This document shows, one piece after another, positions 1-64,000 of a stretch of 64,000 nt of DNA; the stretch's first letter is position 1, and each line of letters opens with the position of its first letter. Source of the DNA: Candidatus Methanoperedentaceae archaeon GB37 (GTDB lineage: Archaea > Halobacteriota > Methanosarcinia > Methanosarcinales > EX4572-44); assembly GCA_905171695.1 (NCBI GenBank), contig LR991653.1, positions 896,258 to 960,257 on the forward strand. The letters are read 5' to 3'. Made by a program: the position numbers and the translations under genes. The notes below the pieces were generated by a model, which saw only the letters and a program-made list of their open reading frames with translations, was not told the DNA's origin and searched no databases.

Positions 1-356
1 CGTGGGAGCATCTCGGTGAAGAGATCATAGGTACTGCCATAGATGAAACGATCAGAGATTATATGGTCGCCAGCCCTGACAACCGAGAGGATGGCAGCGC
101 TTATAGCACCCATCCCACTCGCAAAAGCCTTGGCGCTCTCACCGCCTTCAAGGACTGCCATCTTCTCTTCAAAGATTTTTTGCGTGGGGTTGCCGACACG
201 GGAGTAGACAAAACCCGCGCTTCTCCCTTCAAATATATCCTGCATCTCCTTAGGAGTATCAAAGGCGTATGTTGCGGTCTGGTATATCGGAGGAACAACG
301 CCCTTTGCAGGTGTGTACCTTCCAGCGTGCACAGCTTTTGTTGTGAAGCCTTTCAT
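1..356 (-). CDS. PLP-dependent Cys/Met-metabolism enzyme, partial (3' end outside window)
   Basis: Reverse-strand translation from the ATG at 356 gives a 118-residue N-terminus typical of the cystathionine gamma-synthase / O-acetylhomoserine sulfhydrylase / methionine gamma-lyase family: a start like MKGFTTKAVHAG, then VVPPIYQTATYAF, then FVYSRVGNPTQ (the phosphate-side YSR.GNPT motif), an ALEGGESAKAFASGMGAI-like stretch and GDHIISDRFIYGSTY. The frame stays open to base 1, so the Schiff-base lysine lies outside the window. A GGAGAGGGG stretch precedes the start. These cytosolic enzymes make or break C-S bonds in methionine and cysteine metabolism; which reaction applies cannot be decided from the N-terminus. 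It lies just downstream of pheA on the same strand. Confidence 0.85.
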   Translation of the reverse strand, partial: MKGFTTKAVHAGRYTPAKGVVPPIYQTATYAFDTPKEMQDIFEGRSAGFVYSRVGNPTQKIFEEKMAVLEGGESAKAFASGMGAISAAILSVVRAGDHIISDRFIYGSTYDLFTEMLP

Positions 357-424
357 CACAAGAAGACCCCTCTCCTATAACTGGTTGCACCTTGATCTCA
401 TATATAGCTTCTCTTCGGGATTCA

Positions 425-1285
425 TCAAACCCTCTCTGCCGCGGAGTACGAGCCAAGCACTTTCAACATGTCAACATGTTTCTCGATACCATTTAAGAGA
501 CTTTTAACATTTTCATCATCTATTCTGCCCTTGAAATCGATGTAGAAGAGATAATCCTCAAGTGCTTTCTTCGTGGGTCTTGATTCGATCCGTGTGAGAT
601 CGATCCCTCTCGTTGCAAACTCACCGAGAAGCTCGTAGAGTGCGCCTGCCCGGTTCGTCTTCAGATGGAGAATCAAGGAGGTCTTGCAGACCACGCAATC
701 AGTCTCAGAGGCTCCACAGCCAATGACGATGAAACGTGTGAAGTTGCCATGCACGCCTCTCCACCCATTGGAGCGCGTGCCCTCCATCGGATAGAATGGT
801 GCGTCCTGAATACCCCTGCAGATGACTCTGAGCCCATAGGCACGGGCAGACTCGAGGGATGCGATTGCAGCAATCCCTCTCTTCTCAGAGGCAAGCTTTG
901 CAGCGTGTGCCGTTGATTGTACGCCCTCGAGTCGTGCATCCCTGAAGTTGGCACGCAGAAACCTTCGGCACTGTGCAAGGGCTTGAGGATGGGATACGAT
1001 CGTGTGAATCGGTCCATCATCCAGTGCGAGGAGGTTGTGAACCACGGGCACCACTATCTCGGAGACTATCCTGACGCTACTTTCAAGCAGTAGATCCAGC
1101 GTGATGTTCACAGAGCCCTCGATCGAGTTCTCGATCGGAACCACACCATAATCCACCACACCATCGAGCACAGCCTCAACCACATCACTTATCTCGTCAA
1201 AGTAGGAGAGCTCAGAGGAAGAGTTCCACTTTCGCGCAGCAATCTCTGAGAACGTGCCCTCTGGACCGATAACACCAAGACGCAT
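425..1285 (-). CDS. pheA: Prephenate dehydratase
   Basis: 286 residues, the usual length for a monofunctional dehydratase with an ACT domain. It converts prephenate to phenylpyruvate in phenylalanine synthesis. Visible motifs: GPEGTFSE (7-14), VPIENSIEGSV (about 49-59), QSTAHAA (about 122-128), NFTRF with the catalytic Thr (about 182-186), then an ACT domain (about 199-275) with GALYELLGEF and ESRP, the phenylalanine-binding signature, so feedback inhibition by Phe is expected. Between IQD and NFTRF there is an extra stretch of roughly 14-18 residues (FYPMEGTRSNGWRGVHG) that most family members lack. ATG start at the head of the gene; promoter-like A+T-rich DNA lies at about 1305-1325. Confidence 0.95.
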   Translation of the reverse strand: MRLGVIGPEGTFSEIAARKWNSSSELSYFDEISDVVEAVLDGVVDYGVVPIENSIEGSVNITLDLLLESSVRIVSEIVVPVVHNLLALDDGPIHTIVSHPQALAQCRRFLRANFRDARLEGVQSTAHAAKLASEKRGIAAIASLESARAYGLRVICRGIQDAPFYPMEGTRSNGWRGVHGNFTRFIVIGCGASETDCVVCKTSLILHLKTNRAGALYELLGEFATRGIDLTRIESRPTKKALEDYLFYIDFKGRIDDENVKSLLNGIEKHVDMLKVLGSYSAAERV

Positions 1286-1367
1286 ACAACCAAACTTTAG
1301 ATGGCTGTGAGATAAATTATACTTTGCCCAAAAAAGGGTTCAGCACGTATATCAGGCGCTCAAGAGC

Positions 1368-1772
1368 TTATGAGCTTATGTTCAGGAGTATAGTCCAGCT
1401 CACAAGAGAGAAGTCGAGCACCATGAACTCGACATACAACCAGTCCTTCTTACCGAACTTACGAACATTGACACCTACAGAGGGATAGATGAGCCGCTGC
1501 GCATAATAGGCGAGTGCAAGGAGTATAAAGAGTATTGAGAACCACGCATCGCTATGAGCCGTGCCATCATTGATGGCGGCAAAGAGAATAATACCTGCAA
1601 TGATCCCGATCACCCCGGGTATCACCGTCTTTTTGATGCCTTCCGCATACTCTCTATCCGTCTCCACCGGCTGAGTAGCGGTATCCCCGGCAGGTTTTAC
1701 CTCTCTCTCTTCAACCACCGCACTCCCCCGTGGCTCTTCAGTCTTCGTGGTCTTCTTCCTCTTTACCATCAT
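1368..1772 (-). CDS. Small membrane protein, archaeal EMC6-like
   Basis: 134 residues. Residues 1-45 are charged and cytosolic-looking (KRKKTTKTEE...). Hydrophobic segments follow at about 49-66 (VIPGVIGIIAGIILFAAI), 74-92 (WFSILFILLALAYYAQRLI) and 112-132 (VEFMVLDFSLVSWTILLN). The pattern of three helices with KDWLYVEFMVLDF before the last resembles the archaeal EMC6-like family, suspected relatives of a eukaryotic ER membrane-insertase subunit. That match is from memory of the family, not a search. It lies 9 bases downstream of argB on the same strand and probably shares its transcript. Confidence 0.6.
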   Translation of the reverse strand: MMVKRKKTTKTEEPRGSAVVEEREVKPAGDTATQPVETDREYAEGIKKTVIPGVIGIIAGIILFAAINDGTAHSDAWFSILFILLALAYYAQRLIYPSVGVNVRKFGKKDWLYVEFMVLDFSLVSWTILLNISS

Positions 1773-1781
1773 CTCAACTCC

Positions 1782-2666
1782 TTAGTCCTTGTATATCATA
1801 GTTCCGATCCCTTCATCCGTGAAGAGTTCAAGCAGTAGCGAATGCGATCTACTGCCATCGATCAGATGCACTTCAGAAACGCCAGACTCGATTGCGAGAG
1901 AAGCGGCACGTATCTTCGGAATCATCCCACCAGTCACAATCTCATCCCTTATAAGAGCCTCTATCTCAGAGGTTGCAATCTGTGAAATACGGGTCTTCCC
2001 GTCCTGAGGATCCCTGAGCACCCCTGGCACATCTGTCAGCATGATGAGCTTTCGTGCACCGAGCGCCGAGGCGATCTCGCCAGCCACATCATCAGCATTG
2101 ACATTCAGATGATTGCCTCTACCATCCACAGCTATCGGTGAGACGACCGGTATATACCCATGTCCAGTCGTGAGGAGCAGTATCTCAGGATCGATCCTCT
2201 CAGTCTCACCCACCCAGCCAAGATCGACACGATGCTCCTCACCCTCAACCGAGACCGTCATCGGCTCTACTTTTCGCGCAAGTATCAACCCACCATCACC
2301 ACCGTAGAGCCCAAGCCCCCTGCCACCATGCTGATTTATCAGAGAGACTATCTTCGAACTAACATTACCAACGAGGACCATCCGCGCAATCTCAAGAGTT
2401 TCGTCATCCGTTATCCTTAAACCTGCAAAAAACTCGCTTTTCTTGCCCATTAACCTCATCTTCTCCGTTATTTCAGGACCGCCGCCATGCACGATCACAG
2501 GGCGAACACCAATAAAGTGGAGAAGCACAACATCCTGCACGATCTGATCCATGATGCTCTCATCCACTATAGCATGCCCACCAACCTTTATCACCATAAT
2601 AGCACCATGAAACCTGCGGATATACGGCAGCGCCTCAATCAAGACCCTTTCACGGGAGAATGGCAT
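1782..2666 (-). CDS. argB: Acetylglutamate kinase
   Basis: 294 residues, normal for the amino-acid kinase fold. It phosphorylates N-acetylglutamate, the second step of arginine synthesis. Motifs: VIKVGGHAIVD (phosphate-binding Lys and Gly loop), VIVHGGGPEIT (acetylglutamate side), the NVNADDVAGEIASALGA segment and LIMLTDVPGVLRD (ATP site), with TGGMIPKI near the C-terminus. The ATG at 2666 fits the family start (the ARG B N-terminus begins just before the first helix). No other arg gene is in the window. Upstream, 2722-2972, sits a decayed insertion element. Confidence 0.96.
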   Translation of the reverse strand: MPFSRERVLIEALPYIRRFHGAIMVIKVGGHAIVDESIMDQIVQDVVLLHFIGVRPVIVHGGGPEITEKMRLMGKKSEFFAGLRITDDETLEIARMVLVGNVSSKIVSLINQHGGRGLGLYGGDGGLILARKVEPMTVSVEGEEHRVDLGWVGETERIDPEILLLTTGHGYIPVVSPIAVDGRGNHLNVNADDVAGEIASALGARKLIMLTDVPGVLRDPQDGKTRISQIATSEIEALIRDEIVTGGMIPKIRAASLAIESGVSEVHLIDGSRSHSLLLELFTDEGIGTMIYKD

Positions 2667-2721
2667 CGAAACACCTAACGTAGCATCAACTAATAAAACT
2701 TACCATACGCCGAGGCGGACC

Positions 2722-2972
2722 TGTCCACTTAACATAAACACCACCCCAACCGATTATAATAAAGCATAAAGAGTTTACAGAGGTTTTTAGATACCGGATG
2801 AAGCCAGAGAGAGAATTCTGGCAGTCCTCCCGAGAGAAGACGTCTGAAGTACAGGTTGCAATACCCAGAACCTTAACCTCGAAAGGCACCTTTATTCCTC
2901 TCAAACACCCACAACCTCAACTCTTTGACAATCTCCCTTACCCTCAGCAATATTTATAATCTGATGTGGACA
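2722..2972 (-). mobile_element. 251-bp internally deleted derivative of the IS6-like element (MITE-like)
   Basis: The ends match the other copies: TGTCCACTTAACATAAAC at 2722 and, reversed, GTCCACATCAGATTATAAAT at the 2972 end. The roughly 60 bases of the 3' end are joined directly to the 5' third of the transposase gene (shared tracts CCGGATGAAGCCAGAGAG and GAATTCTGGCAGTCCTCC, also at 35260-35290). The DDE core is gone, so it cannot encode a transposase and could only move in trans. It fills most of the 378-base interval between argB and serB; the remainder (2973-3044) holds the start region of serB. Confidence 0.75.
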
Positions 2973-3044
2973 CGTCCTGCAGGTGGATGGAAAAGGTTAA
3001 TAGGGATGTGCGCAACTTAGTTTGAACGAAACTTGGGTGTTTTA

Positions 3045-3734
3045 ATGAGCTCACACGCTTGCAGTGGCAAGTATACACGTTTGATCGTTTTTGATATGGA
3101 CAGCACACTCATAGATGCCGAGACGATTGACGAGCTTGCAAAGGCGGCTGGCGTTGGTGAGGAGGTTGCTGAGATAACGCGACGTGCTATGAATGGTGAG
3201 ATGGATTATGGTGAGGCTCTTCGCAAGAGGGTTTTATTACTCAAGGGTCTGAGTGTGAAGAGAGCCGTTGAGGCTACTATGCGGATACGGTACAATCCTG
3301 GTGCAGAAGAGCTCGTTCGCAGGGTGAAGTCACTTGGCTACATAACTGCTATGATATCAGGCGGGTTTACGTTGTCTGCTGATCGTGTTGGTGAAGAGCT
3401 TGGGATGGACTATGTCTATTCTAACGAGCTCGTGGTTGATCGTGGCGTTCTCACTGGAGAGGTGAGAGGGCCTCTCTTAGAGCATGACTCGAAGATGAAG
3501 GTGCTCATGCAGATCGCGAAGCAGGAAGGTGTTGATTATAGGCGGTGCATCGTGATAGGGGACGGTGCAAACGATATCCAGTTGTTCAAGAAAGCGGGTT
3601 ATAGGATTGCCTTCAACTCAAAGCCTGTGCTGCAGAAGTATGCAGACGTGGTGGTTGAAGGTAATGATCTGCGCAAAGTGATTCCGATCATTGAAGCCCT
3701 TGATTTAGCAATGACACTGGACAGTTCATTATGA
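3045..3734 (+). CDS. serB: Phosphoserine phosphatase
   Basis: 229 residues from the ATG at 3045; a TTG at 3033 would add four residues, but a GGGTG stretch 5-9 bases before the ATG favours the shorter form. HAD-superfamily motifs are in order: DMDST with the nucleophile Asp (about 17-21), SGG (motif II, about 106-108), a conserved Lys in the HDSKMKVL segment, and VIGDGANDIQLFKKAG (motif III). The cap insertion between motif I and II (ETIDELAKAAGVGEEV) is typical of SerB. It removes phosphate from phosphoserine, the last step of serine synthesis. A 30-codon ORF and a coiled-coil gene follow closely on the same strand. Confidence 0.93.
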   Translation: MSSHACSGKYTRLIVFDMDSTLIDAETIDELAKAAGVGEEVAEITRRAMNGEMDYGEALRKRVLLLKGLSVKRAVEATMRIRYNPGAEELVRRVKSLGYITAMISGGFTLSADRVGEELGMDYVYSNELVVDRGVLTGEVRGPLLEHDSKMKVLMQIAKQEGVDYRRCIVIGDGANDIQLFKKAGYRIAFNSKPVLQKYADVVVEGNDLRKVIPIIEALDLAMTLDSSL

Positions 3735-3741
3735 AGCAATT

Positions 3742-3834
3742 ATGAAGCAGAGTGAGTACCAGCCACCCTGGTTGGTGGAGGAGGATGTACCAGTCGATGC
3801 TGAGACACCTCTTAGGGAATCGGAGGATACCTGA
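3742..3834 (+). CDS. Possible 30-residue peptide between serB and the coiled-coil gene
   Basis: ATG at 3742, TGA at 3832-3834. The peptide is acidic and Pro-rich (starts MKQSEYQPPWLVEEDVP). It begins 7 bases after the serB stop and ends 2 bases before the next ATG, so the three frames would be translated in series. The tight spacing and GT-poor, ordinary codon use are the only arguments; there is no recognisable family. It may instead be a short leader. Confidence 0.4.
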   Translation: MKQSEYQPPWLVEEDVPVDAETPLRESEDT

Positions 3835-3836
3835 GA

Positions 3837-4697
3837 ATGTTGGAAGAGATGGAAAGACGCAAGAACGAGTTACGAGAGAAGTCAGAAGAGTTCAAGAAGA
3901 AGAGGAATGAACTGAATATTGAAGCAAGCGCGCTTGCTGCGAAGCGGAACGATCTGAACGCGAAGACCAAGGAACTGGTTGAAGAGGCTCAGAAGCTCAA
4001 AGAGAAACGAGACGAGAACAATCTGAAAGTCAGCGAGAACAAGAAGAAGAGAGACCTGCTGAACGAGAAAGCAAACAAGATCTATGCCGAGATTGATAGG
4101 ATACGCAGAAGCTTGAACCTAGCAGACGGTCCTGCTCTCAAGGAGTTGAACCGAGAGATCGATCGCCTTGAGTTCAAACAACAGACCGAGGTCATGTCGC
4201 CAGCAAAGGAGCGTGAACTGGTGGAGACCATCGCAAGCATGAGGGATGAATTCAGGCGTAAGAAGGAGCAGCTCGAGGAGAACGTTGAACTGCGAGACCT
4301 CTTGAGAGAGGCTCAGAGATTGAGGGATGAAGCGTCAAAGCACCATGAGCTGGTTAGAGAGTACGCGGATCTGGCACAGGAGTATCATGATCGGATGGTG
4401 GAAGTATTCAAGCAAGCCGACGCCACCCGAGCCGAGTCAGACAGAGTTCACAGGGAATTTATAAAGGTTCAGGAGAATGCCGACAAACAACACCAGCTCT
4501 TCATACAGACACAGAAAGAGATTCGTGACTTCAACAAGGTCATTCTTGCCATCAAACGAAAGACGAAGGCTCGTCAAACGATGATTGCAAGAGAGAGTGC
4601 TGTTAAAACGGCAAAAGATATCTATGACAGGTTTAAACAGGGAGAGAAACTCGATACTGAGGCGATCATGCTCCTGCAACGCGCAAAACTCATATAG
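3837..4697 (+). CDS. Archaeal coiled-coil protein (COG1340-like)
   Basis: 286 residues composed almost entirely of Lys/Glu/Arg-rich heptads (for example LNEKANKIYAEIDRIRR, LREAQRLRDEASKHHEL) with one break near 95-105 (LNLADGPALKELN). No transmembrane segment, enzyme motif or signal peptide. This matches the archaeal coiled-coil family sometimes mis-annotated as phosphoserine phosphatase because of its common place beside serB; here it is likewise just downstream of serB. The function is unknown; a structural or RNA/ribosome-associated role is only speculation. It stops with TAG, one of several ordinary genes here that do. Confidence 0.8.
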   Translation: MLEEMERRKNELREKSEEFKKKRNELNIEASALAAKRNDLNAKTKELVEEAQKLKEKRDENNLKVSENKKKRDLLNEKANKIYAEIDRIRRSLNLADGPALKELNREIDRLEFKQQTEVMSPAKERELVETIASMRDEFRRKKEQLEENVELRDLLREAQRLRDEASKHHELVREYADLAQEYHDRMVEVFKQADATRAESDRVHREFIKVQENADKQHQLFIQTQKEIRDFNKVILAIKRKTKARQTMIARESAVKTAKDIYDRFKQGEKLDTEAIMLLQRAKLI

Positions 4698-4706
4698 AGA
4701 GTGACG

Positions 4707-5336
4707 ATGAACGAAGGGACAACCACCTGTTACAACGTGAGCTGGGAGAGATCCTTCCACCTTGCAGCAAGCCTCGCGAGCAGTATAAAGAGAGATGGGT
4801 ACGTACCTGATCTCATCATCGCAATCTCGCGAGGAGGACTTGTGCCTGCAAGGATCGTGGCAGATTTCATGCTCCAGAGAGAACTCATCTGCCTCAGAGC
4901 CGAACACTGGGGCGTTGGGGAGAAGATGCCAGAACGAGTGAAGATCAGAGGGAGCACACCAGAACTCAGGTCAAAGAAGGTGCTGGTCGTTGACGATGTG
5001 GCAGATAGCGGAGACACACTGAGAGAGATCACAAAATACCTGAGAGAAGAGGGCGCCGATCAGGTTAAAACAGCCGTACTCCACTACAAGAAGATATCTA
5101 CCTTCAAACCAGAGTATTGGGCAGAAGAGATGGATGAATGGTTATGGATCGTATACCCCTGGTCGATATACGAAGATACCACACACTTCATAAGAGAGAT
5201 AATAAGAGAGCGACCAAGGGTAGAGACCGAGCAGATTCAAGACCTGCTCAACAGAAACTACAAACTCGAGATCGACAAAAGATTACTCACAACCATCCTC
5301 ACCGAGATGAGACTTGACGGCATGATTCATCAATAA
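4707..5336 (+). CDS. Phosphoribosyltransferase (COG2236-like)
   Basis: 209 residues from the ATG at 4707; GTG at 4701 is an alternative. The PRPP-binding loop VLVVDDVADSGDTL (about 92-105) is intact, and ISRGGLVPARIVAD (about 33-46) is the other PRTase landmark. The C-terminal 55 residues (REIIRERPRVETEQIQDLL...) look like a helical winged-helix-type extension. The family is usually annotated as hypoxanthine/xanthine or other purine PRTase; the base specificity cannot be read. It begins 10 bases after the coiled-coil gene and is followed 22 bases later by aspS. Confidence 0.85.
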   Translation: MNEGTTTCYNVSWERSFHLAASLASSIKRDGYVPDLIIAISRGGLVPARIVADFMLQRELICLRAEHWGVGEKMPERVKIRGSTPELRSKKVLVVDDVADSGDTLREITKYLREEGADQVKTAVLHYKKISTFKPEYWAEEMDEWLWIVYPWSIYEDTTHFIREIIRERPRVETEQIQDLLNRNYKLEIDKRLLTTILTEMRLDGMIHQ

Positions 5337-5358
5337 GCAGGTACCTTGAGGTAGTTGA

Positions 5359-6678
5359 ATGCATTCTGAGAGAAGAGACTACACAGACCAGATCACACCT
5401 GAGATGGGATCGGAAGAGGTCACTATTGCAGGCTGGGTGCACGAAATACGCGATCTTGGCGGGATAATCTTCATGCTGGTGCGGGATCGTGAAGGTATTG
5501 CACAGGTAACGCTCTTCAAAAAGACCACTCCTCCTAGACTCGTCAGTGCTGTAAAGAGCCTCAGCCGAGAGTCTGTTGTAACGGTCAGAGGCAGAGTGAA
5601 GCCTGAGAAGAAAGCCCCTGGTGGATACGAGATCGTACCAGATGAGATTCAATTGTTGAGCAAGGCTGCGTCACCGCTCCCGATGGACACCACTGGAAAG
5701 GTTGATGCAGACCTTGAGACCAGACTCGATTCACGATTCATAGACCTTCGAAGACCAGAAGTCCACGCGATATTCAGGATCAGACACCACGTTCTCCAGA
5801 GCGTGAGAAGCTTTCTCACAAGCGAAGGCTTCATCGAGGTCACCACCCCAAAGGTGGTTGCAACGGCAACAGAAGGCGGGACAGCACTCTTCCCGATCAC
5901 ATACTTCGAGAGAGAAGCATTCCTGAACCAGAGCCCCCAGCTATTCAAACAGATGTTAATGTCAGCAGGCTTTGACCGTGTATTCGAGATCGGACCGATA
6001 TTCCGTGCAGAGGAACACGACACCCGCAAACACTTAAATGAGGTCACATCGATCGATATTGAAGCAAGCTTCGCAGACCACAACGATGTGATGAAGATCC
6101 TCGAACGGCTCATCACACACGTCTACACCGAGGTCTGCAGAGACGCAGAGAAGTCTCTCAACAGGCTGAAGGTCACCCCCGAGATCTCAGAGCCACCATT
6201 CGAACGATTAAAGTATGCCGAAGCGATCGAGATCGCAAGAGAGGGGGGAGAAGAACTCGTTTGGGGTGAAGACCTGACCACAGCCGCAGAAACAATCATC
6301 GGAGAAGTGATCCATGAAACCACGAAGGCAAATCACTACTTCATAATAGACTGGCCAACAGAGACAAAACCGTTCTACGCCATGCCACATGAGAACGAAC
6401 CCGAGATAAGCAAAGCCTTCGACCTCATGCACAGAAACATCGAGATCTCATCAGGCGCACAGCGAATCCACAACGCCGAACAACTCACAGAACGAATAAA
6501 AGAACAAGGACTCGAACCCGAAAGCTTTGAATCCTACCTCAAACCATTCAAATACGGAATACCACCACACGCAGGATGGGGACTTGGATTAGAACGACTA
6601 CTCATGACACTACTCAACATAGAAAACATCAGAAACACCGTACTCTTCCCAAGAGACCGAAAACGCCTCTCACCATAA
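5359..6678 (+). CDS. aspS: Aspartyl-tRNA synthetase, archaeal type
   Basis: 439 residues, the compact archaeal length. N-terminal OB-fold anticodon-binding domain (about 18-105, with [15 protein letters not shown]), then a class II core: [18 protein letters not shown], motif 2 [25 protein letters not shown], and motif 3 [14 protein letters not shown] near the C-terminus. It charges tRNA-Asp; whether it also charges tRNA-Asn is not decidable here. The ATG follows a good GAGGT Shine-Dalgarno stretch at about 5347. The coding strand goes from G/T-rich at the 5' end to strongly A/C-rich in the last 250 bases. Confidence 0.96.
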
Positions 6679-6698
6679 AAGAGAGAGACGTGAAGCAC

Positions 6699-7655
6699 TC
6701 AAGACCTCTTCGCACTCTCACCACTCACTGTGTACCGACTATACCCCGATGCGAAGATCGGGTTGATCTTCAGAGTCTTTATAAGATACTTCGTATCTTC
6801 ACCCGTCAGTGGTTGTTCTTCAGCCGGAGGTGTCGTCTTTGCTCCGCTCTTAGCATAGATAACTCCTCCCACCATCTTCGACCCGGCATAACTTCCAATC
6901 TTGCCACCGACAACAATCGTTCCACTCTTCATCTCAGTGCCCGTGAACTCACCACTCCTACCATCGACTATCACCGTTCCACCCTGGAGCACAACTCCCG
7001 TCATCATACCAGCATTACCATGGACATGAATGGTACCCCTTCGCATCAAGATGCCCGTGCTCAGACCAACGTCATTCTTGACCTCAATCAACACATCTCT
7101 TCTACAGCGTGCACCAACAGTATTTCGCATCACACCATCTGCAAGTAAGAAGCGTTCACCATCGAAAGTATTGCCTCCAAGTAGCTCATCATCCCCAAGT
7201 CCATTATGAACAATCTCAGTTATAGAGCGAAACTTCCGATAACCAGAAACCTCCGATGTTACCTCCACAACATTGCCCCATGGTTCGCTCACGCTCCCCT
7301 TCACATAGATATTGCCAGCACACATGGCAACACCCCAGCCGAACGACTCAGATCTTATATTCCCATCAACGAAGATACTCCCGGTCCCCTCAATGAAGCC
7401 ACCACTCCCCCCAAAATAGAAGAGATCCACCCCCATACTCGACGCAAGCTGCTTTCCACAATCTCCCTTAATGTGAATATCTGTACCATCAGAAAGTGCA
7501 TCAACAAGGTCGCGATAGGTGTACTCGGTTCCATCCTGATTCGGTATAACACTGTCAGGTTCCAATTTACTTCCCCTATGCTGCCAGTAGAAGTTATACG
7601 TGAAGTCACAGAGATAGTCCACAGGCGCACTCAAACAAAGCTCAATCGATCCCAT
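6699..7655 (-). CDS. GXGXG beta-helix protein (glutamate synthase domain 3 / FwdC-like)
   Basis: 318 residues from the ATG at 7655 (GGTGAT 5 bases upstream; GTG at 7664 also possible). It consists of repeated GxIxVxGxxG rungs: GTGSIFVDGNI, AGNIYVKGSV, RGTIHVHGNAG, GGTVIVDGRSGEF, SGTIVVGGKIGSYAG, GGVIYAKSG. This is the right-handed helix fold shared by the C-terminal domain of glutamate synthase and formylmethanofuran dehydrogenase subunit C. No glutamate-synthase or fwd partner genes are adjacent, so the assignment to either complex is open. The C-terminal tail (YLIKTLKINPIFASGYSRY) follows the rungs. It converges on aspS with a 20-base gap. Confidence 0.75.
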   Translation of the reverse strand: MGSIELCLSAPVDYLCDFTYNFYWQHRGSKLEPDSVIPNQDGTEYTYRDLVDALSDGTDIHIKGDCGKQLASSMGVDLFYFGGSGGFIEGTGSIFVDGNIRSESFGWGVAMCAGNIYVKGSVSEPWGNVVEVTSEVSGYRKFRSITEIVHNGLGDDELLGGNTFDGERFLLADGVMRNTVGARCRRDVLIEVKNDVGLSTGILMRRGTIHVHGNAGMMTGVVLQGGTVIVDGRSGEFTGTEMKSGTIVVGGKIGSYAGSKMVGGVIYAKSGAKTTPPAEEQPLTGEDTKYLIKTLKINPIFASGYSRYTVSGESAKRS

Positions 7656-7839
7656 CAAAATCACCCAACGTCACAAGAGATACCTCCCTTCACCTATCCT
7701 TCACTTATATCTCTTCAGTTATATTACTACAATAGAACGGATATGTAAAGTTTTCCATGATAGCGCCATACCCAACAGCACCCCACTACATTCCATCGTA
7801 TTGTCTTCCTCTCTTCTCTTTTTTTCTTTTCTTGTTTTG

Positions 7840-8127
7840 TTATTTTTTCTTTTGTGTTGTTGTTTGTGTGATTGTGCGTTGTGTTATTTGTGCTTGGGGT
7901 GTTGTGGGTGTGTGTGTTCCGCCTGTTGTTGTGTGGTTGCATTTGGTGCATTTCCAGATTCCTGTGTGGGTGCGTTGTAGTGTGTTGTGTTTGCATTGTG
8001 GGCATTTGTATTTTTGTTTGGTTCTTGCTTCTATTGTTGCTGTTATTCTTCTGAGTTTTCTTCCGTATCGTGCTCCGTATCTTCCGCTTGTTCCGGTTTT
8101 CTTTCCTTTCTTCTTCTGTTGTGTCAT
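7840..8127 (-). CDS. rpl37ae: Ribosomal protein L37Ae (L43e)
   Basis: 95 residues with the family start (GTSGRYGARYGRKLRR) and a C2C2 zinc finger: CPQC (about 42-45) and CTKC (about 60-63). It is part of the large subunit. After the finger the protein carries an unusual tail of Thr/Gln/Pro ending in KKK (about 66-95), whose DNA is nearly all A and C on the coding strand. It is the last gene of the psmA-SBDS-exosome cluster, a gene order conserved in archaea; rpoP, often next, is not present. Confidence 0.92.
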   Translation of the reverse strand: MTQQKKKGKKTGTSGRYGARYGRKLRRITATIEARTKQKYKCPQCKHNTLQRTHTGIWKCTKCNHTTTGGTHTPTTPQAQITQRTITQTTTQKKK

Positions 8128-8133
8128 CTCTTT

Positions 8134-8913
8134 TTACACCTCGAGTAGTTTTTCGCGTAGTTTCTGTGATTGTTCTCTTGCGAGTCTGGTTATCTCTTTG
8201 ATCTGGGTTGTGGTGAGTGGTTCTCTCCCGCTTTTCTGTATTGCTGATATGGTGTTGTTGGTGTTTGTGATGATTGTGAGTTTTGCTCCTGCTACTTCTT
8301 CTTCTTCGTCTGTTGGGTCTAGTATGATTGTGTTTTCGAGTGTTATTGCTGTTGTTGCTATTGGGAGGTTTCTTATTGGTAGTCGTTTATCGTTCTCGTT
8401 TTCGTCTGTGTTGAGTTGGTATCTCTGGGTTGGTATTTTGGTCTTTAGTAGTGCTGCTGTTGTTGCGAGTGTTGCTGCGTCCATGATGTTTCCTCTGTCG
8501 TTGAGGACGTGGATGTCTATGAATATGATCCATACTTTTTCTCCTGGTGTGATGCATAGTTGTTTTAGGTCGATTGCTTTTGATTCTCTTATGCCTCGGT
8601 CTATTACTCGTGCGAGTTCGATTGCGTCTTCTCTGGGTGGTCCTGCTTCGAAGTTTGGTGATGCCATTGGTGGTAGTTCTATGTTTGTGATTATCACGCC
8701 TTCGTCTGGTGTGTCTGGGAATGGTTCTCCTGGTTGTATTTTGATTCCTGCTGTGAGGTAGGTGTTGCCGAGTTTTACGCTTGCTGATCCTTCTGCTTTG
8801 TCGATTATGTCTGTTTTTATCTCTATTTCTCGGTATTCTTCGAATTTTCTTCCGTCTGCTCGTTTGTTTTCGAGCATGAGGTTGTAGATGTGGTCTTTTT
8901 TCAGTTGGCTCAT
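8134..8913 (-). CDS. rrp42: Exosome complex subunit Rrp42
   Basis: 259 residues from the ATG at 8913 (MSQLKKDHIYNLML, matching the family start). A GTG at 8928 overlapping the rrp41 stop (GTGA) has a better Shine-Dalgarno and would add five residues. RNase PH fold: LENKRADGRKFEEYREI, GSASVKLGNTYLTAGIK, and PNFEAGPPREDAIELARVIDRGIRES. It is the non-catalytic partner of Rrp41 in the hexameric ring of the archaeal RNA-degrading exosome. The 3' third is rich in Thr and Asn because of A/C-rich codons. Confidence 0.95.
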   Translation of the reverse strand: MSQLKKDHIYNLMLENKRADGRKFEEYREIEIKTDIIDKAEGSASVKLGNTYLTAGIKIQPGEPFPDTPDEGVIITNIELPPMASPNFEAGPPREDAIELARVIDRGIRESKAIDLKQLCITPGEKVWIIFIDIHVLNDRGNIMDAATLATTAALLKTKIPTQRYQLNTDENENDKRLPIRNLPIATTAITLENTIILDPTDEEEEVAGAKLTIITNTNNTISAIQKSGREPLTTTQIKEITRLAREQSQKLREKLLEV

Positions 8914-8924
8914 TGTGTCGTTGT

Positions 8925-9689
8925 TCACTTGTTCTCCTCCTCCTCTTCTTCTTCTTTGTTGTTCTCTTCTTTTTCGATCTCTTTCTTGTATCGTTCGATC
9001 AGTGCGTCTCTTTGGAGTTCGTATATCGTTCTGCATCCTTTTTGTGCCATCTCGATTGCTCTTTCAAGCTCTTCTGCTGTGAGGTTTCCGTCCATTTGGA
9101 GGAGTGTTATCTCTCCTTTCTGTGTCATTGCGAGTGGCATGTCTGCTTCTCCGTAGTTGTCTTCTTCTTTCATTGGGTCGAGTACGAGTTCTCCATCGAC
9201 TTTGCCGACTGCGCAGGCTGAGACGAGTCCGCGCATCGGTATGCCTGCGTCTGCGAGTGCGACCGAGGCTGCGTTTATCCCGACTGTTCTTGTTCCTGCG
9301 TCTGCTTGGAGTACTTCTACGAAGACGTCAATACTTGCTTTGGGGAAGTTTTCTCTGAATATTACTGGTTCTAGGGCTTCGCGACTGACTTTGGAGACTT
9401 CTGTGCTTCGTCTGTCCGGTCCTGGTCGTTTTCGTTCTTCTACTGAGAAGGATGCCATGTTGTATCTGAATCGTACTATGGCTGTTGTTGGTCTCTGCAT
9501 GTGGCGTGGGTGAACCTCTCTTGGTCCATAGACTGCTGCAAGGATCTTGTTCAATCCGTGTTCTATGTAGCATGATCCATCGGCTCGGTCGAGTACTCCG
9601 ACCTCGATCTTTATCGGTCGTATCTCCTCTGGTCTTCTTCCATCTATCCTGATTCCATCGGTTATGAATCTCTCTGGCTTTGTCGCCAT
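8925..9689 (-). CDS. rrp41: Exosome complex exonuclease Rrp41
   Basis: 254 residues. It is the catalytic, phosphate-dependent 3'-5' exoribonuclease subunit of the archaeal exosome. Seen: the start [34 protein letters not shown] with RNA-binding arginines, [25 protein letters not shown] (phosphate loop), and EADMPLAMT with the active-site Asp. The last 25 residues are a Glu/Lys/Asn run. ATG start. It sits between rrp4 and rrp42, the standard archaeal order. Confidence 0.97.
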
Positions 9690-9726
9690 GGTAATAAACT
9701 AGCACCACCTGTTACTTCTTCTTGTA

Positions 9727-10446
9727 TTATTCTAATAGTTCGTTCAGTATATTATTCTCTTCTTCGCTCTCGCCATTGGTGGGAGAGTCGCTAGCTCCAA
9801 GGAGCCTTGTCAGGCGATCGGTGAGCCCTGGGATGTGAGACTCTCGCTCGATCTTATCGATCGCTTCTGCTGCGCGTAGACTCTCGCAGGCTTCTCCATC
9901 GATCCAGACACGCCCGTTCTGACCGACGATGATCGAACAACCGGTTGCGTTCTTTATGAGTGAGATCATCGAGCCACCGTGTCCGATGAGACGTGGGACC
10001 TTTGATGGAGAGATCTCAACGATTCTACCGCTCCGGATGACCTTGAGCCGTCTGTCCCGCATCGTGAGTTCGATATTCATCATGGGATCGACCTCTTTAA
10101 CCATTAGAAGGACTGCCTCGCCGACCTTGAGATGTGTACTCATCTCGTCAAGCTCGATCCTCTCAGGGTACTCAGAGACGTGAAGAAGTCCTTCATACGG
10201 GGATCTGATATCGATAACCCAGTTAGAGAAGATGATCTCTTTCACAAACCCGATGATAAGATCGCGTCTCCTGGGAATATACCTTCCAGAGAGCGGGATG
10301 ACCCGTATCGTCCTCTCACGCTCGCTCAAGAGACCATAGAGACTCGCGTAGAGACTCCCATCTCTGGCATACGTCCCATCACCACGCCTTGACGTCTCAT
10401 GGGATAGAAGATCGCCAGGTATCACGATACGCTGCTTCTCACTCAA
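9727..10446 (-). CDS. rrp4: Exosome cap subunit Rrp4
   Basis: 239 residues with the three expected domains: N-terminal RIVIPGDLLS (about 5-14), an S1 domain (about 62-135, FVKEIIFSNWVIDI...VGEAVLLMVKEVD) and a KH domain (VPRLIGHGGSMISLIKNATGC, about 150-170). It forms the RNA-entry cap on the Rrp41/42 ring. The C-terminal 25 residues are acidic and Asn/Ser-rich. ATG start, with a 23-base gap to SBDS. Confidence 0.95.
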   Translation of the reverse strand: MSEKQRIVIPGDLLSHETSRRGDGTYARDGSLYASLYGLLSERERTIRVIPLSGRYIPRRRDLIIGFVKEIIFSNWVIDIRSPYEGLLHVSEYPERIELDEMSTHLKVGEAVLLMVKEVDPMMNIELTMRDRRLKVIRSGRIVEISPSKVPRLIGHGGSMISLIKNATGCSIIVGQNGRVWIDGEACESLRAAEAIDKIERESHIPGLTDRLTRLLGASDSPTNGESEEENNILNELLE

Positions 10447-10469
10447 GACAGATCAAACTCCCAAAAATA

Positions 10470-11204
10470 TCATCCTCTCTTAACGAGTCGTGTCTCGACC
10501 TCGCCATGAGTCAAGCGGTTCAACGCCTCATAGAGATCGTCCTGCAACCCCGCGGGGAGTCGAAGAACCCCGATCCACGAGCCATCACTCTGCCACTCCT
10601 CCTCAAGGATCCTGCCGAAGCGAGAGAGAACCCCGCGCACCCTTCCACTGAAGATGGAGGAGACCTTGACCGCGAGATCGACCTCTTCGAAGCGGATCGG
10701 GATGATCGGGCGAATAGCCTTCATAACCCTACCCACCTCTTCATCCACACTCTTCAACGGATCAACATGGACACCAGCCTCTCTTATGGCACGTTCAACA
10801 CGCTCAGGCGGATGAGGCGCACCAGTCTGCGGATTGATAGCATTCCTCGCAATGAAACTGACGATCCGCCTCGTCTTCTCCTCCTGAAGACGCCTCCTTT
10901 GAAGGGCTGTGAGATGAATCTCACCCTCAGAGACGATCCGACGAGCAACCTCCAACCGATCACTCGTCCCAAAGACCCTCACAAGATCAGATTGACTCGG
11001 CCTCTCACCAGTGCGGGCATCGAGAAAGACATCCTCAACCGCCAGGAGATCCTCCAGATCGAGACTCTCGCCAGACCTCAGAGACTCAGCACCACTCGGA
11101 TCGACAAGAACCTCAAAAGAGACCCCGCCACGCCTAAGACGCGCAACAACAGCATCCTCGAGACGAACCAAGCCACTGACACCCCCCTCTACTTGGAGAG
11201 TCAC
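10470..11204 (-). CDS. Ribosome maturation protein SBDS
   Basis: 244 residues, the archaeal SBDS length. Domain 1 has VVARLRRGGVSFEVLVDP, domain 2 has SEGEIHLTALQRRRLQEEKTRRI and FIARNAINPQTGAPHPPERVERA, and the C-terminal ferredoxin-like domain follows (IRPIIPIRFEEVDLAVKV). The family releases the anti-association factor aIF6 from the large subunit; aIF6 is encoded at 53 kb. The GTG start overlaps the psmA stop by four bases (GTGA), so the two are translationally coupled. Confidence 0.96.
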   Translation of the reverse strand: MTLQVEGGVSGLVRLEDAVVARLRRGGVSFEVLVDPSGAESLRSGESLDLEDLLAVEDVFLDARTGERPSQSDLVRVFGTSDRLEVARRIVSEGEIHLTALQRRRLQEEKTRRIVSFIARNAINPQTGAPHPPERVERAIREAGVHVDPLKSVDEEVGRVMKAIRPIIPIRFEEVDLAVKVSSIFSGRVRGVLSRFGRILEEEWQSDGSWIGVLRLPAGLQDDLYEALNRLTHGEVETRLVKRG

Positions 11205-11941
11205 TCTGGAAGCGACTCCAGAAAAGCCTTAACATGAGAAGAGACCTCCTCCTCAGAGAGCTTCCTGAACCGCCCGGTAGAGACCTCAATAACACCACAC
11301 TCAACCGTGACACGATCAAAACCACCCTCAGAAGAGACGAACAACCCCTCCAAACCAAGGCGAATAGCACCATCAAGATCAAGACCGTCAGAGTACTTCT
11401 CCTCAAAGAGCTCCATCACTTCGCCACGCCCAGCACCAATAGCCGTAGCCCTATACTCCAACAACGCACCACTCGGATCGGTCTCAAAGAGCCTCGCAAC
11501 ACCACCATCATCCAGACCACCGATCAAGAGCGCAGTACCATACGGACGCACACCACCAAACTGCGTATACGACTGCTTATGATCACAGACACGCTTAGCC
11601 AAAACCTCCACACCAATAGGCTCGTCATACGTCACCCTATTAATCTGAGCCTCCACCCTCGCCCGATCGATGAGCGCACGCGCATCCGCAACCAGACCAG
11701 AACTGACAGCACCGATATGCGAATCAACCTGAAAGATCTTCTCAACCGACTCAACCTCCAACAACCGACTCGACACCCTCTTATCAACAAGCAACACAAC
11801 ACCATCGAGAGACTTCAACCCAACCGCCGTCGTACCACGCTTCACAGCCTCACGAGCATACTCAACCTGAAACAAACGACCATCAGGACTGAAGACAGTA
11901 ATAGCACGATCATAACCCATCTGATGACCAAACTGCTGCAT
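11201..11941 (-). CDS. psmA: Proteasome subunit alpha
   Basis: 246 residues from the ATG at 11941, chosen because MQQFGHQMGYDRAITVFSP is the family start; the open frame runs 17 residues further upstream without similarity. The gate/alpha signature YDRAITVFSPDGRLFQVEYA is intact. The alpha ring of the 20S proteasome controls substrate entry. It is the first gene of the exosome superoperon. The beta subunit is not in the window. Confidence 0.96.
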   Translation of the reverse strand: MQQFGHQMGYDRAITVFSPDGRLFQVEYAREAVKRGTTAVGLKSLDGVVLLVDKRVSSRLLEVESVEKIFQVDSHIGAVSSGLVADARALIDRARVEAQINRVTYDEPIGVEVLAKRVCDHKQSYTQFGGVRPYGTALLIGGLDDGGVARLFETDPSGALLEYRATAIGAGRGEVMELFEEKYSDGLDLDGAIRLGLEGLFVSSEGGFDRVTVECGVIEVSTGRFRKLSEEEVSSHVKAFLESLPE

Positions 11942-12006
11942 AACCAAAGACAACTCCAGACAAAAACCAAAACAAACAGAAGACAACAACACAACTAATA
12001 AAGCTT

Positions 12007-12363
12007 ATGGCACCCAAGAAGAAGAGACCCAAAAAAGAGAGAGAAGAAACAACTCCCTACACCACCAGACACTCCAAACACAACCCCCCTCATTGCAACC
12101 AAGACAAAACAATTTTGCTCCAATTCCACAAATACTACTCAGCACTTGAATCCTTTGAAAGAGCAATAGAACTAAAACCAGACGATGCAGGAGCATGGTT
12201 TAATCGTGCGCGTCTCTATGCCCTTAAAGGCGAGCGGGAGAACGCTCTCGCCGATCTCAGACGCGCAATAGAACTTGACAGCTCTTTCAAAGAAAGGGCA
12301 AAGAAGGATAAGGACTTTGAAGCGCTCTGGGACGATGAAGAGTTCAAGAGACTGGCTGCGTGA
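12007..12363 (+). CDS. Small TPR protein, possibly N-terminally truncated
   Basis: 118 residues. About 44-77 form a clear TPR hairpin (YYSALESFERAIELKPDD, WFNRARLYALKGERENALADLRRAIELD), followed by the AKKDKDFEALWDDEEFKRL ending that often closes bacterial and archaeal TPR proteins. The first 40 residues (MAPKKKRPKKEREE..., then HSKHNPPHCNQDK) look unrelated, Lys-rich and compositionally odd, so the conserved part may be the surviving 3' end of a longer TPR gene. It is divergent from psmA. Function unknown; TPRs bind proteins. Confidence 0.55.
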   Translation: MAPKKKRPKKEREETTPYTTRHSKHNPPHCNQDKTILLQFHKYYSALESFERAIELKPDDAGAWFNRARLYALKGERENALADLRRAIELDSSFKERAKKDKDFEALWDDEEFKRLAA

Positions 12364-12458
12364 AGCGCCAAGCGATCATTCTCTCTTCTTTTACCCAAAG
12401 TTCAACAGAGATTGAGTGAAAGACTTATACCCCAAGACAACAACCTGGATACGTATAG

Positions 12459-13010
12459 ATGGAGATCGTTCTTGGAATCACAGGCGCAAGCGGCGTGCAG
12501 TATGGAATACGAACCCTCGAGCTACTGAGAGAGAAGGGGATCACGACACGCCTCATCATATCAGAGACCGGTCGAGAACTGATTAGACTCGAGACAGATA
12601 CTCTGCCAAGTGACCTCGAAGACCTTGCAAGCTTCGTGCACGCAAATAATGATCTTACAGCACCACCCGCGAGCGGCTCACATAGGCACAACGGAATGGT
12701 AATAGCACCGTGCAGCATGAAGACACTCGCATCCCTCGCAAACGGAGTCACATCCAACCTGATAACACGAGCAGGCGACGTATGCCTGAAAGAGAACCGC
12801 CCACTGATACTACTCATCAGGGAGACGCCCCTGAACACAATACACCTCGAAAACATGCTACGACTGAAGCACGCTGGCGCACACATCCTACCAGCATCAC
12901 CAGCATTCTACCACAGACCAACGAGCATCAACGAGCTGATCGACTTCATCACAGGACGCATACTTGACCTCTTAGAGATAGAGCACAACCTCTACAGACG
13001 ATGGGAGTAA
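12459..13010 (+). CDS. ubiX: UbiX-type flavin prenyltransferase
   Basis: 183 residues with GITGASGVQYGIRTLELL (phosphate/flavin loop), the MVIAPCSMKTLASLANGV signature, LIRETPLN and ILPASPAFYH in order. The family joins dimethylallyl phosphate to reduced FMN, producing the prenyl-FMN cofactor of UbiD decarboxylases. No ubiD lies nearby. ATG start. Length and motifs are complete. Confidence 0.93.
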   Translation: MEIVLGITGASGVQYGIRTLELLREKGITTRLIISETGRELIRLETDTLPSDLEDLASFVHANNDLTAPPASGSHRHNGMVIAPCSMKTLASLANGVTSNLITRAGDVCLKENRPLILLIRETPLNTIHLENMLRLKHAGAHILPASPAFYHRPTSINELIDFITGRILDLLEIEHNLYRRWE

Positions 13011-13274
13011 GGACCTCCCCAGAACGGGCACAACACTCTTGAGAAGAGACCAGTTAAGCCGGGTCGAAGCCTCTTTGAGACTCTGAAAAAGAGTGTAAAA
13101 GGAGTATTAAATTTCTTATTCCTAATATGGTTGCGTGTTGTACTGTGAAACGCCAATGAGCCACGTGGTGCAGGCACGTGAGAACGAAACCGCACACAAC
13201 AAAAGAAAAGAGGAGGCGTTTCGGTGAATACGAGAGATAAAGAGATCTACTGGAATCGTGAAATGCAATTCTTT
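13011..13274. other. Non-coding interval between convergent genes
   Basis: 264 bases with no convincing ORF. It holds two CACGTG hexamers separated by seven bases (about 13160-13180), a short GAGACTCTGAAAAAGAGT hairpin-like stretch at about 13076-13094 that could end ubiX transcription, and A+T-rich DNA. I do not recognise a structured RNA. Confidence 0.4.
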
Positions 13275-14606
13275 TCATCTTCTTTTCCTCCATAGATACA
13301 CTGCCAGCACCCCTGCCACTGTGACCACCGCTGCGAATCCGGGAGTACTCGATCCGTTTGATTCCGGCGGACTTTCTCTCTGCTCCACGCCCGACTCTGC
13401 CTTTGCTCGCACCTTGATCGGGAGGGTGAGGGTGTGGTCTTCTCGCTTCGTGGGATCGTCTTCGAAGTAGTAGATGATTCTGCCCTGCACCTCGAAATCG
13501 TCCCCTATCTGGTTGGGTCTGATCCTTACCTCGATGTCTCTACCCACACCTGGTTCGATATCATAGGTGGTTGTGTACTGCCCGGTTCCAGACGTTGCGA
13601 ATTCAGATGATGTCACGCTCCAGCCGGACGGTGGGATGATTATGACCTGTACGTGCATCGTGGGATTTCCGATGATGTTCACCGCTGAGAGTTTCAGGAG
13701 CACGTCCTCGCCGAGCACGACATCGGTTTTCTCGCCGTAGAGATGCACGCTTGCGGTTGATGTACCGCTTGGTGTTGGTCTCTGAGTTGGGGTTGTGATC
13801 AGGGATGGAATCACCTCTATAGTGGCAGTTTCTGATGTAACCGTGTGGTAATTTCCTTCTTCATCCGCATAAGTTGCAGTGGCAGGGTCTAAATTATATG
13901 TTCCAGGTTCGTTCAATTGTAAAGTATACTGGAACTCTCGCGAATCTTTTGGTCTCAGGGAGGCGTATGTCTTCGAGGCTTCACCGCTGACAAAAGTCAG
14001 ATCTGATGGGATCGTGTCTACTACTTCGATGTCTGTTATCTCGCTTGTGCCGGTGTTTTCTACGGTTAGAGTTACTGTTGTCTCCTGCCCTTGTTTGATG
14101 GAGTGGGGTGATACTGATTTTGTCAGGGATAACGAAGTTATTGGGTATATTTCAACTTTTAGAGTACCTGCATTATCATCGTATGTGCCTCTTTTATTAT
14201 CCACATAATCGTATATACTAAACTTGACCTTATTACCGTCACCAATCCAGTAGAAGGTGTATCTGTGGTTATCGATATCACTAATATCAGCGTTAACCCG
14301 CTCCCCATTAAATTCAATGGAATTAAATCGTTGAGTATATTGGCCGGAGCTATCCATTCGGTATTGTGCATCAGCATAACCATAGACCATATTTACATTA
14401 AATTGATATACTCCCGATACCACGATTTTGTATTTACAGTCTTTCTCAAGAATTATTGATGAGTACACTATTGATCCAGTATCCTTCGGTCCAGATGCAG
14501 GAACGTAGACTGTATCTACTGGCGTGTCACTTCTCTGCGCCTGCACGCCTGCTGGTATTACAACCAGTATTCCTACCACAATCAGTGCTCCAATTATTCT
14601 TCTCAT
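13275..14606 (-). CDS. Secreted surface protein with CARDB/DUF11-like repeats and PGF-CTERM anchor
   Basis: 443 residues: signal peptide 1-23 (MRRIIGALIVVGILVVIPAG), a beta-rich N-terminal domain (about 30-150), a domain with SLTKSVSPHSIKQGQETTVT and FVSGEASKTYASLRPKDSRE (about 155-255, the COG1361/CARDB type), a Thr/Pro linker, and a second Ig-like domain (about 280-400). It ends with a Ser/Pro spacer, STPGFAAVVTVAG, a hydrophobic stretch and RKRR: a PGF-CTERM signal recognised by archaeosortase A in known archaea. It should be exported and lipid-anchored to the cell surface. The C-terminal Ig domain (VVLGEDVLLKLSAVNIIGNP) closely resembles that of the protein at 15252-17543. Confidence 0.8.
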   Translation of the reverse strand: MRRIIGALIVVGILVVIPAGVQAQRSDTPVDTVYVPASGPKDTGSIVYSSIILEKDCKYKIVVSGVYQFNVNMVYGYADAQYRMDSSGQYTQRFNSIEFNGERVNADISDIDNHRYTFYWIGDGNKVKFSIYDYVDNKRGTYDDNAGTLKVEIYPITSLSLTKSVSPHSIKQGQETTVTLTVENTGTSEITDIEVVDTIPSDLTFVSGEASKTYASLRPKDSREFQYTLQLNEPGTYNLDPATATYADEEGNYHTVTSETATIEVIPSLITTPTQRPTPSGTSTASVHLYGEKTDVVLGEDVLLKLSAVNIIGNPTMHVQVIIIPPSGWSVTSSEFATSGTGQYTTTYDIEPGVGRDIEVRIRPNQIGDDFEVQGRIIYYFEDDPTKREDHTLTLPIKVRAKAESGVEQRESPPESNGSSTPGFAAVVTVAGVLAVYLWRKRR

Positions 14607-14614
14607 CTCAAATT

Positions 14615-15016
14615 TTACCTCCTAAACACAACCTTCTTTTCACTCTGTTTGAATATCACCTCGAACTCATCGAAGACATCCATCCATCCCAAGAGAGGCG
14701 GCACCTCCTCTATGAGTGCCCATGCAACCCTTGAATCAAAAACATGTCCCCCAAGTTTGATCCCTATATTCTGGATTATCACTGGTATTCTGGATTCGCC
14801 AACACCCCAGATCTCTTGTATCGCTTCCGTGCTGATCTCAAAACCTAAAAGATCGCCAAGAGACCGTGGTATAAGTGTTATGTCTGCACCAGAGTCCACG
14901 TATACCCATTCTGGCACCCAGCCCACACTTGACTCGAATTCGATCTTTGCAACCGGTCTATAAATCACTCCAGCCAATCTGGAGCGCTCCTCTCGATATG
15001 AAAACACCATCTCCAT
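14615..15016 (-). CDS. Retropepsin-like aspartic protease family protein
   Basis: 133 residues. The VYVDSGADITLIPRSL segment (about 38-53) is the catalytic Asp-Ser/Thr-Gly-Ala motif of single-domain, retroviral-type aspartic proteases, which act as dimers; LLGWMDVF (about 108-115) fits the conserved Leu-Leu-Gly before the second strand. It directly follows a DUF5678 gene (5-base gap), a pairing seen repeatedly in archaea and bacteria, so the two may form one functional unit, perhaps of toxin-antitoxin type (inference). The substrate is unknown. ATG start. Confidence 0.7.
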   Translation of the reverse strand: MEMVFSYREERSRLAGVIYRPVAKIEFESSVGWVPEWVYVDSGADITLIPRSLGDLLGFEISTEAIQEIWGVGESRIPVIIQNIGIKLGGHVFDSRVAWALIEEVPPLLGWMDVFDEFEVIFKQSEKKVVFRR

Positions 15017-15021
15017 TGCGA

Positions 15022-15222
15022 TTACATCCAGAGTATCAGCAGTTCCTCTTCTGGTATCTTGGCAAGCGTGGGCGTCCTATCAGGATATGCTTCTTTTGCA
15101 CTATTCCAGACTTCTTTTGCATTATCACCAGACGCAACAACCCTGTTATCAATTATTGCAACGTACTTACCTGCATATACATTCAGGTCGGCAGAAGCAA
15201 ACCACTTCATCTCATCTTCCAC
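15022..15222 (-). CDS. DUF5678 family small protein
   Basis: 66 residues from the GTG at 15222 (GGAGG about 9 bases upstream; TTG at 15228 and ATG at 15210 are alternatives). The pattern MKWFASADLNVYAGKYVAIID followed by NRVVASGDNAKEV is the hallmark of DUF5678: a short domain ('the protein carried by X is used as is') typically encoded just before a retropepsin-like protease. The function is not known. It is co-directional with, and almost touches, the protease gene. Confidence 0.65.
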   Translation of the reverse strand: MEDEMKWFASADLNVYAGKYVAIIDNRVVASGDNAKEVWNSAKEAYPDRTPTLAKIPEEELLILWM

Positions 15223-15251
15223 GTTCAAGTGCCTCCTTCTAAGTTGAAAAG

Positions 15252-17543
15252 CTATTCCCTACTCAAGATGTACATTGCTGCCAATAATCCCGCCGCCGCA
15301 AACATCGCTTCAAAGCCGGGAATTCCATTATCCTGATCTTCGGGTTCAGAAGCTGCTACGGGAGGTTCCTGTTCCACGATCAGCGTGAGCGTCTCGTACC
15401 GTGTCGGGGATTTCGGACTGCCCGTAAACTGGTAGTACACCTCGCTTTCGATCTCATGTATTCCGATCTGGTTACCCGTGAGGTGCACCTCTATTGACCG
15501 CACATTATCGCCGGATTCGATCACCTGGGTGCAGGTGTAGATTCCAGGCCCTGCTTTTGCGAATGAGCTGCTGGTAACCGAGACACCGGAGGGCGGCTTC
15601 AGGATCAACTGAACTGTCATCGGAGGGTTTCCGATTGGGTTTACTGCTGATAGTGTGAAGATCGCGTCCTCGCCTTTCTTGATCGTGGTTCTTGTGGTTC
15701 CGAAGTACACGCTGGGTCCGGTTCGCTCGACTGTTATCGGGAGTTCTTCGAAGCCTGAGTTTGATTTTGAGTCGGTTGCTTCAACCCTGATTGTGTGCTT
15801 GCCCACCGAGAGGGAATTTGTTGTTACGGTATACATTCCGGCTTGATTTCGGGATTCGAGCAACGCTTCATCGAGCAGTATTTTTATTGATGCGACTCCA
15901 CTGGGGTCACTTGCGCCGTAGGTTATTGTTACCTTTTCGCCTTCTTCGAGAAGTCCGTTGTTGTTTTGGTCGATGATGATTGGACTCTGGATAGATATTG
16001 CAGGCGGAGAGATGTCCGCGGGAGTCAGTTGTGCAGTTATCGATTCTGTAACTCCGGATGTGACATATACTGAGGTTAGCCACTCTTTGTATCCATATTT
16101 TTCTAATTTGAGTGCGTGTGAACCGGGTGAAGCGTTTGAAATCGTTGTTGGGGTCGTGCCGTGATATGTGCCATCGAAATAGACGTCTGCGCCAGATGGT
16201 GACGAATGAATAGAAAATGAACCAGTCTTTTGGGTTAATGTTGCATCTATCGATTCCGTATCTCCTGCTAACACATAGACCGTTGTTGTGTAATCCTCGT
16301 ATCCAGATTTTGTTAATTTTATCGTGTGTGAGCCGGGTGAAACGCTGATGAGTGTTTTCGGTGTAGTTCCCTTGTATGTATCATCAAGGTAGATGGTTGC
16401 ATCAAATGGGTGTGAAACGATGTGGATAGAGCCAATCGAAGATGAAAACGCATACACATAGCTTTTCGGTGAGTCTTCATCATCCATTGTGCATATGTAG
16501 AGTATGCCACCAGATATGGCAGGAGAAGAAATGGCGCAACCGTCCATTTTATATTTCCATTTTTCAGTACCTGTAGCCGCATCCAACGCATACACGTAGC
16601 CTTCAGTTGAGCCTATGTATACTGTACCTTCTGATATAGCAGGAGAAGAAATAATCGCACTGCTTGTTTTGTATTTCCATTTTTCTGTGCCTGTTATAGC
16701 ATCCAGCGCATACACATAGTTGTCGTATGAACCAATATAGACAGTATCATCAGACACAGCAGGAGAAGAGAGAACCCAACCACCTGTTTTATATTTCCAT
16801 CTCTCGGTCCCAGTTGATACATCTAATGCATATATATAATTATCCTGCGATCCTATGTAGACAATACCATCTGATACGGCAGGAGAAGAAAGCTCAACCC
16901 GATCTCCGGTCTTATATCTCCATTTCTCTGTACCAGTGACTGCGTCCAATGCATACACATAGTTATCGTATGACCCTATGTAGACTGTACCTTCTGATAC
17001 GGCAGGAGAAGAAGATACGCAACTACCCGTTTTATATTTCCATTTCTCTATACCTGTAGTTGCATCTAATGCATACACATAGCCATCACTTGAACCTACG
17101 TAAACCGTACCTTCTGACACTATCGGAGATGATTCGACTTCATTACCAGTCTCGTATTTCCATTTCTCTATACCTGTAGTTGCATCCAATGCATACACAT
17201 AGCCATCACTTGAACCTACGTAAACTATGCCACCAGATATTACAGGAGATGATGCGCCAGTGTCTATTTCGTATTTCCATTTCTCTGTGCCAGTATATGC
17301 ATCCAGCGCATAAAAATAAGCGAGTGAACCAATGTAGACGGTGTCCCCTGATGTCGCCGGAGATGCACCAAATTCGTGATCTGCTTCATATTTCCACAAC
17401 AACCCAAGCGGCGGTTCCACGCTCTCACCAGCCACACCAGTACGCTGCGGATCATGCCCGAACATAGGCCAATCTGCGGCGGCTGCGGTGCCTGATAACA
17501 GCACAAGAACCAAAAACATTAGTGCGGTTTGCCATGTGTGCAT
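15252..17543 (-). CDS. Secreted PQQ-repeat beta-propeller protein with PEGA domains and PGF-CTERM anchor
   Basis: 763 residues. Signal peptide 1-23 (LMFLVLVLLSGTAAAA), then about eight PQQ-like blades (about 30-375) of the form ALDAxTGTEKWKYKT..SSPAVSxGTVYIGS, forming a propeller; two PEGA domains (about 378-520: YLDDTYKGTTPKTL and YFDGTYHGTTPTTI); an Asp/Asn-rich Ca-type linker (IIIDQNNNGLLEEGEKV); two Ig-like domains; and the PGF-CTERM ending NGIPGFEAMFAAAGLL plus ISRE. It should be surface-anchored by archaeosortase. The blades are near-identical at DNA level (for example 17040-17110 and 17160-17230), suggesting recent blade duplication. Stop is TAG. Confidence 0.88.
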   Translation of the reverse strand: MHTWQTALMFLVLVLLSGTAAAADWPMFGHDPQRTGVAGESVEPPLGLLWKYEADHEFGASPATSGDTVYIGSLAYFYALDAYTGTEKWKYEIDTGASSPVISGGIVYVGSSDGYVYALDATTGIEKWKYETGNEVESSPIVSEGTVYVGSSDGYVYALDATTGIEKWKYKTGSCVSSSPAVSEGTVYIGSYDNYVYALDAVTGTEKWRYKTGDRVELSSPAVSDGIVYIGSQDNYIYALDVSTGTERWKYKTGGWVLSSPAVSDDTVYIGSYDNYVYALDAITGTEKWKYKTSSAIISSPAISEGTVYIGSTEGYVYALDAATGTEKWKYKMDGCAISSPAISGGILYICTMDDEDSPKSYVYAFSSSIGSIHIVSHPFDATIYLDDTYKGTTPKTLISVSPGSHTIKLTKSGYEDYTTTVYVLAGDTESIDATLTQKTGSFSIHSSPSGADVYFDGTYHGTTPTTISNASPGSHALKLEKYGYKEWLTSVYVTSGVTESITAQLTPADISPPAISIQSPIIIDQNNNGLLEEGEKVTITYGASDPSGVASIKILLDEALLESRNQAGMYTVTTNSLSVGKHTIRVEATDSKSNSGFEELPITVERTGPSVYFGTTRTTIKKGEDAIFTLSAVNPIGNPPMTVQLILKPPSGVSVTSSSFAKAGPGIYTCTQVIESGDNVRSIEVHLTGNQIGIHEIESEVYYQFTGSPKSPTRYETLTLIVEQEPPVAASEPEDQDNGIPGFEAMFAAAGLLAAMYILSRE

Positions 17544-17565
17544 TCGATCTCTCCATTCTTAACAT

Positions 17566-19074
17566 TTAAATACTATTATAGTAAGCATCCCTCAAAATCT
17601 CTTTCGCTTTATTTATCAGTTTATCTTGCCAATGAACATATCTTGGTATAGGAACTCTATTGTAAAAATCATCAAATAGATCTCGATATCTTTTAAGACA
17701 AGTAAAGTCTGCATGCCAACTCCCTTTCAATGCGTTTACTATATCTTTAGAGTCGATTCCACAATTATGGTTATCATTTTCGAAAAACCTGAAATATGGT
17801 TCTTCGAAGCATCCTCCCGTATTGAAGTACGCATGATTGGATATAAATGCCATGCCAAGTATATTGGAACAATACTCATGACTCTCAAAACATCTTTGCA
17901 TTTCCTTTTTGATATAATCACCATCCGGTCCATTCGATCTTATTCCAGTTAAGTCTGTCACGATAAACCCCGGTGAATTTTTAGGCAATTGGTCTGATTT
18001 ATTTTTGATAATGTGGCATATAACATCGGCAACCCTCTGATAGCAGCCGAATGGTTGACTATCTCCATTTTCATATCTAATCCCTCCGATAGAGCAACTA
18101 CTAGGTTCACAGCCTTCTTTGACCTCTATTACAAAATTATTTTTGTGGTATATGTTTAGCTCATCGCCCACCTTTTTAATTTTTAGGTCGAGGGATTTTT
18201 TGTCATCACCAATTTTTAAGGTTGCTTTTTCTTCCATCTCATCGATCGTTACTTCGGCTGAGTTTTCATCTTTGAGGATATAGGTGGTTTTGTCGTCATC
18301 GGATTTGCGGATTTCTGCACCTTCCACCCAGCTGATATCGCGATAATTCGAGAGGTAGCTTAAGAACCTCTCACTATCGTTTCCGGGGATCTTGTCCCAT
18401 CTAAACAAATGCTCTTTAGGTACGCAGAATGAAAAGATGCCTTTTTGAAATCTGGAAGCTACATCTCTAAGCACATTATTGATCTCTTGCACACTTGGAA
18501 TCGTTTGGGGATCCTGTATATATGCATAAACATTCTTGCTACGATCAATGGACTTTGCTATTTCTTTCACTAATAGATCGATGTTGTGATATTTCTCGTA
18601 TCTTTCGATCTCGTTTTTGGTTACTATTTCGATATATACTTTCTCTCCTTTGATGTCAGCAAGGAGGTCTGGTTTTCTGGGTCTTTTTGGGTCTTTTCGA
18701 TGTTCCGGTTTTATGTCAGGTTCCAATAAGATCATATCGCTATTATCGCTTCTGTGGATGGCTGCAGCAATTTTTAACTGAAGTCGAGCATGCTGGTACT
18801 TTTCATCAGCATTTACCAAATTCATTTTGATATTATGTAATTCATCCTCCATTTTTTTAATTTCAGGGTCTCGAAGAGTTTCTATCCATTCAACAAGTGT
18901 TTTTATCCACATACCGATCAACGAAATCTCACAGTAACCAGGACGCCTATTGTTATCTCTAAAAAAATCTAACAGAGGGTTATCTTTGTAATTCTCAATC
19001 ATCTCATCAAATTTTTCACCGGTAAGTATATTGTTGCTAACCTCTTCAATTTCTCCGCAGTTTGATTTGTTCAT
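17566..19074 (-). CDS. Unknown A+T-rich protein with a possible PD-(D/E)XK-like core
   Basis: 502 residues from the ATG at 19074 (GGTGAGGT 6 bases upstream). Residues about 70-110 form a coiled coil (EIKKMEDELHNIKMNLVNADEK). Then PDLLADIKGEKVYIEIVTKNE (about 135-155) has the Asp-x(n)-Glu-x-x-x-Lys spacing of nuclease-like folds, but it is not a strict ExK. About 345-430 contains GFIVTDLTGI, Cys-rich stretches (CEPSSCS, CFESHEYC) and HAYFNTGGCFEEPYF. No signal peptide or membrane helix. The gene is markedly richer in A+T than its neighbours, pointing to horizontal origin. I do not recognise the family. Confidence 0.7.
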   Translation of the reverse strand: MNKSNCGEIEEVSNNILTGEKFDEMIENYKDNPLLDFFRDNNRRPGYCEISLIGMWIKTLVEWIETLRDPEIKKMEDELHNIKMNLVNADEKYQHARLQLKIAAAIHRSDNSDMILLEPDIKPEHRKDPKRPRKPDLLADIKGEKVYIEIVTKNEIERYEKYHNIDLLVKEIAKSIDRSKNVYAYIQDPQTIPSVQEINNVLRDVASRFQKGIFSFCVPKEHLFRWDKIPGNDSERFLSYLSNYRDISWVEGAEIRKSDDDKTTYILKDENSAEVTIDEMEEKATLKIGDDKKSLDLKIKKVGDELNIYHKNNFVIEVKEGCEPSSCSIGGIRYENGDSQPFGCYQRVADVICHIIKNKSDQLPKNSPGFIVTDLTGIRSNGPDGDYIKKEMQRCFESHEYCSNILGMAFISNHAYFNTGGCFEEPYFRFFENDNHNCGIDSKDIVNALKGSWHADFTCLKRYRDLFDDFYNRVPIPRYVHWQDKLINKAKEILRDAYYNSI

Positions 19075-19163
19075 ATCAGACCTCACCAAATTTTGAAGAT
19101 CGTATTAAAGATCGTATTATTAATTCTTATATCTACACTCACCCCAACAACCCCCCGATCACC

Positions 19164-19262
19164 TCAAGCAAGCACCACAGCCAGAGGCATCCCTGTCTCT
19201 GCCGCGATCCTGACCGGCGAGCATCGATCCGGCACTTCGCCTCGCTGTTTGAGGCATTCCAT
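19164..19262 (-). CDS. Possible 32-residue small protein
   Basis: ATG at 19262, TGA at 19164-19166; begins MECLKQRGEVPDRC and contains PVRIAAETGMPLAVVLA, reminiscent of one helix pair of a winged helix, which would make it a remnant. It is G+C-rich inside an otherwise A+T-rich 351-base interval (19075-19425). The rest of that interval holds a 9-base inverted repeat (TTCGGCACA at about 19347, TGTGCCGAA at about 19393) with a loop of some 37 bases. No other gene is seen. Confidence 0.25.
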   Translation of the reverse strand: MECLKQRGEVPDRCSPVRIAAETGMPLAVVLA

Positions 19263-19425
19263 CTCTACGCCTCTTTGAGTATTGTAAAGTAGTAACTATT
19301 GACCTACTTTAATCTTCCCAAAATTAAGCTTGTTTAAGATAGGTGAATTCGGCACACTTGATTACGTACGTTGGGTGCCGCAACGGTTGGATGTGCCGAA
19401 CCTGATCTCACTGGTTTATACTTGT

Positions 19426-20118
19426 CTATTCTCTTCGAGTGTGTCGGATCATCAGTGCAACGAAGGCGATTGCGACTACCGAGAGGATGCCTGATGGCAG
19501 TGGCACGTCTCTTGTCTCATTCTCACCGGTTGGTTCTGAGTCTGTTGGCTCTGGAATTGAATCGGAGGGTTCTTTCACAGTGAATGGGTGTGTCAGTGAG
19601 ATCTGCTGGTACTCGTCCTTCCTGTCATCTGGCCAGTAGAGTCCTGTGAAGTGAACTGTAAACTCTCCGACCTTCTCGCCCTTGATGTTGATGTGAATCG
19701 TTCTAACAGTTCCTGGTGGCACCGTAAACTTTCCAGCAACTGTTCCAGCAGCGCCGCCGTATCCAAATCCCTCGCCATATACGTGAATTCCTGAGGGCAC
19801 GCTGATCTGCACATCAGCAGTTAGTGTCACGTCATTCACAGATGGGTTGTTCATGTAGAGTTCGACGAGTCCGTCCTGGGACTTATCTATCACATCGTTC
19901 ACCGGGCGCAGCGCTACGGTGGGGGCAACCCGAAACTTTGCCTCGGTCGGTGCAGGCGTCTGGGTTTCTGTGATGGTCGGTGTTGGTGGCAGAGTGGGCG
20001 TCTCTGTGGCGTTTGTCTCATTTCCATTCGTGGTTGTGTTATTCTCCTGTGCCATCGCTGGCATAACAGCTATGCAGAGGCAGATGATGCATGTTGCAAC
20101 AAGTTTATTTATATTCAT
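19426..20118 (-). CDS. Secreted, membrane-anchored protein with Thr/Pro linker
   Basis: 230 residues. Signal peptide 1-23 (VATCIICLCIAVMPAMA), several N-glycosylation sites (NNTTTNGNETNATET), a Thr/Pro linker (about 38-60), a beta-rich domain of about 120 residues (TLTADVQISVPSGIHVYGEGF ... GKFTVPPGTVRTIHINIKGEKVG) resembling the CARDB-like domains of the two surface proteins above, then a C-terminal helix SGILSVVAIAFVALMI followed by RHTRRE. It lacks the PGF tripeptide, so a plain transmembrane anchor is likely. ATG start. Confidence 0.75.
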   Translation of the reverse strand: MNINKLVATCIICLCIAVMPAMAQENNTTTNGNETNATETPTLPPTPTITETQTPAPTEAKFRVAPTVALRPVNDVIDKSQDGLVELYMNNPSVNDVTLTADVQISVPSGIHVYGEGFGYGGAAGTVAGKFTVPPGTVRTIHINIKGEKVGEFTVHFTGLYWPDDRKDEYQQISLTHPFTVKEPSDSIPEPTDSEPTGENETRDVPLPSGILSVVAIAFVALMIRHTRRE

Positions 20119-20305
20119 CTCTCAATCCTCCTTAAATCCTCCTTATGTTGAAAAGAATTTGCTATAGTGTATAAGTATTTCGGTTTAAGATCTGTGATTG
20201 GAGAGGGAAGAAGATGATCTATCATGTTGCTCGTCTGACTATGTATTTCACCATATCCAGAGGCAACTATTTATCACATTCTGCTGTGAGGCTCTTTGAG
20301 AGATC

Positions 20306-23080
20306 ATGTTGCCAGAGGATGAATATAGGCTTGATTACTTTAAGGAGAATGGTTTTATCCGGAAGAGATGCATCACGTGTGGAGATTACTTCTGGACGCT
20401 GGATAGCGAGCGCTTGACGTGTGGTGATGCGCCATGTGATCCATACACATTCATAGGCTCGCCGGTCTTCAGGAAGAGGTTCTCGCTTGGTGAGATGCGC
20501 GAGAGATACCTCAGCTTCTTTGAAGAGCGGGGTCATCAGCGGGTTGATCGTTATCCGGTTGTGGCGCGCTGGCGGGATGATATCTATCTTACTATTGCAT
20601 CGATTGCTGATTTTCAGCCCTTCGTGACGTCTGGGCTTGTTCCACCACCAGCCAATCCCCTGACGATCTCTCAGCCATGTATTCGGCTCGGTGATCTTGA
20701 CGCGGTTGGTAGAAGCGGGCGGCACCTCACTCTCTTTGAGATGATGGCGCATCATGCATTCAATACGAGAGATGAAGAGATCTACTGGAAGGAGGAGACC
20801 GTTGAATCATGCGACGCTCTTCTCCACGAACTCGGCGCCGACCCAATCGAGATAACTTATAAGGAGGCGCCGTGGGCGGGTGGTGGTAATGCAGGACCCT
20901 GCCTCGAGGTCATCATAGGAGGACTTGAACTTGCTACACTCGTCTTCATGAATCTTCGCCAGAAGAGAGACGGATCGATAACTATCAAGGGCGAGAGATA
21001 CGAGGCTATGGAGAACTATATTGTGGATACAGGCTACGGGCTTGAGCGCTTTGTCTGGGCATCGAGTGGCACGCCCACGATCTATGACGCAGTCTTTCCC
21101 GGTATCGTAAGGGATCTCATGGACCTCGCAGGGATCAGAGACTCAACTGTAGAGAGTGAGTACGAGAGTATCTTTGGAGCGAGCGCCATCTTTGCAGGTA
21201 TCATGGATATAAGTGGAGAGGCAAAGCTCCTTGATCTTCGGAAGAGAGTTGCAGAAGAGATCGGTGTGACGGTTGAAGAGCTGCAATCGATAATGGAGCC
21301 TGTTGAAGCCGTATACGCTATTGCAGATCATACCAGGTGCATCACCTTCATGCTCGGTGACGGGATCATCCCGTCAAACGTCAAAGCAGGATACCTGGCG
21401 CGCCTCGTTATTCGCCGGACGATGCGACTGATGCACGAACTTGGACTCGAGACGCCTTTAGAGGATATCATCGAGATGCAGGTCAGAGACCTGACTGACT
21501 ACCCAGAGTTCAGAGAACGCTTCGAGACGATGAGCGAGATACTCGCACTTGAAGAAGAGCGATACCGGGAGACACTCAGCCGCGGCAAACAACTGATCAC
21601 AAAGATGGCACGCCACTACAAGAGAAGAGGCGAAGCCATACCACCGAGTGAACTCTTTCACCTCTACGATACCCATGGCATACCCCCGGAGATGGCAAGA
21701 GACGTGGCATCAAAGATGGGTGTCAGCGTAAGCATCCCAGACACCTTCTACTCACACGTCGCAGAACTGCACACCAAGAGCGAACCAGAAGAGACGCAAG
21801 AAAGAACCATCAATCTTGCCGGACTGCCAGCAAGTGAGAAGCTATACTATGAAAGGCCCAGAGACTCGATATTCACAGCAACCGTGCAGAGAGTGCTTGA
21901 CGAAGGAATCGTTCTTGACAGAACACTCTTCTATCCAGAAGGCGGAGGCCAACCAGCAGATCACGGCACCCTCACAATCGATAACCAGACGGTCAAGATA
22001 GTGGACGTCCAGGAAGTTAACGGTGTCATCCTGCACACACCAGAGAGAGAGCACACAATCAAAGAGGGAGAGATGGTCACTGGCGAGATAGAGATTGAAC
22101 GGCGAATGGCTCACACCCGACACCACACCGCCACACACCTCGTGAACGAAGCAGCAAAGAAAGTTCTTGGAGAGCACGTATGGCAGACCGGCGCCCAGAA
22201 GAGCAGAGAACGAGCACGCCTTGATATCACACACTACAGACGCATCACCCCTGACGAACTCAGAGAGATAGAACTCATTGCAAACCAGGAAGTAATGGCA
22301 GACCAGCCAGTCGAGACCAGATGGATGGATCGAAGAATCGCAGAACAACGATACGGGTTCACACTCTACCAAGGAGGAGTCCCACCCGGTCGCAGGATCC
22401 GAGTGGTGAAGGTCGGCGACGACGTTGAAGCCTGCGCCGGCACACACGTAGAACACACAGGCGAGATCGGCGAGATCAAGATCCTGCGAGTAGAACGCAT
22501 ACAAGACGGAGTAGAACGGATCGAATTTGCAGCAGGAGAAGCCGCAGTAATAGCCACCCAAGAGCGTGAAGAACTACTCAACAGAGCAAGCAACGCCCTC
22601 CACGTCCCACCAGAACACCTGCCAAAGACCGCACAACGATTCTTCACCGAATGGAAAGAACTCAAAAAAGAGGTCGAACGACTACAGAACGAACTTGCAG
22701 AGATCAGAGTCACAGCATACCTAAAAGAGAGCACACAGATAAAAGACATAAACGTCATAACAAAAGAGATCAAAAGAGCCAAGATCGACGAACTTATCAA
22801 AACAGCAATACAACTCGCAAAACACCCCAAAACAGTAGCAATACTTGCCGCGCAAGATAAAGGAGCCAAAATAGTAGCATCAGCAAGCAACGACACAATC
22901 AAAAGAGGAATCGACGCAGGAAAGATCATCCAACAGATAAGCCCCATCATCGGCGGAAGCGGCGGAGGAAAACCCACAATCGCACAAGGAGGCGGCAAAC
23001 ACCCAGAAAAAATAAACACCGCCCTTCACGAAAGCAAAAACATAATAGAAGAGATACTCTCACAAACCGAGAACACATAA
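20306..23080 (+). CDS. alaS: Alanyl-tRNA synthetase, archaeal type
   Basis: 924 residues. An N-terminal archaeal extension (about 1-60) with CITCGDYFWTLDSERLTCGDAPC precedes the class II core (RYLSFFEERGHQRVDRYPV; RLGDLDAVGRSGRHLTLFEMMAHHAF; PWAGGGNAGPCLEVIIGG). The editing domain has the HTATH zinc/catalytic motif (about 608-612) and the CAGTH motif (about 711-715), and the C-terminal GGSGGGKPTIAQGGGK element closes the protein. It charges tRNA-Ala and clears mischarged Ser/Gly. G:C counts on the coding strand go from 18:9 (20341-20400) to 8:18 (22801-22860). Confidence 0.97.
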   Translation: MLPEDEYRLDYFKENGFIRKRCITCGDYFWTLDSERLTCGDAPCDPYTFIGSPVFRKRFSLGEMRERYLSFFEERGHQRVDRYPVVARWRDDIYLTIASIADFQPFVTSGLVPPPANPLTISQPCIRLGDLDAVGRSGRHLTLFEMMAHHAFNTRDEEIYWKEETVESCDALLHELGADPIEITYKEAPWAGGGNAGPCLEVIIGGLELATLVFMNLRQKRDGSITIKGERYEAMENYIVDTGYGLERFVWASSGTPTIYDAVFPGIVRDLMDLAGIRDSTVESEYESIFGASAIFAGIMDISGEAKLLDLRKRVAEEIGVTVEELQSIMEPVEAVYAIADHTRCITFMLGDGIIPSNVKAGYLARLVIRRTMRLMHELGLETPLEDIIEMQVRDLTDYPEFRERFETMSEILALEEERYRETLSRGKQLITKMARHYKRRGEAIPPSELFHLYDTHGIPPEMARDVASKMGVSVSIPDTFYSHVAELHTKSEPEETQERTINLAGLPASEKLYYERPRDSIFTATVQRVLDEGIVLDRTLFYPEGGGQPADHGTLTIDNQTVKIVDVQEVNGVILHTPEREHTIKEGEMVTGEIEIERRMAHTRHHTATHLVNEAAKKVLGEHVWQTGAQKSRERARLDITHYRRITPDELREIELIANQEVMADQPVETRWMDRRIAEQRYGFTLYQGGVPPGRRIRVVKVGDDVEACAGTHVEHTGEIGEIKILRVERIQDGVERIEFAAGEAAVIATQEREELLNRASNALHVPPEHLPKTAQRFFTEWKELKKEVERLQNELAEIRVTAYLKESTQIKDINVITKEIKRAKIDELIKTAIQLAKHPKTVAILAAQDKGAKIVASASNDTIKRGIDAGKIIQQISPIIGGSGGGKPTIAQGGGKHPEKINTALHESKNIIEEILSQTENT

Positions 23081-23088
23081 CCCATGAC

Positions 23089-23495
23089 TATAGTATATCT
23101 TATTATATAGTATATCTTATTATATAGTATATCTTATTATATAGTATATCTTATTATATAGTATATCTTATTATATAGTATATCTTATTATATAGTATAT
23201 CTTATTATATAGTATATCTTATTATATAGTATATCTTATTATATAGTATATCTTATTATATAGTATATCTTATTATATAGTATATCTTATTATATAGTAT
23301 ATCTTATTATATAGTATATCTTATTATATAGTATATCTTATTATATAGTATATCTTATTATATAGTATATCTTATTATATAGTATATCTTATTATATAGT
23401 ATATCTTATTATATAGTATATCTTATTATATATAGTATATCTTATTATATAGTATATCTTATTATATAGTATATCTTATTATAGTATATCTTATA
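23089..23495. repeat. 17-bp AT-rich minisatellite, about 24 tandem copies
   Basis: The unit TATAGTATATCTTATTA repeats head to tail from just after the alaS stop, with nearly no sequence divergence. There are two phase irregularities near the right end: an extra TA at about 23430 and a shortened unit at about 23484. There are no spacers, so it is not CRISPR. The repeat contains no ORF. At 17 bp the unit is not a multiple of the helical turn; its strand-separable composition would suit an iteron or origin-type element, but there is no flanking cdc6/orc gene here. Confidence 0.9.
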
Positions 23496-23571
23496 TCTAA
23501 CAATAACCCACTTAACTAAAGTTTAGAACTTTTCTATCCACTTATCTGCAAAGCTTATTCTCTGTGTTAGC

Positions 23572-23862
23572 TCATAAAAACTGCTCGAGATTGAAATCTA
23601 CAACGCTCTCTCTATTTATCGCATAGAAACCGAAGGTATTGGCTTTCATCTTTGTGGTGTTCTTCTTAACAACTGGTTTGTTGAATGACTACAGGCGTTT
23701 TGAGTGTTTGCGATCGAGCTAAAGTAAACTCTCATCAAGAGATCCTATGATGAAGTTCTGCATTCTCAGGACTTCTGCGCACACTTTTCTACTTCGAATC
23801 TCTTCATTCAATTCTTCTAATGTTAGCCATTTAACAACTTCTCTTTCAGGTTTTCGTCTCAT
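23572..23862 (-). pseudogene. Remnant of an IS630-family transposase
   Basis: The reverse strand from the ATG at 23862 reads MRRKPEREVVKWLTLEELNEEI, then stops (TAG) after about 52 codons. A second block reads SFNKPVVKKNTTKMKANTF and GFYAINRESVVDF, which parallels the DDE segment of the IS630 copy at 43347-43742 (SFDKPLKKVATHVKAKVAG, LYCINGENLIES). So the helix-turn-helix start is joined to part of the catalytic core with most of the middle deleted. The 23496-23571 flank and 23863-23983 hold no other gene. Confidence 0.55.
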
Positions 23863-23983
23863 GCAGGTAAATCGCACTTGCTAGTTAAAAATATTTTGTA
23901 TGATACTATAATCTCTTGATGGGGCTGTTAAGAGTTGGGAAATATTGATATCTTCAGGAGTTTAATTGGAGGATGTAATCTTT

Positions 23984-25471
23984 ATGCCGCTTACTGTTGC
24001 GATTGGGCAGTTGAACCCTGCTGCGGGAGATCTTGCTGGGAATGTTAGAAAGATCTGTAGTTTCGTAGCTACAGCGAGGGAGGGTGGTGCTGATCTTATC
24101 ATCTTTCCGGATCGAGCGATCACTGGGTATGGTGGGGTGGATCTCGTCGATCGTCAGGGTGTTGTTGAGGAGGAGTTGTTGCTCTTTGAAGAGGTGAGGG
24201 GGGCATCGGAGGGGATCTCGGTGATTCTTGGATCTGAACGGATGGGTTCTCTTGTCTCTGAGGGCTCTGAGGGTGATGTTCAGGCTCATGACCTCTTTGA
24301 TTGCATTCTCAATCTGAAGGGTGTTCGTGTCGGTGTTCTGCGTGGCGAGCTCTCGGTTGATGAGGTCTCTAGGTATGGGCAGGGTCTTGGTGTTGATCTT
24401 ATTGCGAATCTTGTAGCCCGTCCATTCTCTGTTGGTGGGAGGGGTCGGGTGATGGATCGTCTCGCGTGGGTTGCGATGGAGTGTGGTGTTGGGGTTGTAC
24501 AGGTGAATATGGTTGGTGGGGATGGTGGGTTTGTCTTCAATGGTGGTAGCTCTGTGATCGATCCGGGTGGAGTGGTTGAGTTTGCAGCGCCACAGTTTGT
24601 TGAAGGAGTTTTTATTCACACTATTGGATCTAAAACCGAGCTTCCACCTTCTTTAAGCGAGATTGAGGTTGTTTACGATGCACTTCTCATCGCAACCCGT
24701 GATTATCTCCAGAAGAATGGTTTTAAGAGGGCTGTCGTGGGTTTGAGTGGTGGTATCGATTCTTCTCTCACTGCCACGATCTGTGCAGATGCGATCGGTC
24801 CGGGTAACGTGACAGGGGTCTCGATGCCAAGCCAGATCACCTCGAGTGAGAGCAGGGAGGACGCGCTCTTGCTTGCAGAGAACCTGGGGATAGAGTTCAG
24901 AGAGATCCCGATCACGACGATCTTCAACGAATACCTGAGGACTCTCAGAGAGGAGTTTGGCAGGCGTGTGGGAGGGGTGGCTGAAGAGAATCTTCAGTCT
25001 CGAATCAGGGCAAACATCCTGATGGCGATCTCCAACAGATTCGGCCATCTGGTCGTTGCCACTGGGAACAGATCAGAATCACTGGTTGGCTACTGCACCC
25101 TTTATGGCGATATGGCTGGTGGATTTGCCCCGATCTCTGATGTGCCAAAGACGATGGTCTACAGACTCGCAGAACTTGTGAACGAGAAGGCAGGGTTTGA
25201 GAGGATACCTGGGCGTGTCATCCTGAAGGAGCCATCGGCAGAACTCCGGGTCGGACAGAGGGACACGGAAGCACTCCCACCGTACCACGTGCTCGACGAG
25301 ATCCTCAAAGCCTTGATCGATGAGAAGAAGAGCGTTGAGGAGGTAATCGACTCAGGGTATGAGTCAGAGATCGTCCTGGATGTTATTCGACGCGTGAGAG
25401 AGAGCGAGTTCAAACGAAGACAGGCGCCACCAGGCGTGAAGATCGTCTCCAGCATAAAAGAGGCTCTGTGA
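23984..25471 (+). CDS. nadE: NAD+ synthetase with a degenerate N-terminal nitrilase (glutaminase) domain
   Basis: 495 residues from the ATG at 23984 (GGAGGATG about 10 bases upstream). Residues about 230-495 are a full NadE synthetase: VVGLSGGIDSSLTATI (P-loop), LQSRIRANILMAISN, VVATGNRSESLVGYCTLYGD, FKRRQAPPGVK. Residues 1-225 have the nitrilase fold pattern (VAIGQLNPAAGDLAGN, IIFPDRAITGYG) but lack the catalytic triad: the Glu of FPE is Asp, the Lys segment is missing, and the Cys of VLICED is replaced (VGVLRGELS). The enzyme should therefore depend on free ammonia. It completes NAD from nicotinate adenine dinucleotide. Confidence 0.92.
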   Translation: MPLTVAIGQLNPAAGDLAGNVRKICSFVATAREGGADLIIFPDRAITGYGGVDLVDRQGVVEEELLLFEEVRGASEGISVILGSERMGSLVSEGSEGDVQAHDLFDCILNLKGVRVGVLRGELSVDEVSRYGQGLGVDLIANLVARPFSVGGRGRVMDRLAWVAMECGVGVVQVNMVGGDGGFVFNGGSSVIDPGGVVEFAAPQFVEGVFIHTIGSKTELPPSLSEIEVVYDALLIATRDYLQKNGFKRAVVGLSGGIDSSLTATICADAIGPGNVTGVSMPSQITSSESREDALLLAENLGIEFREIPITTIFNEYLRTLREEFGRRVGGVAEENLQSRIRANILMAISNRFGHLVVATGNRSESLVGYCTLYGDMAGGFAPISDVPKTMVYRLAELVNEKAGFERIPGRVILKEPSAELRVGQRDTEALPPYHVLDEILKALIDEKKSVEEVIDSGYESEIVLDVIRRVRESEFKRRQAPPGVKIVSSIKEAL

Positions 25472-25475
25472 GACC

Positions 25476-26531
25476 TCATCTCTCGATCTTGAATCTCAAG
25501 AGTGCTGCAACGCCGCCGAGTCCTTCGAGCCTCTTGCCTGGTTCGAACTCTGTGCTGAAGATAACAATCCTGCCGCGCTCTTCTTCAACCCGTCTGAGGA
25601 AGCGATCGATCTCCTCACCACTCCCCCCCTCTCTCTTCACGTGCAGGTATTCATCCGTTATGAGGAGTGTCTTTATGGCGCCAACCTCAAAGGCGAAGCG
25701 CACCTCGTCCCATCCATATGCCACGGGACCATTCGTCGAGATCCTGGTCAGCAACTCTTCCATCAGCAGCGTCTCTCTCGTGAGCCGGGCGGACGCCGTG
25801 ATCCGCTCCACGACACCACGGCGAAGCACTTCCTGGAAACCCTGGATACCGATCGACGCAGTATCCACGAGAATGCTCTTCTCAGCGATCGCTGGCATGC
25901 GACTCTTCAAGACATCTAAGAAATCCTCCTTTGTAAAACCCGGCCCTGCAATCAGAAGAGCATCAGCCTCCTCCCCAACACCCGATAATCGTTTCACAAC
26001 CTCACTAAAGAACTCACCCCGGTAGTTCCCCTCACCCTTACCAAGCGAACCACGGAGATCTGAGAACTCTTCCACAGTGAACTGACGCAGAATACCGATC
26101 ACCGCCTCACCCTCCTCGATTGTCACTATCACTACACGCGGACGATTCGACTCCTTGAGAGCCTCCTCAATTCGCTCAATCTGATCTCTGCGCCACGCCT
26201 TAACGATCGAAAGCTCTGTCCCCCCCTCGATGTTCAACGTGTGATAAGAGCCCCTGTCCACCCCGGACTCGATGATACCGTGTATACGCAGGCGGTTAGA
26301 GAATCGATGAAACTCCACGCCCTCGACCAAGACCCCAAGTCGCATCGTCCGCTTCTCACTCTTCTCAGGACGCAGCTTATCACTAGCCCCCTCAACACTC
26401 CGCTTCGTAAGAGAAAAGACAAGATCCCCTACCTCAATTATATACTTCAGATGCCACAGGTCATCAAGCGACTCCGGCACAACCCCAATCTCTCCAACAA
26501 GACCCTTCAGACGGCGCTTGGTGATCCTCAC
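25476..26531 (-). CDS. pelA: Protein pelota homolog (aPelota)
   Basis: 351 residues from the GTG at 26531, where family similarity begins (VRITKRRLKG ... VVPESLDDLWHLKYII); the frame runs 21 residues further upstream into insertion-element DNA. Domain A is about 1-125, domain 2 (eRF1-2-like) about 130-260 (LLIAGPGFTKEDFL), and domain 3 about 265-351 (AIKTLLITDEYLHV). With aABCE1 it rescues stalled ribosomes. It converges with nadE, four bases between stops. The IS6-like remnant starts only 57 bases upstream of its start and could affect its promoter. Confidence 0.94.
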   Translation of the reverse strand: MRITKRRLKGLVGEIGVVPESLDDLWHLKYIIEVGDLVFSLTKRSVEGASDKLRPEKSEKRTMRLGVLVEGVEFHRFSNRLRIHGIIESGVDRGSYHTLNIEGGTELSIVKAWRRDQIERIEEALKESNRPRVVIVTIEEGEAVIGILRQFTVEEFSDLRGSLGKGEGNYRGEFFSEVVKRLSGVGEEADALLIAGPGFTKEDFLDVLKSRMPAIAEKSILVDTASIGIQGFQEVLRRGVVERITASARLTRETLLMEELLTRISTNGPVAYGWDEVRFAFEVGAIKTLLITDEYLHVKREGGSGEEIDRFLRRVEEERGRIVIFSTEFEPGKRLEGLGGVAALLRFKIER

Positions 26532-26588
26532 AGCAACCAATGTACACACAGGATAATAATAATCCTTCCCATCCCTGAAACAGGACCC

Positions 26589-26886
26589 GTCCACTTAACA
26601 TAAACACCACCTCAACCGATTATAATAAAGCATGAAGAGCTTACAGAACAAATTCCAGTTTTTAACAGGATTAAAAGAGATAATTTAGCAGAAGAATATC
26701 TTTATTCTCTGCTTTAGTGTTGCATGAAATCTTTTGGGTGGATTTCATGCGAGTTTCAGATTTTCAATCTGAAACAAGGAGAACGCTGATTCAACCAGGC
26801 TTCTCTCTTTGAAAGGACTGATCGCTCAAATTCCAGATCCAGGCTTTTCAGCGCATCTATAAGCGAAGGGAGTTTTATCAACGAAG
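26589..26886 (-). mobile_element. Decayed IS6-like element, 3' part only
   Basis: The right end GTCCACTTAACATAAACACC at 26589 and the following 290 bases are almost identical to 34693-34980. On the reverse strand a fragment of the DDE C-terminus is recognisable (LDLEFERSV-like, shared with 55475-55500), broken by stops. Two perfect small palindromes lie inside: TTTCAGATTTTCAATCTGAAA in three pieces around 26755, and CATGAAATC ... GATTTCATG around 26724-26750. The left end and most of the transposase are gone. Confidence 0.7.
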
Positions 26887-26892
26887 AGAAAG

Positions 26893-26904
26893 AAATATAT
26901 ATAA
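26893..26904 (+). promoter_or_regulatory. Archaeal TATA box of the secreted-protein gene at 26924
   Basis: AAATATATATAA is centred about 25 bases before the GTG at 26924. This is the usual TATA-to-start distance in archaea, so transcription probably begins at or within a few bases of the start codon (leaderless mRNA). Confidence 0.5.
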
Positions 26905-26923
26905 TGCAATCCTCATAGAAAAC

Positions 26924-27397
26924 GTGAGATCTCTTCGACCCAGTGTGGTTCTCATAATCGGGGCTCTTCTATTGATATCACTCCTGCCTCTCGCATCAGC
27001 GTCTGGAGTATCTGATGAAACATTCTTCAAGGAGCTCGGTCAATGGGCAGATGCGTACAATGACTACATCGATAATCTACCTCCACCTCTGCAGCATGTA
27101 AAGGGTAAAGAGTATATAAATTGCGAGATCACAATGAGTAATGATAGGACGACGAGAATCGGTGTGATCTTCAGTGGCCCAAGAGTTATCTGCCTTCAGA
27201 AGGGTCCATTCGTTAAGCCTTCAGCCACGGTCTTGATGAAGGAGAAGACGATGCGAGAGATAATCAGATCAGACTCGCCGGTTAAGGCGGTTGCAGAGGC
27301 ATTAAGGAACGGCGATATCACCTATCAAGCAGATGGATGGAAAAATAGGATCAAGTACTGGCTCTTTGAACGGATGATTATGAGATCGATCGGGTGA
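26924..27397 (+). CDS. Small secreted protein, possibly SCP2-like
   Basis: 157 residues from the GTG at 26924. Residues 1-26 are a clear signal peptide (SVVLIIGALLLISLLPLASA). The mature part has alternating strands and helices ending in KEKTMREIIRSDSPVKAVAEAL and GDITYQADGWKNRIKYWLFE; this helix-strand ending recalls sterol-carrier (SCP2) domains, but I am not certain. No lipobox or C-terminal anchor. Probably exported and soluble. Confidence 0.7.
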   Translation: MRSLRPSVVLIIGALLLISLLPLASASGVSDETFFKELGQWADAYNDYIDNLPPPLQHVKGKEYINCEITMSNDRTTRIGVIFSGPRVICLQKGPFVKPSATVLMKEKTMREIIRSDSPVKAVAEALRNGDITYQADGWKNRIKYWLFERMIMRSIG

Positions 27398-27461
27398 TTA
27401 TCACCAGTTCCACCTTCTTCCGTCCATCTATGATCGATATGGATGGATGGAGACCTCCGCA

Positions 27462-28607
27462 TTATGTGACTATGCTCTCGATGCGATTCAGGTTTATTGC
27501 GCGGCGCACTTCGTGTGCAACTCGTCTTCCTGTGCTCATCTCTCTTCGCCAGAGTGCGTTTCCGTATGGGTGGCCGATCGATACGTGCACGTTTGTTCCG
27601 CCGCCGATGCGTGGTGCAACGTCGTAGATGTAGAAGTTCAGGTCTTTGTCGACGCATGTCTGGAGGCAGAATGGTCCTATGATTCCTGGTTCATAGTACT
27701 TCTTGGTTGCTCTCACGTATCTCTCGGCCAGTTCGAAGGCGCTTTCGAGGAGTGATTCTCGGAGTGTTGCTGTGTTGTGTCCGCATACGGTGTACTCTGG
27801 CATTATCTGGGTCTTGGGGAGGCTCATCTGTTGTGGTGCTGGGAGTCTGACGTGTCCATCAAGGCTTGTTTCGAACCGCCAGTCAACTCCGAGGAGTTCA
27901 ACGCATTGGTCGAGTGGTGAGTAGAAGAAGTCGAGGTTGAAGACGGGTCCTATGATATATCGCTCAATTCTGGCATGATCAAGGTCTTTCTCTGTGATGA
28001 TTCCCTGTTTTATGAGGACGAGTGATTTCTCAAGGTATTCCTGGTAGCTTGCTGCTGTGAAGAAGCCACGTTCGAGCCTCTTCACTGCGTGGGGGAGCTT
28101 GATGATGGCGAGTTCGTCGATCTCTTCGGGACTGTTCAGCTTCTCTGGATATGGCAGTCCAGCGCGTTCAAGTAACCAGTAATAGTCGCGCTCGTATCCG
28201 CGTTCTTCGCTTCGGAGGAGGTTTCTGCTGCCGATTATCGGTACACGAAAGTCGTTCTCAATGGCATCGATGCCACAGTAGGTTGTGAAAGAGCGATTCG
28301 GTACAAAGAGGACGTTCTCCTCGACCAGTTTTCTCTGGTTCTCTGGCTTCAGCACGTCATCGAACCGCTCGTATATCAGAGCCTCGTCCACCACTCCACG
28401 GAGATGCCCATCGATAGAGCGCTGCGACTTGAAGTACTTCGAGTAGGTCTTATCGCGCCCCTTTTGACAGATTGCGAGTGTGGGGAGAGCTTCAGAGACC
28501 GCGCCGTCACACACGTCAAGGGCAGAGTGTGATGCCACGACACCGATCTTTATATTGTCATAATCGTAGGTCTCAAGAAGTTCAGTGATGCTGCTTCGCT
28601 CGATCAT
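27462..28607 (-). CDS. purP: FAICAR synthetase (formate-dependent), PurP
   Basis: 381 residues, the usual length for archaeal PurP. It uses ATP and formate to formylate AICAR, the archaeal replacement for one half of PurH. Family landmarks: IGVVASHSALDVCDGA near the N-terminus, SRNLLRSEERGYERDYYWLLERAG, FNLDFFYSPL, ELLGVDWRFETSLDG and APRIGGGTNVHVSIGHPYG. ATP-grasp fold. ATG start. It lies directly downstream of cassette array 1 on the same strand. Confidence 0.95.
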   Translation of the reverse strand: MIERSSITELLETYDYDNIKIGVVASHSALDVCDGAVSEALPTLAICQKGRDKTYSKYFKSQRSIDGHLRGVVDEALIYERFDDVLKPENQRKLVEENVLFVPNRSFTTYCGIDAIENDFRVPIIGSRNLLRSEERGYERDYYWLLERAGLPYPEKLNSPEEIDELAIIKLPHAVKRLERGFFTAASYQEYLEKSLVLIKQGIITEKDLDHARIERYIIGPVFNLDFFYSPLDQCVELLGVDWRFETSLDGHVRLPAPQQMSLPKTQIMPEYTVCGHNTATLRESLLESAFELAERYVRATKKYYEPGIIGPFCLQTCVDKDLNFYIYDVAPRIGGGTNVHVSIGHPYGNALWRREMSTGRRVAHEVRRAINLNRIESIVT

Positions 28608-28680
28608 ACAATAGGTCTTATAATTGGAAGCTATAAAGAGTTGCCGTTTATATTTGGAAGATTTATCTTTCTATTTATAC

Positions 28681-28765
28681 CTCTAACGGTTGGCGGACAT
28701 ACGAAGTTCGGCTTTGCCGAATTTGGGCGTAACTAAGCGTAGCCGTATGTCCGCTGTTATCGGAA
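28681..28765 (-). repeat. attC-like recombination site of cassette 2 (array 1)
   Basis: Read on the minus strand: R'' TTCCGATAAC (28765-28756), L'' arm GCGGACATACG, a variable part with the shared core GCCCAAATT...CCGAACTTC, L' arm CGTATGTCCGC (perfect 11-base complement of L''), then R' GTTAGAG (28687-28681). R'' is the inverse complement of the first ten bases of its own cassette (GTTATCGGAA at 29855-29846). That relationship is expected when a circular cassette with one attC integrates between G and TT. Confidence 0.75.
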
Positions 28766-28779
28766 GTTCCGCATATCAC

Positions 28780-29817
28780 CTATTTTACCTCCAGCATATC
28801 ACCATGATATCCGCATCTTTCAAGAAGTTTACGAGCGTTGGTTATGCAACTTGCGGTGCTATAATTGGTTTCAATGTATAAACCATTGGATAATCTCTTC
28901 GGTGCTCTAAAATCATCTCCATATCTATGTTTAGGTTGAATGTTTACCAAATTTCTCTTATGCCCGCTTGCGATAGGACAATTTTCCCTTCTTAATCTAC
29001 CTTTTCTGATTAACCACTCCGCAGTATTTACTAAAATGTCATACGAGTTCCTGATCTCATAGATATCAGCTCCAATCTTTATTTTTCTTGGCTGAGCACC
29101 TCTCCCTTCTGTAGGCTCTGTAATTGGGATAGGTTCTATTACAGTTTCTTCTGTAGGAGAAATGAGTTCTTTTACCCTTTCTTTTATAAAATCTTCAATT
29201 TCTGTTTGCTCAAATTCATACTCTGGATACCCTTCTTTAATTAAACTTTCAAAAACAGGGATAAATCCTTTGACCAAATCTTTTGGCTCATCTAACAATG
29301 AATGCCAAATCTCATCCAATATCTGGAGTTTCTTTATAAGCTTCTCAATGTCATCAATATTATCTTTAGAGATTGTATTTAGTTTCCTTACACTTGCCGT
29401 CAGTTCATCATTTTCAATGTCAGTTTTCCAGACGATCCTTTCAGACATTGTTGTTCCTTCTTGAAAAGCCCTAAAAAGTATCCAAATCGCACCGTTTGTT
29501 AAAACCCCATATTTCATTCCCTCACCAAAACAATATTTAGCTAATTGACGGATGACTTCTCTTTGTTCTATGTCAACTGATAACTTCTTCGCTTCAATGA
29601 ACAAAACCTTCTTGTCTCCTTTCAAAAGAGAATAATCTGGAATACCTTCCTCAGTAGAGACATTTGGCTGTACTTCCTCTGGATTCTCAGTATCCCATCC
29701 TAAGCCTCTTAAAATGGGCTCGATTATCTGGCTCCTCACAGCCATCTCATTTTGCTCATAGAGAAAGTGATGTTTCTTCATTCTCTCAATGACCATTTCC
29801 AATGTTTCCTTAAGCAT
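28780..29817 (-). CDS. Restriction-type nuclease with HSDR_N-like domain
   Basis: 345 residues from the ATG at 29817 (AAGGTGAG 4-9 bases upstream). Residues about 20-120 resemble the N-terminal PD-(D/E)XK nuclease of type I restriction HsdR: MAVRSQIIEPILRGLGWD, EGIPDYSLLKGDKKVLFIEAKK (Asp ... Glu-x-Lys), YGVLTNGAIWILF. A helical middle follows, then a C-terminal domain (FRAPKRLSNGLYIETNYS ... LLERCGY) seen in stand-alone members. No helicase part. It is the sole gene of cassette 2, oriented toward its attC. A+T-rich relative to flanks. Likely an anti-phage or type IV-like restriction protein (inference). Confidence 0.8.
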   Translation of the reverse strand: MLKETLEMVIERMKKHHFLYEQNEMAVRSQIIEPILRGLGWDTENPEEVQPNVSTEEGIPDYSLLKGDKKVLFIEAKKLSVDIEQREVIRQLAKYCFGEGMKYGVLTNGAIWILFRAFQEGTTMSERIVWKTDIENDELTASVRKLNTISKDNIDDIEKLIKKLQILDEIWHSLLDEPKDLVKGFIPVFESLIKEGYPEYEFEQTEIEDFIKERVKELISPTEETVIEPIPITEPTEGRGAQPRKIKIGADIYEIRNSYDILVNTAEWLIRKGRLRRENCPIASGHKRNLVNIQPKHRYGDDFRAPKRLSNGLYIETNYSTASCITNARKLLERCGYHGDMLEVK

Positions 29818-29848
29818 TTTTCTCACCTTCTATCTTTTGCGGGATTTC

Positions 29849-29939
29849 CGATAACGTTTGGCAAACATACGAAGTTCGGCCTTGCCGAGTTTGGGCAAAG
29901 GTGTGAAGCACTGCAGCCGTATGTCCGATGTTATACGCC
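29849..29939 (-). repeat. attC-like recombination site of cassette 1 (array 1)
   Basis: Minus strand: R'' GGCGTATAAC (29939-29930), L'' arm CGGACATACG, core GCCCAAACT...CCGAACTTC, L' arm CGTATGTTTG, R' GTTATCG (29855-29849). Starting at R'', 17 bases (GTTATACGCCGTTTCGC, 29930-29946) recur perfectly and inverted at 31537-31553, the start of cassette 1. The core is shared with the site at 28681-28765. Confidence 0.78.
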
Positions 29940-29949
29940 GTTTCGCCCA

Positions 29950-30885
29950 TCATTTATTTCTTGCAGTAAATTCAAACAGTTTAGGGGATTTATATTCTAT
30001 TAAAAATTCTCTTATTCTTTTTTCTGCCAATTTTACATATTCTTCTTCTATGTCATATCCCACATAGTGCCTTCCCGTTTTTATTGCAGCAATTGCTGTT
30101 TGACCGCTTCCCATAAAGGGATCCAAAACTACCTCACCTTGATATGTGTAAAGCTGAATCAATCTATAAGGAAGCTCAACAGGGAAAGGAGCAGGATGTC
30201 CGACTTCTTTTGCCGATACCGCTGGAAATGTCCAGACACTTTTGGTAAACTCAAGAAATTCCTCCCTTGAGATTGTGCTTCTTCTTTTATTCATATTCTT
30301 CCTTGAAAACATCCCTTTTGAGAAGACTAAAATATATTCGTGGACATCTCGTAGAGTAGGATTTGCAGGAGAAAGCCAGCTACCCCATGCTGTTGAAGGG
30401 CTTGCAGAAGATGCTTTATTCCATATAATCTCACCTCTCATCAGAAAACCTAACTCAAACATATCTTTAGCAATAAATGCATGCAAAGGAATGTAAGGCT
30501 TCCTTCCTAAATTCGCTATATTGATGCATGCTCTACCTCCAGGCACAAGAACCCTGTAGACCTCTTTCCAGACCGTTTTTAAAAACGATAAATATTCTTT
30601 CAGTGTGAAATCCTCATCATACTCTTTTCCTACATTATAGGGTGGTGAAGTTACCATTAAATGAACGCTGTTATCAGGTAACTCTTCCATTTTTTCGGAG
30701 GATTTGCAAAAGATTTTATCTAAGAACTGCGGAGGGATGGGATTCTCCACATATTTAACCTTCTCTTCCTTAGGCAGTCCTTCATATAACTTGCTTGTGT
30801 AAAAAGGCGTGGAATCATGATTTATTCTGCCAGGAGAACCAAAGGAACTTGTCTTAGTTCCCTTTTTTCTTCTGTTATCTCTCAT
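29950..30885 (-). CDS. Site-specific DNA methyltransferase (TSPPY type)
   Basis: 311 residues. Catalytic motif IV TSPPYNVGKEYDEDF (about 81-95) marks an amino-methyltransferase (N4-cytosine or N6-adenine), and the AdoMet loop VLDPFMGSGQTAIAAI (about 250-265) comes after it, i.e. the beta-type motif order. AWGSWLSPANPTLRDVHEY is a further family hallmark. It starts one base after the stop of the upstream endonuclease gene and must protect against it. Both are in cassette 1, reading toward its attC. Confidence 0.9.
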   Translation of the reverse strand: MRDNRRKKGTKTSSFGSPGRINHDSTPFYTSKLYEGLPKEEKVKYVENPIPPQFLDKIFCKSSEKMEELPDNSVHLMVTSPPYNVGKEYDEDFTLKEYLSFLKTVWKEVYRVLVPGGRACINIANLGRKPYIPLHAFIAKDMFELGFLMRGEIIWNKASSASPSTAWGSWLSPANPTLRDVHEYILVFSKGMFSRKNMNKRRSTISREEFLEFTKSVWTFPAVSAKEVGHPAPFPVELPYRLIQLYTYQGEVVLDPFMGSGQTAIAAIKTGRHYVGYDIEEEYVKLAEKRIREFLIEYKSPKLFEFTARNK

Positions 30886-30886
30886 T

Positions 30887-31399
30887 TTAATCTTCCCTCC
30901 AGTAATCTACCCATCTTTTATAGGGATTATACTCAATTTTTGTCTTCTGCCAGTTTATCTCAATAACCTTAGATAAATTATCCTTAACTAAACTTGATAA
31001 AGCTTCTTTGGTTATCTCTACACCTCTTGGATTCGTGCCTGGCTTAGGGAGTTTAATATACCTATTTCTACCTATCCTATCAAAAAGTTTCCTTTGTGCC
31101 TCCACTGGAATGTAATAAAACCCTCCTACACTTCCCCAGTTAATTTGAATTAGTATAATATCGCAATGGGGATAATAAGTTTCTCTAAACTCCTTTGCCT
31201 TTTGTGCATCAACTGTCCATATGAGTTTAACTCCGCTAAATCCTTTTCCTGTAATTGTTTTTATGGAGACAGGTTCACCAAATAATTTTACATCAACTTC
31301 TGGTTCCGTAATTGGTATTTCTGTTTCTACATTTGCCTCTCCAAATTTATAGATAAGCAAAGAGATGATAATTCTTTCACGGAGAGAACCAACTTCCAT
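30887..31399 (-). CDS. ThaI-like type II restriction endonuclease, with in-frame TAG upstream
   Basis: 170 residues from the ATG at 31399. The pattern EPEVDVKLFGEPVSIKT (PD-(D/E)XK-like Asp ... Ile-Lys), VKLIWTVDAQKAKEF, CDIILIQINWGSVGGFYYIP matches what I recall of the ThaI family, which cuts CGCG. The same frame carries family-like sequence further upstream (SKLPYLFQLAELESSRAGKIG) back to an ATG at 31519, but codon 10 from that start is TAG (31490-31492). So the full 210-residue protein needs read-through; otherwise a truncated form starts at 31399. Recognition sequence not confirmed. Confidence 0.7.
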   Translation of the reverse strand: MEVGSLRERIIISLLIYKFGEANVETEIPITEPEVDVKLFGEPVSIKTITGKGFSGVKLIWTVDAQKAKEFRETYYPHCDIILIQINWGSVGGFYYIPVEAQRKLFDRIGRNRYIKLPKPGTNPRGVEITKEALSSLVKDNLSKVIEINWQKTKIEYNPYKRWVDYWRED

Positions 31400-31532
31400 C
31401 CCGATTTTTCCTGCTCTTGAACTCTCTAGCTCTGCAAGCTGAAATAAATACGGTAATTTGCTTTTAATCCTGTTTACAAGCTTTACATCCTAAAATATTT
31501 CCATTAATCTACTTGACATCTTTTATTTCTCC

Positions 31533-32690
31533 CTAAGCGAAACGGCGTATAACTCTCGTGGAGGAAGAACTGTTGCAACTGTTTAATATGTTATTCATGT
31601 ATTCTGTGATGGTTCTCAGTCGATCGAGGACCTCCTTGCGAGTTCTGCCACGTGAAAAGAGGGTTGTAAGAGGTCTGTTCTTCGCCATCAACGTTCCCTC
31701 TCTCGAGACGTCAGAGACGATGCCCTTCTTGTAGCATTCGAAGAGCATATCTGACTTTGCTTCATCGATCCAGATATCTTGTGCTGCAAAGAGGATAGCC
31801 TTTCCAGCAAATGCCCTGGCTCTCTGTCTCTCTGGGAGTATGCCAGAGAAGGAGTCAACGTGCATTGAGAATAGATTGATACCATAGGCTTCTTCCACGG
31901 TCTCAAGGGTGCCCTGGAAGCGTGGGTTCACCTCGAGAAGGACGAGCCCGTCTCTCCCGATCAGGAAGTCAACACCGTTCGAGCCGACGAGTCCGAGGTC
32001 AGATGCAACGAGTTCGGCAAGCTCTTCCATCAAGCTCACGTGCCTCCCGAGAAATGGTGTTATGTTGCCGGTATATGCGTACGGCATCTCTGTGAGCCAT
32101 GGGAATGATATCTGCTCGCTTGCGGCGATGCTACGTGCCTCGCCGTGAGACGCGATTAGCGAGATACTCACGGTCCTGCCATCGATGTACTCCTGTACGA
32201 TGAAGTCTCGGTGCGTACTCTTTGCATCTTCAAGCTCTTCGGAGCTTCGAATGAGCAGGTTTTCAACACCGCCAGCACCACGTCTCGGCTTTGCCATCAG
32301 AGGATAGTCCAGTTCGGATGGATCAACATCCTCGATGAGGTACGTCTCTGGGTGTGGAATGTCAAGCTTCCTCAGATACTCTGCGAGCCAGAGTTTATCA
32401 GAGACTCTCTCAAAGACCTTTGTATCGTTGTTGAGCACCGGAACATCTGTCTCCAGGTCCCATGACTCAAAGCCAGGTCCACGAACGATCGTATCATACT
32501 CAAAGTCATCCATCAGCTCTCTGATCTTCTCAGGAGAGGGGTCGTCTTCTTCGAATACCGCCACGCCATCTGCGATATCGAAGAGGTCCCGGTCGCCAAA
32601 GTGTTCTATCGAGAAGACGTTGTAGCCTGCGCGTTTCGCAGAGCGACAGATATGTCTCGTGTTATACCCTATGATGAGTATATCTCTCAT
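31533..32690 (-). CDS. ATP-grasp protein (COG2232-like) with C-terminus altered by cassette insertion
   Basis: 385 residues. N-terminal Rossmann-like part (DILIIGYNTRHICRSAKRAGYNVF), then an ATP-grasp domain: YPLMAKPRRGAGGVENLLI (Lys and Gly loop), FIVQEYIDGRTVSISLIA, and VDFLIGRDGLVLLEVNPRFQGT with the Mg-binding Glu and Asn. Related to biotin-carboxylase-like carboligases; the substrate is unknown. The last residues (TRVIRRFA, then TAG) are encoded by cassette DNA, since the array starts at 31553. Overlaps the Nif3-like gene upstream by four bases (ATGA). Confidence 0.82.
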   Translation of the reverse strand: MRDILIIGYNTRHICRSAKRAGYNVFSIEHFGDRDLFDIADGVAVFEEDDPSPEKIRELMDDFEYDTIVRGPGFESWDLETDVPVLNNDTKVFERVSDKLWLAEYLRKLDIPHPETYLIEDVDPSELDYPLMAKPRRGAGGVENLLIRSSEELEDAKSTHRDFIVQEYIDGRTVSISLIASHGEARSIAASEQISFPWLTEMPYAYTGNITPFLGRHVSLMEELAELVASDLGLVGSNGVDFLIGRDGLVLLEVNPRFQGTLETVEEAYGINLFSMHVDSFSGILPERQRARAFAGKAILFAAQDIWIDEAKSDMLFECYKKGIVSDVSREGTLMAKNRPLTTLFSRGRTRKEVLDRLRTITEYMNNILNSCNSSSSTRVIRRFA

Positions 32691-33427
32691 CGCTCTCTGA
32701 CTCCAACGATTGGCTCGTCGTCGATAAAGACTGTGTCGATCGGCAAACGCTCAGAGAGGCGCTTCATTCCAGGATTTTCGGTCGCATAATGCGTGGCATC
32801 GATGAGCGATAAGCCACGAGCCTGGGCATAGCGGATCGCGCTGTGGCGAAGCTCGCCTGATACGAGAACGTCCGCGTTCATTTCGCACGCCATATCGATG
32901 TACTTGCTTCCAAAGCCGCTTCCGCCAACAACCATCACGCGTTCAACGATGCCATCGCCGACCCACCTGACATGTGTCTCCAGACTCTCAGAGACAAGAG
33001 TTGCGAAGTCTTCAAGCTCGCAGGGGGTTTTAATCTCACCGATCCTGCCGATCTCGCATGCCTCAACATCTCTCAGTCTGAGGATCTCTGCGAGCACGTC
33101 ATTGATACCGCCTGGTGCACGATCGAGGTTGGTGTGCATAACGTAGAGAGATAGGTCGCTCAGAAGAGCGATCTTCAGTGAGCTCGATAGTGTCTGTGAG
33201 ATTCTGGTGAGAGGATCGAAGAAGAGGGTGTGATGGGTTATGAGAAGATCTGCGCCGATGCGCCCAGCCTCGCTTAGGACATGATCGGTCGGGTCGAGCG
33301 AGACCGCAACCCTCTCAACGTCACCCCCTCTATCAAGCACGAGACCGATTCGCCCCTCGTCAAGGTCAAGTGCCCCTTCAGGTGGCGCAATCTCTTCTAT
33401 GAGGGAGACGAACTCTGAGAGCCTCAT
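32687..33427 (-). CDS. Nif3-like dinuclear metal-binding protein
   Basis: 246 residues from the ATG at 33427 (MRLSEFVSLIEEIAPPEGA, the family start); the frame runs 42 residues further upstream without similarity. Metal-ligand motifs: LLITHHTLFF (two His, about 63-72), VMHTNLDRAPGGINDVLAE (His/Asp, about 95-113) and ATHYATENPGMKRL (His/Glu, about 217-230). It belongs to the Nif3/YbgI (GTP cyclohydrolase type 2-named) family, whose real function is unsettled. It lies between a phosphoesterase-fold gene and the ATP-grasp gene in one minus-strand operon. Confidence 0.9.
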   Translation of the reverse strand: MRLSEFVSLIEEIAPPEGALDLDEGRIGLVLDRGGDVERVAVSLDPTDHVLSEAGRIGADLLITHHTLFFDPLTRISQTLSSSLKIALLSDLSLYVMHTNLDRAPGGINDVLAEILRLRDVEACEIGRIGEIKTPCELEDFATLVSESLETHVRWVGDGIVERVMVVGGSGFGSKYIDMACEMNADVLVSGELRHSAIRYAQARGLSLIDATHYATENPGMKRLSERLPIDTVFIDDEPIVGVRER

Positions 33428-33455
33428 GGTGATAATCGAGACAACCTCTATCGTA

Positions 33456-33983
33456 TTAAAGATTAGTGGCGTTGATATACTCACAGACCCTGCCGCTGCA
33501 GACGATGAGCCGTATATCGAGGCTATCGCCATCGATGCAGATCTGCATGGCACTCGGGATGGACATCCGCGGGAGAGTCGGGCTCCCTGGGCAGATCGTG
33601 GTCACAACACCCTTATCCACGCGTGGCCTGTGCAGGTATCCATGTATCAGGAGATCAACACCCATCTCCCTTGCAAGATATCCCATACCGATAGCATCGC
33701 TCACATGCCGACCACTGTGGATAACACCGATGGAGAGATCTTCCACGTGAACGACTGTGCTCCAATCAAGCTTCTCCTGCAGCTCCACAGAGTCCTCAGC
33801 CCCGGCGACTGCTACAAGCTCTCCCAGCTCCAAGAACTCCTCGTATGCTTCAATGCTCGTGAACGAGCCAGCATGAACGAGCAGATCTGACCTTTCGATC
33901 AGATCGATGAGACTTCTCGGCAGCAGACTCCTGAGAGGCTTGTCCACGATATGCGTGTCAGCGATGGCGATCACAGTCTTCAT
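33456..33983 (-). CDS. YfcE/MJ0936-type phosphoesterase fold, metal site degenerate
   Basis: 175 residues. The fold and order of the calcineurin-like family are plain (VIAIADTHIVDK, LLVHAGSFTS, VAGAEDSVEL, GVIHSGRHV, LLIHGYLHRP), but several metal ligands are changed. Asp of the HxGD motif is Ser, Asn of GNxD is Ala, and the GHTH motif reads GYLH. Only the first Asp-x-His and single histidines remain. It may be non-catalytic or bind another ligand. ATG start; 28 bases before the Nif3-like gene on the same strand. Confidence 0.8.
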   Translation of the reverse strand: MKTVIAIADTHIVDKPLRSLLPRSLIDLIERSDLLVHAGSFTSIEAYEEFLELGELVAVAGAEDSVELQEKLDWSTVVHVEDLSIGVIHSGRHVSDAIGMGYLAREMGVDLLIHGYLHRPRVDKGVVTTICPGSPTLPRMSIPSAMQICIDGDSLDIRLIVCSGRVCEYINATNL

Positions 33984-34072
33984 AGCCGCATCTCAAAACT
34001 TCAGCATATTCGGCTACTCCATACTACATATATGTTGCCTGTGGGCAAGCTGTGGGAGAGCAATAGGCAAAG

Positions 34073-34081
34073 ATTATAAAT
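34073..34081 (+). promoter_or_regulatory. TATA box of the archaeoflavoprotein gene
   Basis: ATTATAAAT, about 46-54 bases before the GTG at 34127, in the 128-base divergent interval from the phosphoesterase gene. The distance allows a short leader of about 25 bases. Confidence 0.45.
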
Positions 34082-34126
34082 GATGCCTGTGAGAAGGAAT
34101 GGCAGGCTCTCTTGGTCGGTGGTTGC

Positions 34127-34669
34127 GTGAAGGTTGCGTGGGGTATCACAGGCAGTGGTGATAAGATCGCCGAGACGGTTGGGCTTATGGAGCGATTGAA
34201 GGAAGAATACGGGATCGAGATCGTTCCGTATGCATCAAAGGAGGGTGAGGTAGTACTGAAGTTTTACAGGCTTTTAAAAAGGGTTAAAGAGGTTTTTCCA
34301 GGGTATAAAGTTGAGAGAAGTGCAAATGCCCCTTTTCTTGCGTCAAAACTACAGCTTGGAAAGTTTGACCTCTTTTTAATCGCGCCTGCAACCGCAAACA
34401 CCGTTGCAAAGATCGCACACGGAATCGCAGACACCCTGCTCACAAACGCCGCACTCCAGGCGATAAAGACAAGACTCCCTGTCTACATCTACCCAGTAGA
34501 CCAGGAGGTGGGAGACGTCACAACGATCCTCCCAAACGGGAGAGAGATGAGAATACACGTCCGCAAGGAGGATGTGAGGAACGTTGAGACTCTACGAGAT
34601 ATGGACGGGATAACGGTCTTGAAGAGCCTCGATGAAGTTGAAGAGATCATCAGGGGTAGAGATATATGA
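34127..34669 (+). CDS. afpA: Archaeoflavoprotein (AfpA/DmrX type)
   Basis: 180 residues from the GTG at 34127 (GGTGGTT just upstream); a TTG at 34112 is possible. HFCD flavoprotein fold: VAWGITGSGDKIAETVGLME (phosphate loop), then LFLIAPATANTVAKIAHGIADTLLTNA, the FMN-binding segment shared with flavoprotein decarboxylases such as CoaC. Family members found in methanogens and Archaeoglobus accept electrons from ferredoxin or reduce dihydromethanopterin. Which applies here is not visible. The element copy at 34692 begins 22 bases after its stop. Confidence 0.85.
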   Translation: MKVAWGITGSGDKIAETVGLMERLKEEYGIEIVPYASKEGEVVLKFYRLLKRVKEVFPGYKVERSANAPFLASKLQLGKFDLFLIAPATANTVAKIAHGIADTLLTNAALQAIKTRLPVYIYPVDQEVGDVTTILPNGREMRIHVRKEDVRNVETLRDMDGITVLKSLDEVEEIIRGRDI

Positions 34670-34691
34670 GGGAGATCACAGTTAAAGGACG

Positions 34692-35448
34692 TGTCCACTT
34701 AACATAAACCCCACCTCAACCGATCATAATAAAGCATAAAGAGCTTACAGAACAAATTCCAGTTTTTAACAGGATTAAAAGAGCTAATTGATCAAAAGAA
34801 TATCTTTATTCTCTGCTTTAGTGTTGCATGAAATCTTTTGGGTGGATTTCATGCGAGTTTCAGATTTTCAATCTGAAACAAGGAGAACACTGATTCAACC
34901 AGGCTTCTCTCTCCGAAAGGACTGATCGCTCAAATTCCAGATCCAGGCTTTTCAGTGCATCTATAAGCGAAGGGAGATTTATCAACGATGAATCCTATCT
35001 TCTTCCAACAGAACTCTTAACCTTTCTCTGAAAGACATTGTAACAGGATAATTCCTTGTTGTATACGTTCTCATCAGAATTAACTCGTTCTTCTCAACAT
35101 CTACAGCAGAATAGACATAATACGCCTTTTTATCTTGCTTTAACAACTATTTCGTATAATGCAATGCTATCAGGTATCTTCTCTTCTTCTCTGATACAAG
35201 CAGGCAATCTCTCTTCAAACATTCCCTATTTCCAAAGAGAGGTTTTAGAGACAGACCGGATGAAGCCAGAGAGAGAATTCTGGCAGTCCTCCCGAGAGAA
35301 GACGTCTGAATACAGGTTGCAACACCGGGAATCTCAACATAGAAAAGGCACCTTATTCCTCTCAAACACCCTTCAACTCTTCAACCATCCCACCTTACCC
35401 TCAGCATAAATAAAAAATAGTCTCCCGTATTTATAATCTGATGTGGAC
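34692..35448 (-). mobile_element. IS6-like insertion element, decayed, near full length
   Basis: 757 bases bounded by TGTCCACTTAACATAAAC (34692) and, reversed, GTCCACATCAGATTATAAAT (35448). On the reverse strand the transposase start is readable (PLEVKVLGIA-like helix region, then LIALHYTK, KKAYYVYSAVD-like pieces, YTTRNY-type), but stops and frameshifts interrupt it throughout. The TATTTATAATC tract near its left end resembles a TATA box for the transposase. It has cut into the small gene at 35373-35711. Confidence 0.75.
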
Positions 35449-35711
35449 GGGCCCAATCTATGCTTACCTAAACGAATAAGTGCCTGATACATTTGATTTG
35501 TAGATAGTTGTTTTGAAAGAATACCAACAAGTTTTACCTTTGGTATTTTATTGGGATTTATCTTTTTCTGTTGTGGAAAACCAAAATTTAAAGAAGGTAT
35601 CTCTATTTCAGGAACTTCAATTTTTGGAATATCAAAATCTAAATCAAAAATGTATTCTTCTCTTCTACTTTTTCTATTGGTTTTTCTTGCCTTTTTCTTG
35701 GCATGTTTCAT
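35373..35711 (-). pseudogene. Small hypothetical protein truncated by the IS6-like element
   Basis: 112 codons. The first 85 residues are native-looking: a Lys/Arg-rich start (KHAKKKARKTNRKSRREE), then an acidic/Pro repeat-like middle (FDIPKIEVPEIEIPSLNF) and SKQLSTNQMYQALIRLGKHRL. The remaining residues (from GPSTSDYKYGRLF) are encoded by the element's end, so the original C-terminus is lost. It overlaps the upstream 56-residue gene by four bases (ATGA). No family recognised. Confidence 0.5.
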
Positions 35712-35878
35712 TCACCAATATAGGTTTTATAGATCTGAACCAGTTCACGATGAGAAAGTTGAGAAAGATATTTTTTTATAATTATTATTTCTTCGTTTCG
35801 TTTAGAATTAATCTGAGATTTCTTTACTTGTTTTCCGATTGCACTTCCGGCCGTTTTAAAGAGCTTTCCGATGCTCAT
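35708..35878 (-). CDS. 56-residue hypothetical protein
   Basis: ATG at 35878, TGA at 35708-35710, overlapping the next start (ATGA). It begins MSIGKLFKTAGSAIGKQV and continues as a basic, helical peptide (NSKRNEEIIIIKKYLSQL). The exact overlap with a second small gene and the Lys-rich character suggest a real two-gene unit, perhaps a toxin-antitoxin or nucleic-acid-binding pair. No recognised domain. Confidence 0.5.
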   Translation of the reverse strand: MSIGKLFKTAGSAIGKQVKKSQINSKRNEEIIIIKKYLSQLSHRELVQIYKTYIGE

Positions 35879-35901
35879 AATATTTACACTCGCTTTTTAT
35901 T

Positions 35902-36534
35902 TTATAATGTTTTTGGAGATGTTGAGAAGATGTTCTTCACGTCGTCTTCAGTATTCACGTTTCTGAAGGTATTGAGTGATGGATCGAATTCTCGAAGCTC
36001 GTTTACGTCGATGTATTGTATAAGCTCTCGCTTGAATGTGGGTGCGAGTATGAACCGCTCGCCATCTTTGATGGAACGCTTCACTTCGTCCAGCATGACT
36101 CCTGTGCGGTAGATGGCGTGGAGGGGTTCAAGTCTTCCATCGCTCCATCGTGGGATTGTGACGTCGAAGCCCTTGCACCTCTCCACGATGTACCTCAGAA
36201 CGTCGAGGTTTAGGAATGGCATGTCGCAGCCAAGGACGAGCGTGTACTCTTTGTCAGAACTGCTGAGTCCGGCCTCTATTCCGGCGAGTGGGCCGATGCC
36301 ATGATGCTTGTCAACAACGATTGTGATGCCTGTAAACCGTTCTGAGAAGAGCTTCTTCTGCGCTTCATCTCTTACGGATATTATGATGGTCTTGGTTATC
36401 TGTGAGAGCTTGTCGATGATGTGTGTGAGGAGTGGTGCGCCGTCGAACTCCAGAAGTGCCTTCTCAACGTAGCCGGCTCGAGACCCGCTTCCCCCGGCGA
36501 GAACGACTGCAGCAATCTCTTCATAATATGCCAT
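35902..36534 (-). CDS. mobA: Molybdenum cofactor guanylyltransferase (MobA-like)
   Basis: 210 residues from the ATG at 36534 (MAYYEEIAAVVLAGG); the frame runs ten residues further up. Nucleotidyltransferase motifs: VVLAGGSGSRAGYVEKALLE (the Lys-containing phosphate loop, with Glu where Asp is usual), LVLGCDMPFLNLDVL (metal-binding Asp), and TIPRWSDGRLEPLHAIY. It links GMP to molybdopterin, giving the dinucleotide form used by formate/formylmethanofuran dehydrogenases. No other moa/mob genes here. Confidence 0.87.
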   Translation of the reverse strand: MAYYEEIAAVVLAGGSGSRAGYVEKALLEFDGAPLLTHIIDKLSQITKTIIISVRDEAQKKLFSERFTGITIVVDKHHGIGPLAGIEAGLSSSDKEYTLVLGCDMPFLNLDVLRYIVERCKGFDVTIPRWSDGRLEPLHAIYRTGVMLDEVKRSIKDGERFILAPTFKRELIQYIDVNELREFDPSLNTFRNVNTEDDVKNIFSTSPKTL

Positions 36535-36596
36535 CTGAAGGACCAACCCTATGAGATTGACCATTGATTGATAGAGGGTCTATGTGGGATCATGGA

Positions 36597-37166
36597 TTAT
36601 ATAGGTGCATCCCAGAGTGGATACCATCGCGAAACATCCTTCTCGATCGGGAGTTCTTTCTCCATGAGAGATCGCATCCGAAACTCGAGTGCGGAGTCAC
36701 GCTCCTTGCTATGCCTTGGAGCGAAGGGGTAGAAGTTTCCGTGTTTGAAGCTGTACACCCAGTAGATAACCGTGTTCTCCTTCTTCTTGAATGGGAAGAG
36801 GGCGCATAAGAGCTGTCTGCCAAACCCGCGTTCAAGAAGCCCTTCGCTCACGAGATATATACTTGAGACAAGGTCTTCGAACTCAGGATCCTCGAGTAAG
36901 ATCCATACATACCCATAATCATCCTTCAACACTTGATACCTGGTGTTGGTCTCCTTGGAGGAGAGTTCAAGTAGCTCTTCTACTTCCTGGCGTGCCCTCT
37001 CGAAGTGTGATGATGCCTGTGGTTTGAAGCAGATACCTGCCTTCTTCTGCGATACGATCTCAAGGTTCGCTTCCATTGTGACCTGTGCAGTTGAAATGGC
37101 GAAGAGACCTTCGGTTTTCGATTCTGGAGGCTTTCTTTTCCTGAAGAACGCATCTAATAATCCCAT
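36597..37166 (-). CDS. PspA-associated protein PspAB-like
   Basis: 189 residues. The sequence pattern (MGLLDAFFRKRK, then LFAISTAQVTMEANLEIVS, DDYGYVWILLEDPEFEDLVS, RGFGRQLLCALFPF, NFYPFAPRHSKERDSALEFRM, WYPLW at the end) matches the archaeal PspAB family, named from haloarchaea, where it is linked with PspA-type membrane stress. Its neighbour 24 bases upstream is htpX, the same pairing as in other archaea, which fits a membrane-protein quality-control role. No signal peptide or TM. Confidence 0.7.
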   Translation of the reverse strand: MGLLDAFFRKRKPPESKTEGLFAISTAQVTMEANLEIVSQKKAGICFKPQASSHFERARQEVEELLELSSKETNTRYQVLKDDYGYVWILLEDPEFEDLVSSIYLVSEGLLERGFGRQLLCALFPFKKKENTVIYWVYSFKHGNFYPFAPRHSKERDSALEFRMRSLMEKELPIEKDVSRWYPLWDAPI

Positions 37167-37190
37167 ACTTAATCAAATCAAAGAGAGGTG

Positions 37191-38075
37191 TCAGAACTCC
37201 ATTCTTCGCTGCATCTCTTCGAGCCGTGCGATCCGCTGCTCAACCCGGGGGTGTGTCGAGAAGAGGCTCATCAGAGTATCGCCAGAGACTGCAGGCACTA
37301 TGAAGAATGCATTCATCCCTTCAACCCTTCGAAGATCATCCTTTGGGAGACGCCCCATTACGCCGCTGATCTTCATAAGAGCCGATGCAAGATGCCCGGG
37401 TTGGCCTGTGATGATAGCAGAACCTCTGTCAGCCGAGAACTCCCGATACCTTGATAGTGCACGGATCAAGAGAAGGCTTACAAGCCAGACAAGAACCGAG
37501 ACTATCCACACAATCACCATACCGCCCATGTCACGCCGATCCCTCCCCATCATACCGAAGAAGAGGAGGTTACGCACCAGGAAGAATGCAACTGTCGAGA
37601 GAAAGCTTGCGATGGTGATGACAAGCACGTCCCTATTCTTAATGTGACTCAGCTCATGGGCAAGCACTGCTTCAAGCTCACGCCGATCCAGCTGGCGCAT
37701 AATGCCGGTTGTAACAGCAACGACAGCATTATTCTTACTGCGCCCAGTGGCAAAGGCGTTCGGAACACTGCTCTTGACAATAGCGATCCGTGGCTTTGGC
37801 AGATCAGCAAGCTGAGAGAGGCGAGTGACGATCTCATGTAGCTCAGGCTCCTCCTTCTCGCTCACAAGGCGTCCACCCATGCTCCAGAGCACGAGTCGAT
37901 CCGAGAAGAAGTACTGAATGAATAGGAAAAGAGCAGCGAAGACCACAATACCCACCGTTCCAACACCCGCTGTTAAAAGGAAGGCGATGAAGGCGAGATA
38001 GACTATTGCGAGCAGAAACATCGTTAGAAACATCCTCGCCTGAAGCCCAGTATCACGATACCAGCGTTGTTTCAT
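37191..38075 (-). CDS. htpX: HtpX-type membrane zinc metalloprotease
   Basis: 294 residues. Two N-terminal helices (about 14-36 and 40-58), the zinc motif HELSH (about 140-144) in LEAVLAHELSHIKNRD, two further membrane helices (about 150-172 and 187-207), and the third ligand region SRYREFSADRGSA. The M48 family degrades misfolded membrane proteins from the cytosolic face. It is followed by the PspAB-like gene. ATG start. Confidence 0.93.
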   Translation of the reverse strand: MKQRWYRDTGLQARMFLTMFLLAIVYLAFIAFLLTAGVGTVGIVVFAALFLFIQYFFSDRLVLWSMGGRLVSEKEEPELHEIVTRLSQLADLPKPRIAIVKSSVPNAFATGRSKNNAVVAVTTGIMRQLDRRELEAVLAHELSHIKNRDVLVITIASFLSTVAFFLVRNLLFFGMMGRDRRDMGGMVIVWIVSVLVWLVSLLLIRALSRYREFSADRGSAIITGQPGHLASALMKISGVMGRLPKDDLRRVEGMNAFFIVPAVSGDTLMSLFSTHPRVEQRIARLEEMQRRMEF

Positions 38076-38164
38076 CTTATACTCACCAAAGACAATAGAT
38101 CATATCGGCAGAGAAATATATAAGCTTAATCACTCTCGATGCGGCTTGCGATCTTCCACCACTC

Positions 38165-39256
38165 TCATCGTTTTATCAACCCAAGTTCGGTGAGTCTTGC
38201 GGGTAGGTAGGTGTCTGTTACGTAGTTCAGTCCTTTTCCTGCGAATGCTTGTTGTTCTGCTTTTTTTCCGAGTTTGAGTTGTAGTTTGATCTCTTCGTTC
38301 CAGTAGGGTGTGTTGAACCTGGGGTCTGTCAGTTCGTTGTGAAGTGCTTTTATGTCCTGGTTTGTGAGTCTGTCTGTTGAGAGGTCGTACTCGATGATGT
38401 CTCTCGGTTGTACTCCGAGGAACTTTGCCGCGGGTGTTGCCATCTCTTCACTCAGGTGTGCGGTCTTGATTGCACCGTAGGCTACGCTTGCGTATATGCG
38501 GTAGCTCCATGGGTCGCCGTCTGTGAATACTGCGACTGGTAGTTGTAGTTCTGTGTTGAGTCGTTTGATGAGCCTCCTGGTGCTCCTCGCTGGTTGTCCT
38601 TTGAGGTGTATGAGGAGAGCGTTGTATTTTTCATCAAAACCGTTCTCGATCAGTCTGTCCTGCATTCCACCTGTCTCTACTGCGATTATGAGCTGTGCGT
38701 CGTGTTCAAGAAATTCGATATTCTCGACGTTGTAGGGTATCTGGTATCCTGCTTCACCCACGTCTTCCTGACAGTGGATGATGCGTTCTCCTCGTTTTGT
38801 GGTCTCTTTGAGTCGTAGTGGCCCGAATATGGTTGCTCCGTTCTCCTCGGGTCGTACGTGGAAGTCTTCTCGCCGGAGTCCTGTTATTATCTCGAGGTCT
38901 TCTATCAGTCTGTCACTCTCTTGTTGTTCGTTGAATTTGGCATGCTTCCAGTTCTCTGATATGTAGTAGATCTCTCTCAGTGTTGAGCTCTTCTTCTGTT
39001 CCAGATGATCTTTTATGAGTAGTTCGCATAGATATGTTGTTTTGAGTAGCTGGTATGCTCCTTTTGTTGTTTTAGCGCTTCTCGTGATCGTGTTCTTTCC
39101 ATAGGTCCATACGTTCTCTTCGTCTGCGAGTTCGATATTCCTCTTTGTGCGAATCGGTAGCTCTAGGTATGGTATGGTCCCGTCTTCGAGTTGTTCGTAG
39201 ATTCTCTGGATCACCTCTTTGAGGCTTGCTCTCGCCTGTAAATCTCTATCCTCCAT
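38165..39256 (-). CDS. top6A: DNA topoisomerase VI subunit A
   Basis: 363 residues. The 5Y-CAP domain includes [11 protein letters not shown] with the DNA-cleaving Tyr (97 or 98). The Toprim domain has [13 protein letters not shown] (Glu) and [17 protein letters not shown] (Asp-x-Asp). It is the Spo11-like subunit that makes the double-strand break during strand passage. It overlaps the end of top6B by 11 bases, and the ATG lies inside the top6B 3' end. Coding DNA turns A/C-rich toward the 3' end. Confidence 0.96.
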
Positions 39257-41120
39257 CTCCTACTCCTCGGTCTATGGCTTCTGCACCGGTCAGAAGTTCT
39301 TTTCCCACACCCTCCACTATCGGTGGTGGGAGCTTCTTCAGTTCATCTGGCATGGCTTGCAGGTCGTAGAGTATGGCTCTCTTCTCCCCTGGTTTCAGGG
39401 TGATCCTCCACTGATGGTTGTATTCGCTTCCTATGGGCGTCGTCTTTGGTGCCGGACTTGGATTGTATACTGGATGCTCGTGTATTTCGTGCAGTGTGAA
39501 CTCCTGTGTTCTCTCTGTATTGTTCTCTACCTCCATTATTACCCGATGCACCTCTCCATCTTCATGTATCTCTCTTTTCACGAGGACGTTCCCCATGATC
39601 TTGGCTATCACAGGGTTGATGTCCGGTGTGGGCAGTTCAAGTATCTGGGCAGTCTTCGTTGCAAGCTGAGGCAATATTCTCTTTATTATCACTTCTTTTT
39701 CCCGTCTCAGGTTAAGTGTCTTTTCTTTACTCAGATAGGCTGATACTCTTCGTGCCAGCTCTTTTATCGCCAGATCTATCTCGCTCATGATCTCTGGAAC
39801 GTCTGCAATCGCTTCTTTTGACTCTGAGGTAAATGGTGTGTGAGTGGAAGCGATGTGGACAAGTATTACGATAGGCCCTGTCGGCAGGCTTCCAGGTGGC
39901 TGGTCGATTCCGTACTGTCTCCATCTGATCCTCTCGATTGTATGGGTGATGGCACACGCTCCCTGCTGGTACAGGAGAGGCACCCTGTTTGCAAAACGCA
40001 GGATCTTTGCCGGTCCATCCTTCCGAAGGCTTCCACCGTATGCGATGCCAGCCTCCACTACAAACGGGTGCCCGCTGTGTACCGATGGTGTGCGCGTGAT
40101 CGTTGTGATATAATCTGCTGTATGCTCTTTCCTGAGCCCCTTGTAGATCAACTCTTCACCGATGGGTGAGAGAGAGTCAGTCGAGGGTGCCATTATCTTC
40201 ACCCTCTTGAACGCTTTGATGAGCCTCTTTGCATCATCCACTCCGAGCGTATGCGGGTCGGTCTTCGGATCAATCCCGGCTGCCTTACAGATCTCTCCTG
40301 CTGTGTGCAGCCCTATCTTGGAGAAAGAGTAACGCAGGAAGGGTGCGAGTCGCTCTCGTTCCGTGTAACGCAGCATCTTCATGAGCGTTCCAAGCTCGAT
40401 TCCGTGCGGGTGTGGCAGAACCTCCCGCGCCGCAACTGGCATCTCCTCACTTGCCCGTTCGAAGAGTATCTCGTTACCATCCGGTTCAACGAGTGTGATG
40501 CGCGCGTGCGGGTTCACGATCGCAGTCTCCCTCAGGTATTCATACACGGATTGCCGCCGCCCCCTAACATAACTTGCCTCCATCTCAAGCTCAACACGGG
40601 TGCCATGCAACCGGTCCCATTCGATCTCCTCGTCCTTCAGTATCTCTGGTTCGTTCGTCTTCGTGTTGATGATAAGCTCAAAGTAATGTGCAGGATGGTC
40701 TTTCCCGATCTTGGAGATTATGCGAACAGGCCTGCCAGAGGTGATCTGTGAATAGAGAACCGCTGCTGAAATCCCGATTCCCTGCTGCCCCCTGCTCTGT
40801 TTAACAGCATGAAAACGTGAACCATAGAGTAGTTTTGCAAAGACACACGGGATCTGACGCCTGACAATACCAGGACCGTTATCTTCAACAATGAGCGTGA
40901 TCGTATCTCTCCCACTCTGTTCTACGAAGATCAGGATATCAGGTAATATCCCTGCCTCCTCACAGGCATCAAGAGCATTGTCCACAGCTTCCTTCACACT
41001 CGTTATGAGCGAGCGTGGCTGTGAATCAAAGCCGAGTATCTGCCTATTCTTCTCAAAGAACTCTGCAATACTGATAGATTCCTGCCTCTTCGCAAGCTCC
41101 CAAGCTAAAGGATCCTCCAT
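39246..41120 (-). CDS. top6B: DNA topoisomerase VI subunit B
   Basis: 624 residues from the ATG at 41120 (AGGAG about 9 bases upstream; a GTG at 41159 would add 13). GHKL/Bergerat ATP-binding motifs: [53 protein letters not shown]. The transducer domain follows, with the switch-Lys region and a C-terminal Ig-like part ([19 protein letters not shown]). It binds ATP and clamps DNA for Top6A. Stop is TAG. Confidence 0.96.
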
Positions 41121-41245
41121 TGAAACATACTCCTGAGTTTCCAATGAATCTCTTCCCACTCTTCTATATTTGTTCTCTTATTTGATATTTATTTATCCAG
41201 AATATCGAACACATCAATCTGGAGTGAAATGCGGAAGGTAGATGA

Positions 41246-42421
41246 ATGAGATCAACACATCATTCAAGGTCGTGTATGCAACAGATGGTCAGGACATGTA
41301 AGCTCTTTGGCGTGGTCAGGGCAGCCTCTGCGATACACAACTCTGCGATCGTGATCCATGGTCCACTGGGCTGTGGATATCATCTGAACTATATTTTAGG
41401 GATGCGAGGCGGGTCACCACCGATCTTTCTATCTGAGCTGGATCAGAGCGATGTTGTCTTCGGAGGCGAAGAGAAACTCCGAAGAATAATAGAACGGGTG
41501 CTTAGAGAGGGTTATGATCTGATCACCGTTGTGGATTCGTGTGCACCCGCTCTGATAGGCGAAGACGTTCAGGCTCTCGTGAATGGCTACGATGATCCCA
41601 GGTTGATCTATGTTCCAGGTGGTGGCTTTGAAGGGGACCACTTTGATGGATACCTTGAGACGATACGATCATTATCAAAGCTTGTCTCACCCTCTGATAT
41701 TGAGGAACGGGACGGTTTGAATATCATTGGAGAGTTCAGAGGCGGGAAAGATCTTAAAATTGTTAAAGAGATGATCGGTTCGTGTGGCGTGAACATAAGA
41801 TCGGTATGGACCAGATCGACAATTCAAGAAATGAAAGCGTCCGGGTCAGCGTTGTTGAACATCCCGTTCTGTGAAGCGATAGGACATGATGCCTGCAAGC
41901 TCTTAAGAGACGAACACGGGACTCCGTTCACGGACGTCTCAACCCCCATCGGAATATCCGGGACTATAGATTTCCTGGAAACAATCGCCGATTTCTTCGA
42001 TAGAGATCTTCCAGACGAGACTTACTCAGAATTCAAGAGATTAGAAAACGAATTTGGAAATATCTTCATCGACAGAAAAATAGCACTTTTCGGAGGTCCT
42101 ACACGAGTCATATCCTTCTTACGATTCTTTTCAGAACTTGGATTTGAAACAAAATACATATCACTGGACAACGAATCAAAAAACACCCTGAAGAAGATAT
42201 CTTTGATAAAACGAGAGTTTGGAATCTCCCCAGAGATAATAGGCGAGACTTCACAGATCGAAGACATTGACCTGATCGTCGGCGGACTGAGTGAACAGGG
42301 AATTGCATATAACCTGAAAAGACCACTCCTAGACGTAATGCACTCACACGAGACCACCTTTGGAGTAGAAGGTGCAGAAAAGATAATAGAAAGGCTAAGA
42401 AACTTGTTATCTATAAAATGA
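41246..42421 (+). CDS. Nitrogenase component 1-like oxidoreductase (CfbD-related?)
   Basis: 391 residues; ATG with GGAAGGTAG just upstream. It belongs to the NifD/NifK/BchN/CfbD superfamily: SRSCMQQMVRTCKLFG and IVIHGPLGCGYHLNY carry likely cluster-ligand cysteines. SDVVFGGEEKLRRIIERVL and LITVVDSCAPALIGEDV are the usual next two motifs, and NIPFCEAIGHDACKLL follows. The length and FGGEEKL phrase recall CfbD, the F430 pathway reductive cyclase, which this organism should need, but no cfb neighbour or nifH-like gene is present. A paralogue of other function is equally possible. Confidence 0.65.
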   Translation: MRSTHHSRSCMQQMVRTCKLFGVVRAASAIHNSAIVIHGPLGCGYHLNYILGMRGGSPPIFLSELDQSDVVFGGEEKLRRIIERVLREGYDLITVVDSCAPALIGEDVQALVNGYDDPRLIYVPGGGFEGDHFDGYLETIRSLSKLVSPSDIEERDGLNIIGEFRGGKDLKIVKEMIGSCGVNIRSVWTRSTIQEMKASGSALLNIPFCEAIGHDACKLLRDEHGTPFTDVSTPIGISGTIDFLETIADFFDRDLPDETYSEFKRLENEFGNIFIDRKIALFGGPTRVISFLRFFSELGFETKYISLDNESKNTLKKISLIKREFGISPEIIGETSQIEDIDLIVGGLSEQGIAYNLKRPLLDVMHSHETTFGVEGAEKIIERLRNLLSIK

Positions 42422-42805
42422 TCCATCCCTGCCGGGGAAACCAATACAATCGCATTCTGCTTGCACGCTGCACGCCTCTACGCACCTCTCACCGTTGCTG
42501 CATCCCCATAGTCGATCGTTACGAGGAAGTCAAGGAAGTCAGTTACTGTAATAGCTCCCTCTGGAAACGCCCTAACACAATCGGCAGCATCCTATACAAC
42601 CGAACTCACAGACCACCTCAACAACTTTGCCTCCCGTACTCCCTGAATAAATGCTGATACCACAAACACATCTCCCTTCACTCGCACATAGCAGCTAAAA
42701 AAGCGTCAAAACAAGGCTCTATTACGTCTTTGGGCGTTACATTTGTAGTGCTGCAAATATAGTGATAGAAAGTTTCAAAAACAATTATAGCCACCCCATC
42801 CCCCT
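42422..42805 (-). pseudogene. Decayed reading frame of unknown function
   Basis: On the reverse strand a frame with protein-like composition (VAIIVFETFYHYICSTTN ... FLAAMCE) ends in TGA, continues one frame over (GDVFVVSAFIQGVREAKLL) and shows two further stops before PEGAITVTDFLDFLVTIDYG and NAIVLVSPAGMDHF. This looks like a gene broken by one frameshift and two nonsense mutations. No family recognised. It lies directly after the degenerate attC-like site at 42836, in cassette orientation. The part from 42936 to 43184 holds nothing I can name. Confidence 0.35.
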
Positions 42806-42835
42806 CACCTTTCGTCAACCTCCAGAAGTCCGATA

Positions 42836-42935
42836 GCGTATAACGTTCGTTCTATGCGTATGCGAAGCTTGCGGAGCGTAGCGAGGAATTTTGACGAAGC
42901 GATAGCGAAGTCAGATATGCACCTGTTAGGCGACC
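42836..42935 (-). repeat. Degenerate attC-like site
   Basis: Minus strand: R'' GTCGCCTAAC (42934-42925), an arm GTGCATATC, a variable part with GTCAAAATTCC and GCAAGCTTCGCATACG (compare GCCCAAAATT and AACTTCGTATG in the other sites), and R' GTTATACGC (42844-42836). The arms pair imperfectly. No cassette start complementary to R'' is found to the right, where an IS630 copy sits. Confidence 0.4.
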
Positions 42936-43184
42936 CCGTACGGGGCAAGATAGGGTCGCAGCGTTTCGCTTGGCGGTTTATGGTCTATTCATCCCTTCAT
43001 TTTCATCCCTCTAAATATAACAACATGTATACCAATATTTTTGCATATATCGCAATTACATGTTTTCCAAGGCATATCCAGTAATGTCTTACGATATTTC
43101 TCCCTAAAGTTGCTATTGTCTGTAGTCCTTAGAAGGAGTTTGTCGTATCTTAAAACTAGATCTAATACATCATCTAAATTATAG

Positions 43185-44142
43185 TTAAGTGCATAGCATC
43201 TTAAACTTATTATCTAGGAACTTTTCAATCCAGTTTTTTGCAGAGGATATCGATTTTGTAAGTTTTTTGAAGGCTTTAGCGATTGTTTCCTTCAGTTCTT
43301 CCATGTTCAGTGGGGTTTTCTCTGAAACTGCTTTTTTAACGCTTTTCTAGATGTTTTCGATTGGATTCAGGTCGGGAGAGTAAGGTGGTAGATAAATCAG
43401 TGAAATGTTCAGTTTCTCAGCCTTTTTCTTCACTTTCTTGGCATGATGTTGTGTTCTGGAATTATCCAGAACGACTGCAATTCTTTTTTCAGGATTTGCT
43501 TCCCTTATTCTTCTTAGAAACGTTGTAAAGTCTTCGGCTTTGTTTTTCTCAGGAGATTCTATTAAGTTCTCTCCATTTATACAATAGAGCCCTGCGACTT
43601 TGGCTTTAACGTGGGTAGCAACTTTCTTAAGAGGCTTATCGAAGCTCCAGAGTCTCGTTGTGTTTGCATTTGCTTTGACTGTCATCTCATCGACGAATCC
43701 TATTACGTCCGATTGACGAATTTCAACCTCATCTAAGTCCAAACGATTTCAGGATTCTCCTGACCTGCCACGAAGAATAGCTAACTCCGAATTCTGCTTC
43801 AATGACTTCCTGAACTTCCTTCGTTGTCCACTCTTTCTCCTTGAGCATTTCCTTCAGTTTCTCTTTCTGCTCTTCTGTAAGTTTAGAAGGTCTTCCTCCA
43901 CCAAACTCCAGAATTAAACCTTCATAACCTCTGGAATTCCATCTCTTAAGCCATACATAGCCTGTTGCTTTAGTGACCCTGACCAGTTCAGCAGCTTCCT
44001 CAACGCTCATTCCTCTGTAGAGATATCTTATGAAGTATAATCTTTTGAGAACTCTTGCATCCTTTTCGAGCCTCTTGATCCTTTTGTCGAGTTCTTCTGC
44101 TGGTATGTGTTTTGCAACTTCGTAGATTCGCTTTCTGCCCAT
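43185..44142 (-). pseudogene. IS630-family transposase, split and interrupted by TAG
   Basis: The first frame (43729-44142) has the helix-turn-helix part (MSVEEAAELVRVTKATGYVW, GGRPSKLTEEQKEKLKEML, SYSSWQVRRILKSFGL). The second (43347-43742) has the DDE core (VIGFVDEMTV, AVVLDNSRTQHHAKK, IYLPPYSPDLNPIENI). They lie in different frames, and the usual 20-25 residue linker is missing. After NPIENI a TAG (43347-43349) replaces the invariant Trp, and the frame then continues KSVKKAVSEKTPL ... to TAA at 43185. So the protein carries at least two lesions. Terminal inverted repeats were not located. The 142 bases to 44284 hold nothing evident. Confidence 0.8.
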
Positions 44143-44284
44143 ATATTTTGTTGCTTTGTTTTAGTATATTTAGTATAAATAGCTTTGCTCAAGACTATAT
44201 ATCTTATATATCTTTTTTAGACCACCAACCGTCTTTTAGGATGCGAGCAATTTCATATAACTGGAGGATCATATACGAATCTTT

Positions 44285-45505
44285 TCAGTTGAGTATCTCT
44301 TCGACTGTGTTGATTATCTCCCGTGCAAGCATATCTTTTCGACCAGTGAAAGAACTGATCTTCTCTTTTTGGATGATATGTATCTTGTTTGTCTCTTCTC
44401 CGATTCCTCCAGATCCAACATCGTTTGCTATCACCGCTGCAAGCCCGTATCTTTCCATGGACTCTCTGGCACGTGCGATCAACTCTTGGTGGGTTACGTT
44501 GGTCTCTGCTTTGAATCCGATGATTCTCTGGTCTGGGTATTCCATTCGAACCATCTCCAGGAGTTTTGGCACGGGCTTGAGTCTCAGGGTCTTCGGGGTG
44601 TCGGATCGGATCTTTCTATCTGTCTTGTCCACGGTGAAGTCGGATATTGCGGCTGCACTTATTAGCACGTCCGCGTGAGATGCTTCTTGAAGTACTGCTC
44701 TTGTCATCTCTTCTGCACTCTCAACTATGATCTCTCTTATCCCGTGAAGATCTCTCTTCACTGTGTGAATTATCGTGACGCTGGCGCCGCGACGGTACGC
44801 TTCAAGGGCGATCTCTACTCCGGTGCGACCAGAGGCTCGGTTGGTGATTATCCTGATAGGATCGATCCGTTCACTTGTAGCACCGCTCGTTATCAGTATC
44901 CTCTTCCCGTCAAGAGTGTGCGATCCGAGGATACGTTCGACCTCGAGCACCACATCCCCATCCTCTGCAATCTTTGCAGCACCCTCTCCCATCACGGGTT
45001 CTATGAGAAAGACGCCCATCGCTTTGAGTCTTTTAATATTCTCGATGACTCTTGGATGATTGTACATCGCCTCGTGCATGGCAGGCACAACCAGCACAGG
45101 TTTCCCAGAGCCGATCGCTGTTGTGGCAAAGGTCGTAACGCTTGTGTCATCGATACCACACGCAATTTTGCTCACCGTGTTTGCCGTTGCGGGTGCAACG
45201 AGCAAGAGGTCTCCCTCCCCACTCATTCCACAGTACTTCACATGCTCCACCTCGCCAGTGATCCTTGTAATCACCTCTTCCCCGCACGCATAATGCATAG
45301 CATCAGGATGCAGTATCTGTGTAGCAGCAGGACTCATTACAGGAATCACATTCGCGCCCCGGCGAAGAAGGCTTCGTGCAAGTTCCACAGAACGCACCGC
45401 GGCAATACTACCAGTCACACCAAGAACGATCGTCTTGCCTTCGAGCGTACTCGACCCAGCACCAGAGATCATCTTAGCAGGATGCATCAACACTCCAAAA
45501 GCCAT
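44285..45505 (-). CDS. coaBC: Bifunctional phosphopantothenoylcysteine decarboxylase / phosphopantothenate-cysteine ligase
   Basis: 406 residues. N-terminal flavoprotein half (about 20-195): VLGVTGSIAAVRSVELARSL, LLLVAPATANTVSKIACGIDD, VLVVPAMHEAMYNHP (the PAMNxxMW-type motif with His for Asn). C-terminal ligase half: ILITSGATSERIDPIRIITN, AAAISDFTV, RIIGFKAETN, ANDVGSGGIG. It makes phosphopantetheine from phosphopantothenate, Cys and a nucleoside triphosphate in CoA synthesis. An ATG at 45487 (MHPAKM) is an alternative start. Divergent from the MBL gene. Confidence 0.94.
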   Translation of the reverse strand: MAFGVLMHPAKMISGAGSSTLEGKTIVLGVTGSIAAVRSVELARSLLRRGANVIPVMSPAATQILHPDAMHYACGEEVITRITGEVEHVKYCGMSGEGDLLLVAPATANTVSKIACGIDDTSVTTFATTAIGSGKPVLVVPAMHEAMYNHPRVIENIKRLKAMGVFLIEPVMGEGAAKIAEDGDVVLEVERILGSHTLDGKRILITSGATSERIDPIRIITNRASGRTGVEIALEAYRRGASVTIIHTVKRDLHGIREIIVESAEEMTRAVLQEASHADVLISAAAISDFTVDKTDRKIRSDTPKTLRLKPVPKLLEMVRMEYPDQRIIGFKAETNVTHQELIARARESMERYGLAAVIANDVGSGGIGEETNKIHIIQKEKISSFTGRKDMLAREIINTVEEILN

Positions 45506-45675
45506 CTACCAAGTTAGCCTTTTCGCTCGACCAGCCTTCAACACTCCTTTTAACACTTATACCCACGATAAAAATGTGGTGAACTGCTTCGTAAGAGTTT
45601 TAGCTAAGACATCCCATGGGACAGACTTATGAAGAATGGGTGTGATTTCAACTCTTCTCTTTTGAGGTTACACAG

Positions 45676-46683
45676 ATGGGCATGGAGATTCTGAGAAGGC
45701 TTGGTATAACGCCTCGTCGTGTGTTCTCGGGGCGGGGTGTGAAACCTCATCTCTCTCTCTTTTTCAACGATGTAGACGGGATTGAGAGGATATTCGGAAT
45801 TGACACCACTCCTTTCTCGAAGAAGATGGTAGAACCTGACTCTTATCTGATAACGCATGCACATTCAGATCATTATGGTAAATATGCTATGTCCTCGAAG
45901 CTTTCGGTTGCGTCAGAAGAGACTGCAATAGCGCTTGATCTGCTCCATGGTCGTGAGTTTAAGGGTGCAACCTTCAGGGTGGGGGAATCGTTCTTGATAG
46001 GTGAAACAGAGATTTCAACCTTTCACACAGGTCACACGATCGGCTCCAGCGCGTATCTCTGGGAGACTGAGTGTGGTGTCCGGATACTTGTCACAGGGGA
46101 CGTGAAGGAGTATAGAGTGCTCCCGTCTTGTGATCTGCTCGTGACAGAGGCAAACTATGGCGATCCGAGCGACTCGACGTGTTACTTCGAGGAGAACTCA
46201 AAAGATTTCTTGGAAATAGCGGGTGGTGGCGAGGTTGTCTTTGGTGCGTATGCATTCGGAAAAGCACAGCGTGCAGTGAAGATGCTTCGAAACTCGGGCT
46301 TTGAGGATCCAATCGGCATGTCACAGAAAAGCCTCAATCTTACAAGATCACTATTGAAAGAGAGCGGCAATCTCGTGGGACTGAGCGACGACGCAGATGT
46401 GTGGATCGTTCCACCCCACGAACTATCTGGAATTGAACGGAGTAACCGTTTTGTTCTCACATGCAGATCAGACTATCACTATTATCCTGCAATCCACTTA
46501 AGCGATCACATGGATGTACGAGGCTTGGTTGCAATGGTGAAACACTGTCAGCCAGAAGTCACGCTCCTCTACCACCCGAGAGGCGATCGACCGAAAAAGC
46601 TTGCAGACCACCTGTTAAGTGAAGAACTCTGCGCAGCTATTGCCGCAGAAGAGATACCCCCAACCACGTTGAGTAAAAAATAG
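45676..46683 (+). CDS. MBL-fold nuclease/exonuclease family protein
   Basis: 335 residues. The metallo-beta-lactamase motif HAHSDH (61-66) is intact. Further ligands are STFHTGHTIGSSAYLWE and LVTGDVKEY (Asp). The later part VVFGAYAFGKAQRAVKML and AIHLSDHMDVRGLVAMVKH fits the beta-CASP-lacking or short YSH1-like (COG1236) exonucleases acting on nucleic acids. GAGGTT precedes the ATG. The stop is TAG. Its substrate is not predictable. Confidence 0.82.
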   Translation: MGMEILRRLGITPRRVFSGRGVKPHLSLFFNDVDGIERIFGIDTTPFSKKMVEPDSYLITHAHSDHYGKYAMSSKLSVASEETAIALDLLHGREFKGATFRVGESFLIGETEISTFHTGHTIGSSAYLWETECGVRILVTGDVKEYRVLPSCDLLVTEANYGDPSDSTCYFEENSKDFLEIAGGGEVVFGAYAFGKAQRAVKMLRNSGFEDPIGMSQKSLNLTRSLLKESGNLVGLSDDADVWIVPPHELSGIERSNRFVLTCRSDYHYYPAIHLSDHMDVRGLVAMVKHCQPEVTLLYHPRGDRPKKLADHLLSEELCAAIAAEEIPPTTLSKK

Positions 46684-46740
46684 GAAGATAGGAAAATAAG
46701 CTCGGGGATCTTCGATCGATTATCTGATCGATTATCCGTT

Positions 46741-47352
46741 TCAGTGGCGTTTATGCCGTATTGGCGTCTCTTTCTCTCTTGCGTGTCGTGGCAGTGTTGT
46801 GAATACGCGGTATTTGATGTTGTCGTCCTTCAGTTCCTCTTCTATTCGATGAGCTATAAGCCTCTCTGGCATGTGAAGCCCTTTTACTCGTTCTACGAGT
46901 TCTTGAAAGCTTTTAAATTTGCCTTTTTCTCGTTCTTCGATCACTGCCCACATCAGTTTCTTACCGATACCTGGCAAGAGTTCCAGCATGTGCAACCGTG
47001 TGGTCAGTGGGTATGCAGTGTTGAAAAAGTTGATGAAGCGCTCCTCGTCCTTACGGACAATCTTTTCAATTACGTGTGGCAGTTCTTTCTGGGAGCCATT
47101 TGTCAAGTTTTTATAGGAAATTCTGCGTATTTGGAGAATCTTATCGCTTTTAAGATCTATTTTTTCTCTTGTCTCCGGGGATATCTCTTCTTCTGTGTAT
47201 ATATCCATAAGAGTGAACTGTTTCTCGCCAACTGCCTGAACCAATGGCTTTTTCTGGTAACCGTGCTGTTTGATATCTGTATGTCCCATCGGCAGATAAT
47301 CCAAGATCCATGCTACTTCTTCCTTCTCTGGTCTCTTCTCCATCATCGGCAT
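46741..47352 (-). CDS. DUF655 family archaeal protein
   Basis: 203 residues from the ATG at 47352 (GTG at 47367 is an alternative). Family marks: EVAWILDYLPMGHTDI, AVGEKQFTLMDIYTEE, then a helix-hairpin-helix stretch LELLPGIGKKLMWAVIEEREKGKF with FQELVERVKGLHMPERL. This is the COG1491 family, suspected RNA-binding and usually beside rpoF/ksgA, which are not here. Cytosolic, function unproven. Its 3' end coding strand is A/C-rich. Confidence 0.85.
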   Translation of the reverse strand: MPMMEKRPEKEEVAWILDYLPMGHTDIKQHGYQKKPLVQAVGEKQFTLMDIYTEEEISPETREKIDLKSDKILQIRRISYKNLTNGSQKELPHVIEKIVRKDEERFINFFNTAYPLTTRLHMLELLPGIGKKLMWAVIEEREKGKFKSFQELVERVKGLHMPERLIAHRIEEELKDDNIKYRVFTTLPRHAREKETPIRHKRH

Positions 47353-47498
47353 GGCGACATTCCACACTCATTCTTAACTGTGCCTCGTTTATGACTCCTA
47401 TTATTTATATCCTTTTTTACTTCTTCTGGATCGTGGAGAAATACACGTGTGACAAGTTTGAGATCATCTATTGTGTCATTGTTCTTTATCCCTATAGT

Positions 47499-48899
47499 TT
47501 AATTAATCTCCTGGATTCTCCGAAGGTATGATGAGTTCAGATCCGCTATTGCTTTTTTCTTTGCTATTTTCAGTCTGCTGTTCAGTTTTTTCATCTCGTT
47601 GTTGATCACTACCTCCGGTCTTTCTGGTATGTACATCAGTGTGTTGGTGGTTTTGTCCATCTTTTCTCTGATCCAGTTCCGTTCTTTCAGTGAATCAAGC
47701 GCTTCTTTGATCGTATTCGCGTCTATCTCGGTTGCTTCACTGATAGTTTCGAGTCGTGGTCCATGGAGTGCTATCAGAAGCTCGTATATCCTGACAGCAT
47801 CCTCGCTCACACCGAACTGTGTGAGAAACTCTCTCGTCTCGGCACTCATCTTTTCCACGTGTCTCTTCTTACGACGCCCCATTCCTCTGAGCTCTTCAAT
47901 GTCTACTTTGTCACTGCTCAGACTCACCAGGTCTTTCTCAACCACCTCTTCGAAGAGTCTTCTTCCTCGCTCGCTTCTGATGATGACGGTATTCCAGTCG
48001 GTCTTCGCGCCTATCGCACCGATCGATATATCTGAGAGTTCCGCTGAGAAATCTCTGCATAGCATGCATGGCTCATTAGCATGTTTGAAAACACTCTTGA
48101 GTGGAATGGATTCAACTTCACCACTTTTATGTAACTCAAATGAATTATTTCTTATTTTAACACTTTTTATTCCCGCAAGTTCTATTCCAAGCTCCCCCTC
48201 TATGAAATTTTTAAAAAGCTCGTCATAACGAAAGTTTTCAAAACAGAAAATGCCTATAACCGCTTTTATATCAAATGGATAGCGATCTTCAGAGAATAAC
48301 TCGAGTTTACGTATGCCCTGTACCTGACAGGGAGTACCAACAATAGCTATCTTCTTCATTCCTCTATCAAAAGCCTCTCGCAAGCCCATCACAACAGGAC
48401 AGATAGAGTACCTGGAACCTGCAGCACCAACCACATCCTCACCAGTCGTCGCAACGATCGGCACAGGCTTGAGCGGCTCACGCTCACTCACACCCGCCAT
48501 GAGAACACCCTCAACAGCACCAGACTCAAGGAGATACTTTGAAAGCGTCGTCGTAACACCGCCATCCTGCGAAACACTCCTGATCACATCAGAATTTGAT
48601 CGCGCCGAGACGATCTGATCGACATATCCAAGGTATCGATCATTACGTACTGCGCCAAAGATCATCTCTTCCATCCTTGAAGAAGGCACGTAAAACTGTG
48701 GACAGAACCGCGTACAACTATTGCAATGAGGATCGTACTCATCCTTCATGACAGGACGATCGTTCTCAAACCCAATGCGGGGACAGATCCCAGCGCATGT
48801 ACCACAGCCAGTGCACACGCCCCGCTCAATAACATAATACTCAAGATCGTCAAAACACTCAAGCTCTTCTTCACGAGCATCAAATTCCAAACCAACCAT
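47499..48899 (-). CDS. F420-hydrogenase beta-like protein fused to a TrmB-like winged helix
   Basis: 466 residues; the ATG is preceded by GAGGTGATC. Residues about 25-75 hold two [4Fe-4S] motifs (CTGCGTCAGICP and CNSCTRFCP). The FrhB/FpoF domain follows to about 350 (DQIVSARSNSDVIRSVSQDGGV, AIVGTPCQVQGIRKL, GIFCFENFRYDELF, CMLCRDFSAELSDISIGAIG), i.e. FAD/F420 chemistry. About 365-460 (FGVSEDAVRIYELLIALHG, ISEATEIDANTIKEALDSL, ERNWIREKM) reads as a TrmB-type winged helix-turn-helix, ending with a basic coiled region. FrhB homologues normally stop near 350. Confidence 0.88.
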   Translation of the reverse strand: MVGLEFDAREEELECFDDLEYYVIERGVCTGCGTCAGICPRIGFENDRPVMKDEYDPHCNSCTRFCPQFYVPSSRMEEMIFGAVRNDRYLGYVDQIVSARSNSDVIRSVSQDGGVTTTLSKYLLESGAVEGVLMAGVSEREPLKPVPIVATTGEDVVGAAGSRYSICPVVMGLREAFDRGMKKIAIVGTPCQVQGIRKLELFSEDRYPFDIKAVIGIFCFENFRYDELFKNFIEGELGIELAGIKSVKIRNNSFELHKSGEVESIPLKSVFKHANEPCMLCRDFSAELSDISIGAIGAKTDWNTVIIRSERGRRLFEEVVEKDLVSLSSDKVDIEELRGMGRRKKRHVEKMSAETREFLTQFGVSEDAVRIYELLIALHGPRLETISEATEIDANTIKEALDSLKERNWIREKMDKTTNTLMYIPERPEVVINNEMKKLNSRLKIAKKKAIADLNSSYLRRIQEIN

Positions 48900-48973
48900 A
48901 CGAAGAGATCACCTCATACCAAACCACTAAAGGTCACCAAAGACACACTACCATTCCTTAATTCATATATTAG

Positions 48974-49033
48974 ACTTACTACCAGATGACTTACTACCAG
49001 ATGACTTACTACCAGATGACTTACTACCAGATG
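48974..49033. repeat. 15-bp tandem repeat, four copies
   Basis: ACTTACTACCAGATG repeated four times without mismatch, directly before the transposase remnant at 49034. The interval from 48900 to 48973 otherwise contains only A+T-rich DNA. Confidence 0.9.
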
Positions 49034-49573
49034 AGAGCTTCAAGGATGCTCTTGATTATAATGGCAAAGAAAAGGGAAATGGTTAAAAAGCTTGCAATAG
49101 CAAAATTAGCTGTGGATGAGACTATCTTGAAGCACGATGGGAAGAAGTGCTACCTCTTCGTTCTCTGGACGTTGAGAAGAATAAGATCATCAATTTGAAG
49201 GTTTATCCAACGAGAAATACTCTGACAGCTTACTCCCTCTTAAAAGAAGTTCTGGAGATGTGTGAGGTTGAAGAAATCATTCTTGACAGAGGACCGTGGT
49301 ACAGGGATGCTTTACAACGCCTATCTGTCAAATTCAGAGATGAGAGCTTTGGAAAGCGAAATTTGGTTGAATCTGTACTCAGTTCATTCAAAGAGAGAGC
49401 TAAAATATTCTTCAGCTCTATAACAGTTAATTTCAGAAGAAGAGAGAAGATTTTCGGCAGGTGGAGAAGATCCCTTAGCTGAAAAGGAGGTTTTGGCTGA
49501 AGGGTGGCAGAACAAGATCCTGAAAGGAGGAGAAGAAGAGTTTCAGAGGAAAGTGTTAAGTACAATACTTTAA
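49034..49573 (+). pseudogene. IS6-like transposase remnant with frameshifts
   Basis: Three frames give one protein. KREMVKKLAIAKLAVDET and ILKHDGKKCYLF come from the first; a one-base shift at about 49155-49180 leads into LDVEKNKIINLKVYPTRNTL, ILDRGPWYRDALQRL, KRNLVESVLSSFKERAKIF and FSSITVNFRRREKIFGRWRR; a second shift near 49478 leads into AEKEVLAEGWQNKILKGG, ending at TAA 49571-49573. The DDE order (AVDET, LDRGPW, ESVLSSFKER) is that of the IS6/IS240-like group but differs in sequence from the four-copy family in this window. Confidence 0.7.
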
Positions 49574-49629
49574 AGTATAATATAGTACATTGATGTAATA
49601 AAATGCACATTAACAGCAGGTGAGAAGAG

Positions 49630-51180
49630 ATGATAGATGCCTCCGAGACCCACTTCAATGGACTTCTTCAGACCATAATCCCGATCAAGACGAGCCTCAC
49701 TCCACTTGAAGCATACACCGTCCTCAGATCACACAATTCCGAGGGGTACCATTATCTCCTCGAGTCTGTTGAGAAGGAGAGACGCCATGCCAGGTTCTCG
49801 TTTGTGGGTGTGAGCACTCTCGGAGGGATCAGAGTGAAAGGGAGGGAGGTCAAAGTCGATCTCTTCGCAGAGACGAGCCTGGTTGATCGGATCAGATCGA
49901 ATCTTGAAGAGGTGTGTGAAGATCTCGTACTCATGGATCATACGATGATGGGGAGGATCAGGGAGGGGTGTGACACGTTTGACGCCCTGCGCGCTGCAAT
50001 AGTTATGGGGAGGCCTCTCGGTGGGCTTGATCTTGAACGTCAGGTATTTACTGGTGGTGCCATCGGATTCGTAGCCTATGACTCTGTCTATGATTCACAC
50101 CTTGATCTAACGCCGTTTGATTCAGATATTGCGGATGCACAGTTTGCCCTTGTAACCGAGACTCTCGTCTTTGACCACCTGAGAGAGAGAACGTGTTTGG
50201 TGAAGACCGAAGCGATCGAAGAGGATACCGATCGAGAGGAGATACGAGAACGGATGAGTGTGAGGGGGGCGGAGATCGAGAGACTCTTATCCAGCAGAAC
50301 CTTGGATGAGCCCAAAGAGACCGGGGGCGAGACAAGCGACGAAGAGGGTTGTGAGATAGCCTCTTGTACCGCGGATAAGAGAGAGTTTGAAGAGATGGTG
50401 AGGCGTGCAAAGGAGCATATCATCGATGGTGACATCTTTCAGGTGGTTCTCTCTCGCAGGTACGGTATCAAGACACGAAAGAGCTCCTATGAGCTGTATC
50501 AACGGCTTCGAAGAGTGAATCCGAGTCCGTACATGTACTTATTTGAGTTTGAAGACCTCTCGATCATCGGTGCAAGCCCTGAAACCCTGCTGACGGTCAA
50601 GGATCGGAAGGTGATCACAAACCCCATAGCTGGAACATGCCCGCGTGGAAGAACACCAGAAGAGGATGAAGCGCTCGCGATGGAGATGCTATCGAGTGAG
50701 AAGGAGCGGGCTGAGCATGTGATGCTTGTTGACCTCGGTCGAAACGATGTTCGTGCCGTTTCAAAGCCAGGGAGTGTTCTTGTGGAGGATTACATGTCGG
50801 TTTTGAAGTACTCGCACGTACAGCACATCGAGAGCAGAGTTACAGGCGAGCTGCGAGAGGAGTGTGACGCATTTGACGCCACCCGAGCAATCTTTCCAGC
50901 AGGCACACTCAGTGGAGCTCCGAAGATACGTGCAATGGAGATCATCCACGAGATGGAGAAGAACTCGCGCGGGGTCTACGGAGGTGGTGTGGGATACTAC
51001 TCTTTCAACGGTGATGCCGACTTTGCGATCGTGATCCGAACGATGGTAAAGAAGTGTGATATGGTGTATGTCCAGGCAGGAGCCGGGATCGTGGCTGACT
51101 CTGACCCTGAGTACGAGTACAACGAGACCGAGCGCAAGATGGCTGCGATGATCGAGGGAGTCTTTGGGGGGATCAGATGA
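49630..51180 (+). CDS. trpE: Anthranilate synthase component I
   Basis: 516 residues. The N-terminal domain carries the Trp-binding LLES motif (YHYLLESVEKERRHARFSFVG). The chorismate-binding domain follows (about 245-510: DGDIFQVVLSRRYGIKT, SPYMYLFEFEDLSIIGASPETL, NPIAGTCPRGRTPEEDEAL, GTLSGAPKIRAMEII). It makes anthranilate from chorismate with glutamine-derived ammonia from TrpG; tryptophan should inhibit it. GGTGA precedes the ATG; the stop overlaps the trpG start (ATGA). No other trp genes adjacent; no leader attenuator is evident upstream, only IS debris. Confidence 0.97.
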   Translation: MIDASETHFNGLLQTIIPIKTSLTPLEAYTVLRSHNSEGYHYLLESVEKERRHARFSFVGVSTLGGIRVKGREVKVDLFAETSLVDRIRSNLEEVCEDLVLMDHTMMGRIREGCDTFDALRAAIVMGRPLGGLDLERQVFTGGAIGFVAYDSVYDSHLDLTPFDSDIADAQFALVTETLVFDHLRERTCLVKTEAIEEDTDREEIRERMSVRGAEIERLLSSRTLDEPKETGGETSDEEGCEIASCTADKREFEEMVRRAKEHIIDGDIFQVVLSRRYGIKTRKSSYELYQRLRRVNPSPYMYLFEFEDLSIIGASPETLLTVKDRKVITNPIAGTCPRGRTPEEDEALAMEMLSSEKERAEHVMLVDLGRNDVRAVSKPGSVLVEDYMSVLKYSHVQHIESRVTGELREECDAFDATRAIFPAGTLSGAPKIRAMEIIHEMEKNSRGVYGGGVGYYSFNGDADFAIVIRTMVKKCDMVYVQAGAGIVADSDPEYEYNETERKMAAMIEGVFGGIR

Positions 51181-51746
51181 AGGTGCTCTTCATCAACAAT
51201 CGGGACTCGTTTGTCTGGAATCTGGTGGATTACGTATCACGCTTCGAGCCTGAGACGGTGGTGGTGCCGCACACGATAACGGTGGACGAAGTACGGATGA
51301 TCGCGCCCGATGCGATCATAATCTCTCCTGGGCCAGGTCACCCAGCAAGAGAGAGAGACATCGGCAACTGTCTCAAAATAATTAAAAGCTTCAGTGAGAC
51401 TCCACAACTTGGGGTCTGCCTTGGACACCAGGCGATCGCGGTGGCGTTCGGAGGCAAGGTGGGGCACTCGCCTGAAGGCCCGATCCATGGGAAGCCCGCT
51501 AAAGTATACCATGACTCCAAGCGTATCTATCAAGGGCTCCCGAACCCATTCGAGGCTGGACGCTACCACTCACTCGCAGTCACACGGATGCCTGACGGGT
51601 TCATAAGAACGGCAGAGACAAAGGATGGTCTGCTGATGGGCATGCGACACGAGGCTTATCCGATCGAAGGAGTGCAGTTCCACCCAGAGTCCGTTCTCAC
51701 ACCAGCAGGACTGATGATAATCGAGAACTTCCTTAAGATGGCATGA
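51177..51746 (+). CDS. trpG: Anthranilate synthase component II (glutamine amidotransferase)
   Basis: 189 residues, a class I glutaminase: DSFVWNLVDYV at the start, IIISPGPGHPARERDIG, LGVCLGHQAIAVAFGGKV with the nucleophile Cys, and VQFHPESVLTPAG with the His-Glu pair. It supplies ammonia to TrpE. It overlaps trpE by four bases, so the subunits are translationally coupled. Confidence 0.96.
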   Translation: MKVLFINNRDSFVWNLVDYVSRFEPETVVVPHTITVDEVRMIAPDAIIISPGPGHPARERDIGNCLKIIKSFSETPQLGVCLGHQAIAVAFGGKVGHSPEGPIHGKPAKVYHDSKRIYQGLPNPFEAGRYHSLAVTRMPDGFIRTAETKDGLLMGMRHEAYPIEGVQFHPESVLTPAGLMIIENFLKMA

Positions 51747-51835
51747 AACACCCTCCCGAAAGACGTAAATAGTATACTGGCGATAAAATGATGTTTCATA
51801 TTTAACTCTTCAATTGGTCTGTTACTGGTGAAAGA

Positions 51836-52285
51836 ATGACAACGGTCTATGATGTACCTGCAAGTGAGCTAGTGAGGAAAGTCTCGGAAAAGCTGAAGGA
51901 TATAGAGAGTATCACTCCTCCTGAGTGGGCTGTCTTTGTGAAGACGGGCGTGAACAGGGAGTTACCCCCCGACGACCCTGACTGGTGGTATGTGAGATGC
52001 GCATCGATCCTCCGCAGGATATATATAGATAGTCCTGTTGGTGTCTCAAGACTCAAGACGGCGTACGGTGGCAAGAAGAGACGTGGTTCGAAGCCACCCC
52101 ACTTCGAGAGGGGGAGCGGCGCTCTATTGCGCAAGGCTCTTAAGGAACTGGAAGAGGCTGGGTTTATCGAATCTTCGGATGAGGGTCGTTCAATCACACC
52201 CAAGGGACGGTCTTTCCTTGATAACGCGTCTCATGAGGTGAAACTCTCACTTGCTGAAGAGATGCCAGCACTTGCAAAGTATTAA
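51836..52285 (+). CDS. rps19e: Ribosomal protein S19e
   Basis: 149 residues: TVYDVPASELVRKVSEKL, PPEWAVFVKTGVNRELPPDD, DWWYVRCASILRRIYID and KPPHFERGSGALLRKAL are family landmarks. Part of the small subunit. GGTGAAAG precedes the ATG. It opens the S19e-PDCD5-L39e-L31e-aIF6 operon, a gene order widely kept in archaea. Confidence 0.97.
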   Translation: MTTVYDVPASELVRKVSEKLKDIESITPPEWAVFVKTGVNRELPPDDPDWWYVRCASILRRIYIDSPVGVSRLKTAYGGKKRRGSKPPHFERGSGALLRKALKELEEAGFIESSDEGRSITPKGRSFLDNASHEVKLSLAEEMPALAKY

Positions 52286-52323
52286 GTTTCATAGGTTAAA
52301 CTGGATGTTGAGGTGTGCTTTTC

Positions 52324-52647
52324 ATGGACGATGAGCTTGAAGCGATCCGCAGGCGTCGTCTCGATGAGTTGCAGAGGCAGCAGATGCAGGTTGACGAGCA
52401 TGATCAGATGGCTGAACTGGAGGCTCAGAAGCAGTTGGTTATGCGCCAGATCCTGACACCTGAAGCACGAGAGCGGTTGAACAGGTTGAAGATGACAAGA
52501 GCAGATCTTGTGAATCAGATAGAGTCCCAGCTTATACTACTTGCCAAGAGCGGTCGGGTGCGGGGCAAGATCGATGATGCTCAGCTCAAAAAGCTTTTGA
52601 GCAAGGCGATGCCTAGGAAGAGGGATATACAGATTACGCGCAGGTGA
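52324..52647 (+). CDS. PDCD5-family DNA-binding protein
   Basis: 107 residues from the ATG at 52324 (MDDELEAIRRRRLDELQRQ); a GTG at 52315 is three codons earlier. The family pattern AQKQLVMRQILTPEARERLNRLK and LVNQIESQLILLAKSGRV and the basic end KKLLSKAMPRKRDIQITRR are complete. A three-helix nucleic-acid-binding protein conserved from archaea to the eukaryotic PDCD5; its role in archaea is unclear. Between S19e and L39e, as usual. Confidence 0.93.
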   Translation: MDDELEAIRRRRLDELQRQQMQVDEHDQMAELEAQKQLVMRQILTPEARERLNRLKMTRADLVNQIESQLILLAKSGRVRGKIDDAQLKKLLSKAMPRKRDIQITRR

Positions 52648-52692
52648 AGACCCGCGTACTTACATGCTTATAATTTTTTGGACGTGTAATGT

Positions 52693-52848
52693 ATGAGTTT
52701 GAATTCGAAAGGACGAAAGAAACGGCTTGCTAAGGCTCATAATCAGAACCAGCGAGTTCCTTCATGGGTAATTGCCAAGACGAACCGTAAGGTGGTAAGC
52801 CACCCAAAACGCAGGCACTGGAGACGTAACAAGATTAAAGCTGGATGA
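52693..52848 (+). CDS. rpl39e: Ribosomal protein L39e
   Basis: 51 residues from the ATG at 52693 to TGA at 52846-52848: [18 protein letters not shown] at the start, the invariant [13 protein letters not shown], then [15 protein letters not shown]. It lines the exit tunnel of the large subunit. Sits between PDCD5 and L31e, as expected. Confidence 0.95.
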
Positions 52849-52868
52849 GAGGGTGGTGAGTAGAGAGA

Positions 52869-53129
52869 ATGACTGAAGTTGAACGGGTGTACACGATACC
52901 CCTCAGAGTTGTGAAGAGAACACCTCGCTGGAAGCGTGCAAAGAGGGCTGTTAGCGAGGTGCAGAGTTACCTTGAGCGGCACATGAAGGCAGAACGAGAA
53001 GATATAAAGATTGACAGTTCTGTGAACGAGTGGCTCTGGAGACGGGGAGCGTCAAAACCACCATCAAAGATACGGATTCGAGCCGTCAAGTTCGACGACG
53101 GAGTGGTTGAGACCGAACTTGCAAGATAA
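52869..53129 (+). CDS. rpl31e: Ribosomal protein L31e
   Basis: 86 residues: ERVYTIPLRVVKRTPRWKRA at the N-terminus, RAVSEVQSYLERHMKAE, and VNEWLWRRGASKPPSKIRIRA are diagnostic. Large-subunit protein near the tunnel exit. GTGGTGAG upstream of the ATG. Confidence 0.96.
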   Translation: MTEVERVYTIPLRVVKRTPRWKRAKRAVSEVQSYLERHMKAEREDIKIDSSVNEWLWRRGASKPPSKIRIRAVKFDDGVVETELAR

Positions 53130-53149
53130 TCGTTAAAGAGGTAGAGCAC

Positions 53150-53839
53150 GTGCAGATGAGTGAGTACCGCACTGAAGTGAGAGCGAGGGTGGATATCAAC
53201 GGAAGCCCTCTTATAGGCGTCTTTGCACGGTGCAACGACAACACCCTGATAGTGCCAGTCGGTGTCAGTGAAAGAAGTGTTGCGCGACTGGAAGAGCTTC
53301 TCGGGGTGGAAGTGATTCACTCGCTCGTTGGCGGGAGCAGTGTGGTGGGCTGCCTTCTGCAGATGAACAACAACGGGGCTCTCGCGAGCCATCAGATCTT
53401 CAGAGAAGAGCTTGCGCTCATTGAGAAACATGTCAAGAGGGCAACGCGTCTCATGGAGAGGATGACCGCTCTTGGCAACATCATCCTTGCAAACGATACC
53501 GCAGCGATAGTCCACCCAGAGATCTCAGATAGATCGATCAAGACGATAAGAGAGACGCTCAAAGTGGATGTTAGACGTGGGACGATAGCTGGAGTTGGCA
53601 CCGTTGGAATGGCTGGGGTTGCAACCGAGAAGGGGTTGCTTGTAAGCCCAGAGATCACCGATCACGAGATCGGTCTGCTTGAAGACCTCTTCAACCTACC
53701 TGTTGAACTTGGCACGATCAACTTCGGCTCGCCACTCGTCGGATCAGGGATACTTGCAAACTCGCACGGGTATGCAGTCGGGTCCGAGACGACTGGGCAC
53801 GAACTCGGTCGGGTTGAGGACGCACTCGGATACCTCTGA
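53150..53839 (+). CDS. eif6: Translation initiation factor aIF6
   Basis: 229 residues from the GTG at 53150 (ATG at 53156 also possible; GAGGTAG favours the GTG). Pentein fold repeats: LIGVFARCNDNTLIVPVGVS, VIHSLVGGSSVVGCLLQMNN, NIILANDTAAIVHPEIS, GTVGMAGVATEKGLLVSPEI, NFGSPLVGSGILANSHGY. It binds the large subunit and blocks joining with the small one, and is released with help from SBDS. Last gene of its operon; it converges on the M42 peptidase. Confidence 0.96.
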   Translation: MQMSEYRTEVRARVDINGSPLIGVFARCNDNTLIVPVGVSERSVARLEELLGVEVIHSLVGGSSVVGCLLQMNNNGALASHQIFREELALIEKHVKRATRLMERMTALGNIILANDTAAIVHPEISDRSIKTIRETLKVDVRRGTIAGVGTVGMAGVATEKGLLVSPEITDHEIGLLEDLFNLPVELGTINFGSPLVGSGILANSHGYAVGSETTGHELGRVEDALGYL

Positions 53840-53852
53840 CTTTAGAAGCATC

Positions 53853-54905
53853 TCAGAAGTATCTCCTCATTCGTACTGCAGCCTCTGTGATCAGATCCAC
53901 GCTTGCTCTCAGATCTTCCATGCTCATCGTCTCGACCGGTGAGTGGATGTATCTGACCGGTATGCTCACAACGCCTGTAGGGATGCCTCCCCTTGCAAGG
54001 TGTATCGCGGTTCCATCCGTGGTTCCACCATCTCCGACATCGAGTTGGTAGGGTATATTCTTATCTTTTGCAGTCTCTTCGAGCCATCGGAGGACGGTTG
54101 GGTGTGTGATGATCCCTCTTCCTGCTGAGTCAACTATCGTGATCACAGTCCCCTTCCTAGCCTCAAGTGCCGAGTCCTTCTTCTCAACTCCAGGGTGATC
54201 GCCAGGGATTGTCACATCGGTTGCGATCGCAACATCTGGATTGAGTGAGAACGCACTCGTCTTTGCTCCCTTCAATCCCACTTCCTCCTGAACTGTTCCA
54301 ACTCCGTAGACTGTGAGATCTGTATCGAGTTCACATATTCGTTTCATCGCAAGAATCATCACGCAGACACCAGCACGATTATCAAAAGCCTTTCCTGTGA
54401 CAAAACTGCCAGCCATCGTCTTAAATTCACGATCAAGTGTGATCGGTACCCCCGGTTTTACTCCGAGAGCCTCAGCTTCCTCTCTGCTTCTAGCTCCTAT
54501 ATCGATGAACATATCTTCTGCCTTCAAGACGTTCTTCTTCTCTTCATCCTTCATCAGATGTGGCGGTTTTGCCCCAACAACACCATAAACCTCGCCATAG
54601 GGTGTGTGAAGTATCACACGCTGGCTATGTATTGCCTGGTCGAACCATCCCCCAATCCTTACAAAACGGATAAACCCGTTCTCATCAACGTACTTGCACA
54701 TGAAACCTATCTCGTCCATATGCGCTGCGATCATGAGAGAGGGCTTCTCTCCCTTCCTCGTTGCAATCATATTTCCCATCGTATCCACTTCGATCCCGTC
54801 CACAGACGACTCAAGCTCTTCCTCTATAACGTCCCTTATGCTGCCTTCAAAGCCAGAGAGTCCATGTGCATTGGACAACCGTTCCAACAGTTCAAGCTCT
54901 TCCAT
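53853..54905 (-). CDS. M42-family dinuclear metallo-aminopeptidase
   Basis: 350 residues from the ATG at 54905 (a GTG at 54914 adds three). Metal ligands: IAAHMDEIGFMCKYV (His-x-Asp), GKAFDNRAGVCVMI (Asp), TVQEEVGLKGAKTSA (catalytic Glu-Glu), IATDVTIPGD (Asp) and HSPVETMSMEDL (His near C-term). M42 enzymes form tetrahedral (TET) cytosolic peptidases acting on peptides released by the proteasome. Complete length. An insertion element lies upstream at 54972. Confidence 0.93.
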   Translation of the reverse strand: MEELELLERLSNAHGLSGFEGSIRDVIEEELESSVDGIEVDTMGNMIATRKGEKPSLMIAAHMDEIGFMCKYVDENGFIRFVRIGGWFDQAIHSQRVILHTPYGEVYGVVGAKPPHLMKDEEKKNVLKAEDMFIDIGARSREEAEALGVKPGVPITLDREFKTMAGSFVTGKAFDNRAGVCVMILAMKRICELDTDLTVYGVGTVQEEVGLKGAKTSAFSLNPDVAIATDVTIPGDHPGVEKKDSALEARKGTVITIVDSAGRGIITHPTVLRWLEETAKDKNIPYQLDVGDGGTTDGTAIHLARGGIPTGVVSIPVRYIHSPVETMSMEDLRASVDLITEAAVRMRRYF

Positions 54906-54971
54906 ACCAATCACGATCTACCCCATACACCTCAAATGCCTTAAACACTGCCCTCCGAAGGTCTGGGACCC

Positions 54972-55676
54972 GTCCACATGAAATTATAAATACGGGAAAC
55001 CATCTCTTATTTATGCTGAAGGTAAGGGAGATTGTCGAAGAGTTGAAGGTGTTTGAGAGGAATAAGGTGCCTTTTGAGGTCAAGGTTCTCGGTATTGCGA
55101 CCTATATTCAGACGTTTTCTGTGAGAAGGATTGTCAGAATTCTCTCTCTGGCTTCATCCGGTCCATATAGACCTCTGTTTGGAACAGGGAATGTTTAAAG
55201 AGAGATTGCCTGTTCTATCGGAGAAGACGAGAAGATACTCGATAGCATTACATTAGACGAAACAGTTGTTAAAACAAGATAAAAAGGCGTACTATGTCTA
55301 TTCTGCGGTAGATGTGGAAAGGAATGAGTTAATCCTGATGAGAATTTATACAAACAGAAATTGTCTTGCTACAAGGTCCTTCAGAGAAGTGCTAAGAGTT
55401 CTGCGAGAAGAAGACCAGAATTCATCATCGATAAAGCCCCTTGGCTTATAGATGCACTGAAAAACATAGATCTGGAATTTGAGCGATCAGTCCTTTCGGA
55501 GCATGAAATCCACCCAAAAGATTTCATGCAAGACTAAAACAGAGAATAAAGATATTCTTATGCTCAATTAACTCCTTTAGTCCTGTTAAAAACTGGAATT
55601 TGTTCTGTAAGCTCTTCATGCTTTATTATAATCGGCTAAGGTGGTGTTTATGTTAAGTGGACACTTAAGTGGACAC
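54972..55676 (+). mobile_element. IS6-like insertion element, decayed, plus orientation
   Basis: About 700 bases between GTCCACATGAAATTATAAAT (54972) and a doubled right end (TTAAGTGGACACTTAAGTGGACACC, to 55676). Transposase pieces: MLKVREIVEELKVFERNK and VPFEVKVLGIATYIQTFSV up front, ITLDETVVK, KKAYYVYSAVDVERNELILM, RSFREVLRVLREE, IDALKNIDLEFERSVLSE; stops and frameshifts separate them. The best-preserved copy in this window, yet inactive. The palindrome CATGAAATC...GATTTCATG (about 55502-55530) is shared with the other copies. Confidence 0.75.
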
Positions 55677-55751
55677 CTTCGAATGTTAAAGGTAAAGCTA
55701 TAAGTATCATTGTTTTCTATTACATTTTATCTGAAAGCGGGGTACCTGAAG

Positions 55752-57359
55752 ATGGCTGAGAAACTTGTTGAGATCAAGAATGTATCGGTTGAGATTGATG
55801 GCAACGAGCTCTTGAAGAAGATCGATCTTGTTATAATGGAGGGTGAGCAGGTCGGAATCATTGGCAAGAGTGGTTCCGGGAAGAGCGTGCTCCTGAGCGT
55901 CCTGCGTGGGCACGAAGAGTATAAGCCCACTGCTGGAGAGGTGATCTATCATGTTGCTATCTGTGAATCATGTGAACGGGTTGAATCACCGAGCATGGCA
56001 GGAGAGACGTGCGCCTGTGGCGGCAGCCTTGTTAAGAGAGAGATTGACTTCTGGGCAGATGAGAATGAGCACGACCGCAACCTGATAAAAAAGCGTGTCG
56101 CAATCATGCTCCAGCGAACGTTCAACCTGTATGGCTCTGAGACCGTGCTCGAGAACGTGATGAAACCCCTGCTTGCAAGTGGGTACAGCTCGAAGAATGC
56201 CATCAACAGGGCGGTTGAACTGCTCGACTCCGTGAATATGCTACACCGCCCACTCTATCTTGCAAACGACCTGAGTGGAGGTGAGAAACAGCGTGTTGTT
56301 CTGGCACGCCAGCTTGCAATGGATCCCATACTATTCCTTGCAGATGAGCCCACAGGCACCCTTGATTCAAAGACTGCAACACAGGTCGAGTCCACAATAC
56401 AGAAGAATATCAGGGACGCCAACAAGAGCATGTTACTCACCTCTCACTGGCATGAGACGATCGAACGACTCTCTGAGAGGGTGATACTCCTCGATCATGG
56501 AGAGATTACAGCCGAGGGCAAGCCCAAGGATGTCATCAAAGAGTACCTTGAAAAGAGGGGTGAGGTTGAAGAGCGCAAAGAGAGAGAGCTTGGAGCACCG
56601 ATCTTGATATGTCGCAACGTCAAGAAGCACTTCTATTCGATCGGGCGTGGAATAGTGAAAGCAGTCGATGGTGTCGATCTCACGATCTATGAGAACGAGA
56701 TCTTTGGCATCGTTGGCATGAGCGGTGCCGGTAAGACCACGCTCAGCAAGATACTTGCTGGACTCACACCCGGGTATTCCAGCTACAAAGGCGTCTGCCA
56801 GATACGTGTTGGAGAGGACGAGTGGGTGAATATGGCTGTAGCAAGCCCGGCACGTGGACGTGCAAAAGAGCACATGGCAATTCTTCACCAGGAGTACAGT
56901 CTCTTCCCGTACAAGAGCGTGCGCGATAATCTGACAGGTGCTGTGCCAGAGCTCCCTGACGAACTTGCCAAGATCGCTGCCGTGCAGATGATGGAGGCTG
57001 TCGGCTTCGAGCCTGATGAGATCGAAGACGTACTCGATCGAATGCCAGGGGATCTGAGTGAAGGGGAGCGACAGCGGGTGATCTTTGCTCACACGCTGAT
57101 AAGAGAGCCACGGATACTGATACTCGACGAGCCGACCGGCACGATGGACCCGATCACACGTGTAACGGTTGCAAATACTGTGAAACGGGTGAGAGACGAG
57201 CTTGACACAACGGTGATCGTGATCTCGCACGATGTTGACTTTGTGAAGGCTGTCTGTGATCGTGCAGCCTTCATGACGGCAGGGAAGATAGAGAAGGTCG
57301 GTGCGCCCGATGAGGTGATCCGTGCCCTGTATGCAAAAGAGGGACTGGAAGGTGTATAG
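55752..57359 (+). CDS. atwA: Methyl-coenzyme M reductase activation component A2
   Basis: 535 residues from the ATG at 55752, with the upstream open frame ignored. Two ABC ATPase domains. First: [14 protein letters not shown], an unusual insertion with [10 protein letters not shown] and CACGGSLVK (four Cys, likely metal-binding), [28 protein letters not shown]. Second: [44 protein letters not shown]. Soluble, no membrane part. Component A2 supplies ATP-dependent reduction of the Ni site of methyl- or alkyl-CoM reductase, which indicates methane or alkane metabolism. Stop is TAG. The V4R gene follows 13 bases later. Confidence 0.92.
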
Positions 57360-57372
57360 GAGGGAGAAGAAT

Positions 57373-57870
57373 ATGGGTGATGATGAGATAATGGAAGATG
57401 AACGATACTCTCGCACGGGAGAGGCATACATCGTAAGACGACTCGCAAGGGAGATGACTAACGAGCTTGGAGAAGAGAAGACACTGGAGATCATGTACAA
57501 CGCGGGGAGGAGTCTTGGAGAGGACTTTGCAGCAAAGAAGGGTGGTGTGTACGACCCAGAAGAGGCACTTGAGATTCTGAGGGGGCACACCATCCGCAGC
57601 GACTCCTACGCCATTAACGTGGTCGATGTATACCTTGGAAAAGATGAGGATTATGTTGCGATCATCAAGATCGAGAACTGTGTGATCCAGCGAATTGTAG
57701 GTCAGGAGTTCAAGAAACGACCCCCTCTCTGCAGATTCTCAAGGGGGTATATAGAGGGTGCACTCAGCAGACTCACAGGACTTGATGTGAAAGAGAGAGT
57801 CTTCAAATCTGAAGACGAGCCTTTTCCAACGTGTCACGGGCGCATAACATTCTCCAAGAACTCGGGGTAA
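57373..57870 (+). CDS. V4R-domain-like small protein
   Basis: 165 residues from the ATG at 57373 (GGAGGGAGAAG upstream). The C-terminal half (GYIEGALSRLTGLDVKERVF, EPFPTCHGRITF) fits the V4R fold, and LCRFSRGYIEG has the usual Cys. The N-terminal half, TGEAYIVRRLAREMTNELGE and YNAGRSLGEDFAAKKGG, is helical as in that family. Often met in methanogens next to cofactor or reductase genes; ligand unknown. Between atwA and a PAC2 gene, same strand. Confidence 0.7.
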   Translation: MGDDEIMEDERYSRTGEAYIVRRLAREMTNELGEEKTLEIMYNAGRSLGEDFAAKKGGVYDPEEALEILRGHTIRSDSYAINVVDVYLGKDEDYVAIIKIENCVIQRIVGQEFKKRPPLCRFSRGYIEGALSRLTGLDVKERVFKSEDEPFPTCHGRITFSKNSG

Positions 57871-57879
57871 TAGATCAAG

Positions 57880-58638
57880 ATGAAGGATCTACTCGACGAG
57901 ATACGGATAACCTATGAGAAAGAGCCAGAACTCTCAGAGCCCACGCTCCTCGTTGGGTTGAGCGGCGTTGGAAACGTCGGGTTGATAGCGGCACACCACC
58001 TGATAAGAAACATAGGTGCTGAGAGGTTTGGAGACGTCTACTCGCCCTTCTTCATCCATCCCCTCGCACCCGTGCCAGCCATCATGAGCGTTGACGGTGT
58101 CGTTGAACCGATGAAGGACGAACTCTACTATAGCGAGGAAGAGAACCTTATAATATTGATCGGTTACTACCAGGGCAGCACACCAGAGAGCTACTACAGA
58201 CTTGTGGAAGAGATAGGTAAGATGTGCCAGAAGTTCAAGGTCAAACTGATACTTACACTCGGCGGATACGGCATCGGTACACGTGGCACTCCAACTGTGT
58301 ACAGTGTTGTATCAAGAAGTGAGCTGATCGAAACGATAGCAGCCCACGACGTCATCTTTCAATCAGGATTGAACGGTCCAATTGCAGGAATGTCGGGACT
58401 TCTCATAAAACTTGCAGCCGATACGGATATTGACGGAATCTTCCTTGCAGCAACTACTGAGGGCAGCTACCCTGACCCACGAGCCGCAAAAGAGGTGATG
58501 CTCCGAGCAGCCTCGATACTCAACATCAAGATCAATACAGACGAGATCGATGGCGAGATAAAGATGATTGAAGAGGCTTTCCAGCCGCAGGCAGAAGAGC
58601 GACCACAAGGAAGAGACTACCTGAGCTACATAAACTGA
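57880..58638 (+). CDS. PAC2 family protein (proteasome assembly chaperone-like)
   Basis: 252 residues: LLVGLSGVGNVGLIAAHHLI, PVPAIMSVDGVVEPMKDELYY, IILIGYYQGSTPESYYRL, LTLGGYGIGTRGTPTVYSV, LNGPIAGMSGLLIKLAAD and GSYPDPRAAKEVML are the family sequence. Archaeal PAC2 proteins share the fold of eukaryotic 20S assembly chaperones. 10 bases after the V4R gene, so likely cotranscribed with atwA. The ATG fits. Confidence 0.85.
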   Translation: MKDLLDEIRITYEKEPELSEPTLLVGLSGVGNVGLIAAHHLIRNIGAERFGDVYSPFFIHPLAPVPAIMSVDGVVEPMKDELYYSEEENLIILIGYYQGSTPESYYRLVEEIGKMCQKFKVKLILTLGGYGIGTRGTPTVYSVVSRSELIETIAAHDVIFQSGLNGPIAGMSGLLIKLAADTDIDGIFLAATTEGSYPDPRAAKEVMLRAASILNIKINTDEIDGEIKMIEEAFQPQAEERPQGRDYLSYIN

Positions 58639-58834
58639 ATCCAAAAAAGCAGGCATGCCATTAACTTTATTAGTGAGATGCACCTTATAGTGTATGATGT
58701 ATTTCAGCAAAGGGGGATCAAAAACTCCTATTGTGTGATCGCTCTCCCTGTCTCGCAGCAGATCTAATGACAGTGTATGGCGGGATGGTGAGCGATTCTA
58801 TTGAAATGCATAAAATTTAGAAGGAAATTGGAAT

Positions 58835-59011
58835 ATGGAAGATAGAACCTTAGTTTGTAAAGACTGTGGTGAAGAGTTTGTCTTCACTGCTGGTGAGCAA
58901 GAATTTTTTGAAGAGAAAGGATTCGATGATCCACAACGCTGCAAAGCCTGCAGGGATAGGAGAAAATCGGAGCGAAGAGGGCGAGGAGGATTCAGCAGCA
59001 GACGCTATTAA
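58835..59011 (+). CDS. Small zinc-ribbon protein (zf-trcl type)
   Basis: 58 residues; ATG at 58835, TAA at 59009-59011. CKDCGEEFVFTAGEQEFF, then GFDDPQRCKACRDRRKSER: the C2C2 probable zinc-binding domain, with a Arg/Gly-rich tail (RGRGGFSSRRY) that could touch RNA. AGAAGG about 14 bases upstream. Often seen as a cold- or stress-associated small protein. It stands alone. Confidence 0.85.
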   Translation: MEDRTLVCKDCGEEFVFTAGEQEFFEEKGFDDPQRCKACRDRRKSERRGRGGFSSRRY

Positions 59012-59073
59012 AACTGAAGTTATAGTGGGTTTCATATATAGAAACGTTTATACTTTTCTGTACGTATACAAAA

Positions 59074-59118
59074 TAAAAAAATAATATTTTTTATAATATT
59101 TTCTATTTTACATTTTTT
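59074..59118 (+). terminator. T-rich transcription stop region after the zinc-ribbon gene
   Basis: Several T-tracts in series (ATATTTTTTATAATATTTTC, then TTTTACATTTTTT) follow the zinc-ribbon gene by about 65 bases, as in archaeal oligo-T terminators. No strong stem is needed or seen. Confidence 0.4.
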
Positions 59119-59180
59119 AAAAGTCACTGCATGCCCAGCAACACCTACTTAAAGGTAGATTGATTAATTTACGATCAGTC

Positions 59181-59324
59181 ATGCAGATGATTAATGGGAT
59201 CTGCAACATCTGCGGCAGGGCTGGAGTGCTTCACACCTGTCCTCTATGCGGAAGGATGGTCTGTGACAGGTGTCTTCTGCGAGGAGTGTGCGTTGAATGC
59301 AGCAGAGGCAGAATGATAAGATAA
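59181..59324 (+). CDS. 47-residue double zinc-knuckle protein
   Basis: ATG at 59181, TAA at 59322-59324. CNICGRAGVLHTCPLCGRMV, then CDRCLLRGVCVECSRG: eight Cys in four CxxC-like pairs plus one His within 47 residues, a B-box/treble-clef-like pattern. Likely a zinc-binding small protein; partner unknown. It lies just left of the second cassette array (first cassette base 59357). Confidence 0.6.
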   Translation: MQMINGICNICGRAGVLHTCPLCGRMVCDRCLLRGVCVECSRGRMIR

Positions 59325-59452
59325 ACCATAAGATAAACCATACCTATCATCGGTTCGTTATATGACATTCCGCCCCTTCGCATCATAACATTTTTATACT
59401 ACAATTTCTTTAATGTAAGATAAGTAAGAATAATCTTTCAAACTGGTGGACA

Positions 59453-59713
59453 ATGAAAGGCAGATGCACAAAAATGAGAATCGTATATGGCGTTGTTACG
59501 GTGAGCGATAAAGGTCAGATTGCCATTCCTGTAGATCTAAGGAAAGATTTGGGAATAAATCAAGGAGATAAACTATTTGTCGTCAAGAGAAAGGATGACG
59601 CAGGATTTGCATTAATAAAACTTGAAAAAATCGATGAGTTGATGTACAAACTCCAAGAAGATGAAGAATTTTTTCAAAAAATGAAAGGAGGTGATAATAA
59701 TGCCGACCTGTAA
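59453..59713 (+). CDS. AbrB/SpoVT-type DNA-binding protein
   Basis: 86 residues. GVVTVSDKGQIAIPVDLRKDLGINQGDKLFV (read in two parts: VTVSDKGQIAIP and DLRKDLGINQGDKL) is the swapped-hairpin AbrB domain, and the tail is a short acidic helix. It is likely the local repressor of the cassette genes or an antitoxin, though no toxin is adjacent. ATG start with GGTGG upstream; it overlaps the next small gene by 14 bases. Confidence 0.85.
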   Translation: MKGRCTKMRIVYGVVTVSDKGQIAIPVDLRKDLGINQGDKLFVVKRKDDAGFALIKLEKIDELMYKLQEDEEFFQKMKGGDNNADL

Positions 59714-59828
59714 GGACTGCAAGTTTTATGAGCCGATAGATGAGACAAAGGGCAACTGCTTTGGGCATGAAGTGCTTGCGGACATGGATGTAGAAAAATG
59801 TCCGCAAAAGGCATTTCAGCCAAAGTAG
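59700..59828 (+). CDS. 42-residue Cys-rich peptide
   Basis: ATG at 59700 with a very strong GGAGGTGAT just upstream; TAG at 59826-59828. MPTCKDCKFYEPIDETKG, then NCFGHEV and KCPQKAFQPK: four Cys (CxxC, C, C) resembling the small iron-sulfur subunits that accompany some glycyl-radical decarboxylases and benzylsuccinate-type synthases. No such large subunit is nearby. It sits in cassette A upstream of a radical SAM gene. Confidence 0.75.
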   Translation: MPTCKDCKFYEPIDETKGNCFGHEVLADMDVEKCPQKAFQPK

Positions 59829-59888
59829 GGAGCGAGATATGGGACTTTTGTCCCATTTTTATTAAAAATGAAAAATGGAGGTTAAAAG

Positions 59889-60404
59889 ATGGCAACAATA
59901 AAAGATATACTCAAATCAAAGAAAAAGCCAAAGGAAATTGTTGAACTTTTGGCTGAAAAATTAAAAAGTGATAAGAAAGCGATTGATGAACTTATTCAAT
60001 GTTTTGAAAATGGTACTACTGCTGAAAAAGGTAACTGCATGGAAGCGATAGAATATGTTACCAAAGAAAGTCCAGAATTTGCCGAAGATTGCCTTGATTT
60101 CGTTATCGAGCATATCAATGATAAAGCTCCGAGGGTGAAATGGGAAACTTGCAGGGTAATAGGCAATGTTGCCCAAAAATTTCCAGATAAAGTTAAAAAA
60201 GCCATCCCAAAGCTCTTGGAAAACACAAAAGATAAAGGAACAGTTGTAAGATGGAGTGCCGCTTTTGCTTTGACCGAGATTGCAAAAAGTAACCCGGAAA
60301 TGCAAGAAGAACTTGTTCCTGAATTTAAGAAAATACTGGAAAGGGAAAATAACAAGGGAGTGAAAAATATTTACATGAAATATCTTAAAGGTGCAGGACT
60401 ATGA
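59889..60404 (+). CDS. HEAT-repeat protein 1
   Basis: 171 residues of helical repeats: VKWETCRVIGNVAQKFPDKV and VVRWSAAFALTEIAKSNPEM are typical HEAT helices; the N-terminus (IKDILKSKKKPKEIVELLAE) starts a first repeat. No signal or TM. GAGGT precedes the ATG; the stop overlaps the second HEAT gene by four bases (ATGA). Scaffold or nucleic-acid-binding role possible. Confidence 0.8.
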   Translation: MATIKDILKSKKKPKEIVELLAEKLKSDKKAIDELIQCFENGTTAEKGNCMEAIEYVTKESPEFAEDCLDFVIEHINDKAPRVKWETCRVIGNVAQKFPDKVKKAIPKLLENTKDKGTVVRWSAAFALTEIAKSNPEMQEELVPEFKKILERENNKGVKNIYMKYLKGAGL

Positions 60405-60886
60405 TAGATGATGTTAGGGATATAATTGAAAGAGGAATCCATTCTTTGCATGATGCTCTTCCTGAAATAAGGAAACTTGCATCCAGTGATGATTGGAGAA
60501 AACGGGAAGATGCAGCTACTGCACTGGTAGAGATCAGCAAAAAGAGGGAAGATGAAGTTGTAAGTGAGATGACAATATGGTCAGATGAGAAGGACCCCAA
60601 TATTCGTAGAGTCTCAAGTGAAGGATTGAGAGGCGTAGCGAGAAGGAATCCAGAGAAGATTTTACCAGTAATTGAAAAACTGAAAACTGACGATAGCCTT
60701 TATGTCAGAAAGTCCGTTGCTGCTCTTCTTAGGGCGATAAGCAAGAAAAATCCTGAATTTGTGGTGGATTTATGCAGAAAATGGGCAAAGCTGGAAAATA
60801 AAAATACTAACTGGATAATGAGACAGGGCATAAAGAAACTGCCAGAGGAGCAACAGGAAGAATTAAAATCTTTATTAGGTGAATAA
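60401..60886 (+). CDS. HEAT-repeat protein 2 (DNA alkylation-repair-like)
   Basis: 161 residues: WRKREDAATALVEISKKRED, PNIRRVSSEGLRGVARRNPE, YVRKSVAALLRAISKKNPEF and WIMRQGIKKLPEE are consecutive HEAT repeats of the sort found in AlkD-like DNA glycosylases, though the catalytic residues cannot be assigned. It is coupled to HEAT protein 1 at its start, and the radical SAM gene begins one base after its stop, so three genes form one operon. Confidence 0.78.
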   Translation: MIDDVRDIIERGIHSLHDALPEIRKLASSDDWRKREDAATALVEISKKREDEVVSEMTIWSDEKDPNIRRVSSEGLRGVARRNPEKILPVIEKLKTDDSLYVRKSVAALLRAISKKNPEFVVDLCRKWAKLENKNTNWIMRQGIKKLPEEQQEELKSLLGE

Positions 60887-60887
60887 A

Positions 60888-61775
60888 ATGGTAAATGAAA
60901 TCAAGGTTAAATCGATACTGAACAAACACAAAAAGAGAGATGATTGGTTTCTTGATGACTATTCTGTAAATCCTTACTCCGGTTGTTCTTTTAATTGTAT
61001 TTACTGCTACATAAGAGGAAGTAAATATGGAGAAAATATGGTAAAGACTTTATCGGCAAAAATAAACGCCCCGGAACTTCTGGAAAAACAGCTTTCAAGA
61101 AGAGCAAAGAGAGGAGAATATGGAATTATTGCACTCTCATCTTCAACGGAGCCCTACATGCCAATTGAAGAAAAACTGAAGTTGACAAGAAAATTGCTTG
61201 AGATAATTCTGAAGTATAGATTTCCTGTTGAAATTGCTACTAAATCAAAACTTGTTTTGAGAGATTTGGATTTATTAAAAGAGATTGATAAGAATGCAAT
61301 TTTGCCAGATGATTTGGAACCTAAACTGAAACACGGAGTAATTATCTCCTTTTCCATCTCAACTCTGGACGAGAAATTGGCTAAAATTCTTGAACCGGGA
61401 GCTCCTAAACCTATAGAGAGATTGGAAGCGATGAAAAGATGTAAAGAGAGGGGATTTTTTACTGGAATATGTTTTATTCCTGTTTTGCCGTTTTTATCAG
61501 ATTCTGAGGAACAAGTTGAGGAAACGATAAAAACTGTGAAGGAATATGGAGCAGATTTTATTTTTATTGGTGGCTTAACTTTATTTGGTAAAGGTCCAGC
61601 AGATTGTAAGGCTCTTTATTACAAATTTTTGGAAAAATGTCATCCTGATCTTGTGCCAAAATATAAGAGTTTATACAGAATCTTTTTTGCACCATCAAAA
61701 GAATATCAAAAAGAGCTTGAAGAAAAATCAAGGAGGTTGTGTGAGAAATATGGAATCAAGAATAGGATTATCTAA
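60888..61775 (+). CDS. Radical SAM protein, SplB-like (COG1533)
   Basis: 295 residues from the ATG at 60888 (a GTG at 60879 lies earlier). YSVNPYSGCSFNCIYCYIRG carries the CxxxCxxC iron-sulfur motif (about 31-38). Then IIALSSSTEPYMPIEEKLKLTR, PVEIATKSKLVLRDLDLL, VIISFSISTLDEKLAKILEP and GFFTGICFIPVLPFLSD follow the COG1533 spore-photoproduct-lyase-like family. Substrate unknown. It ends cassette A, 57 bases before its attC-like site. Confidence 0.87.
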   Translation: MVNEIKVKSILNKHKKRDDWFLDDYSVNPYSGCSFNCIYCYIRGSKYGENMVKTLSAKINAPELLEKQLSRRAKRGEYGIIALSSSTEPYMPIEEKLKLTRKLLEIILKYRFPVEIATKSKLVLRDLDLLKEIDKNAILPDDLEPKLKHGVIISFSISTLDEKLAKILEPGAPKPIERLEAMKRCKERGFFTGICFIPVLPFLSDSEEQVEETIKTVKEYGADFIFIGGLTLFGKGPADCKALYYKFLEKCHPDLVPKYKSLYRIFFAPSKEYQKELEEKSRRLCEKYGIKNRII

Positions 61776-61832
61776 TGGTGGCTTCGGGACGGAACGCTTC
61801 GTCGCTCCGCTCCTCGCCCTCACTCCGTTCGG

Positions 61833-61915
61833 GTCATATAACACGGGCTATATGGCTCACTTTGTTCGCCCAAATTCCCCTTCGGGGAACTTCAGATACG
61901 CTCGGAACGTTATCT
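61833..61915 (+). repeat. attC-like site of cassette A (array 2)
   Basis: R'' GTCATATAAC (61833-61842), arm ACGGGCTATATG, core GCCCAAATT CCCC TTC GGGG AACTTC, arm AGATACGCTCGG, R' GTTATCT (61909-61915). The 10-base R'' is the exact inverse complement of the cassette start at 59357-59366. The inner CCCC/GGGG stem and AACTTC are shared in form with the other sites. Confidence 0.72.
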
Positions 61916-61970
61916 GAAATGGCGCTTAGAAAGAAGCTTAGCTTATTGAAATATTGGGAGATGTAGAAAA

Positions 61971-63452
61971 ATGGAAAAAGAGATTGTAGATATTATCCTT
62001 GCAATAGTTCAGATAGGAACGCTAATTGCTTTGATCATATATGTAATAAAAACATGGCAGATTGCTTCTGCCTCAAAGAAATCAACAGAGGTATCGGAAG
62101 AGATTCTTAAGGAAATGAAAGAATCTCGAGACCAAGAGATTGCACCATATGTAGTTGCCTACTTTGATATTCCTTATGGCAAGTATTGGATATATCTTGT
62201 TATAAAGAATGTAGGCAAAAGTGTTGCAAAGAATGTCAAGTTGGAATTTCAACCTCCACTTAAGAACAGCGAGGGAGAAAAGATAAATGATATACCTCTC
62301 ATAAAGGAAGGAATTGGCTCAATACCTCCAGGGTATGAAATACGAACCTTTTTTGATAGCGGAATTTCCTATTTCAACAAAAGTAACTTACCTTTAACTT
62401 ACAAGGTGAAAATTTCCTATTCTGGAGGATTACGATCAGATACAAGAAATATAGAACAAATAATGGATTTATCTGCATTCAAAGGTTTATCTTTTCTAGA
62501 TGAGAAAGGGATGCATGAACTTGTAAAGGAAGTTGAAAAGTTAGTTAAACACAATGACAATATAAGGCAGAAGTTGGAGAAAGTGGCAAATAACTTAGCT
62601 GATGGTGTTTGGCTCAAGAACCCAGACTTTTTGATAACTGGTTTACAGTTAGAACCAGAGTTATGGAACTCAGGCGCATTGACAAAACTAATTGAATTTA
62701 AGACACTATGGACGTCGGTTTACGGTGGGGAACACGAAAAACTTGTAGATCCATTTCTTGCAGATTTGAAAAACAAATCTGTCATCATTGGCTCGCAGCT
62801 TCTTATTATTGCTTCCAGTGCTTCTTCTAACGTTCCATCTGAACTAGTGGATCGTTTAGTCGAAATCGCAGTTAAATTGTCCGAATTAGGAAGAGCACGT
62901 TTTTACATTGATGGAGGAAAATTAGTTAATGATTTTGATAAACTTGGAAATTGCATTATAACTCTTATAGATGAAACCATCGAACAGATCAAAGTACAAA
63001 GCGCGCCACTTCAGCTAACAGCAGATAAAAGGCTTCGCTACGCTTCGCCCAAAATTGCCTTTGGCAACTTCTTTTACCCGCAAAACGTTAAGCTAAATTT
63101 TCTCTTCGAGAAAACTACGCTCGCAGTGGATTTTCGGCGGCTCAAAAACTCTCCGTTCGCTTCGGTGCTATCGCCCTCGGAGAACAAAAGGATACGTGGC
63201 TCGCTCACGTTCGCCCAAATTGCGCTTTACGGCGAAACTTCACATATCCCCAGAACGTTACCTGAACACCCTGAGATTCTCCGTCCACCCCTTACAACTT
63301 GTCCCCTACATCTTTTATATCACTTTCTCAAGCGTCATATCAAACATTTTCTTTGTCTCACGTGCCAAGCCTTCTGGAAGTCCTTTTATGTCGAGGCTGA
63401 GAAATCCTCGTATGATCATGCCGATTGCTTCGTCTTCAGAGAATCCTCTTGA
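61971..63452 (+). CDS. Membrane-anchored protein of unknown function; ORF runs through two attC-like sites
   Basis: One N-terminal helix (about 4-27, DIILAIVQIGTLIALIIYVI), then a coiled linker and a beta-rich domain (about 60-160: YWIYLVIKNVGKSVAKNVKL, YKVKISYSGGLRSD) followed by a helical region to about residue 348. The protein-like part ends near 63005; the frame then stays open through the attC-like sites at 63006 and 63179 and on opposite the sufD gene, stopping only at 63450-63452. Its true 3' end was probably lost or is unterminated. No family recognised. A+T-rich. Confidence 0.65.
   Translation: MEKEIVDIILAIVQIGTLIALIIYVIKTWQIASASKKSTEVSEEILKEMKESRDQEIAPYVVAYFDIPYGKYWIYLVIKNVGKSVAKNVKLEFQPPLKNSEGEKINDIPLIKEGIGSIPPGYEIRTFFDSGISYFNKSNLPLTYKVKISYSGGLRSDTRNIEQIMDLSAFKGLSFLDEKGMHELVKEVEKLVKHNDNIRQKLEKVANNLADGVWLKNPDFLITGLQLEPELWNSGALTKLIEFKTLWTSVYGGEHEKLVDPFLADLKNKSVIIGSQLLIIASSASSNVPSELVDRLVEIAVKLSELGRARFYIDGGKLVNDFDKLGNCIITLIDETIEQIKVQSAPLQLTADKRLRYASPKIAFGNFFYPQNVKLNFLFEKTTLAVDFRRLKNSPFASVLSPSENKRIRGSLTFAQIALYGETSHIPRTLPEHPEILRPPLTTCPLHLLYHFLKRHIKHFLCLTCQAFWKSFYVEAEKSSYDHADCFVFRESS
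63006..63093 (+). repeat. attC-like site of cassette B (array 2)
   Basis: R'' CCACTTCAGCTAAC (63006-63019), arm AGATAAAAG, core GCCCAAAATT GCC TTT GGC AACTTC, arm CTTTTACC, R' GTTAAGC (63087-63093). It is 12 of 14 complementary to the cassette B start. Arms pair with one wobble. Confidence 0.68.
63179..63263 (+). repeat. attC-like site at the right end of array 2
   Basis: GGAGAAC (63179-63185), arm GGATACGTG (63190-63198), core GCCCAAATT GCG CTTTA CGGC GAAACTTC, arm CACATATCC (63241-63249; one wobble), R' GTTACCT (63257-63263). The R'' box is not complementary to the segment start at 63087, so a deletion or composite event is likely. GC-rich TTCGCTTCGG tracts at about 63150 may be the debris of another site. 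Confidence 0.55.
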
Positions 63453-64000
63453 CATGATGTATCGTATCTCTTCCTCTGCAATCTTTCCGACTGCTGCTTC
63501 GTGCGAGAGGTCAAGATTCTTCCTTTGCGCCTTCAGTTCGGGTACTGATTCGATCATCGAGGTATCTGATAGCATAAGCCCTCTGCACTCCAGGTGTCCT
63601 CGTATCTCCTCTGCTTCACCCGTGAGATTTCCTCTCGCCATGATTTGCGCATCGTCTGCTGCGATTGCTCGTGATATGATCTCTCCTCTGCTACCCTTTC
63701 CCTTGAAGACTATGCGTGAGCCAACGTCGATCTTCGAGTTTTTTGGTGCGTATATCATCGACTGGAATGTTGCTCGTGAGTTCTCACCCACGCAGTATGC
63801 GGTCGGATACATCTGGAGGGATCTTACAGGTGTCATCATGATATAATTACTGATGAATACTCCGTCATCTTCTATCCGTGCGGCACTTCGTGGTCTTGCC
63901 TCGACCTTGCCTGCCCAGTTGTGAACCATTGTGAAGGTGATCTTTGCGCCTCTCTTTACGTAGAACTCTGATACTCCAAGGTGCAGGGCTGAGCTTATCC
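63315..64000 (-). CDS. SufB/SufD family Fe-S assembly protein, partial
   Basis: The frame runs from the window edge (64000) to a TAA at 63315-63317. The visible 227 residues begin ALHLGVSEFYVKRGAKITF and continue VHNWAGKVEARPRSAARIED, MYPTAYCVGENSRATFQSM, EIISRAIAADDAQIMARGN, HLECRGLMLSDTSMIESVPE, SHEAAVGKIAEEEIRYIMSRGF and EDEAIGMIIRGFL: the beta-helix and C-terminal helices of SufB/SufD. It is part of the scaffold that assembles iron-sulfur clusters. The start, and probably a sufC neighbour, are outside the window. A HEAAVGKI His and a Cys (HLECRGL) are kept. Confidence 0.93.
   Translation of the reverse strand, partial: ISSALHLGVSEFYVKRGAKITFTMVHNWAGKVEARPRSAARIEDDGVFISNYIMMTPVRSLQMYPTAYCVGENSRATFQSMIYAPKNSKIDVGSRIVFKGKGSRGEIISRAIAADDAQIMARGNLTGEAEEIRGHLECRGLMLSDTSMIESVPELKAQRKNLDLSHEAAVGKIAEEEIRYIMSRGFSEDEAIGMIIRGFLSLDIKGLPEGLARETKKMFDMTLEKVI

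Follow-up and report, generated by a model that had tools for sequence, protein, structure and literature searches.

Putative integron gene cassettes dispersed in an archaeal chromosome and a clade of associated integrases without the I2 insert

The chromosome of Candidatus Methanoperedentaceae archaeon GB37 carries two chained gene cassettes, array 1, which are very likely an integron gene cassette pair situated away from any attI and putatively moved by a tyrosine recombinase from a clade without the I2 insert of canonical integron integrases (IntI). Array 1 lies in a stretch of 64,000 nucleotides (the window; positions refer to it unless the contig, C1, is named). Integrons have already been reported from Archaea (PMC9668308), and the novelty here is the integrase clade and the dispersed architecture. 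With less assurance, we lean towards a wider proposal, namely a second class of integron whose I2-less integrases are the nearest relatives of IntI and occur across Bacteria and Archaea.

Two chained cassettes between archaeal genes

The features of array 1 are as follows.
29855..31552, minus strand: gene cassette 1, a ThaI-type restriction-modification pair of 1698 bp, with GTT start and R'' complementarity of 17/17
28687..29854, minus strand: gene cassette 2, an HSDR_N-domain protein, 1168 bp, with GTT start and R'' complementarity of 10/10
29849..29936, minus strand: putative attC of cassette 1 (R''-L''-two hairpins-L'-R'), R1 score 92.1 bits, with covariation over 110 distinct sites
28681..28762, minus strand: putative attC of cassette 2, R1 score 93.4 bits, DNA folding z = -3.0/-3.9
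29930..29946, minus strand: extended R'' arm of cassette 1, exact inverse complement of 31537-31553
31537..31553, minus strand: start of cassette 1 with insertion point G^TT at 31553/31552; attI-like inverted repeats absent upstream
30887..31399, minus strand: ThaI restriction endonuclease ORF (profile positions 34-203), Pfam PF15514, E=2.8e-82
29950..30885, minus strand: type II N6/N4 DNA methyltransferase, Pfam PF01555, E=6.8e-52; PADLOC MTase_II, E=7.8e-145
28780..29826, minus strand: HSDR_N-domain protein (type I/IIG restriction-enzyme-like N terminus), PF04313, E=3.7e-10; PADLOC REase_MTase_IIG, E=1.5e-9

Read in the minus sense, array 1 runs from an ATP-grasp gene through G^TT at 31553/31552, the ThaI-type enzyme, the N6/N4 methyltransferase and the attC at 29849-29936, and continues through G^TT at 29855/29854, the HSDR_N protein and the attC at 28681-28762 to G^TT at 28687/28686 and purP. 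Cassette 1, running from the TT that follows the G of 31553 as far as the G of 29855, starts with GTTATACGCCGTTTCGC at 31553, and this start is matched at 17/17 positions, as inverse complement, by the cassette's own R'' extension, GCGAAACGGCGTATAAC (29946-29930); cassette 2 starts with GTTATCGGAA at 29855, the inverse complement of 28765-28756 at 10/10. The flanking genes, purP (DUF1246/DUF1297), ATP-grasp, NIF3 and aRF1, are archaeal in type. The ThaI frame is open upstream to an ATG except for an in-frame TAG at about 31490-31492, as seen by read-through translation; pyrrolysine was ruled out as the cause of this TAG, no PylS being found above the cut-off in the genome.

A long arm, a central GCCCAAA and, ahead of ACTTC, a small hairpin are common to the two attCs, both of which belong to the five sites, all from this genome, from which the covariance model R1 was built. 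Compared with shuffled sequences, the attC at 28681-28762 folds with z = -3.0 and -3.9 on the two strands. The attC at 29849-29936 folds in its circular-cassette form, and in linear form it folds no better than shuffles (z = -1.0 / -0.4). With this caveat, the initial annotation, which had proposed two consecutive minus-strand cassettes with attC-like ends, genes directed towards the attC and archaeal neighbours on either side, is upheld, and the inverse complementarity that it had noted between each start and R'' was confirmed by direct reading.

The perfect 17-bp inverted repeat around the ThaI restriction-modification genes could also be taken for the terminal inverted repeats of a transposon or MITE, which the initial annotation had named among the outcomes that together would refute its reading. 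This explanation is very improbable, given that a conserved hairpin lies outside the 17-bp repeat and is common to cassettes whose arms vary, that the unit contains no transposase, that its outer junctions show no target duplication and that the cassettes chain end to start at GTT. No target-site duplications were seen among the approximately 29 loci of the genome described below, and the criterion for a DNA transposon with terminal inverted repeats is not met.

Array 1 satisfies the CALIN definition of two or more attC sites separated by less than 4 kb, without an integrase in the vicinity, its two sites, scored by R1 only, being 1168 bp apart and the integrase approximately 190 kb distant. 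The empty site that the initial annotation had hoped to see in related genomes did not materialise: no precise one was found for array 1, and the neighbouring genes are rearranged in all relatives compared. Two candidates were rejected, one sought through relatives of the ATP-grasp and purP genes, where the neighbouring genes differ, and the other an excision restoring the ATP-grasp stop codon, for which the reading frame is wrong.

Dispersed sites, an integrase and its attI

A covariance search of the window and the whole assembly, as the initial annotation had recommended, yielded about 40 related sites, although the model derives from the genome's own sites. R1 detects 40 sites at E<0.01 on the single contig of 1,922,745 bp, distributed over approximately 29 places with one to four sites each; five of the 40 built the model and the remainder are independent of it. 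The view of array 1 as integron-like stands in that it is a cassette array, but it is one of these approximately 29 dispersed groups and not an integron in itself. A start matching R'' (a run of at least 9, including GTT) lies upstream of approximately 16 of 42 genome sites and was found once in the downstream control, so that the matches exceed chance, and where sites are consecutive the matching start coincides exactly with the GTT of the preceding attC. AAC is present in 37/41 genome sites and the strict RYYYAAC in 18/41. Among 110 distinct sites, drawn from this genome and others, pairing holds in 93.1% of pair cells. Double changes number 520, whereas shuffles give 180 +/- 10 and sliding the structure leaves no more than 102; these figures lean towards R1, the alignment having been fitted to the model. 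The criterion for integron attC sites, an R''/L''/L'/R' fold with an AAC..GTT core, is met.

Array 2 of the window comprises the following features.
59357..61909, plus strand: first cassette with several ORFs, G^TT at 59357, R''/start match of 10 nt
60879-61775: radical SAM protein of the first cassette, Pfam PF04055
61836..61915, plus strand: putative attC, R1 score 48.7 bits, outside the model-building set
63013..63093, plus strand: putative attC, R1 score 77.3 bits, in the model-building set
63179..63263, plus strand: putative attC with decayed R'', R1 score 34.1 bits, outside the model-building set

The first cassette measures 2479 up to the R1 match. In a same-genus relative, no attC-like site is present beside sufB, and divergence of the intergenic DNA prevents the array 2 junction from being located there. 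An inverted repeat at 59205-59238, inside a small zinc-finger gene, was rejected as an attC and attributed to chance.

Cargo genes throughout the genome are oriented towards the attC, and their ends usually lie within approximately 60 nt of R''. Recognised cargo includes ThaI, MvaI/BcnI and CfrBI restriction enzymes, a GmrSD-like protein, STAND-like NTPases, a HEPN protein, a peroxidase and an Rce1-like protease, and several genes have no assigned family. Hairpins that fold well and sit just 3' of genes, typically within approximately 60 nt, would also be expected of terminators or structured RNA elements that follow defence genes and do not move. That account is hardly tenable, as it leaves unexplained the complementarity between start and R'', the chaining at G^TT, the attI series and the linkage to an integrase clade.

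A genome-wide search for integron integrases, which the initial annotation had suggested, recovered two loci and two small fragments. At C1:1118625-1119764, a 380-residue tyrosine recombinase contains an HTH_17 domain, a second small domain, a SAM-like domain and a catalytic domain (Pfam PF00589, E=4e-45). Directly after it come an attI, a G^TT, a cassette carrying an ORF of 405 residues and, last, an attC, the attI consisting of two inverted repeats, ATATCCGAAC..GTTCGGATAT, followed by GAATGA^GTT. The integron criterion, an attI adjoining the integrase with cassette entry at G^TT, is met at this locus, and the unit, together with the R1 sites, supports integron-type cassettes as the best reading of array 1, as first proposed. 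The expectation of an intI elsewhere in the genome was met in part: the integrase present, which is accompanied by an attI, a cassette and an attC, is not an IntI, since I2 is missing. It is the only intact integrase found adjoining cassettes in the genome. The second copy, at 696 kb of C1, is truncated and shares 64% identity with it; G^TT, a small cassette and an attC follow. Upstream of the C1:106287 site there is a third attI-like platform. No attI was found in front of array 1, array 2 or several other groups, and the most likely inference is that these groups entered at secondary G^TT sites.

Several relatives retain only 3' fragments of the integrase gene. G002, G003 and G005, three same-family genomes, share one locus at which a 3' fragment of the gene is accompanied by the same attI, and exactly after GATATACCTGAG each has a different first cassette, joined at G^TT. 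The genes of the three exchanged cassettes are of SIR2-like, TIR-like and an unnamed type, as assigned by eye only. The exchanged first cassettes constitute comparative evidence for this G^TT as a live insertion point.

The I2-less integrase and its relatives

The integrase at 1118 kb is by definition not an IntI, because the I2 insert is absent. It does not meet the criterion of an IntI-specific additional (I2) domain: positions 180-233 of TIGR02249 are unmatched, and the score of 214.7 bits falls below the cut-off of 265. KGxKDR and HxxRH are 59 residues apart, compared with 100 in IntI1; this spacing is 58-63 across the family, 59 in most of the archaeal XerA-like sequences examined and, in XerC/XerD, 62-66. 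The NCBIfam model XerA_Arch (NF040815) matches at 242 bits against a cut-off of 220. In the predicted structure (mean pLDDT 81.9, pTM 0.59), which is of low confidence around the catalytic tyrosine (341-359), residues 280-298 have no helix, and by E-value it is matched best by IntI4 (2a3v), XerA (5hxy) being a close second. The criterion for a tyrosine recombinase with intact catalytic residues is met, K, H, R, H and Y being present in 30/30 sequences and the first R in 29/30.

Relatives with 37-87% identity occur in Spirochaetota, Nitrospirota, Nitrospinota, Atribacterota, Aminicenantota, Altarchaeota, Micrarchaeota, Hydrothermarchaeota, Undinarchaeota, Bacillota, Bacteroidota and others, and clade members often bear an extra N-terminal DNA-binding-like region. 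That these relatives are mostly bacterial might point to bacterial contamination of an archaeal assembly. Contamination is scarcely conceivable, however, for a single 1.92-Mb contig with archaeal genes on both sides of the sites, approximately 29 separate insertion places and R1 sites in 5/5 same-family genomes compared.

Many clade loci share the same attI plan, with G^TT after the integrase stop codon. R1 detects attC sites in 43/100 relatives and in at least 14 clade loci outside this genome, and attI and attC accompany a clade integrase in Spirochaetota, Nitrospirota, Altarchaeota, Micrarchaeota, Atribacterota and others. Because neither class 1 integron attCs nor Bacteroidetes attCs are recognised by R1 (the Chryseobacterium locus likewise gave no match), a model-free sequence-chain method was applied to cassettes after attI. 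At least one cassette followed attI in 36 of the 60 clade loci, which belong to many phyla, and at least two in 12/60, with maxima of seven in Flavobacterium terrisoli (L212) and four in Paenibacillus solani (L195). On reversed sequence, 6/60 loci had at least one cassette and 0/60 at least two; among related recombinases outside the clade the corresponding figures were 7/88 and 0/88, comprising 0/14 archaeal relatives and 7/74 loci from viral contigs with one cassette and none with two. The method misses some true arrays, as L011 and array 2 were not recovered. No IntI-like ORF with I2-length spacing was found in the chain-tested clade loci.

A tree of 53 proteins supports the clade at 100/96 and places it beside canonical IntI at 95/83, away from XerA-like proteins and XerC/D. 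As the tree is midpoint-rooted and contains long branches, it does not decide between loss and primary absence of I2.

An ordinary archaeal CALIN, on which a canonical I2-bearing IntI acts in trans while the I2-less recombinase is a bystander, is an unlikely explanation but one that carries some weight: CALINs are the commonest archaeal form (PMC9668308), and relative G002 has a canonical IntI on one transposase-rich contig. Against this, the integron-integrase search found no canonical I2-bearing IntI in the 1.92-Mb genome, although one is not absolutely excluded, as the genome is an estimated 94% complete. The chain test also weighs against a bystander, both in the cassettes that follow I2-less integrases without an I2-bearing integrase among the ORFs of those loci and in the scarcity of cassettes beside recombinases outside the clade.

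Proposed movement and comparison with known systems

In the preferred reading, movement by the I2-less clade recombinase, cassettes would move as circles closed at G^TT, in which R'' and R' may pair over 10-17 bp. The folded attC, with the bottom strand as its inferred substrate, would then be recombined with attI, another attC or a secondary G^TT by the recombinase at C1:1118625-1119764, and array 1 is inferred to have entered at a secondary, attG-like site. That this integrase moved array 1 is an inference without recombination data, and recombination of attC with attI by a clade integrase is likewise inferred, without activity data. What sequence comparison itself establishes is the sites and their boundaries, their structure and covariation, the linkage of attI, integrase and cassettes across phyla, the exchange of first cassettes and the absence of the I2 length.

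The I2 helix of IntI1 has been stated to be necessary for cassette capture; the same authors, who regret that intermediates are missing, describe I2 as the innovation by which an integron integrase arose from a double-strand recombinase (PMC7790495). A natural I2-less clade beside IntI, linked to attI and chained attC cassettes, would provide a direct comparison for the role of I2. If the second class is real, capture at a folded attC needs no I2 and may predate it, and the class extends to Bacteroidota and Bacillota, two phyla with few or no canonical integrons. Integrons are seemingly missing from large groups such as Bacteroidetes (PMC9024848); detection that depends on an I2 profile would miss I2-less integrons, which would bear on this apparent absence. 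The cargo, rich in restriction and other defence genes, suggests that the system may store defence genes shared between both domains. No description of integrons driven by I2-less integrases was found in the open literature, preprints excluded, and nothing relevant was found there on integrons in Methanoperedens, Altiarchaeum or Flavobacterium.

Ghaly et al. 2022 described integrons in Archaea from 75 MAGs, with IntIs bearing the additional domain, and excluded from their phylogeny integrases that do not span the IntI-specific domain (PMC9668308). As in those integrons and CALINs, folded attC cassettes occur here in an archaeon with defence and restriction-methylation cargo, and many groups lack an adjacent integrase. 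Unlike in those systems, the linked integrase has no IntI-specific domain, the sites are scattered over a single-contig chromosome and the attI contains two inverted-repeat sites. The presence of cassettes at dispersed places in the chromosome, outside attI and attC, also resembles attG insertion, a form of secondary-site cassette insertion in bacteria (Loot et al. 2024, cited in PMC12444791); attG insertion was demonstrated with cassette libraries in E. coli, whereas insertion here is inferred from sequence only.

Like canonical bacterial integrons (IntI1, VchIntIA; PDB 2a3v), the system combines a tyrosine recombinase adjoining attI, a G^TT crossover, R''/R' boxes around a folded attC and cassettes in one direction. 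It differs from them in the absent I2 insert (59 versus 100 residues), the extra N-terminal HTH_17 and second small domain, R''/R' pairing of 10-17 bp and an attI of one or two palindromic repeats. XerA-type archaeal recombinases (NF040815; PDB 5hxy, 4a8e) have the same fold and the same inter-motif length. Unlike XerA-like proteins of the same archaeal order, whose loci have no attI-cassette chains (0/14), the clade adjoins IntI. The 1118-kb integrase matches XerA_Arch, and some kinship in role with the XerA chromosome-dimer resolvase, a single-copy housekeeping recombinase that acts at dif, may still hold, but its gene adjoins an attI and cassettes, and its branch in the tree lies within the cassette-linked clade.

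Reading frames across the cassettes

The reading frame of the ThaI endonuclease, part of the cargo of cassette 1 in array 1, contains an in-frame TAG at about codon 10 (window 31490-31492). This could be a disrupted ORF or one whose true start lies further inside; no pyrrolysyl-tRNA synthetase was found above the cut-off in the genome. In array 2, a 493-aa ORF (window 61971-63452) traverses two attC sites, suggesting that a cassette end has become fused or has decayed.

Insertion sequence copies and repeats

One insertion sequence is represented in the window by several related copies and fragments, which have in common an end with GTCCACTTAACATAAAC:
2691-2949
26557-26875
34661-35454
54966-55664

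At L009:1752-2470 (GB37 genome C1:1050.9-1051.6 kb), an insertion sequence seems to interrupt a second attC-like site (CTAACGCTTGGAC ... GTCCTTGTCCGGTTATGG). Repeats are present at two positions of the window:
16429-17366, 120-base coding repeats within a minus-strand ORF of 763 aa
23004-23562, tandem repeat of a 17-base unit (about 30 units, many identical) directly following a 924-aa ORF

Integrase gene fragments and a viral contig

Fragments of the 3' end of the integrase gene recur in genomes of the same family, at L124:5176 and L129:9953 (G002), L125:4615 (G005) and L126:3207 (G003). All four begin near the same codon (Leu286) and each is followed by attI, the insertion platform; the break point may itself be a product of recombination at TGG^TTA. 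An integrase of the clade of I2-less tyrosine recombinases that adjoins IntI in the tree is carried by a contig from a viral collection (L230, IMGVR_UViG_3300000568_000548), together with four chained cassettes detected by the chain test, a model-free search for cassettes after attI.
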